DNA of 24,184 bases from a virus. The notes under the pieces were generated by a model that worked only from the letters and a program-made list of their open reading frames with translations, was not told the origin of the DNA and did not search any database. The translations under genes and the position numbers were made by a program. Location: IMG/VR virus record IMGVR_UViG_3300009495_000076, positions 1 to 24,184 of that record, one strand, 5' to 3'. Shown one piece after another: positions 1 through 24,184 of this stretch (position 1 is the first letter of the stretch; each line of letters starts with the position of its first letter).

Positions 1-184
1 ATAATATGCACCTATTCGGAGGAATAACAAGCCAGTACTAGTTTCAGATCAGGGTTAACCTACTGATAACATTGGGTTTTCGCACTGCTCTTACCTATAT
101 ATCGTTGGTCACTCGCCCAAATGAATACCTCAAGTAGAAATCTCAGGTTTGTTCTAGCGTGGGGGGCATGGGGGTACAGCGTAT

Positions 185-198
185 TATATACGTATATA
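185..198. repeat. 14-bp perfect palindrome TATATACGTATATA
   Basis: The 14 bases read the same on both strands, centred on CG at 191-192. It lies in the non-coding segment beyond the terminase gene and could be a protein-binding site or a cruciform-prone AT element. No function can be read from it directly. Confidence 0.6.
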
Positions 199-235
199 TA
201 CCTACTCAGATTTTTTCGACAAAAACATCCGAAGG

Positions 236-262
236 TTCACCCTAAGTAAAACTCTAGGTGAA
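236..262. repeat. Inverted repeat with 9-11 bp arms
   Basis: Arms TTCACCCTAAG (236-246) and CTAGGTGAA (254-262) pair with two single-base bulges around a 7-nt loop. It is one of four inverted repeats packed into about 170 bases. Confidence 0.5.
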
Positions 263-282
263 TCCCATCGTGTGTCCTCAAG
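260..282 (-). promoter_or_regulatory. Possible phage RNA polymerase promoter, weaker copy
   Basis: The minus-strand block contains ACACGATGGGATTC and matches the block at 343-365 at 15 of 23 positions by eye, including AGG, ACACGAT and GGAT at the same spacing. It could be a second promoter or simply a diverged direct repeat. The T7-style TATAGG core is changed to GATGGG. Confidence 0.25.
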
Positions 283-283
283 A

Positions 284-308
284 GGGGGGTACTGCGTACC
301 ACTCCCCC
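284..308. terminator. GC-rich hairpin downstream of terL
   Basis: GGGG (284-287) and GGTAC (288-292) pair with GTACC (296-300) and CCCC (304-307), with a 3-nt loop and a 3-nt bulge. On the minus strand the hairpin is followed by TCTT, a poor U tract. It may be a terminator for the late transcript or part of the end-processing structure. Confidence 0.35.
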
Positions 309-323
309 ACTAAGGTAGTCCCT

Positions 324-352
324 GATAGATACACTTGTAGTGTTATCCTATC
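324..352. repeat. Long imperfect inverted repeat (12-bp arms)
   Basis: GATAG and ATACACT (324-335) pair with AGTGT-AT and CTATC (339-352), with two single-base bulges and a 3-nt loop. It overlaps the promoter-like block at 343-365. By position it corresponds to the T7 right-end region, where concatemers are processed; that role is inferred. Confidence 0.5.
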
Positions 353-365
353 GTGTACCCTAAGA
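343..365 (-). promoter_or_regulatory. Possible phi-OR-like phage RNA polymerase promoter
   Basis: The minus strand carries GGGTACACGATAGGATAA, which matches the T7 class promoter at 13 of 23 positions when its GATAGG is aligned with TATAGG, including CAC upstream of the core. A similar block precedes the capsid gene (19690-19712). The place, just after the large terminase gene, is where T7 has phi-OR. The cognate RNA polymerase is not in the window. Confidence 0.35.
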
Positions 366-438
366 CCTAACTTACAGTTATAACTATAAGTTTAACCCGG
401 GGGTATTCTAATCACCGGAAATTAAACAAACCAAGGGA

Positions 439-2151
439 TCACCAAGAGGTTCCCCACTGAGAAGAACTACGAGTTGAACCTCCAGATAACCCAGAGAAGT
501 GGGCATATGCCTTGTCTAACTCTGTTTGTATCACACGATCACGTTCTTCCTGTAGACCTGCATCCTCATCCCTAGCTAGAGATTCAGTCCAGTAGGCTAC
601 TGCCATTGCTAGTGCATCTAATCTATCATCATGGCGTAGGCATCCTTTATCCCGAGTGAGGCGGGACATCTGGTAGATCAAAGATTTAGACCTACGGACC
701 TCAGAGTCATACCGTTGGATGCTCTTATAGTCCTTCTCAATGATCGCTGGGTCTATCACCAGCCTATGTCGGTTCATAATAGGTTCTAGAGTGTCAGCCA
801 TCCTTTGTTCTTTCTGAGTGGAGTGGCGTACTTCCTCAAGTGAACATGGGTGTACCTTGGAGATGATAGGGGAGAAGATATGGGTGAACATACCATCACC
901 AAAGTTACTCTCGATGATGACCTCATTGACCTTGTACTTCTGGGCTAGCATAGCCAGTGGCTTCAGTACCGAGTCAGTATCGTACCCACCTTGGAAGCCC
1001 CCACAGTCTAAGACATGGAGGTAGCCATTCAGGTTAGCCACAATAGCGTAGGCAGTCTCATCCTTACCCCGACCAGAGGGGTCAATAGACATGACGATCC
1101 CTTGGTAAGGCATGAAGACATCTGAGTTATCCGCTGGGTGGTAGAAGTAGTCCCCTTGCATTGCCATGTTGGGGATGTCCCCTGACACACGACGATCTGG
1201 GTGTGGTAACCAAGAGAAAGTCATTGGTGCCTCTTCAGCGGAACATGGAGTTACCACTAGGTCAGACACTTTGAGGGGGTATCGCTCTTCATCTGACAGT
1301 GCCGTATTCAACATGAACTGCAGTTGGTAGCCAGCGCGACCGTAGGACGCTTTACGTTCCATCAGATCACGCTCACCAAAGCGTTGCGGGTCAGTAGGTT
1401 CGCCTGCCTTCAGTCCCATCTGACCGATGATAGGTGCTAGCGTGTCACCATACTTAACAATGTTTTCATCTTCAGGCATCTCTGCAGGCCAGATACGTAT
1501 GGTGTACCCACGGTCACTGAGTTTGTTGTACAGGGAGTCTTCTGTCTGAGGCGTGCCAAGGTAGATAATCCGAGAGGTGTCTAGTGGCTTGAGGATAGCG
1601 TCAAACTCTTTGACAGACTCTGAGAGTTTATCTCGCGCTGTCTGAGTGTCACTGTTGTTAGCGACCTCTACGTCATCGGCAATGATAATATCAGCACGGC
1701 TACCCGTTAGCTGACCTGTGATACCTACGGATTTAACCGAGGGTGAGTGGTCTGCCGTCGCAGGGCCAACGTCAAAGGAGATGTTGGATGACCGTTGGTC
1801 TTTGCCGGGTATTAAATGCTTGCAGAAGTCTACCTCATGGATGATCCGTTTGACGAACACTGAGAAAGCATCTGAGCGATCCTTCGAGGCTGATACGACC
1901 ATGATCTTTTTATCTGGATCATTCAGTAGCAACCACACGACATATGCAGACGTTAGCCAAGACTTACCCACGCCCCGGAATGCAGAGACCATGGAGCGCT
2001 TGGGACCATGCTGCAGGAATTTCGATATATCGTATTGCACAGGGGTGGGGTCAGGAAGATTGAGATGCTTCCACAGCACGTACACAAACTTCCTGAAATC
2101 CCCTTTGACTTCCTCCAGCTTCTTCTGGGATGCCGAGAGTTCTTGATCCAT
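439..2151 (-). CDS. terL: Terminase large subunit (T7 gp19-like)
   Basis: This is the DNA packaging motor, an ATPase plus nuclease that fills procapsids and cuts the concatemer. The 570 residues compare with 586 in T7 gp19. The ATPase Walker A is AFRGVGKS (57-64). Walker B is ADIIIADD (153-160), followed by the likely catalytic Glu162. A coupling-type motif IIYLGTPQTEDSLY lies at 195-208. The C-terminal nuclease shows the expected acids: Asp357 in MSIDPSGRG, Glu414 in IIESNFGDG and Asp508/509/512 in HDDRLDAL. The ATG overlaps the stop of the small subunit gene (TAATG), so the two are translationally coupled. All key residues are present and the gene looks intact. It is the last gene before the non-coding left edge. 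Confidence 0.96.
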   Translation of the reverse strand: MDQELSASQKKLEEVKGDFRKFVYVLWKHLNLPDPTPVQYDISKFLQHGPKRSMVSAFRGVGKSWLTSAYVVWLLLNDPDKKIMVVSASKDRSDAFSVFVKRIIHEVDFCKHLIPGKDQRSSNISFDVGPATADHSPSVKSVGITGQLTGSRADIIIADDVEVANNSDTQTARDKLSESVKEFDAILKPLDTSRIIYLGTPQTEDSLYNKLSDRGYTIRIWPAEMPEDENIVKYGDTLAPIIGQMGLKAGEPTDPQRFGERDLMERKASYGRAGYQLQFMLNTALSDEERYPLKVSDLVVTPCSAEEAPMTFSWLPHPDRRVSGDIPNMAMQGDYFYHPADNSDVFMPYQGIVMSIDPSGRGKDETAYAIVANLNGYLHVLDCGGFQGGYDTDSVLKPLAMLAQKYKVNEVIIESNFGDGMFTHIFSPIISKVHPCSLEEVRHSTQKEQRMADTLEPIMNRHRLVIDPAIIEKDYKSIQRYDSEVRRSKSLIYQMSRLTRDKGCLRHDDRLDALAMAVAYWTESLARDEDAGLQEERDRVIQTELDKAYAHFSGLSGGSTRSSSQWGTSW

Positions 2152-2396
2152 TAGTGGTATGAGCCTTCACTGTCATCATGGGACTCATCTGCAGAGTCAA
2201 ACTGGGGGAGTGCTTCCGCCAGCGAACCCATGTCAGGGTTTTGATCGATAGATGCTTCGATACGGTTGTCCTTGAGGAACTGACGGACCTGCCCAAGATC
2301 GGCTGCGGTTACGTCACCTTCTTGAAGTTTATGTTTTAGAAACTTTGCGAACATCCCGTGGAGGTCGCTGAGTTCTTTCTCGCTAGCTTTAGACAT
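2151..2396 (-). CDS. terS: Terminase small subunit (T7 gp18-like)
   Basis: This 81-residue protein is close in length to T7 gp18 (89 aa) and ends on the first bases of terL. It would bind the concatemer and recruit the large subunit and portal. A predicted helical N-terminus (LSDLHGMFAKFLKHKL) is followed by ADLGQVRQFLKDNRIEAS, a pattern typical of small terminases of podoviruses, and then an acidic C-terminal tail (ADESHDDSEGS). The start is an ATG with an AGGC-type site about ten bases upstream. Identity rests on this pattern and on the position directly before terL. Confidence 0.85.
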   Translation of the reverse strand: MSKASEKELSDLHGMFAKFLKHKLQEGDVTAADLGQVRQFLKDNRIEASIDQNPDMGSLAEALPQFDSADESHDDSEGSYH

Positions 2397-2620
2397 GGGA
2401 ATGCCTCCATATGGCCTCAGGAGAGTCCCTGACAGCCGTTAATGTTTTTGATGTGTATTGGGTAGGGGAAGGGGGCTTACGACTCTATGTGAGGATTGCC
2501 CCCTAGAAGCCCTCAGGAAGCCCGCTGAGAGTCTTTAGGTCTATTTATGGGTGTTTGTAGGGTAACCCCCAGAGACTCTGTGTGAGCATCTGAGGGGCAC
2601 CTCTGGGTTCTTTAAGTATT
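2397..2620. other. Non-coding gap between lysis and terminase genes, with inverted repeats
   Basis: No convincing gene is present on either strand; the longest frames opened by ATG are about 14 codons. There are two inverted repeats. One has 9-bp arms AACCCAGAG/CTCTGGGTT, interrupted by two extra G, at 2564-2609. The other has 7-bp arms AGGGGGC/GCCCCCT at 2470-2504. The blocks GACTCTCAG and GACTCTCCTGAGG recur on the minus strand. It may hold a terminator, an RNA processing site or the small terminase recognition (pac) site, since it lies just upstream of terS. Confidence 0.5.
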
Positions 2621-2914
2621 CTACGTTACAAACTTAAATAGTCCGCGAATATTATTGAAAATAAATCCCACAACACCAGCAATTAGAAACGTAGTGATGG
2701 CCCAATATGTTCCAGTCTTAGCTTGCCACTTTTCTAGGCCTCTAAGTCTGTCTTCATGGTCCTCTACTGGTGCTTGCCGCCGCTCTACTTCTTTGAGAAT
2801 TTCACGAAGCATCGCGGCGTTTTCTAGAGAGAGTTTGGTTAATGCTTTTATTTCCTCCGAGTGACGCCTTACGTCTTCCTCGATGTAATCTTCGCGGGTC
2901 CACTCTTTTGACAT
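2621..2914 (-). CDS. Coiled-coil protein with C-terminal membrane segment (XhlA-like), possible lysis protein
   Basis: The 97-residue product has a highly charged helical N-terminal two thirds. The stretch ENAAMLREILKEVERRQ and then EDHEDRLRGLEKWQ has heptad-like spacing. One hydrophobic segment follows near the C-terminus (YWAITTFLIAGVVGFIF, about 70-86). This layout is like that of haemolysin XhlA-type proteins, which often sit beside holins. It follows the holin gene and precedes the terminase genes, the slot where T7 has lysis gene 18.5, so a lysis or accessory holin role is plausible but unproven. The start is supported by AGGA eight bases upstream of the ATG. Confidence 0.7.
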   Translation of the reverse strand: MSKEWTREDYIEEDVRRHSEEIKALTKLSLENAAMLREILKEVERRQAPVEDHEDRLRGLEKWQAKTGTYWAITTFLIAGVVGFIFNNIRGLFKFVT

Positions 2915-2986
2915 GGATGTAATCCTAAATGGTCTGAGTTGGGTTGCGTAAGGGGGGTTTTATTTTTGAGGAGGAGAACCGACCGT

Positions 2987-3196
2987 CTAGCGTAGAGAGC
3001 TAGTTGCGGTGATCCGTCCCCAGATGGCTACAGCACCCGCGATCACCATAGCACCGTCGAGCGCTAGAGCAGTAATATCGGATTCGAGTTCGCCTGTGTC
3101 AAAGCCAAGCTGCTTGAGGCCCATGCCTAGCATCATGACTCCTACCGAGATGACAGTTTTCGACTGCCACCAAGGTTTGTTGTCGTCCATTAACAT
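2987..3196 (-). CDS. Holin (small, two membrane segments)
   Basis: The 69-residue product begins with a polar NKPWWQSKT segment. Two hydrophobic helices follow (about 13-31 and 46-61), separated by an acidic loop with Gly-Phe-Asp-Thr-Gly. This is the pattern of a widespread class of small phage holins that begin NKPW-SKTV. It would form the membrane lesion that triggers lysis. The start at 3196 has AAGGA seven bases upstream. An in-frame ATG two codons later (3190) aligns better with the paralogue at 3367 but is 13 bases from the site. The upstream ORF at 3263-3367 encodes a second copy of its N-terminal third. Confidence 0.75.
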   Translation of the reverse strand: MLMDDNKPWWQSKTVISVGVMMLGMGLKQLGFDTGELESDITALALDGAMVIAGAVAIWGRITATSSLR

Positions 3197-3218
3197 ATTG
3201 ATTTCCTTAGATTTTAGT

Positions 3219-3350
3219 TTACAAGGTGTACGTCGTAGTACCAGCAGAGCCTGTCACAGAGGCTACAAGGCTACCGTCTTTGTAGATGTAGACGCCGCCA
3301 CGCTTCCGAGCATGACCAGAACGGCCCAGACCGTCTTGGATGCGTACCAT
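3219..3350 (-). CDS. Small ORF in the -1 frame overlapping the truncated holin copy
   Basis: An ATG at 3350 opens 43 codons whose C-terminal half (GVYIYKDGSLVASVTGSAGT) looks like real protein, with a beta-strand pattern of the sort seen in fibre tips. No ribosome binding site is visible before this ATG, and the first 18 codons overlap the frame of the upstream ORF. It could be a separate coupled gene, the C-terminal half of a protein joined by frameshift to 3263-3367, or a remnant. No slippery heptamer was found in the overlap. It is not recognised as any family. Confidence 0.35.
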   Translation of the reverse strand: MVRIQDGLGRSGHARKRGGVYIYKDGSLVASVTGSAGTTTYTL

Positions 3351-3367
3351 GATTTGTTATCAGTCAT
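3263..3367 (-). CDS. 34-residue membrane peptide, truncated paralogue of the holin
   Basis: The frame starts with an ATG preceded by AAGGA, about ten bases away. Its first 22 residues, MTDNKSWYASKTVWAVLVML and on, align with the holin N-terminus (DDNKPWWQSKTVISVGVMML) encoded just downstream, and the DNA is similar too. A TAG then stops it after one membrane segment, so the second helix is missing. It is either a degenerate tandem duplicate or a one-helix peptide acting as an antiholin or pinholin partner. The region around the stop continues as coding-like sequence in the -1 frame. Confidence 0.5.
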   Translation of the reverse strand: MTDNKSWYASKTVWAVLVMLGSVAASTSTKTVAL

Positions 3368-3386
3368 TGTCTTAGGTTCCTTGTTG

Positions 3387-4385
3387 TTAGTAAGTCGTTT
3401 CAGTCACCGAAGCGTCATAGGTGTTGGTGTTTGCCACGTTGGTCGTCGGGAACGTGCGGTCTGCGGCACTTACTTGGCCCCAAATGATACGCACAGCGCC
3501 GTTACCGCCAGCCGCAGACGAGCCGTTGCCGTCATCAGTACCGCCGCCGCCACCGCCGCCATACGCGCCGCCAACACCTGTGCCACTTCCATCACCATCG
3601 GAACCATCACTGCCACCAGAGCCGCCTTTGCCGCCAATAGCGGGGGTAGTGTTGTTTGTCTGCTCAACCCCCGAACCACTGGAGCCTTGTCCGTACATAC
3701 CAACACCGCCACCCCCGGCTGCGTAATTAACATTAGAAGCATCACTACCAGCCCCCGCGCCACCACCGCCGCCGTTGCCGCCTCCCGTAGGCTCTCCATC
3801 AGTGTCCGCTGCAATACCATCACCACCAACGCCGGAGTAGCCAGCAGTACCCCCGCCGCCGCCAGCTTCACCAGTACCACCAGCGCCGCCGTTGCCGCCT
3901 CGATGGACGTTTGTGCCGACCATACCGGATGTGCTGTTTGTGGCTGTGGGATTGTCTTTATTGCCTGTTGCCCCGCCACTAACATTTCGGCCACCAACGC
4001 CACCATTAGCGAGACAAATGGTAGTACCGGAGCGCACTACGCTACTGTTGCCGCCGCTGTCGCCTGTGGGGCCACCGCCACTACTTGTGTTATTCTTGCC
4101 TGATCCACCTGATCCTACAGTTACGGTAAGAGCCTGACCCGGCGAAACTGGGAAGGAGTTGCGGTAGGCTAATCCGCCCCCGCCCCCGCCGTCACCGCCG
4201 TTCGCTCCACCGCCAGCCCCACCGCCGCCTGCACCCACGCACAGCACTGAGATGCTGGTAACGTCAGCGGGAACCGTCCACGAGGTTGTGCCTGTGCTGG
4301 TAAACAGAGCGCCACCAATAGTTGCTGCGCCGCCACCGCCCGTAACCGTTCCGATGACGTTCATCATTGATGCTACAGCACTCAT
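3387..4385 (-). CDS. Glycine-rich tail adhesin (receptor-binding tip protein)
   Basis: This 332-residue protein is dominated by Gly runs, with Asn, Ser and Thr. It opens with a beta module around SWTVPADVTSISVLCVGAGG (about 35-54), then SPGQALTVTVGSGGSG. It closes the glycine-rich part with GNGAVRIIWG, a hallmark of glycine-rich phage fibre proteins. In T4-like phages such as S16, glycine-rich tip adhesins of this kind form polyglycine-II helices and bind the host receptor. The ATG overlaps the fibre stop codon (ATGA), so it is coupled to the tail fibre and probably binds its distal end. The repetitive G/C-rich DNA creates long open antisense frames, which are shadows. Confidence 0.85.
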   Translation of the reverse strand: MSAVASMMNVIGTVTGGGGAATIGGALFTSTGTTSWTVPADVTSISVLCVGAGGGGAGGGANGGDGGGGGGLAYRNSFPVSPGQALTVTVGSGGSGKNNTSSGGGPTGDSGGNSSVVRSGTTICLANGGVGGRNVSGGATGNKDNPTATNSTSGMVGTNVHRGGNGGAGGTGEAGGGGGTAGYSGVGGDGIAADTDGEPTGGGNGGGGGAGAGSDASNVNYAAGGGGVGMYGQGSSGSGVEQTNNTTPAIGGKGGSGGSDGSDGDGSGTGVGGAYGGGGGGGTDDGNGSSAAGGNGAVRIIWGQVSAADRTFPTTNVANTNTYDASVTETTY

Positions 4386-6346
4386 GTCAGGTCACTCCCG
4401 GCAATGATCGCCTTGGTCGCGCTAACGCACGTCACGGTGGCCAGCGAGTCTGCCCCAATCGTGACTGTCGCGTTGCTCGCTACGCCCGTCGCCTCTCCGT
4501 CTTTGAAAAGCACCACGGAGCCGCTGCCTTGACCGACTGTTACCGTCCCGGTCTCACAGTAGATGGTCACAATGTCTCCCGGCGTGAGGTTTGCAGTGTC
4601 GTAGGTGGCTGCACCGTTGGCGTAGTAGAGAGTCGCGCCGCCAAGAAGTGTGTGAGTGCCGACAGTTGTGCGTGGGTTGGCCTTGCGCACGTCAACCGAG
4701 ACCGCCCCGCTGTCCCCCGCCACCGACGTTGTTAGATTTTGCGCGTCAATCGTACCGCTGCTTGTATTAATAACGGCCTGCTTGTTCCCAATGGCGTTGG
4801 TGTTGCTCCCAATGGCGTTGGTGTTGCTGTCGATTGATGCTTTGAGTGCTTTGCCCTGTTCGGCGCTAAGTGGCACCTGAGTCCCACCTGTCGTCACGTC
4901 GTTGATAACGTTGCCCGGTTGAAGCGCTGTGTCTAGTTCCGTAAGCTGAGTGGGAGTCATGAGACCAGCATTGGTACTGTCTACAACAGTGATGACAGCA
5001 TTGGTCCCAGCGTTACTTGTGACTGTACCTTGACCCGCCGCTGCGGTGTAACCAAGGTCTACAGCCTCCAACTTGTTGCCAAGAGCTGTAACCGCATCGG
5101 TCGGAAGGTTCAGATCACCCTTCACGCCACCTACACTACGACGTTCCCACTGGTTACTAGAGTTCCTGTAGAGGTAGTCGCCAGATTGAGGAGTGCTTGT
5201 GTAATCCACGTCACCCACGTTACCGAGGCTAGACGTGTTGAGAACCTGTGCAGCAGCAGCAGGGTTCCACGCAGAGCCGTTGTAATACTTGAGCTGTGTT
5301 GTGGTGGTGTCGAAGTAGATGTCACCAGCAGACAATACGCTTGCCTTCGCGGCGTTGACCGCAGCGTCAGAGGCGTAGGAGCCGAGGTATTGGTTTACAA
5401 ACGTGTTCAGCGCAGCTTCAGCAGCCGTCTGTGCAGCTAGAGCCGCTGTTGCAGAGGCTGTCGCAGATGCAGAGGACGTAGTGTTAGCAATGTCACTCCA
5501 AGCTGACCCAGTGTAGACCTTCATCCGACCATCTGTCGTATTGAAGTAAAGGTCACCAGCGTCCTTGGTGTAGCTAACGCCACTGAGGTAGGTGTCTACC
5601 GCAGCATCGTCTGCGAATTGCCCAAGGATAACCTCGCGAACAATGTCACGGGCGGATACGGCAGACGCCGCAGATGCCGCAGCATTCGTTTCGCTGGTAG
5701 AAGCGTTGGACTCACTGGAAGCCGCAGCTACTTGAGACGCCGCAGCGTTGGTTTCACTGGTAGAAGCGTTAGATTCTGAGGAAGCCGCAGCCGTCTGAGA
5801 GGCAGCACTGGCTACTTGAGACGCAGCAGCGTTAGTCTCGCTTGTGGAAGCGTTGGATTCTGAGGTTGCAGCGGCGCTTTGGGAGGCGGCAGCAGCACCA
5901 GCAGAACCTGACGCAGCCGTAGCAGACGTGGAGGCTTCAGATGCTTTGGTAATCGAGGTGTTCGTAGCGGAAGTCACAGCGTCCGTCTGGGCGTTGATCA
6001 CCGTGTTCGAGGTCTGATCGTTCTTTTCTTCGGTGTAGTCGCGGAGAAGCTTCATAGAGTCCCCGATATCCGAAGGACGGAAGATTGCACCCGCAGCCCA
6101 TGTAAAGAGGTCAGTGGAGAGGTTGGTATCTCGGGTAAAGGTTACCCGGAAGTTGTTTGGTACGTTCGCATCAAAGCGGTATGTCGAGGCGTCTACAAGA
6201 CTTCCGGGGTGAGACCCAGTTACATCTGCGAAACCTTCGTCTTCCACCTTCACTACGACGAATGAATCGTCGAGATACGAGAAGGCGATGGTAAAATCAG
6301 TCGTCGCACCGTCAGCGGTGTAGACATTTACCGTATCAGACATCAT
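4382..6346 (-). CDS. Tail fibre protein (T7 gp17-like N-terminus)
   Basis: This is the trimeric fibre that links the tail to the receptor. Residues 1-120 match the T7 gp17 anchoring domain (an FTIAFSYLDDSFVVVKV-type start and a GAIFRPSDIGDSMKLLRDYT end). An Ala/Ser/Asn/Thr helical stalk follows (about 125-215) with repeated ESNASTSETNAAAS units. Next come two related GDLYFNTT/GDIYFDTT ... GSAW modules and a short SNTNAIG tandem repeat before the C-terminal beta-rich tip. Two ATGs (6346, 6343) follow AAAGGA. The first is given, but the second has better spacing (7 nt). A frame extension by TTG at 6349 is not needed. No chaperone or hydrolase domain is evident. Length is about 654 aa against 553 in T7. 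Confidence 0.92.
   Translation of the reverse strand: MMSDTVNVYTADGATTDFTIAFSYLDDSFVVVKVEDEGFADVTGSHPGSLVDASTYRFDANVPNNFRVTFTRDTNLSTDLFTWAAGAIFRPSDIGDSMKLLRDYTEEKNDQTSNTVINAQTDAVTSATNTSITKASEASTSATAASGSAGAAAASQSAAATSESNASTSETNAAASQVASAASQTAAASSESNASTSETNAAASQVAAASSESNASTSETNAAASAASAVSARDIVREVILGQFADDAAVDTYLSGVSYTKDAGDLYFNTTDGRMKVYTGSAWSDIANTTSSASATASATAALAAQTAAEAALNTFVNQYLGSYASDAAVNAAKASVLSAGDIYFDTTTTQLKYYNGSAWNPAAAAQVLNTSSLGNVGDVDYTSTPQSGDYLYRNSSNQWERRSVGGVKGDLNLPTDAVTALGNKLEAVDLGYTAAAGQGTVTSNAGTNAVITVVDSTNAGLMTPTQLTELDTALQPGNVINDVTTGGTQVPLSAEQGKALKASIDSNTNAIGSNTNAIGNKQAVINTSSGTIDAQNLTTSVAGDSGAVSVDVRKANPRTTVGTHTLLGGATLYYANGAATYDTANLTPGDIVTIYCETGTVTVGQGSGSVVLFKDGEATGVASNATVTIGADSLATVTCVSATKAIIAGSDLT
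4790..4832 (-). repeat. 21-nt tandem repeat in the tail fibre gene
   Basis: CCAATGGCGTTGGTGTTGCT occurs twice in a row on the plus strand, encoding SNTNAIG twice on the minus strand near the fibre C-terminal region. It is a seven-residue unit. Confidence 0.6.
5679..5876 (-). repeat. Three imperfect ~50-bp repeats in the tail fibre stalk
   Basis: Copies begin near 5679, 5742 and 5826 and each encodes SESNASTSETNAAAS or a close variant. The offsets of 63 and 84 bases are 3 and 4 times 21, that is 21 and 28 residues. This keeps a seven-residue register, as in a coiled coil. Such repeats can expand or contract by recombination and change stalk length. Confidence 0.75.
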
Positions 6347-6368
6347 CAAATCCTTTAAAGAATAGAGT

Positions 6369-6389
6369 AGGGGGCCGATTGGACCCCCT
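6369..6389 (-). terminator. Hairpin between gp16-like and tail fibre genes
   Basis: AGGGGG (6384-6389 on the minus strand) pairs with CCCCCT (6369-6374), plus a wobble and one more G-C pair, giving about 8 bp around a 5-nt loop. The next minus-strand bases are ACTCTATTCTTT, a loose T-rich tail. It lies 4 bases after the gp16-like stop. It may be a partial terminator or an RNA processing and stability element that sets fibre expression. Confidence 0.5.
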
Positions 6390-6393
6390 TAGG

Positions 6394-9300
6394 TTAAAAT
6401 TGATCAGCGACGAAGCGCTTCTCTGCGTCGGTCCATCCGGTTGTCTGATAGACTTCCTCAAGTTCCTTGCGTATCTCTGGGCCTACGCTGGTTAAGGCGT
6501 ACCTCAGGGCGGCATCCCGGTACTGAGACAGGAGGCCACGCCACAATTTGACCCTTGGGTCTTTGACGCTTGCTCCTCCAACTTTGAGAATGGGCTGGCT
6601 CTTACTGTTTACGTGCCGTTCAGCCAGTAACGCCCTCCATTTGCTATGCTCAGTCTGGTAGTAGTCGCCTTCGATCATTGCATTAGCGGCCTGCTCTAGG
6701 GTCATTCCGTTAATCTTAACGTCACCCTGAGAGAGGGACTCTTGCATGAAGTCATATACGGACTGACCGTCCTGAGCCTTCATCTTGTGGTACGGCATCC
6801 CGTCCCGCTCGAAGGTAGGGGACAGAAAGTCAGTTCCTGTTTGTTCTTGGATGTCCGCAAGTTCATCTGAGAGTGCATCTACAGCAAACTCACGGGATAC
6901 AAACGGGTTGAACCCCCGGCTGTGCGAAGGTTGCAAGCGGCCCAGCGCATCACGTTCTTGGTTGATAGCCCCAAAGCCCATGAGCTTGAGAGGGCCAATG
7001 GATTTACCCAGTCTCTCATAGAAGTTAACTGGCTTTCCTTGGAACTCTCCGCCGCCCGTAAGGTCAGCTAATTGCGAGAACCACCAGTTAAATGGTACGG
7101 CTGTCGAAAGGTTAGATGCTACGACCTGACCGCTACCCCGGAAGCCATCGTCCATGATAACTGCCAGAGTATCCGTCATGTTAGCCAAAGAGGACTTCTC
7201 TAGGGTTTGGTTGAGGTACATCGCAGTGATAGCCCCAACAGTGTCGAGGTATTCTGTTGCTTGTTCGATATCCTGAGCATGCTTTACGTGTTCCGCAGCC
7301 ATACGCGCAAAGACGAATGCGTTAAGGAACGGCACCTCCATATCAAGAGTGTTGATGTACTTTTTCTTACCGTTTCCCATGCGGATACGGATGTTACCGT
7401 AGGTTCGAGACTTGGGATCAACGTCAATGAGACCCTCATCGCCGTCTCCTTTGAGCATGCCATACGCTGACATAATGCCCATCGTAGTGAAGATGGAGTT
7501 GGCCGCTAGAATGGCACGGGTACGGGAGCGTATGCGCATATCAGGAGCGCCATCGTCCAGTGTTGCCTGCAGATCACGGGCAAATTTACCCGCCATAGCA
7601 CGGGTTACGTTGTTGTCTTTACCAATCAGGAGGATGGGAGCCAGAACTGTAGCCATGCGCTCTTCCATCACATTCAATGGGGTGGTTACAAACCGCATGA
7701 AGAGCAAACGCATCATCATGGCTTGGTTGGTACGCCCCATCATTATTTTTTTGATGCCTTCGTTGAGGGAACCCTGTGCTGCATCAGATTGGAACATGGT
7801 GTCCAGAGCCACCTCCCGCGCATAGTTATCCATCACGCGACCATCAGTAGACTTCTTAGCGAACGCAGCCTCCTCGCCCTGCTTTAACAGGAATGCCTCC
7901 CAGTCAGCATTGGTGAGCTTTCTCTTCTGCGCGAGCTTCATCAACTCTTCGCCGTATGTTCCTGCACGGGCATGGGTAGCCATTTCAGAGGAGATCACTA
8001 ACTCTTTGAACATCTCATCCACAGAACCCATGAAGCGGTAAACGTGTTCCGCAGCCTTCATGCCATGATCCAAAGACCCTTCTGCCTTAGACTGGCGGAC
8101 CTCTTTGAGTGTCTTGTTGGCGTAGTAACCCTTGTCGTCAAACATGGAGTTCTCACCGAATTGAGACTTACCTCTGCGCCAGAACTTACTGAAGGCAGTC
8201 ATGGCATCAGGCATCGACTGTGCGATAGCCCCGTAAGAGTGCCAGAACCTCTTGAAGGACTGACCAGACGCCTTTGCCCAATCGGCACGGCCCAATACAC
8301 CCTCGATAGGGTTAACCACCGCAGCCTCGATCAGGTTGACCATAGGGTTACGGATGGTGGCCCGTACAAAGTTACCCATGAGCATGAGCGCTTGGGTCGA
8401 AGTATTGAACAGCAGGTTAGCGTTGGATACGTGCAACAGCTTTTCCATGGTGGTCGGCTTGGTAGCCACTTGGTTAAACACCTTGGCCTTCGCACGTTTG
8501 TTCTTGGCGTTGTTAAAGGCAGCATCGAGTAGCTCGATCTTTTGCTTGTCAGAGATAAGGCCACGACTGTATTGCCACTCGCGGTGTGCCTGTTGTGCCG
8601 CCAGCTTCTTCTCCACGGTTTTCACACGCTTGAGCGCATGGAACGCATGGGACGCTGACTGACCTAGTTTAGCCACACCAGCTTGCAGGACAGCAACCTG
8701 AGCCTGCAGGTTGTCTAGACGTTCCATTTTAATTTGGAACGCAGCGTTATCCATCTGGTGATAGTTAGACCTAAGGTCAGCTACGAGACGCTGGGCGGCA
8801 TCCACGTACTGATCTTGAAGGAAACCTGCAGCGAAGATGTTGGCCGCATCGTTGGAGGACCACTCGCTAGGGTCTACGCTCTTTACGCGTTCCATTAGGT
8901 TAGGGTCTACAATATCTTCGTCTAGCTCAGAGAGAACCTTGAGACCCATACCCCGCAAGGTATTCATGGAGGTAGGCTCTTGAATTTTCTCCATCATCGC
9001 CAGAAACTTCTTCTGCAGAAGGTCAGCCATATCTCCAGCATGTAACTCGAACATGCTTCCACGCTTTCCATCGGGTACGTCAGCGGCATCTCCGAGCCAG
9101 TCATCACCGAAGATTACCTTCATCTTATCAGCGCTCACGCCAGACGCAGTACCGACACGGACAGAGGCCGTTAGGGCATCGAGTAATAACTCATCATTGT
9201 CGTTCCAGTCTGGCAATGTATCACGGTCGAACTGAAAGATTTCCTCAGTGGTCTTCTTACCGGGAGAACCCGCAGCCGCCTCAGAAATCTCTTGCTCCTG

Positions 9301-10803
9301 CTTGTTAGCACCAGCCTTCAGGTCTTCGATGGACTGGACATACTCGGTAGCCTTGACCGCTGTGCTTTCCGCTTCAGCATCTACAGACTTCGCCATATCC
9401 TTCATGGCACCTTCCATGTCACCCTTGCGAGCCTTGTTGAGAGACATCAGGCCAAACATGAGGGTCTCGAAGGCAACACCGATGGCGGAACCTTCAGCGA
9501 TAACTTTCGCCTTGTTCATGATTTCACTGTCACTAGGATCAGTTGCCATGAACTCCAAAAGGTCTCCGCCCGGTACACCGGATTGTGACAGCCACGCAGA
9601 GATGTTTGCGTCGCCCTCTTCATAGATCGATAGGTCCGCAGCGGCACCCTTTAAAAGACCGTTGACGGCTTTGCCGAGAAAAGTTGTGCCTTTAGAGAAG
9701 CCGGGAGTTAGGACATAGGCGGACATGTACTCTGTGGCGACAGCCATAAACATGCCTGTCCCAGAGTCGATTTTAGCCATCAACTCTTCTTCTGTAGCCT
9801 TCATCGACTCTCGGTTAGCTTGGTTGCCTACAGTACCGAAGAAATCATTGTAGATTTGAAGCTCTTCAGGATTAAGGCTCAGGTTGGTTGTTTTACCAAT
9901 CTCAAGCTGTTCCATCCCTTTGTTGTTATTACTGTAGTCAGGCAACAGGTCTGTCAGACGATCAATGTCTTCCTGAGATTCGGGGGTGACCCGGACACGC
10001 TGCGTCGTGATGTTAAGGAACTCAGCAACTTCTGACAGACTAGGGGTTGATCCGTAATCTGAGGCTGGGAGGTTGTGAATGCCCTTCTGGAAGTCTGTGA
10101 GCCAGTTATTGGCACCAAACCAACCAGACATATCTTCTGAAAACGCAGCCATTCCGGCCACAGGGGCATCAATGATGTCACCCTTAGTGGCAAACTTGCC
10201 AAGATCGTCACCGATAGTTGCAAACAAGCCTTTGGGCTTCTGGCTGTCCTCATAGACATCCATGGCACCCTTGAGGTTATCCATGCGAGCCTCCCCGAGA
10301 CGGCCTTCAAGAGCAACCATAGCGCGTGGGCTGTTCTGTGCAGCGAGGAAGTATCCAATAACTGTATGGTTCTCACCGGAGGCAGACATCAGCTCTTGGA
10401 CGTAGGGCAGGGGCTTGTATGGCTCCCGCCTCATCTGCAGGGTTCCTTCCTCTCGGCGGCGCATTGCGTCAGCGATTTGGGAGTCACCATATACCAGACG
10501 GTTTACATGTCGTCGGTGAGCGTTGTCACTAAGCATCTCAGAGACAATCTCAGGGTCCATCGCCATCGGGTCTAGCGAGTTCATGAGGTTTTCACTCTCA
10601 ATCTGCGCTGGCTCCTCGATGACGGGGACAGGGGTTTCTTCAACGGCAGGTGCTTGTTCAGCTACTTCTGGCTCTGCTACTTCTGGTTCAGCCTGAGGCT
10701 CTGGGGCCACTTCTGGCTCAGGCTCAGGGTTACGCTGTGCGGTACGGTATTGTGCCGCCTGTGCAAAGCCACTAATAGATTCATCAGCTTTGATTTCTAC
10801 CAT
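6394..10803 (-). CDS. Internal virion protein (T7 gp16-like, ejectosome)
   Basis: This 1469-residue protein (T7 gp16: 1318) lies between the gp15-like and fibre genes. In T7 gp16 is part of the internal core, is ejected first and forms the tube across the inner membrane. The N-terminus has a Pro/Glu-rich linker (about 26-68, repeats of EPEV/PEVAE). The rest is mainly helical, with hydrophobic stretches near 1095-1120 (AILAANSIFTTMGIMSAYG) and conserved-looking C-terminal sequence. The lytic transglycosylase domain that opens T7 gp16 is not apparent: there is no E-S-S-F-N and G-L-M-Q pair near the start. The hydrolase function seems to have moved to the gp15-like neighbour. The start has AAGGA nine bases upstream; the gap to the previous stop is 12 bases. 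Confidence 0.85.
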   Translation of the reverse strand: MVEIKADESISGFAQAAQYRTAQRNPEPEPEVAPEPQAEPEVAEPEVAEQAPAVEETPVPVIEEPAQIESENLMNSLDPMAMDPEIVSEMLSDNAHRRHVNRLVYGDSQIADAMRRREEGTLQMRREPYKPLPYVQELMSASGENHTVIGYFLAAQNSPRAMVALEGRLGEARMDNLKGAMDVYEDSQKPKGLFATIGDDLGKFATKGDIIDAPVAGMAAFSEDMSGWFGANNWLTDFQKGIHNLPASDYGSTPSLSEVAEFLNITTQRVRVTPESQEDIDRLTDLLPDYSNNNKGMEQLEIGKTTNLSLNPEELQIYNDFFGTVGNQANRESMKATEEELMAKIDSGTGMFMAVATEYMSAYVLTPGFSKGTTFLGKAVNGLLKGAAADLSIYEEGDANISAWLSQSGVPGGDLLEFMATDPSDSEIMNKAKVIAEGSAIGVAFETLMFGLMSLNKARKGDMEGAMKDMAKSVDAEAESTAVKATEYVQSIEDLKAGANKQEQEISEAAAGSPGKKTTEEIFQFDRDTLPDWNDNDELLLDALTASVRVGTASGVSADKMKVIFGDDWLGDAADVPDGKRGSMFELHAGDMADLLQKKFLAMMEKIQEPTSMNTLRGMGLKVLSELDEDIVDPNLMERVKSVDPSEWSSNDAANIFAAGFLQDQYVDAAQRLVADLRSNYHQMDNAAFQIKMERLDNLQAQVAVLQAGVAKLGQSASHAFHALKRVKTVEKKLAAQQAHREWQYSRGLISDKQKIELLDAAFNNAKNKRAKAKVFNQVATKPTTMEKLLHVSNANLLFNTSTQALMLMGNFVRATIRNPMVNLIEAAVVNPIEGVLGRADWAKASGQSFKRFWHSYGAIAQSMPDAMTAFSKFWRRGKSQFGENSMFDDKGYYANKTLKEVRQSKAEGSLDHGMKAAEHVYRFMGSVDEMFKELVISSEMATHARAGTYGEELMKLAQKRKLTNADWEAFLLKQGEEAAFAKKSTDGRVMDNYAREVALDTMFQSDAAQGSLNEGIKKIMMGRTNQAMMMRLLFMRFVTTPLNVMEERMATVLAPILLIGKDNNVTRAMAGKFARDLQATLDDGAPDMRIRSRTRAILAANSIFTTMGIMSAYGMLKGDGDEGLIDVDPKSRTYGNIRIRMGNGKKKYINTLDMEVPFLNAFVFARMAAEHVKHAQDIEQATEYLDTVGAITAMYLNQTLEKSSLANMTDTLAVIMDDGFRGSGQVVASNLSTAVPFNWWFSQLADLTGGGEFQGKPVNFYERLGKSIGPLKLMGFGAINQERDALGRLQPSHSRGFNPFVSREFAVDALSDELADIQEQTGTDFLSPTFERDGMPYHKMKAQDGQSVYDFMQESLSQGDVKINGMTLEQAANAMIEGDYYQTEHSKWRALLAERHVNSKSQPILKVGGASVKDPRVKLWRGLLSQYRDAALRYALTSVGPEIRKELEEVYQTTGWTDAEKRFVADQF

Positions 10804-10815
10804 TGAGGTACTTCC

Positions 10816-13311
10816 TTAGTTTGACCTACGGAACCCAAGTAGACGGTTCTTGCTGTAGGATTTGATTGATACTGAGTCGCCTTGGTTGCCACCCAGAACT
10901 TTGATGTCGCCGTTATCGTCGTAGCCCGAGAAGAAGCCTACGTGGCCCTTCCAAGAGTCACGGGATTCACGCCACAGGACAACTACATCGCCCTCTTGTG
11001 GATCATCTACAGCTTCACCCCAGTTCATGAAGTCACGCGCCTTGAGTGAGCGTGTGGTTTCTTGTCCAGCCTCGTTGAGGACTGCGTTGACAAATCCAGC
11101 ACACCAAGCGGTATCACGAACGTCATCCATGCTAGGATTAACTGCCTGAATGAACTTCGTAAGTGTGGTGTGGTTAGCCTCTTCAGTCTGCCCGAGGTAT
11201 GACTCCGCAAACTCAGCCGGGGTAGATGCTTTAGCCGTAGCAACAGGGTCTGCTGCGTTGGCTTCTTGAATAGCTTCAGGGGCATTCTCAGGGGTGATGT
11301 CTGCGAATAACTCTTCACGGGCGTTGATGATACCATCACCATCGTCATCTGCGAGCGCCTGACGCATGTTTTCAGAGGCACGACCACGACCACCCGGTCC
11401 ACTCGGGGTTGCACCTCCAGTTCCAGAGGATTGACCACGACCACGCATAGGTGATTCTAGGGTTTCAGTAGGAGGTTCAGACGTTTGGTTTAGACCACGG
11501 CCACCGGGAACCCCTGTGATAGGTTCGATACCGACAGTTGGGTCTACACGGCCACCTTCAAGGCGGTCGTCTCCAGTTGTGGCACTTTCTGCCAATGACT
11601 CAAACTCTTGAACCTGACGGATCATCTCTTCGTTAGCGAAGTAGCGGCGGAAGGCTACGTTGTTAGACAGGTCGATGATGTTATCCCCGGCCCTGATCTT
11701 TTCGTTCATTTTTTCACGAAGGGTTGTGAAACTTTCCGTACCTGTAAAGTTATAATCCAAGATGTAGGACGCAGCTTCGTTCATCATCTTGTTCATAAAC
11801 TCAGGGACTTCACCGTTTCGCTGGGCTTCACGGAAGGCGTCAGCGTTGGTCTCGTTGTAGTCACGCACGAAGGACTTATAGGCATTTGAGATGACTGACT
11901 TAGGGGTCTCACCGCCGCCTGCGATGGATTTGATGTCTGCACCCATGATCATAAAGGCGAAGTCAGCCATCGCACCAGCATCAGCCAGTGCAGCCTTGAC
12001 GATAGGGTTATCCATCGCTTCAGGAACCTGAGCTTCGTACTGGATGAGCTTCTCGTAGTCTGACTCGGTGAGCATACCCTTTTGCTTTGACAGGAACAGA
12101 AAGAGTACGTCGCGGTTCATTGGGGTCTCGTCCATCTCGTTCTTCAGTTCCCGAAGGTTCTGCGCTGAGACGGCCCGACCGCCGCTTGAGGATGAGTCCA
12201 AGAAGGCACCCCCATCACCGAACTCCAGAACGTCGAGCATTTCCTCGAACTTCTTCTTACCCTCTACGCCGCCGTAGTGCTTGATGAAGTCTTCCCGGTA
12301 GTCGTTAATGTTCATACGGTCACGCATGGCCGTCTTCATCAGGTCCATACCAGCGGCCTCGTGCTGTGCCTCTGCCTGAGCCTGCAGCAGCCCTACCTGT
12401 TTGGTGACCTGCACCTGTGCCTTATTCAGCGACTCAGCGATGTCTCCAATAGCGCTGCCCTCACCAGTACCGAACTGCTTGGTGAAGTCTTCGTTACTGA
12501 GCAGCATATACATCTGATCGATAGACACCTGAGCCTTCTCCGGGTCCACCTGAAATGGTAGGTTTTCGATGTCAGTGGTCATGGCGTCGAGCCACATGGC
12601 GTTGCCACGTTCGTTACCCATGGTCTTCGATAGGATCTCACGCTCAGACAGGAGTTGTCCCGCGAGTTCTCCATCTGTCTCACTGGTGAGAAACGAACGG
12701 CGAACTGCCACTGTGGTGTTGTTTAGACGCTCTTCGTTAGCCCGTTCGACAGCCAAAGCATCACTCTTGACCATCATCTGTACTCCAGCAGTGGCAAGTC
12801 GCTGGGCTACCTCGCCACGAAGTTCTTGAGGGGTATTCTCAAGGGTGTTGGCAACGTAGTCGGTCCAGCCACCTTGGAACTGCTCACGACCCTCTGGGTT
12901 ACCATAGTTCTCGTTAGACTCCATCTCGCTCATGAACCCTACCAGATCACGGTCGATCCCACCGATGATGTTGCTCTCGTTGTAAGCCATCATGTTTGCT
13001 GGGTTATTGAAGAACTGATCAGTGTAGTCTTCACCCGTTACAGCAGATAATGCGCCGAAGTGATCCGCCATGGTGTTCTGCTGTTGCTGATACGCCAGAG
13101 AATCTTTGTATTCGTCGTTACGCTGTCGCTCTGCCAAACGAGACTCGTTGGAGGCTATACGTCCAAGGCTAGAGTTAATCTGTGAGAATGCCTTAGCGAG
13201 CATTCGGGAGTTTTGATTGTCGAGTGCGGGGCGCATGTACTGAGCGCGGTTACCCACCTCACCAGACGCTGCTCCACCCCGGCCCTGTATTTGTACTGGA
13301 CCTCTTACCAT
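10816..13311 (-). CDS. Internal virion protein (T7 gp15-like) with C-terminal NlpC/P60-like peptidase
   Basis: The 831 residues compare with 747 in T7 gp15. The long helical body (1-600) is as expected for the ejectosome tube. A disordered Gly/Pro/Arg segment follows (about 610-648), then a perfect EF-hand-type loop, Asp655-DDGDGIINARE-Glu666. The C-terminal domain (about 700-831) matches the TIGR02594-type peptidase pattern: catalytic Cys737 in AWCAGFVN, His790 in WKGHVGFFSG, and then GGNQGD with Asn809. This domain should cut peptide links in peptidoglycan during genome entry. The ATG is preceded by AGAGGAAG, overlapping the gp14-like stop. It is an unusual placement, since T7 carries its entry muralytic enzyme in gp16. 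Confidence 0.88.
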   Translation of the reverse strand: MVRGPVQIQGRGGAASGEVGNRAQYMRPALDNQNSRMLAKAFSQINSSLGRIASNESRLAERQRNDEYKDSLAYQQQQNTMADHFGALSAVTGEDYTDQFFNNPANMMAYNESNIIGGIDRDLVGFMSEMESNENYGNPEGREQFQGGWTDYVANTLENTPQELRGEVAQRLATAGVQMMVKSDALAVERANEERLNNTTVAVRRSFLTSETDGELAGQLLSEREILSKTMGNERGNAMWLDAMTTDIENLPFQVDPEKAQVSIDQMYMLLSNEDFTKQFGTGEGSAIGDIAESLNKAQVQVTKQVGLLQAQAEAQHEAAGMDLMKTAMRDRMNINDYREDFIKHYGGVEGKKKFEEMLDVLEFGDGGAFLDSSSSGGRAVSAQNLRELKNEMDETPMNRDVLFLFLSKQKGMLTESDYEKLIQYEAQVPEAMDNPIVKAALADAGAMADFAFMIMGADIKSIAGGGETPKSVISNAYKSFVRDYNETNADAFREAQRNGEVPEFMNKMMNEAASYILDYNFTGTESFTTLREKMNEKIRAGDNIIDLSNNVAFRRYFANEEMIRQVQEFESLAESATTGDDRLEGGRVDPTVGIEPITGVPGGRGLNQTSEPPTETLESPMRGRGQSSGTGGATPSGPGGRGRASENMRQALADDDGDGIINAREELFADITPENAPEAIQEANAADPVATAKASTPAEFAESYLGQTEEANHTTLTKFIQAVNPSMDDVRDTAWCAGFVNAVLNEAGQETTRSLKARDFMNWGEAVDDPQEGDVVVLWRESRDSWKGHVGFFSGYDDNGDIKVLGGNQGDSVSIKSYSKNRLLGFRRSN

Positions 13312-13325
13312 CTGTTATCTTCCTC

Positions 13326-13970
13326 TTATTGGGGTTGGCCAAAGCCGAATCCGGACTGTCCAAACGTTGGTTGTACCGGGCCATACGTGTTGCCATAGCC
13401 GCCTCCGTAGCCACTAGGCATCTGACCGATCTGGCTCATGCGCTGCTGCTGGTAGTTATTGTTCTGTCCTTGGATCATCAGTGATGAGAACCCATTAACG
13501 ACAGGGGCCAACATCGCCATCGTGTCACCAGCCGTCCAGCGGCCTTGCATCACGGTGTTGATCTGGTTGACTTTGGTTACCTCAAGGTTGTGCAGGTCCA
13601 TCTCGTAGGCATCTGCAAGGTTCTTACGCTCATCAATAAATCGACGGGCATCCTTGGACCATTTGCCCTTAGCATCGTTGATCGTTGCACGGATAGACGC
13701 ACCACCGAGGTTAGAACTACCTGCCTGAGCCGATAGGTTTGACTCGGAGAGCTTCCCCATGAGTTCGAAGTCGAACCCTTGCTGTCGAATCTTTTTGTTA
13801 TTCTGCAGGAACTTCAGGGAGGAAGTTTCTACCGCTGCGCCGTAACTGGCTTCAGCAGCTAATTTGTTAGCTTCATACTGTCGGTTTTGTTCTTCGATCC
13901 GCGCTTTCGATTGCGCAGCCGAGGACATCATTCCGAAGCCCATTTGGAGTACCTGACCGATACCACACAT
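13326..13970 (-). CDS. Internal virion protein (T7 gp14-like)
   Basis: This 214-residue protein (T7 gp14: 196) begins MCGIGQVLQMGFGMMSS, a hydrophobic start, followed by a long charged helical region (KARIEEQNRQYEANKLAAEA). It ends in a Gly/Tyr/Phe/Gln-rich tail (GGGYGNTYGPVQPTFGQ). In T7 gp14 is ejected and forms the outer-membrane part of the channel. The frame is open further upstream to an ATG at 14048, but the start at 13970 is preferred. It has TAGGAG nine bases upstream, follows the gp13-like stop directly, and gives the expected Met-Cys-Gly-Ile start. Confidence 0.85.
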   Translation of the reverse strand: MCGIGQVLQMGFGMMSSAAQSKARIEEQNRQYEANKLAAEASYGAAVETSSLKFLQNNKKIRQQGFDFELMGKLSESNLSAQAGSSNLGGASIRATINDAKGKWSKDARRFIDERKNLADAYEMDLHNLEVTKVNQINTVMQGRWTAGDTMAMLAPVVNGFSSLMIQGQNNNYQQQRMSQIGQMPSGYGGGYGNTYGPVQPTFGQSGFGFGQPQ

Positions 13971-13971
13971 A

Positions 13972-14496
13972 TTATTTGCTCCTAAGGATTGGATGAACTG
14001 GTTCACCGCTAGGGTGAGCCACGCGGTCAAAGATTTCGAAGCCGACAAACTCCACCCACTTTAGGTGTAACTCGTTGTCAGCATGGACGAAGTTGTAGAT
14101 TTGCTCATGGTCACCCTGAAGTATCTCAACTTCATCTCGGGAGACCCGTAAAAACCCCATGACGTGCTTATCTACTGCTGTACTGCCCAAGCCCCAGACG
14201 ATGCCGTCTTGGGTGGTCCCGTACATGATCAGTGGGGAGTCTTTGTGGGAGAGCGTCCGACATACTGTGGACTGCTCAAAACATTCTGTCAGGGCTTGCT
14301 TAGGCTCCTGCCCTGATAGGAGCATGATCTCACGTCTATCAGCGTGGCGCATCGAGGCTGCAATAGCCCCGATGTCACCTTGTGTCGCCGGGCGAGCGTT
14401 ATACTCGCCGCGCGTGAGGGTTGTGTTTGCCGAACCAATCGACGTGGAGGATCGTGCAGCCGAATGGGCTGTCGTTCCTGAGGGTAATTTCTGCAT
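13972..14496 (-). CDS. Internal virion protein A (T7 gp13-like, GNAT-like fold)
   Basis: The 174-residue product contains a degenerate acetyltransferase-like core. It begins YNARPATQGDIGAIAASMRH and ends HLKWVEFVGFEIFDR, matching the FLKTIGAVFHEEY end of T7 gp13 in character. T7 gp13 is needed for internal core assembly. The conserved core begins at about residue 32, just where the upstream tail gene ends, so the 5' 98 bases overlap that gene in another frame. No alternative ATG, GTG or TTG lies between 14496 and the core, so the long overlap seems real. A weak GGAA site precedes the ATG. An active acetyltransferase is not claimed. Confidence 0.75.
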   Translation of the reverse strand: MQKLPSGTTAHSAARSSTSIGSANTTLTRGEYNARPATQGDIGAIAASMRHADRREIMLLSGQEPKQALTECFEQSTVCRTLSHKDSPLIMYGTTQDGIVWGLGSTAVDKHVMGFLRVSRDEVEILQGDHEQIYNFVHADNELHLKWVEFVGFEIFDRVAHPSGEPVHPILRSK

Positions 14497-17400
14497 TATC
14501 GTTCCGAGTCATTACAGGCACACGCAATGTCCCTGAAGATTTCGGGAGGTCACCAAAGGTTGACGACGTGTAGCCTACGCGAGGGCCAGCATGATATGTT
14601 TTGGCTGGACGCCCACGGCTTGAGACATCCACAGAGAACGTGGCAGTGTCAGTGTAGGCAATGTTGATATAGTTGATTGTCAGTCGCCCATCGGTAACCA
14701 AGATTTCACCCTGAGGTTTCCGAGGTGCCCTCATGTAGAGGGTCGAGAGCTTCACCTCCATATCGTAGGGAATGCCCACAACAAGATCAGCAGCCGAATA
14801 ATCTCCCTTAACGAAGAGGTTTCCACCCTCCGTATAGCGGTCGATATTTACGGTATGTCCGCTGGTCAAATCCCACACCTCTACGAGGTTGGTCCCGTCA
14901 TAGGGAATGGTTAGAAGTGTCTCTGGGTCACCGCTTGAAGATATCCCACTCTGATAGAATGTCTTTGTTGGGGTTACCTGCATATCGAGACGTAGCAACT
15001 CATACCCAAATAGGTCTGGTTGATCGCGAACATCAATCTTAGTGAGTTCACGCTCAGTTCCAAGGGAAGACACGCAGTAGAGATAGTTGCCGTAGATTCC
15101 GATAGATTCGATATCTCCGATACTCAAATCCCAGCGGCACCACGCAGATTGGACCTTAGTTTGTCCGTCATACTCGAACTTGTAGACCCAGATAGATTGA
15201 GGGTCTGCTCGATTGAGTACAAAGACAGTTTTATTGTCGCGAGATGCTTGGATGTAGCGAGCATCACCCGTAATGAACTGCGGACACTGGATCGTTAAAT
15301 CCGAGGACAACAATCGGTCATCTTGAGCAGCACCCAAGAAGAACTCACGGGCTTGCGTGTATCCGCCAATTTCAGCCGTAAAGAAGGCAGACTGACCGAT
15401 GGCATGGGGACGAACCGCTGTTGAGGTTTGGTAGTCTCCGATTTGCTTGGCTGAGACTGTTTTAGGTGTCAGAGCTTGGGAGTTCGAGTTGAGCGAAAAC
15501 TGCCCCTTATCGGTAAACAGCAAAAGCTCATCTTGAACGGCCAACGCTGCGTGGACTTGCTCTACACGACCAAACCGCAACTCAACGTCAATCCTATTGT
15601 CGTCTTCAAGTTGTATGCAGGTAGAGCGGTAAAACTGCTCATAATAATTAACCTCTGACAGGACCACGGACTCACCAGCGCAAACCCCGAGCCGACCTTG
15701 GAACAAGAACAAATCAGTGATGCCCTTACCCAGAAAACTTGGGGTCTCATTCGCTATAGCACTACCAACCTCTCGGCCTCGCCAGTTATATGGCTCTACA
15801 CTCCAGTTACCATCTGATCCACGCACCAGAGCTTGTGGCATCGTGGAGGTGTCAAACTGTTCTGCTGATTGTGGTGCTAAGGTCTCAGTCCATCTACCGT
15901 CCTGATACGTGACAAAGTAGTCATCTTCATCCGTTGCGCTCTGGCCTGTAATCTGTACTACCTCACCATCGGATCCTTTGTCGGCTAGGTCGTCAAAGTC
16001 TGTAACCTTACGGCCCGAGAAAGTTGGAGTGACCTCACTGATCGGTAAGTTATTCAACAGTTCATTGACGCCATAGATGAAGAAGTCTGTGGTACTTGAG
16101 ATCTTTATCTCACCTGTGTTTGCGTCGTAAGACGTGGTGGATAGGTCTACTTGAAACTGAGTACCCTCACTGTCCGTTGGCTGGAACAGGTTGGAGCCTC
16201 CTTGGCCTTGGAGCATATAGACGATATTCATATTGGTAGTGGCCGCATCGGTAGAAAAGTCAATCTTAGTTCCCGTGTATTTCTTAAAGAACCGCTCCGT
16301 AGCACCTGTAGACAGAACTCGGTCATGTCCAATGATGATCTCAAGTCTGTAGTTATTCGGGTTTGCAGTGTTCTGCGGAAACACAGACTGACTTTTGGCG
16401 CTACTGCCACCAGTAAACGCGGAGTACGTCGTGTAGGTCGCCCCATTGAAGATCTCATACGCATTACTGATGTAGCAAGCTGAGTCAGTGGCAATTGTGA
16501 CATTACCCGCTGAGTTCGAGCTGGCACTAGTTATCCCGAGATAATGAGTAGTACCCTCGCTATCAATAGCCTCCATTCTGTTACTACCTGTCAAGGAGGC
16601 AAGACGTGCCGCATAGATATCCGCGTATCTAAGCGTATGACCCGTGACGGTATCTGTGGATGCTACGGCCTGACCATCTCGCAGTTGTAAAGCAACGTGA
16701 GTTACCGCTGCACTGCTAGACGCAGCGTCGCTATTGGTTGAGCGTAGAACCTTGTAGCCATTGGAAACATTGAAATTATCACCAGACTCAGTAAGACCGC
16801 CACTGATGGCAGCAGCCGCTACAGAGAACGCAGGGTCCGTCGAATCTAGGTTGATCCAAGATCCCGTGACGTTCGAGAAATTGCTTACGTTCGAGTAGAT
16901 GCTTATCGGTCTCCCGCCCAGTTCATACAGACCACGGCGATAAACGAAGTCTCGTTGGGTAGGAGCCGCTTCTCCAGTCTCCCACTCCGTTGCGCTGCTA
17001 TAGTTTGAAGATACGTAAGCATTGGTTCCACTAAAAGTGGTGTAGCGATCAGCCTTCCGGTAGTACCTTTGATCATAGGCCGCTGTAGTCCCTAGCGGAT
17101 AATACGTCAGCGTTTCCGTCGTGTTGTCAGATAGCGTTACGTCTTGCTTGAACTCTAGGACAGCTTTGTACACTGAGTCGGAAGTAAAAGGCACCTCACT
17201 GGTCAATCGATCCATGAGATCCAAAGTAACCGCGTGGTTCGTTGCTTCGTTACTAACAACGGTGTCAGTCTGGATTGCTGTCGTGACGTTCTTGTTCGCG
17301 AGGAAGGTATAGTCCCCAGCCGTCACCGCACGAATATTTGTGCTAGGATCGGTGCTTGTCAGGTAAGCCGCGCTTGTGGGGTTTACCGTGACAGACTGCT

Positions 17401-17686
17401 GGACTCCGTTGAGATCATAGACCTCGACTGATCCATCGCTATTCGTGATGACAGAGTATTTTTCCGCCTGATCACGATCAATCGTGTGATGGAAGCTGGT
17501 GGTTCCTAAAGCAGAGGAAGTCAGGCTTGAAACGAACTCAGCGCCCCTTCGTTTAGATAACCCTTGGATAGCCGATGGATAAGCATTGACCATCGTTTGG
17601 GTAGCTTCCTTAATACGGGTTTCGGGCGGCTGCTGGGTAATGCCCCCCGTCAGCTTGCCAATATGATCAGTGATCTGTGCCATCAT
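14399..17686 (-). CDS. Tail tubular protein B (T7 gp12-like), enlarged
   Basis: This nozzle protein forms the distal tail tube. The N-terminus (GKLTGGITQQPPETRIKEAT, QTMVNAYPSAIQGLSKRRGA) is characteristic of the gp12 family. The C-terminal half has the beta-propeller-like stretch with FLFQGRLGVCAGESVVLSE, and the end has GYTSSTFGDLPKSSGTLRVP. At 1095 residues it is about 300 longer than T7 gp12 (794). The extra material is probably in the Ser/Thr/Asn-rich beta region of about 150-550, which includes stretches such as TYSAFTGGSS. The start overlaps the tail tubular A stop as ATGA, with a second ATG directly after it. The 3' end overlaps the gp13-like gene. Confidence 0.92.
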   Translation of the reverse strand: MMAQITDHIGKLTGGITQQPPETRIKEATQTMVNAYPSAIQGLSKRRGAEFVSSLTSSALGTTSFHHTIDRDQAEKYSVITNSDGSVEVYDLNGVQQSVTVNPTSAAYLTSTDPSTNIRAVTAGDYTFLANKNVTTAIQTDTVVSNEATNHAVTLDLMDRLTSEVPFTSDSVYKAVLEFKQDVTLSDNTTETLTYYPLGTTAAYDQRYYRKADRYTTFSGTNAYVSSNYSSATEWETGEAAPTQRDFVYRRGLYELGGRPISIYSNVSNFSNVTGSWINLDSTDPAFSVAAAAISGGLTESGDNFNVSNGYKVLRSTNSDAASSSAAVTHVALQLRDGQAVASTDTVTGHTLRYADIYAARLASLTGSNRMEAIDSEGTTHYLGITSASSNSAGNVTIATDSACYISNAYEIFNGATYTTYSAFTGGSSAKSQSVFPQNTANPNNYRLEIIIGHDRVLSTGATERFFKKYTGTKIDFSTDAATTNMNIVYMLQGQGGSNLFQPTDSEGTQFQVDLSTTSYDANTGEIKISSTTDFFIYGVNELLNNLPISEVTPTFSGRKVTDFDDLADKGSDGEVVQITGQSATDEDDYFVTYQDGRWTETLAPQSAEQFDTSTMPQALVRGSDGNWSVEPYNWRGREVGSAIANETPSFLGKGITDLFLFQGRLGVCAGESVVLSEVNYYEQFYRSTCIQLEDDNRIDVELRFGRVEQVHAALAVQDELLLFTDKGQFSLNSNSQALTPKTVSAKQIGDYQTSTAVRPHAIGQSAFFTAEIGGYTQAREFFLGAAQDDRLLSSDLTIQCPQFITGDARYIQASRDNKTVFVLNRADPQSIWVYKFEYDGQTKVQSAWCRWDLSIGDIESIGIYGNYLYCVSSLGTERELTKIDVRDQPDLFGYELLRLDMQVTPTKTFYQSGISSSGDPETLLTIPYDGTNLVEVWDLTSGHTVNIDRYTEGGNLFVKGDYSAADLVVGIPYDMEVKLSTLYMRAPRKPQGEILVTDGRLTINYINIAYTDTATFSVDVSSRGRPAKTYHAGPRVGYTSSTFGDLPKSSGTLRVPVMTRNDNAEITLRNDSPFGCTILHVDWFGKHNPHARRV

Positions 17687-18282
17687 AGAATCCTTGTGCG
17701 CATCGATGCAAAGCGCAGAGTGGGCTGGTCTTGGAGGATGTTATAATCCCCAACGCGATCTTCTTCCTGTTCAAGAAGGACCATCGCCCGTTGTGCTTGG
17801 ATTTGCATCTGTTGCAGGTCAGTGTCTGACCCGAGAATGTTCTGCATATATCGCGAGGCGGCATCGAGTAGGATGAACCTACGAGCAGCCTCCGTTAGGT
17901 CTTCCCAGTCCAAGCCTTCCACCAAATCCAGAACCACCTTGTCGTTAAACTTGCGGGTACGGTTCAGTACATCGTAGAGCTTGCCACCACGGTCGGTGTA
18001 GCGCTTGGTCGTGTCGGGTCGTCCATCATGTCGGGACACCGCATCAACACGCAGGGTATTCGCTGGGAGAAGAATTTCTTTTAAGGTCGTAGGGGATAAC
18101 TCGCGTTTTCGCTGAGTGTTCCATGACCAACCCTTAGTTTGGATTTCGCGGGAGGTCGCAGTGAGGACTTCAAGTGCGATCTGTGCTTCCGCTAGGTCTT
18201 CGTTAAGGTTCGTAATAGGTGCTTCACCTACAGCGGCCAACATGTAGTTAATGGCCTCTAGCTTCGTTGTTGCTTGGATCAT
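17683..18282 (-). CDS. Tail tubular protein A (T7 gp11-like)
   Basis: This adaptor ring protein joins the portal to the nozzle. It has 199 residues, against 196 in T7 gp11. Typical family sequence is present: LEAINYMLAAVGEAPI at the start, ALEVLTATSREIQTKGWSWN (about 33-52), and LTEAARRFILLDAASRYMQ (about 131-149). The ATG has AAAGG eight bases upstream. It follows the capsid gene after a hairpin terminator, as in T7, and overlaps the next gene by four bases. Confidence 0.93.
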   Translation of the reverse strand: MIQATTKLEAINYMLAAVGEAPITNLNEDLAEAQIALEVLTATSREIQTKGWSWNTQRKRELSPTTLKEILLPANTLRVDAVSRHDGRPDTTKRYTDRGGKLYDVLNRTRKFNDKVVLDLVEGLDWEDLTEAARRFILLDAASRYMQNILGSDTDLQQMQIQAQRAMVLLEQEEDRVGDYNILQDQPTLRFASMRTRIL

Positions 18283-18310
18283 GTGTTCGCCTTTCGGTGA
18301 AGGAATTTAA

Positions 18311-18333
18311 GGGGAAGCCCGTTAGGACTCCCC
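18311..18333 (-). terminator. Hairpin terminator after the capsid gene (T-phi position)
   Basis: On the minus strand GGGGAGTCC and GGGCTTCCCC form a stem of about nine pairs with one bulge and a TAAC loop, followed by TTAAATTCCTT. It lies 20 bases beyond the capsid stop and 29 bases before tail tubular A. T7 has its phage RNA polymerase terminator T-phi in exactly this interval, where read-through lowers tail gene expression relative to capsid. Confidence 0.65.
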
Positions 18334-18352
18334 CCTGTAGGATTTGTAACGC

Positions 18353-19471
18353 TTATACGTCAGCAGCCTTACGAACTTCGTAGAGGCAATCAGGGCGAAG
18401 CGTTGCAGCACCCATAAGAAGCTTGGAAACGAGCAAAGTACCCTGCTTGGCAACTGAGTATTCGGACTCAGTGGTGAGGTCTTGCAACTTAACCATGCCG
18501 AGACCTTCTGTGTGCATAAACAAACCAAGGTTGTCAGATGCATCCACAGCATAGTCTTGGCCGAAGCCATCTGTAGGTACGCCAGCGTCTGCACCGTTAG
18601 GGGCATTCAGCGGGGTACGGCTATCAGGGCCGGTGTTGGAGTTTGCAGTACCGTTAATCGCGAGGTGGTTCGTTGGTACAATGTTAAAGCCAGCAATCTT
18701 GTAGACTACTGCGTCACCGTAGTTACCGTTACCCGCAGAGAAATCAGAGTTGATAATCGTCTTATCGTTCTGGTTAATCAGGGAGTAGTAGGTGCGTGGT
18801 GACACGTACAGGTGACGGCCATCCATAGGGATGTCATGCTCATCAAAGTACGCGGCAGCTTCAAACGCAGAGGTAACGAGTTCAGCAGCGCCAGCGCCTG
18901 TGCCAACGTGCTTCGTTACTGCGTTCTCCATGTCAACAATACCCTTACCAGCACCAGAAGCGGCACCAGTGGCTGTTACGCCGGGAGCGCCAGGTACTTG
19001 TGCAGCGTTGAACTGGTCACCGAGACGTGCATCACGAATAGCCATCTGGAACAAGGTACGCTCACAGGTGAGAGCCAAAGCTTGAGCCATCTGCTTGCTG
19101 TATTCAGCGCGGAACTCGAAGTGCGTCAGCATTTCGTCAATGTTGTTCAGGAATACGCTGGATACCAAGAAGTCATCGATGGAAATCGTCTTCTCATCAG
19201 TCTTCATGGCCTGACCGACGATCTCTTGGCCGGGAACGAAGTGTTCAGCCTTAGCTTGGCCGATACCCGGGAATTGAGCGGTTTTGCCGCCTGAAATTGT
19301 ACGGGTACGAATCTTGTCTTTGAGAGAAAACTTCTCATCAAAATGCTTTAGGACTTCACCGCCAAAGGTTTTGAGCAGGAGGTCACGGGAGTTGTTGTAA
19401 GCGTTAGCGCCATCAATGGACGCAGGAAAGTTAGCTACTTGAGCTGGGGTAGGAGCGGCTGTCTGAGCCAT
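18353..19471 (-). CDS. Major capsid protein (T7 gp10-like)
   Basis: This shell subunit has 372 residues, against 345 for T7 gp10A. The HK97-like fold is expected. The N-terminal region, with a GEVLKHFDEKFSLKDKIRTR block and ISGGKTAQFPGIGQAKAEHF, is strongly typical of T7-like capsids, as are the DGRHLYVSPRTYYSLINQN segment and the short basic C-terminus. The start has AAGGA eight bases upstream of the ATG. There is no evident T7-style 10B frameshift extension: the overlapping -1 frame ends only 10 codons past the stop. It is preceded by a promoter candidate at 19690-19712 and followed by a terminator hairpin, which fits high expression. Confidence 0.97.
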   Translation of the reverse strand: MAQTAAPTPAQVANFPASIDGANAYNNSRDLLLKTFGGEVLKHFDEKFSLKDKIRTRTISGGKTAQFPGIGQAKAEHFVPGQEIVGQAMKTDEKTISIDDFLVSSVFLNNIDEMLTHFEFRAEYSKQMAQALALTCERTLFQMAIRDARLGDQFNAAQVPGAPGVTATGAASGAGKGIVDMENAVTKHVGTGAGAAELVTSAFEAAAYFDEHDIPMDGRHLYVSPRTYYSLINQNDKTIINSDFSAGNGNYGDAVVYKIAGFNIVPTNHLAINGTANSNTGPDSRTPLNAPNGADAGVPTDGFGQDYAVDASDNLGLFMHTEGLGMVKLQDLTTESEYSVAKQGTLLVSKLLMGAATLRPDCLYEVRKAADV

Positions 19472-19549
19472 TTTCTTAATCCTTAAATTGAGATATTTCG
19501 TTTATTGAAAAGAGCATGCCCCCGCGAGTGAACTCAGCGTCTCTCAGGG

Positions 19550-19693
19550 TTATCGCCGCAGCGGCCCATCGGTATTCTTTGTGTGTCTTGGGGTATACGT
19601 TTCTTGGTCGTCACCAAGGCCGTTCCACTTATGAGCGGCAACGGTCCCCGGACCTGTGCGATATTGCGCAGAAGCCCGAGGTAGTGGGGTCAT
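19550..19693 (-). CDS. Possible 47-residue protein upstream of capsid
   Basis: An ATG at 19693 opens a 47-codon frame ending in TAA at 19550. It starts MTPLPRASAQYRTGPGTVAA and continues with a polar, basic C-terminus (PRHTKNTDGPLRR). No ribosome binding site lies at normal distance, because the ATG follows the inverted repeat TCCTATATTATAGGA directly. If transcription starts at the GG of TATAGG there, the message would be nearly leaderless. It is not recognised as a family and may be an open frame in a capsid leader rather than a gene. Confidence 0.35.
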   Translation of the reverse strand: MTPLPRASAQYRTGPGTVAAHKWNGLGDDQETYTPRHTKNTDGPLRR

Positions 19694-19712
19694 CCTATAA
19701 TATAGGAGAGGG
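19690..19712 (-). promoter_or_regulatory. Candidate phage promoter upstream of capsid (phi-10 position)
   Basis: The minus strand reads CTATATTATAGGATGACC and then CCACTACC, resembling the T7 phi-10 start TATAGGGAGACCACAACG from the TATAGG core onwards. The TATAGGATRA core also occurs, slightly changed, at 343-365. The core is part of the 15-base palindrome TCCTATAATATAGGA (19693-19707), so a repressor or other binding site is an alternative. The bases upstream of -5 match T7 poorly. Confidence 0.4.
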
Positions 19713-19716
19713 CCAC

Positions 19717-19947
19717 CTACTGGTTCCGAGAGCGGTTTGTGGATCTCTTTTGGATCCGCAGGTTACTCATGGAGTTGTTCTTTGGGTTGCGATCTTTGTG
19801 GTCGATATCCTTGCCACGGAGAGCCGCTTTACCCTTCTTTTTGATCATCAATCGCCGTGCTTTCTTTCGCGCATCATTGCGACGACGCTGGGAAGGCTTT
19901 GACTGATAATTCTCGTATTCTTTGCGGTAGTTACGTTTAGTAGCCAT
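19717..19947 (-). CDS. Small basic HNH-like protein
   Basis: This product of about 76 residues is very basic at its start (MATKRNYRKEYENYQ, SQRRRNDARKKARRLM) and ends with IDHKDRNPKNNSMSNLRIQ. That ending carries the D-H, N-N and N-L-R core seen in HNH_3-type endonuclease domains. The first metal-binding half is short and no second His is visible, so catalysis is doubtful. Similar small proteins are common in T7-like phages; they may be free-standing homing-type nucleases or DNA-binding relics. A GTG lies one codon before the ATG, but the ATG at 19947 is preferred. It overlaps the Rz1-like gene by 11 bases. Confidence 0.75.
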   Translation of the reverse strand: MATKRNYRKEYENYQSKPSQRRRNDARKKARRLMIKKKGKAALRGKDIDHKDRNPKNNSMSNLRIQKRSTNRSRNQ

Positions 19948-20167
19948 CACAAAAGGCCTCCCGTTTTGTGTTGTTCATGAAGACCTGACTGACGGTGCCT
20001 AAAGAATCGTACTTACTTGCGTAGAGGTAGTCCCATTGGCTGCACGCTTGCTCAATCCCTGAACCAGCCCTTGTCGCGCATCCGCTGATGCTGCTGATCA
20101 GGACTAAGACGCAGACCATCGGAAGCAGCGTCGAGAGCAGCGCGAGACCGTCTATCGGCGTCCTCAT
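19937..20167 (-). CDS. Rz1: o-spanin, Rz1-like outer membrane lipoprotein
   Basis: The 76-residue product has a signal peptide with a hydrophobic core (LLPMVCVLVLISS) and a lipobox Ile-Ser-Gly-Cys ending at about residue 30. Lipidation there would anchor the mature 47-residue protein in the outer membrane. The mature part, with a CSQWDYLYASKYDSLGTVSQ segment then FMNNTKREAFC, is of the type seen in Rz1-like proteins that are not proline-rich. The gene starts inside the Rz-like gene in another frame (116-base overlap), the classical spanin architecture. AAGGA lies eight bases before the ATG. An internal ATG at codon 17 would also leave a usable signal. Confidence 0.78.
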   Translation of the reverse strand: MRTPIDGLALLSTLLPMVCVLVLISSISGCATRAGSGIEQACSQWDYLYASKYDSLGTVSQVFMNNTKREAFCDGY

Positions 20168-20303
20168 CTTCTTTTTCCTTGTGTTGTTTTACAGCGGCTC
20201 TTTGAGAGACAAAGACAACCGCAACCAGACCAAGGAATGCCGCAGCAACCTTGGCCTTACCTGCGTCAAACCAAGTGAGAATGAATGCTAATTGTTCCAT
20301 CAT
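20052..20303 (-). CDS. Rz: i-spanin, Rz-like inner membrane protein
   Basis: The 83-residue protein has one N-terminal membrane segment (AKVAAAFLGLVAVVFVS, about 17-33). A charged, helical periplasmic tail follows (RAAVKQHKEKEDEDADRRSR), ending QRMRDKGWFRD, an ending often seen in short Rz-like proteins. With the overlapping lipoprotein gene it would form a spanin that spans the periplasm and fuses the two membranes in the last lysis step. It is short compared with lambda Rz (153 aa). The two adjacent ATGs overlap the TGA of the preceding gene. Confidence 0.75.
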   Translation of the reverse strand: MMEQLAFILTWFDAGKAKVAAAFLGLVAVVFVSQRAAVKQHKEKEDEDADRRSRAALDAASDGLRLSPDQQHQRMRDKGWFRD

Positions 20304-20551
20304 TTACGGCTCTTGGTTCCAGAACATTTCCATTTCGCCCGTGACAAACGCAGGGGTGAGTTAGGGTTCTTTGCAGCCTTGGAATGGGATTTCATCTGAC
20401 CAGCGGACCTTGCGCAATACGCATCCCCTTTGGATGTTCCGGGGCGAACACGGGGTCCACCACCTTTTGCTTTTCCTGCTTGGCCGTAGCTTACTTTTTT
20501 ACCCGAAGAAGTGACTTTTACGGACGCCTTGCCCTTAGCAGGTTTCGCCAT
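20300..20551 (-). CDS. Small basic conserved phage protein (possibly DUF6321)
   Basis: The 83-residue protein is rich in Lys, Gly and Ser. It contains VKVTSSGKKVSYGQAGKAK, PGTSKGDAYCARSAGQMKS and LRLSRAKWKCSGTKSRK. This set of blocks, with two conserved Cys (in YCARS and WKCSG), recurs in many phage and prophage proteins of unknown function. I think it corresponds to DUF6321, from memory. The basic charge suggests nucleic acid or virion binding. It starts one base after the upstream stop, in a run of tightly packed genes. Confidence 0.7.
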   Translation of the reverse strand: MAKPAKGKASVKVTSSGKKVSYGQAGKAKGGGPRVRPGTSKGDAYCARSAGQMKSHSKAAKNPNSPLRLSRAKWKCSGTKSRK

Positions 20552-20552
20552 G

Positions 20553-20696
20553 TCACTTCTTTTTCGGCTTAAAGCCGCCTGTCTTGTTCTTCATCTGAGA
20601 ATAGGACTTAGAAGACACTGTAGACTTACTCTTTGGGCGGCTGTTGCCAGCTTTCTTCCGAGCGTTGATGTTATCGTAGAGACCTTTACCGGGCAT
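20553..20696 (-). CDS. Tiny basic phage protein (MPGKGLY family)
   Basis: The 47-codon frame starts MPGKGLYDNINARKKAGNSR and ends with a Lys-rich tail (GGFKPKKK). The M-P-G-K-G-L-Y-x-N-I-x-A-R/K-x-x opening is known from very small conserved proteins in T7-like and other phages, often next to structural genes; their role is unknown. It lies between the unknown 220-aa gene (whose TAG ends 2 bases before its ATG) and the next small gene (1 base away). Tight packing and the conserved start support it as real. Confidence 0.72.
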   Translation of the reverse strand: MPGKGLYDNINARKKAGNSRPKSKSTVSSKSYSQMKNKTGGFKPKKK

Positions 20697-20697
20697 C

Positions 20698-21360
20698 CTA
20701 CTTTCCTTTCTGTGCGTTGAAGAGGCGTGACCAGAAAGACCGTTGAGGCTTCTCTGGGGGTTGGTACGTCATCTCTTCAGGTGTAACTTCGATGCTATAA
20801 CCACCGTCACGCCAAGCTTCTCGCAAGCCGTGTATCATCCCCCAAAATAACTCATCGATCACAGCCTGATCAGACAGGTCGTAGACGATGTTGAAGGCTT
20901 CGAAGCCGGGAGCAGCGCTAGAACGAGCGCCTGCTTCCCACTTCCCCATAGCGACCATCACTTGGTACAGCCGGAGGTATCCCGCAGGGTCGCCCCATAG
21001 GTCGATCACCTCGTACATGCCAAGGCCAGCGTCGCGAGCTACAGTGTTACCGTAGGTGTCGGAGTTACCTGTGGAGTATGCCTTCATAATTGCAGCGATG
21101 TTCGTCTGCCCCGGCTTAACTTCAGCACGTCGAATGACGTAGTGTCCGTAATAGGCCGCACCGCCATATACTGAGTTAAAGGCCGGGGTAGGTAATTGGG
21201 AACCATCTGAGGCAGGCAGTGTGGCTGTATCGATTGCGCCGAACCTTGCCTCATGATTGTCACGACTGGCACCGATGGCCCCAATGTTTCGTAATCGAAC
21301 ACTGGCAGGCACAGACTTGTCGTGTAGGTCGTAGGCCCAAGGGCCAGTGTAGATTTTCAT
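20698..21360 (-). CDS. Unknown 220-residue protein between scaffold and capsid
   Basis: The product is not recognised. It opens MKIYTGPWAYDLHDKSVPAS and has a middle part rich in Gly, Ala and Tyr (NSVYGGAAYYGHYVIRRAEV). A helical stretch (GYLRLYQVMVAMGKWEAGAR) and an acidic TPEEMTYQPP follow, and it ends in the basic amphipathic tail SFWSRLFNAQKGK. No signal peptide or membrane helix is seen. The position suggests a minor virion or head-assembly protein, but there is no direct support. It is preceded by a TAGGGT-type site nine bases after the scaffold stop. Confidence 0.7.
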   Translation of the reverse strand: MKIYTGPWAYDLHDKSVPASVRLRNIGAIGASRDNHEARFGAIDTATLPASDGSQLPTPAFNSVYGGAAYYGHYVIRRAEVKPGQTNIAAIMKAYSTGNSDTYGNTVARDAGLGMYEVIDLWGDPAGYLRLYQVMVAMGKWEAGARSSAAPGFEAFNIVYDLSDQAVIDELFWGMIHGLREAWRDGGYSIEVTPEEMTYQPPEKPQRSFWSRLFNAQKGK

Positions 21361-21369
21361 GGTGTAACC

Positions 21370-22113
21370 CTAGAGTTGCGATCGGCCCAGCTTTTGGACA
21401 ACCGCATTATTGTACGCTGGGTCGGTGGAGTAGCGTGGGTCTGCCATCGCTTCCTTTACCTGCGCCCAAGAGTCGAAGCGGTCTGCTGAAGGGGCTTGAC
21501 CACCCTCGATCTGTCGCACTGGATCAGACGGAGAGTTGGAGTTGCGGCGAGCCTGAAGGCCATTCACAGCAAGCTTAATTCCATCCACGTCGTTACTTTC
21601 AATTGTACGGTTAAATGCATCGATCTCACCTTCAGACAGGTTGTCCGAGGCCCAGCCAATCAGATCGTCGTAGCCTGTCCGACCGCCCACCGTAGACACA
21701 ATGTCTTCTACTTGGCGCTCAACTACGGCCTGTTGACCTTCGATGTACTTGTCTACGACTTCCTTCGAGTACCCAGCCTTAGCCGCTGCATCGTAGGAGT
21801 CTGAGGACAACTCACCGCTTTCACGGTACTCCGCTTCCAGAGAGGGCAAATCCAAACCAGACTCACGCACAGTTTCTGCTGTCGGCACTGAGTCTGCTGG
21901 CGTGTCTCCAGCGCCCATCTTGCCTTCCAGCTCAGAGTACGCTTTCGCCATATCCTCAGGGGACTGGAACTTTTCTGGTAGCCATTCAGGACGTGAGGAG
22001 GCAGCAGATTTCTCTGCCGCCGCCGCATCATGGGCTTCCTGTACGAGTTGATCGGGGGTCTTCCCCACGGTCTCAGAACTCGTATCGATTGTGTTAGAGA
22101 TTACTTCACCCAT
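21370..22113 (-). CDS. Capsid scaffolding protein (T7 gp9-like)
   Basis: This internal scaffold directs procapsid assembly and leaves before packaging is complete. It is 247 residues, acidic and helical, with the signature RPEWLPEKFQSPEDMAKAYS and ELEGKMG (about 42-68), common to scaffolds of T7-like phages. The C-terminus (DPAYNNAVVQKLGRSQL) would contact the capsid protein. It lies 19 bases after the portal stop. In T7 the capsid gene follows at once; here nearly 1.9 kb of small genes intervene. Confidence 0.88.
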   Translation of the reverse strand: MGEVISNTIDTSSETVGKTPDQLVQEAHDAAAAEKSAASSRPEWLPEKFQSPEDMAKAYSELEGKMGAGDTPADSVPTAETVRESGLDLPSLEAEYRESGELSSDSYDAAAKAGYSKEVVDKYIEGQQAVVERQVEDIVSTVGGRTGYDDLIGWASDNLSEGEIDAFNRTIESNDVDGIKLAVNGLQARRNSNSPSDPVRQIEGGQAPSADRFDSWAQVKEAMADPRYSTDPAYNNAVVQKLGRSQL

Positions 22114-22132
22114 TAGGTTATATACTCACTTA

Positions 22133-23701
22133 TTATTCTTGTTCTTGTGTTTGAGCTTTGGCTTGGTCACGCATTGCGCCCATACCTTCTTGCATCGCCA
22201 TCTGAGCCATTGCTGCCTCTTGAGCCTGCTGTTGTTCAGCCTGAATCTGTTCTTGGGATTTGATCAGACCATCAGCATCGATGCCAAGGGAGGTAGCCAC
22301 GCGCTTCATGAGGTCGCCTACGTTAACCATAGAGAGAGCTTCAGGACCGAGAGGGGCCATCATCTGCATCATCTGTCCGTACTTGGTGAGGTCATGCCCA
22401 CGTCCCAAAGCCTCAAGGCCAGTAACGATAGAAGGCTTCACGACACCATCAGGCAACTCAGGGAGTTTCTTCTGCTTCTGCATCCGAGACATCAGACGGT
22501 TCACCAGTGGCTGCTGCAGTTCGCTAGAGAGTACCGAGTAGACCCCGCCCAAAGCGTTCTCCAACATGGAGGACAACAGGCGGATTTCTTCAGCGGTCAC
22601 ACGTTCAGCGTTACGGGTAGCAGCGCTTTCCATGATGAAGGCTTGAGCCAGACGTTGTTCGAGCTTGGCTGCAGTACCTTCAGCAACCCGTAGGTCGGAC
22701 GCCTTGTTAACCTGCAGAAACTCGACGTCGGTAGCCTTGCCTGTAATGACTGCGCCATTGGAGGCGCTAGCCACTTCTGCCTTGTTTGTCTGGCTGTTGG
22801 CGTTGACCATAACCAGTGTACGAGCAGAGGCTGCAGAGGCATCGAGGATGTTCTTGTGCAAAGCCTCAAGAGACATGAGGTCACCGAAAAGCTCCTCTAC
22901 GTGTGAACGTCCGTAGCTTTCTCCGGTAACGGAGGTCCAACGGAGTGCCATCAGTGGAGGGGCTTCAGCCGGGTATGTTCCATATGAGTCGGGTACAACT
23001 ACATCATTAATTTCCTGATAGGTTACCCACTTGGTTTTCTTACCGGGTTCCATCGTCAGGTTGTAGCAAGTGTAGACATCAATGGTTTTAGAGCCAGCGG
23101 TATTCTTAACCTCATATTCAGGGGTCCAGCCAACAGCCTGTAGTACACCGGGGTCCATTGTCTCCGGGGCAAACTGTTCTTTGATGGTGACCTTCTTGAG
23201 TCGGCCCTGTGGGTCTCGGGATACAACAAACTTGTCGAGACCATAGCCCTTCAAGTTTCCGTCCTTAGGCAGTACCAGCAGGTAGTTACCAGTGACGATC
23301 AGATGACGCAGTGCCTCATGCAAGGCGTTACGCATTCCCTCACCTTCCAACTCGGAGATGACTGCACGTTCAATCGTGGAGAGACTTTCATCGACAGAGG
23401 CCCGTTGTGTTGGGTCTCCATTGGTCAACTGCAAGAGAGTGAAGTCATCTACACCAAGTTTAAAGAAGGGCGTGTTAGGGGGAAACAAAGCCATCATCAG
23501 CTTGGCGGCTAAGTTGTTCGTACCCCGTGCGCCGATAGATTGATAAGGCGTGTTAATGCGGAGAGAGGCGGTTACGCCCTCTTCCATCATGAGGGAGGGG
23601 ACGGTGAGTGCAGATGACTCGCGTGCGCGACCCAAGTACACGTCTCTTGGGCCTTGCATCATCGAGTAGGAACCCGCGAGTGTTGCGTTAGGTTCAATCA
23701 T
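22133..23701 (-). CDS. Portal protein, head-tail connector (T7 gp8-like)
   Basis: This dodecameric ring at one capsid vertex is the channel for packaging and ejection. It has 522 residues, against 536 for T7 gp8. Family hallmarks include YQSIGARGTNNLAAKLMMAL near residues 54-73, FPPNTPFFKLGVDDFTLLQL, and MALRWTSVTGESYGRSHVEE in the middle. The C-terminal tail is Gln/Ala/Met-rich and coiled-coil-like (QAEQQQAQEAAMAQMAM). The start overlaps the preceding stop (TGATG). Confidence 0.96.
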   Translation of the reverse strand: MIEPNATLAGSYSMMQGPRDVYLGRARESSALTVPSLMMEEGVTASLRINTPYQSIGARGTNNLAAKLMMALFPPNTPFFKLGVDDFTLLQLTNGDPTQRASVDESLSTIERAVISELEGEGMRNALHEALRHLIVTGNYLLVLPKDGNLKGYGLDKFVVSRDPQGRLKKVTIKEQFAPETMDPGVLQAVGWTPEYEVKNTAGSKTIDVYTCYNLTMEPGKKTKWVTYQEINDVVVPDSYGTYPAEAPPLMALRWTSVTGESYGRSHVEELFGDLMSLEALHKNILDASAASARTLVMVNANSQTNKAEVASASNGAVITGKATDVEFLQVNKASDLRVAEGTAAKLEQRLAQAFIMESAATRNAERVTAEEIRLLSSMLENALGGVYSVLSSELQQPLVNRLMSRMQKQKKLPELPDGVVKPSIVTGLEALGRGHDLTKYGQMMQMMAPLGPEALSMVNVGDLMKRVATSLGIDADGLIKSQEQIQAEQQQAQEAAMAQMAMQEGMGAMRDQAKAQTQEQE

Positions 23702-24042
23702 CAGTAATTCACCGGCCCCTTGCTAGCCCGAAGGCCACCAATAGTAGGCAGCGAAGGGGAAGCCATATTTCCGCCTGTAGGGATGCTCAGGGGGTTGCGG
23801 TATCCGCTTCCTCCCGGCGAGGCTTTCTTCCCAGAAACAACTTTAGAAGAAGTGGCGGGGCTACTCATAGCGTCGTCAGCAAGACCTTGGTTGGTATTCG
23901 CTTGATTCCTCGCATCAGAACTATAATTCGTCTTGATCGTGGGGAGAACGGGAGCAGTAGATGGTTCCTTGCCCCCCTTTCCGCGCCCACCCATCATTGC
24001 GAGTAGAGCGATGCCACCTACAGCGGCCATAATGTTACACAT
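23701..24042 (-). CDS. Small virion-associated protein (possible T7 gp7.3-like)
   Basis: The 113-residue protein opens with a short hydrophobic stretch, MCNIMAAVGGIALLAMMGG. A basic and disordered Ser/Gly/Pro/Lys-rich body follows, and it closes with SLPTIGGLRASKGPVNY. T7 gp7.3 (99 aa) lies at this position, directly before the portal gene, is similarly low in complexity and ends in a Ser/Gly-rich GGGINI-type tail. It is ejected with the DNA. Homology is suggested by position and character only. It overlaps both neighbours, by eight bases upstream and by TGATG downstream. Confidence 0.55.
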   Translation of the reverse strand: MCNIMAAVGGIALLAMMGGRGKGGKEPSTAPVLPTIKTNYSSDARNQANTNQGLADDAMSSPATSSKVVSGKKASPGGSGYRNPLSIPTGGNMASPSLPTIGGLRASKGPVNY

Positions 24043-24184
24043 AGGATTCTTCCTCTTGTTGTGTATTCACAGCGCGTAGGTGATCCAAGACTTGTCTGTG
24101 TCCGACAGCTACATTGATAGTATGTAACTCCGTCACAACCTCATCTGGAACTATCAGAGGGAAGACATGCTCAAGGTACGCGAT
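24035..24184 (-). CDS. C-terminal end of an unknown gene (cut by window edge)
   Basis: The last 49 codons of a minus-strand frame enter from the right edge and end with TAA at 24035-24037. The visible part reads IAYLEHVFPLIVPDEVVTEL and continues to DHLRAVNTQQEEESYV. It is open to the edge, has no internal stop and overlaps the next start by eight bases, so it is a real late gene. In T7 the region before 7.3 holds host-range or morphogenesis gene 7. No family is recognised. Confidence 0.6.
   Translation of the reverse strand: MAYLEHVFPLIVPDEVVTELHTINVAVGHRQVLDHLRAVNTQQEEESYV

Follow-up and report, generated by a model that had tools for sequence, protein, structure and literature searches.

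The stretch of DNA analysed here, called the window throughout, comprises 24,184 bases of an IMG/VR virus record, with all recognised late genes lying on the minus strand. The last of these genes encodes the large subunit of a terminase, which matches the profile PF22530 (Terminase-T7_RNaseH-like, E 2.1e-39) and matches by tblastn the DNA maturase B of Roseobacter phage CRP-804 (60.6%). The stretch beyond this gene, positions 1-438, holds a palindrome and three stem-loops (Table 1). Six near-identical sister contigs were found, and three of them (L003, L004 and L007), with 98-99.8% identity over the junction stretch, extend beyond base 1 of the window into an intergenic stretch followed by small early-type genes. 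Because the sister contigs connect the late end with the early end of the genome across positions 1-438, this stretch is to be regarded as the concatemer junction of a T7-like phage; as part of the overall explanation developed below, which we hold with considerable confidence, the phage should be of the Autographiviridae type, an ocean virus of bacteria. The earlier note had placed the inverted repeats at a T7-like right-end or concatemer junction, and the link from the terminase to early-type genes in the sister contigs bears this placement out.

Further features of the phage are seen in the sister contig G021 (27 kb), whose portal is 100% identical to that of the window. It encodes an integrase and a single-subunit RNA polymerase of 887 amino acids (PF00940, 5.8e-66), the gene for which lies outside the window itself. 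In the sister contig (L095 6116-7108), a tyrosine integrase (PF00589, 3.4e-27) is encoded shortly before the RNA polymerase gene, an arrangement possibly indicating a temperate T7-like phage. A glycine-rich protein of very low complexity is encoded at 3387-4385 on the minus strand of the window, adjoining the presumed tail fibre gene. The contigs carry a single copy of the repeat described below, as expected if the assembler collapses repeats. Two non-identical contigs, the window at base 1 and L002 at 4582, stop at the identical base, where no genome end is predicted; since this shared stop does not coincide with the predicted boundary, contig ends were dropped as evidence of physical ends.

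Table 1. Features of the junction region and the adjoining terminase gene, in window coordinates (strand left empty where none applies).
Feature	Position	Strand	Remark
Terminase large subunit (T7 gp19 / DNA maturase B type), 570 aa	439-2151	-	Last late gene before the junction
Candidate promoter for the phage RNA polymerase (equivalent of phiOR), TGTTTAATTTCCGGTGATTAGAATACC	402-428	-	+1 guessed at 408
Dyad AACTTATAGTTATAACTGTAAGTT	369-392		Inverted repeat, 92% complementary; a little beyond the reported span
Conserved motif ACACGATAGG, copy 1	347-356	-	ACACGATRGG pattern
Stem-loop H1	324-352	-	RNA fold z -3.23, 1/200 shuffles as stable; overlaps motif copy 1
Stem-loop H2, GGGGG..CCCCC	278-312	-	RNA fold z -1.07, 25/200 shuffles; alone at chance level
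Conserved motif ACACGATGGG, copy 2	264-273	-	ACACGATRGG pattern
Stem-loop H3	231-269	-	RNA fold z -3.00, 1/200 shuffles; between motif copy 2 and core
TTTTTGTCGAAAAAA, the window's version of the TTTTG-N-CAAAA element preceding the core	211-225		Base frequencies at junction sites given in the text
Predicted left-boundary (packaging/cleavage) site, core AAAAATCTGAG TAGGTA (= AAAAATCTGAG-N6)	199-215	-	Top match of the matrix
Reported palindrome, opening the predicted terminal repeat (14 nt)	185-198		Predicted cut at 199/198
C-run, 24 nt into the predicted repeat	170-174	-	Spacing as in the training phages
Predicted direct terminal repeat, ~149 nt	50-198	-	Left boundary firm, right tentative
Right-boundary-like ATCTGAAAC (ATCTGTAAC in L003 and L007)	41-49	-	149-150 nt after the left boundary
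Sigma-70-like promoter match	1-30 (= L003 5463-5492)	-	Just outside the predicted repeat; 1 found vs 1.4 expected

All four inverted repeats previously claimed for positions 185-352 are present, and the 14-bp palindrome TATATACGTATATA is perfect and the sole one of at least 14 bp in the 24,184 bases. If the block 181-400 is folded as RNA, the minus strand, which is the coding sense, yields a z-score of -3.69 with none of 200 shuffles as stable, compared to -0.26 and 81 of 200 for the plus strand; significant folding is confined to the minus strand and therefore points to RNA. When the window was divided into 109 tiles of 220 nt, four of them folded equally well or better on the minus strand, one of which (221-440) overlaps the cluster. 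Thus, the cluster is real and strand-asymmetric, yet its folding is not unique within the window. As judged by inspection, clear homologues of H1 and H2 were not found in the relatives, with no clear counterpart of H1 in L009-L018, while the position of H3 is occupied by hairpins of differing sequence in L008, L010 and L012 (z -5.0 to -4.3) and weakly in L015 (z -1.2). A covariation count on these H3 hairpins, from which the window's own H3 was excluded because it would not align with the relatives, as was L009, gave one doubly changed pair in four sequences, a value that was as high in 251 of 500 shuffles. Taken together, the three stem-loops are RNA-like and their conservation is weak. A search of L003 4900-8108 against Rfam at gathering score gave 0 matches.

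A view on phages with recorded genome ends shows that the left boundary of the terminal repeat often follows a simple rule. The rule set consisted of eleven records with exact terminal repeats at both ends, namely T7 (160 nt), T3 (231), gh-1 (216), K1F (178), SP6 (174), Syn5 (237), HTVC019P (162), BB8 (127), LUZ100 (244), P-SSP7 (206) and phiKMV (414). In seven of them (T7, T3, gh-1, K1F, Syn5, HTVC019P and P-SSP7), a TGA-N7 motif ends exactly at the first base of the repeat, accompanied by a C-run some 25 nt further in (at 24-26 nt in each of the six training phages); the T7 repeat at the right end starts as ...AAAAATCTGAGTGACTA^TCTCACAG...CCCCC. The motif lies 6 and 12 nt outside the recorded repeat start in BB8 and LUZ100, respectively, and is absent in SP6 and phiKMV among the eleven records, whereas the records of HTVC021P and HTVC011P lack a repeat and were left unscored. 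The right ends of SP6 and phiKMV (L106, L303) have a form in common, TTTTGATAT..GTGTG..^TC with a C-run 25-28 nt inside, which is a possible second boundary grammar. A matrix was built from six phages (T7, T3, gh-1, K1F, Syn5 and HTVC019P), and P-SSP7, fetched afterwards, served as blind test: its true end ranked first at offset 0, with a score of 18.0 vs 6.4 for the next. Leaving out one phage at a time, the true end came first in five of the six and second in K1F. The ends of T3 agree with read-based mapping (PMC3896407), and those of P-SSP7 were sequenced from virions (PMC3350473). Since one pattern stands at the known ends of T7 and six other phages, the sequence by itself often suffices to recognise such ends. 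For two named phages whose records begin at a gene, the rule predicts the first base of the repeat at 40,923 in Roseobacter phage CRP-804 (OR420734) and at 42,277 in Pelagibacter phage HTVC021P (MH579717).

Scanning both strands of the window with this matrix placed position 198 on the minus strand first, with a score of 18.3 compared to 12.3 for the next match; one of 60 shuffled windows reached this score. The cut is thereby predicted between 199 and 198, and the 14 nt of the palindrome would therefore open the predicted repeat, whose left-end sequence from 198 on the minus strand would read TATATACGTATATAATACGC. On this basis, the palindrome very probably lies at an end-processing site. In the stretch preceding the core, the TTTTG letters are the commonest ones at 52-82% per base in 99 distinct junction sites among the matches listed.

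The right boundary of the repeat can tentatively be placed near 50, as judged from an element reading ATCTGAA in the window and ATCTGTA in the sister contigs L003 and L007. The corresponding known boundaries are ^ATCTGTT in T7, T3 and Syn5, ^ACCTGTT in P-SSP7 and A^TCTGTT in SP6; an ATCTGTT-like right boundary is absent in BB8, LUZ100 and phiKMV, and the element was found in none of seven more distant loci of the clade (L008, L010-L012, L015-L017). Scans for sigma-70 promoters and terminators stayed at chance level. In the interval that separates the predicted repeat from the first early gene, L003 contains a short tandem repeat (about 12 bp; CAACAGCAGG..; 5690-5740), which we take to be reminiscent, in its position, of the short repeats of T7.

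Sequence constraint was assessed from the most diverged sister contig, L007, which shows 0 changes over 290 nt, made up of the 240 nt separating the terminase stop from the predicted cut plus 50 nt at the start of the repeat. Elsewhere, it shows 15 third-position changes in the 1,713-nt terminase gene, 4 changes in the 99 nt of the rest of the repeat and 7 in the 49 nt beyond. Over the 240 nt before the cut, the three other sister contigs compared contain 0, 1 and 0 changes; they are too close to add much. The lack of change supports a cis-acting function for the stretch as a whole, including the stem-loops, but does not distinguish between its parts. This conservation also bears on a chance clustering of inverted repeats in A+T-rich intergenic DNA, which would agree with H2 being at chance level and with three other window tiles folding as well; we consider it very improbable, because of the unchanged 290 nt and because the palindrome stands in exact register with an independently trained boundary rule.

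The boundary pattern extends well beyond the clade of the window. A set of 80 terminase loci was compiled, of which 78 entered the matrix scan and 77 had enough flanking sequence; the stretch downstream of the terminase scored at least 12 in 41 of these 77, as compared to 2 of 77 in antisense orientation and 6.8% of shuffles. If the core was searched in IMG/VR without reference to genes, 131 of 155 distinct contexts among the matches listed had a T7-type terminase (43-73% identity) upstream in the same orientation, at a median distance of 469 nt to the core, and the C-run was present in 141 of the same 155, vs 1.8% of random positions. The core thus marks the junction far outside the clade of the window. 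Directly inside the cut, dyads with arms differing among the relatives are frequently found, such as GCGTTATACGC, ACGCTATAGCGT, ACGTTATCACGT and TATACGTATA. Dyad arms of at least 4 bp at the cut occur in 19 of 29 distinct hand-listed sites vs 14.0% at other offsets, and in 43 of 99 blindly collected sites among the matches listed vs 15.5% in the control, counts that are not independent because the sequences are related; the blind count left out 7 further distinct sites without a C-run. Part of the enrichment is due to the A+T-rich TA^TA start. In T7, T3, gh-1 and K1F, no dyad of at least 4 bp is present at the cut, and the dyad was rejected as a universal feature of the site. Being enriched and yet missing in these phages, the palindrome is therefore a common but dispensable form of the site.

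The stem-loops are to be considered separately from the palindrome. They may solely represent RNA features of the late or phiOR transcripts, i.e., RNase III sites, 3'-end stabilisers or class I terminators, with the palindrome lying beside the cut without a role, and we give this reading an even chance. It agrees with the significant folding on the sense strand only, with the stem-loop R13, a putative RNase III site that the gh-1 record places immediately left of the repeat, and with the annotated terminators T20-T22 at the same place in LUZ100. Among the hand-listed sites, a stem-loop left of the cut (z < -1.5) is seen in 12 of 32 on the sense strand, 9 of 32 on the antisense strand and 3 of 32 controls, and hence is not universal; by z-score, T7 and HTVC019P contain none. 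For the three stem-loops themselves, an explanation by RNA function alone is as good as any other, and they may be RNase III sites or weak terminators. However, it leaves unexplained why the palindrome is in exact register with the predicted cut and why dyads are enriched there. The earlier suggestion, made with reference to hairpin intermediates in T7 end formation, that the whole cluster may serve end processing or replication restart is supported in part: the palindrome very probably lies at the end-processing site, and a share of the three stem-loops, whose folding bias is on the side of RNA, stays conjectural.

The start of a transcript across the junction may be provided by the candidate promoter downstream of the terminase gene. 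Four near-copies of TTWATTTMCGGTRATACGCC are present on the sense strand of G021, located before the RNA polymerase gene, between the genes for RNA polymerase and SSB, after an endonuclease gene, and within the helicase gene at its 3' end. These score 34.8-37.8 in a promoter matrix and the site in the window, a fifth and less exact copy, scores 30.7, compared to 12.6 for the next best match and no antisense match above 8.8, with the matrix being built from these same five sites. An annotated phage promoter between terminase and repeat is also known from T7 (phiOR, 39229), T3, gh-1 (phi17) and LUZ100 (phi8). Near-identical intercistronic units starting with ATTCCTGCAGCGGGGGCAATC and containing a GGGGGCA..TGCCCC hairpin are found between successive early genes in L003 (four copies, 6133-8030), and in L095 a variant of this type of unit, differing in its arms, stands before the SSB gene.

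Another conserved element between the terminase gene and the core is the motif ACACGATRGG, whose two copies are the only matches in the window at up to one mismatch. It occurs in 16 of 18 related records with one or two copies each (a single one in L009-L011), and is kept while the neighbouring sequence changes, also in relatives without the TTTCCGG promoter motif; the single match in L008 lies elsewhere in the contig and looks like chance. In L008-L011, a zinc-finger/HNH-like reading frame, perhaps a homing endonuclease, appears by eye to be inserted into the junction region, after the first ACACGAT-type motif and ahead of the core. The motif was demoted from main phage RNA polymerase promoter to an alternative once the TTTCCGGTGATACGCC motif had been found at five places. 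It may still be a second class of phage RNA polymerase promoter right before the repeat, and we take the resemblance of ACACGATA followed by GG to the -8 to +2 region of SP6 promoters as a point in its favour. According to the respective reports, two unrelated promoter classes are used by the RNA polymerase of KP34 (PMC6834552) and only two promoters exist in Syn5 (PMC3950665). We nevertheless consider a second promoter class rather improbable, because the candidate at 402-428 is better supported and because the retention of ACACGAT in relatives without the TTTCCGG motif is more like that of a terminase-side site. The latter property would fit a binding site of the small terminase subunit in the manner of a cosB-like or pac-like repeat, with the palindrome as a cosN-like nicking site. 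The presence of two copies on one strand, with starts 75 and 158 nt ahead of the predicted cut, and their retention amid changing neighbouring sequence agree with such a function; it still appears unlikely, because the pattern is absent in 64 of 81 loci, including all more distant ones, and was thus not found outside the clade, and because L009-L011 have one copy.

Our preferred explanation, with a core-directed cut, a left end at 198 and a repeat extending to about 50 of a T7-like concatemer junction, appears highly probable as a whole, and the following order of events may be envisaged. The phage RNA polymerase would start near 408 and transcribe the stem-loops, the core and the repeat, comparable to phiOR in T7. 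The terminase would recognise the core AAAAATCTGAG-TAGGTA on the minus strand (215-199) and cut the joined genomes at 199/198, generating the new left end at 198. The repeat would then start with the palindrome and end around 50 at the ATCTG element, which resembles the pause/cut element of T7 and would represent the right end. A recruitment of terminase by pausing is plausible, and pausing of the polymerase at the right-boundary element may help to bring in the enzyme here. T7 RNA polymerase is described as stopping at ATCTGTT, a class II signal present in the T7 concatemer junction, and the T7 and Syn5 enzymes as yielding terminated products on a template holding ATCTGTT, in the respective papers (PMC11617373; PMC9624206). 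A more general proposal is that one grammar, TTTTG-N3-CAAAAATCTGAG-N6-^-N24/25-CCCCC, often with a dyad at the cut, sets the left end in many T7-like phages, with the dyad representing the nick-positioning half of left-end formation; this we regard as somewhat less than an even bet. If it were true, ends and repeats would become predictable from metagenomic contigs.

Such predictions would be of use because assemblers collapse terminal repeats, leaving the physical ends of most metagenomic T7-like phages unknown. The P-SSP7 paper describes an assembly error of this type and calls the completion of the left repeat incompletely understood (PMC3350473). A boundary rule that is exact for seven recorded ends offers sharp and cheap predictions and indicates which bases are relevant to left-end formation; for the window, it reduces a list of hairpins to one testable base, 198. 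The rule was not found described in the open-licence literature searched, a scope that excludes the classical T7/T3 packaging papers and offers no proof of novelty, while the junction itself appears to belong to the known T7 type. The T7 junction is arranged in a like order, with the terminase followed by a phage promoter (a candidate in the window), AAAAATCTGAG, a repeat (160 nt) with a C-run 25 nt in, and, tentatively matched in the window, ATCTGTT at the right boundary, but it has no dyad of at least 4 bp at the cut, and the window differs by ATCTGAA in place of ATCTGTT and by another promoter sequence. LUZ100, an integrase-bearing T7-like phage with a 244-nt repeat, likewise has a phage promoter (phi8) between terminase and repeat, but its annotated repeat start lies 12 nt inside the position given by the rule, and ATCTGTT is missing at its right boundary. 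The Pelagibacter phage HTVC019P (162-nt repeat) reads ATTATGAGGGGGTA^TCGTATTAC with a C-run inside, but contains a lysozyme gene after the terminase, and left of its cut no stem-loop reaches significance (z 0.66). Finally, the T7-like Prochlorococcus phage P-SSP7 carries genes including that for transaldolase between its terminase and its 206-nt repeat, but resembles the window in its left boundary GTCTGAGGTCATA^TATACG, in the C-run inside the repeat and, tentatively, in ^ACCTGTT on the right.

Follow-up and report, generated by a model that had tools for sequence, protein, structure and literature searches.

Among T7-like phages, exchange in the region of the tail-fibre gene is exemplified by the natural recombinant T3/7, in which one crossover lies within eight identical bases of the fibre gene; it shows changed adsorption and carries an exchanged segment that starts in the tail-fibre gene and includes the holin gene 17.5 (PMC3276506). 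For phage mosaicism, both annealing-protein and end-joining routes have been discussed (PMC2327257). The stretch of DNA analysed here in full (the window; 24,184 nucleotides) is a 24-kb IMG/VR virus contig of a T7-like podovirus, encoding a T7-type tail fibre together with the small and the large terminase. By its large terminase, the nearest annotated isolates are marine Roseobacter Autographiviridae, such as CRP-804 (PMC11092137), with an amino acid identity of 60.6%. Between a glycine-rich gene and a holin-like gene of this phage lie two short open reading frames that overlap out of frame (Table 1). We consider it highly probable (roughly 0.94) that this stretch is a scar left when a marine T7-like phage (Autographiviridae) exchanged its adhesin gene, with the 34-aa and the -1-frame ORF being by-products of the join.

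Two frames and the sources of their halves

Both ORFs are located on the minus strand and overlap from 3350 to 3263, where the 43-codon ORF, which ends in GTTTYTL, is positioned one base back (-1) relative to the 34-codon ORF. The start codon of the 34-aa ORF is intact and an AAGGA Shine-Dalgarno sequence (3382-3378) is found ten bases ahead of its ATG; no Shine-Dalgarno sequence was found before the ATG of the -1-frame ORF. Searches of Pfam and PHROGs revealed no family matching the two fragments, and tblastn of both short peptides against annotated phages returned nothing useful.

Table 1. Position and basis of the features at and around the junction, in window coordinates
Feature	Position	Strand	Basis
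Glycine-rich adhesin, 332 aa, putative incoming module	3387..4385	-	Pfam PF21722 Gly_rich_2, E=4.6e-13; phrog_4474, E=4.4e-50
34-aa ORF MTDNKSWYASKTVWAVLVMLGSVAASTSTKTVAL	3263-3367	-	chimeric ORF, created by the junction
Foreign holin head, codons 1-25 of a holin gene belonging to another phage lineage	3293..3367	-	24/25 residues equal to MTDSKSWYASKTVWAVLVMLGSVAA... of intact 68-aa holins; DNA 54/57 identical to L019
43-aa ORF MVRIQDGLGRSGHARKRGGVYIYKDGSLVASVTGSAGTTTYTL	3219-3350	-	-1-frame ORF, created by the junction
Junction, 7-base microhomology GGCGGCG common to both parents	3293..3299	-	three-row comparison of window, L019 and L007; blastn match to L007 begins at 3299
3' remnant of an older adhesin gene, GGVYIYKDGSLVASVTGSAGTTTYTL then stop	3219..3299	-	intact gene in L007 (also L096) ends GGVYIYKNGILVASVTASTGTPVTAGTTTYTLQL; DNA 45/47 identical beside the junction
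Resident intact holin-like gene, 69 aa, T7 gp17.5 position	2987..3196	-	identical in six other contigs; two hydrophobic segments

Intact 68-aa holins matching residues 1-25 of the 34-aa peptide are encoded by many other podovirus contigs in IMG/VR; beyond residue 25, the matching ends. Such donor-type holins were sought by a degenerate DNA pattern scan for WYASKTVWA, which identified ~25 contigs with an intact MTDSKSWYASKTVWAVLVMLGSVAARNLGVDLGPFEDEI... holin (68 aa), situated directly behind a variable adhesin wherever the contig reaches upstream, and a protein-based scan widened the set to 49 loci. The Shine-Dalgarno sequence of the foreign holin head has been carried along with the head.

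The -1 frame leads to a different gene. In the contig L007, a 404-codon adhesin frame with the same kind of ending is followed at once by a holin identical to the resident one, and the end of the -1 frame in the window is therefore what is left of such an adhesin, which is glycine-rich. The protein-like character of this frame, which had been proposed in the earlier note, is thus borne out, since it is genuine coding sequence from the end of an adhesin gene. The adhesin tail of the window differs from that of L007 by an in-frame length difference of 18 bases and by a few bases at the end, and L007 is therefore related to the lost parent without being that parent.

When the window was compared with L019, which carries the closest donor-type holin, and with the adhesin of L007, identity was seen to switch from one parent to the other at a single point. 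Relative to L019, 54 of 57 bases are identical up to and including GGCGGCG, compared with 7/40 after it, whereas relative to L007 the identity is 13/50 before GGCGGCG and 45/47 from this motif on. The intact counterparts of the two halves are different genes in other contigs, the holin head being matched in L012-L039 and others and the adhesin tail in L007/L096, such that the comparison with relatives advocated in the earlier note has provided a source gene for both halves. The stretch is thus chimeric, with a 7-base microhomology at the join, and each frame carries meaning on one side of 3299-3293 only: STSTKTVAL, comprising the last nine residues of the 34-aa ORF, reads as adhesin DNA in the holin frame, and MVRIQDGLGRSGHARKR reads as holin DNA in the adhesin frame. 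Since the halves were joined without regard to frame, they are read in two different frames. Of the origins suggested before, a pseudogene after an indel comes nearest, in that a broken holin copy is present, but there is a recombination join in place of an indel.

An identical junction is present in three other IMG/VR assemblies (L003, L005 and L006), giving four carriers including the window. Over positions 3207-3400, these three assemblies exhibit zero differences from the window, and their 7-14 differences fall elsewhere. The carriers, whose assemblies have different dataset numbers, differ by only 0.15-0.4%, and at this divergence less than one change is expected in 149 bases, so that the zero mismatches are uninformative on selection. 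The chimera is limited to this one near-identical population and is absent from all other relatives.

The resident holin and the adhesin slot

The resident holin-like gene sits between the adhesin and TerS/TerL, as gp17.5 does between the tail fibre/adhesin and the terminase genes, and the predicted product fits a holin, being a small membrane protein encoded at the right position. This essential neighbour of the scar is intact, and a scan with it recovered a 100% identical holin in the six other contigs (L002-L007). It has no significant match to a curated holin family in Pfam and PHROGs; a distant homologue in L089, which is 41% identical to the donor-type holin, matches PHROG holin family 34682 (E=5.7e-5). 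We note that the resident holin has two in-frame starts, M-L-M-D-D (3196-3188, minus strand), behind one Shine-Dalgarno sequence, where relatives have a single start (MLD... or MTD...); the double start recalls dual-start holins but without the added charged residue. A 97-aa protein (2621-2914, minus strand) that adjoins the holin has a C-terminal hydrophobic segment and a weak PHROG 'hemolysin' match (E=0.0011), and may represent a lysis accessory of the XhlA type.

The DNA downstream of the adhesin slot is 98.9-99.6% identical in L002, L004 and L007, yet the adhesin arrangements differ, and the slot thus behaves as a replaceable cassette. On the upstream side, L004 matches the window at 100% identity as far as 4361, which lies a few codons into the adhesin gene, and the match resumes from 3207. 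The adhesin of L002/L004, which ends in GRSFPSTNVDAASSTAGEDTTTYS, and that of L014/L036 (GRSFPTTNVDAASSTAGEDTTTYA) precede different holin types, so that adhesins move between two holin lineages. More broadly, hypervariability is observed for the slot between tail fibre and holin (window 3387-4385; L002, L004, L007, L014 and L036) among phages whose downstream DNA is ~99% identical, and both holin lineages include members preceded by glycine-rich adhesins that share a C-terminus.

The gap between the adhesin stop and the holin spans ~196 nt in the window and does not exceed 80 nt in any other relative measured, the lengths being derived from a script heuristic that picked the wrong frame in a few rows. 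The gap of L019 and L033 is 75-80 nt long and includes a remnant, out of frame, of a different adhesin tail (TTGVLSLAEHYQSKL or TTGVLSLAEDYQTKL). These leftovers correspond to a widespread adhesin tail, TTGVLSLAE.YQ.KL, and lie past the adhesin's own stop (L019 ~3330-3420 and L033 ~3230-3310, on the plus strand of the locus), and such scars therefore recur at this spot. Immediately ahead of the holin, many adhesins that otherwise differ share the ending PTTGVLSLAEHYQ.KL (L009, L015, L018, L029, L037, L057, L064, L073, L080 and L082), and this common end could provide a homology anchor for adhesin exchange. Within the tail-fibre gene, internal repeats of TSESNASTSETNAAASQ units are observed (window 5672-5891, minus strand); the fibre frame of L007 is shorter and diverges after 5092.

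Other readings of the short frames

Whatever its origin, the 34-aa ORF may be translated, and its product, newly born from a recombination accident, might modulate the resident holin in an antiholin-like manner. Such a role would be compatible with the intact start codon and Shine-Dalgarno sequence, as well as with a hydrophobic segment that is, however, marginal (peak of 1.56 on the Kyte-Doolittle scale over 17 residues) and constitutes part of one membrane segment; the second holin membrane segment is missing from the peptide, and its last nine residues are wrong-frame adhesin DNA. The presence of the scar in four assemblies without mismatch could also be taken in favour of a function, but the population is too uniform to test selection, and the chimera is not conserved as a coding sequence beside the holin outside these near-identical carriers. 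The parts of the holin-truncation literature covered here show no N-terminal holin fragments acting as antagonists. Overall, we regard an antiholin-like role as improbable.

Had the local holin been duplicated in tandem and the copy then frameshifted by an indel, this would explain the resemblance of the peptide to the N-terminus of the downstream holin, before it stops. This resemblance, which was claimed in the earlier note, is confirmed and is not due to chance: 12/20 N-terminal residues are identical and the alignment score of 59 exceeds the maximum of 46 obtained with shuffled sequences, none of the 2000 shuffles reaching it. The further claim of a truncated duplicate of the local gene does not hold, since the peptide is far closer to the holins of other phages (24/25 residues) than to the adjoining resident holin, and the sequence after the break corresponds to an adhesin tail, with no holin in any frame. 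A local duplication with an indel is refuted by the comparisons with L007 and L019 and retains very little probability.

Even less credible is a single protein made from both frames by a programmed -1 frameshift, another of the origins proposed before. The overlapping frames do stand in a -1 relation, but no X XXY YYZ slippery heptamer is present in the overlap, the halves are separate genes in separate phages among the relatives, and the product would be a holin head with an adhesin tail attached, which in effect refutes this reading. An assembly or sequencing artefact, conceivable in that the window is a metagenomic contig, and likewise the base-call error that had been named as a possible refutation, are excluded by the independent assemblies L003, L005 and L006, which carry the identical junction along with their own scattered differences elsewhere, so that we give an artefact almost no credence.

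A putative adhesin exchange and its counterparts

We therefore return to the scar of an adhesin exchange. The ancestor would have had an adhesin ending ...GGVYIYK.G.LVASV...TTTYTL directly before its own holin, as in L007 today, and the partner would have been a phage of a related lineage with a different glycine-rich adhesin and then a MTDSKSWYASKTVW-type holin. Most likely, recombination between these co-infecting phages replaced the adhesin, with the downstream crossover falling in GGCGGCG, a motif present both at codons 23-25 of the donor holin and in the 3' portion of the resident adhesin. The crossover would have used this tiny patch of identity between non-equivalent places, such that the recombinant acquired both the new adhesin and 25 codons from the start of the donor holin, and the final ~80 bases of its old adhesin would have persisted as presumably non-functional sequence. 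We suggest that the recombinant owed its survival to its own holin, which remained whole. This order of events is tentative; candidates for the enzyme route are a phage annealing protein or an end-joining accident. A search of IMG/VR for the exact donor, combining the adhesin of the window with an intact MTDNKSWYASKTVW holin, returned only the scar-bearing contigs and one distant adhesin.

The scar is an ordinary fossil of phage gene exchange, well resolved and unusually easy to read. It offers a clean example of a receptor-binding gene swap in a T7-like marine phage, where both parents and the 7-base junction are nameable, and the relatives show the adhesin slot changing repeatedly. It also carries the warning that what look like short 'overlapping genes' next to phage adhesins may be debris of recombination and not regulators.

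Compared with the marine Roseobacter Autographiviridae, the window differs in the gene order around the packaging genes, and blastn of the scar region against annotated phages gave no DNA match. The junction is similar to the mosaic junctions ascribed to illegitimate or homeologous recombination (PMC2327257), both with respect to the short or absent homology at a module boundary and to selection keeping recombinants with working genes. However, those mosaics concern temperate phages, whereas the window belongs to a lineage of T7-like marine podoviruses, and the parental genes on both sides of its junction can be named. With T3/7 (PMC3276506), the window shares the swapping of a segment from the tail-fibre gene between T7-like phages, with a crossover in tiny identity. 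In T3/7, the positions joined by the crossover were equivalent and no gene was broken; by contrast, the crossover in the window appears to have joined the start of a donor holin to the end of a resident adhesin, so that two gene fragments remain and the resident holin alone is whole.
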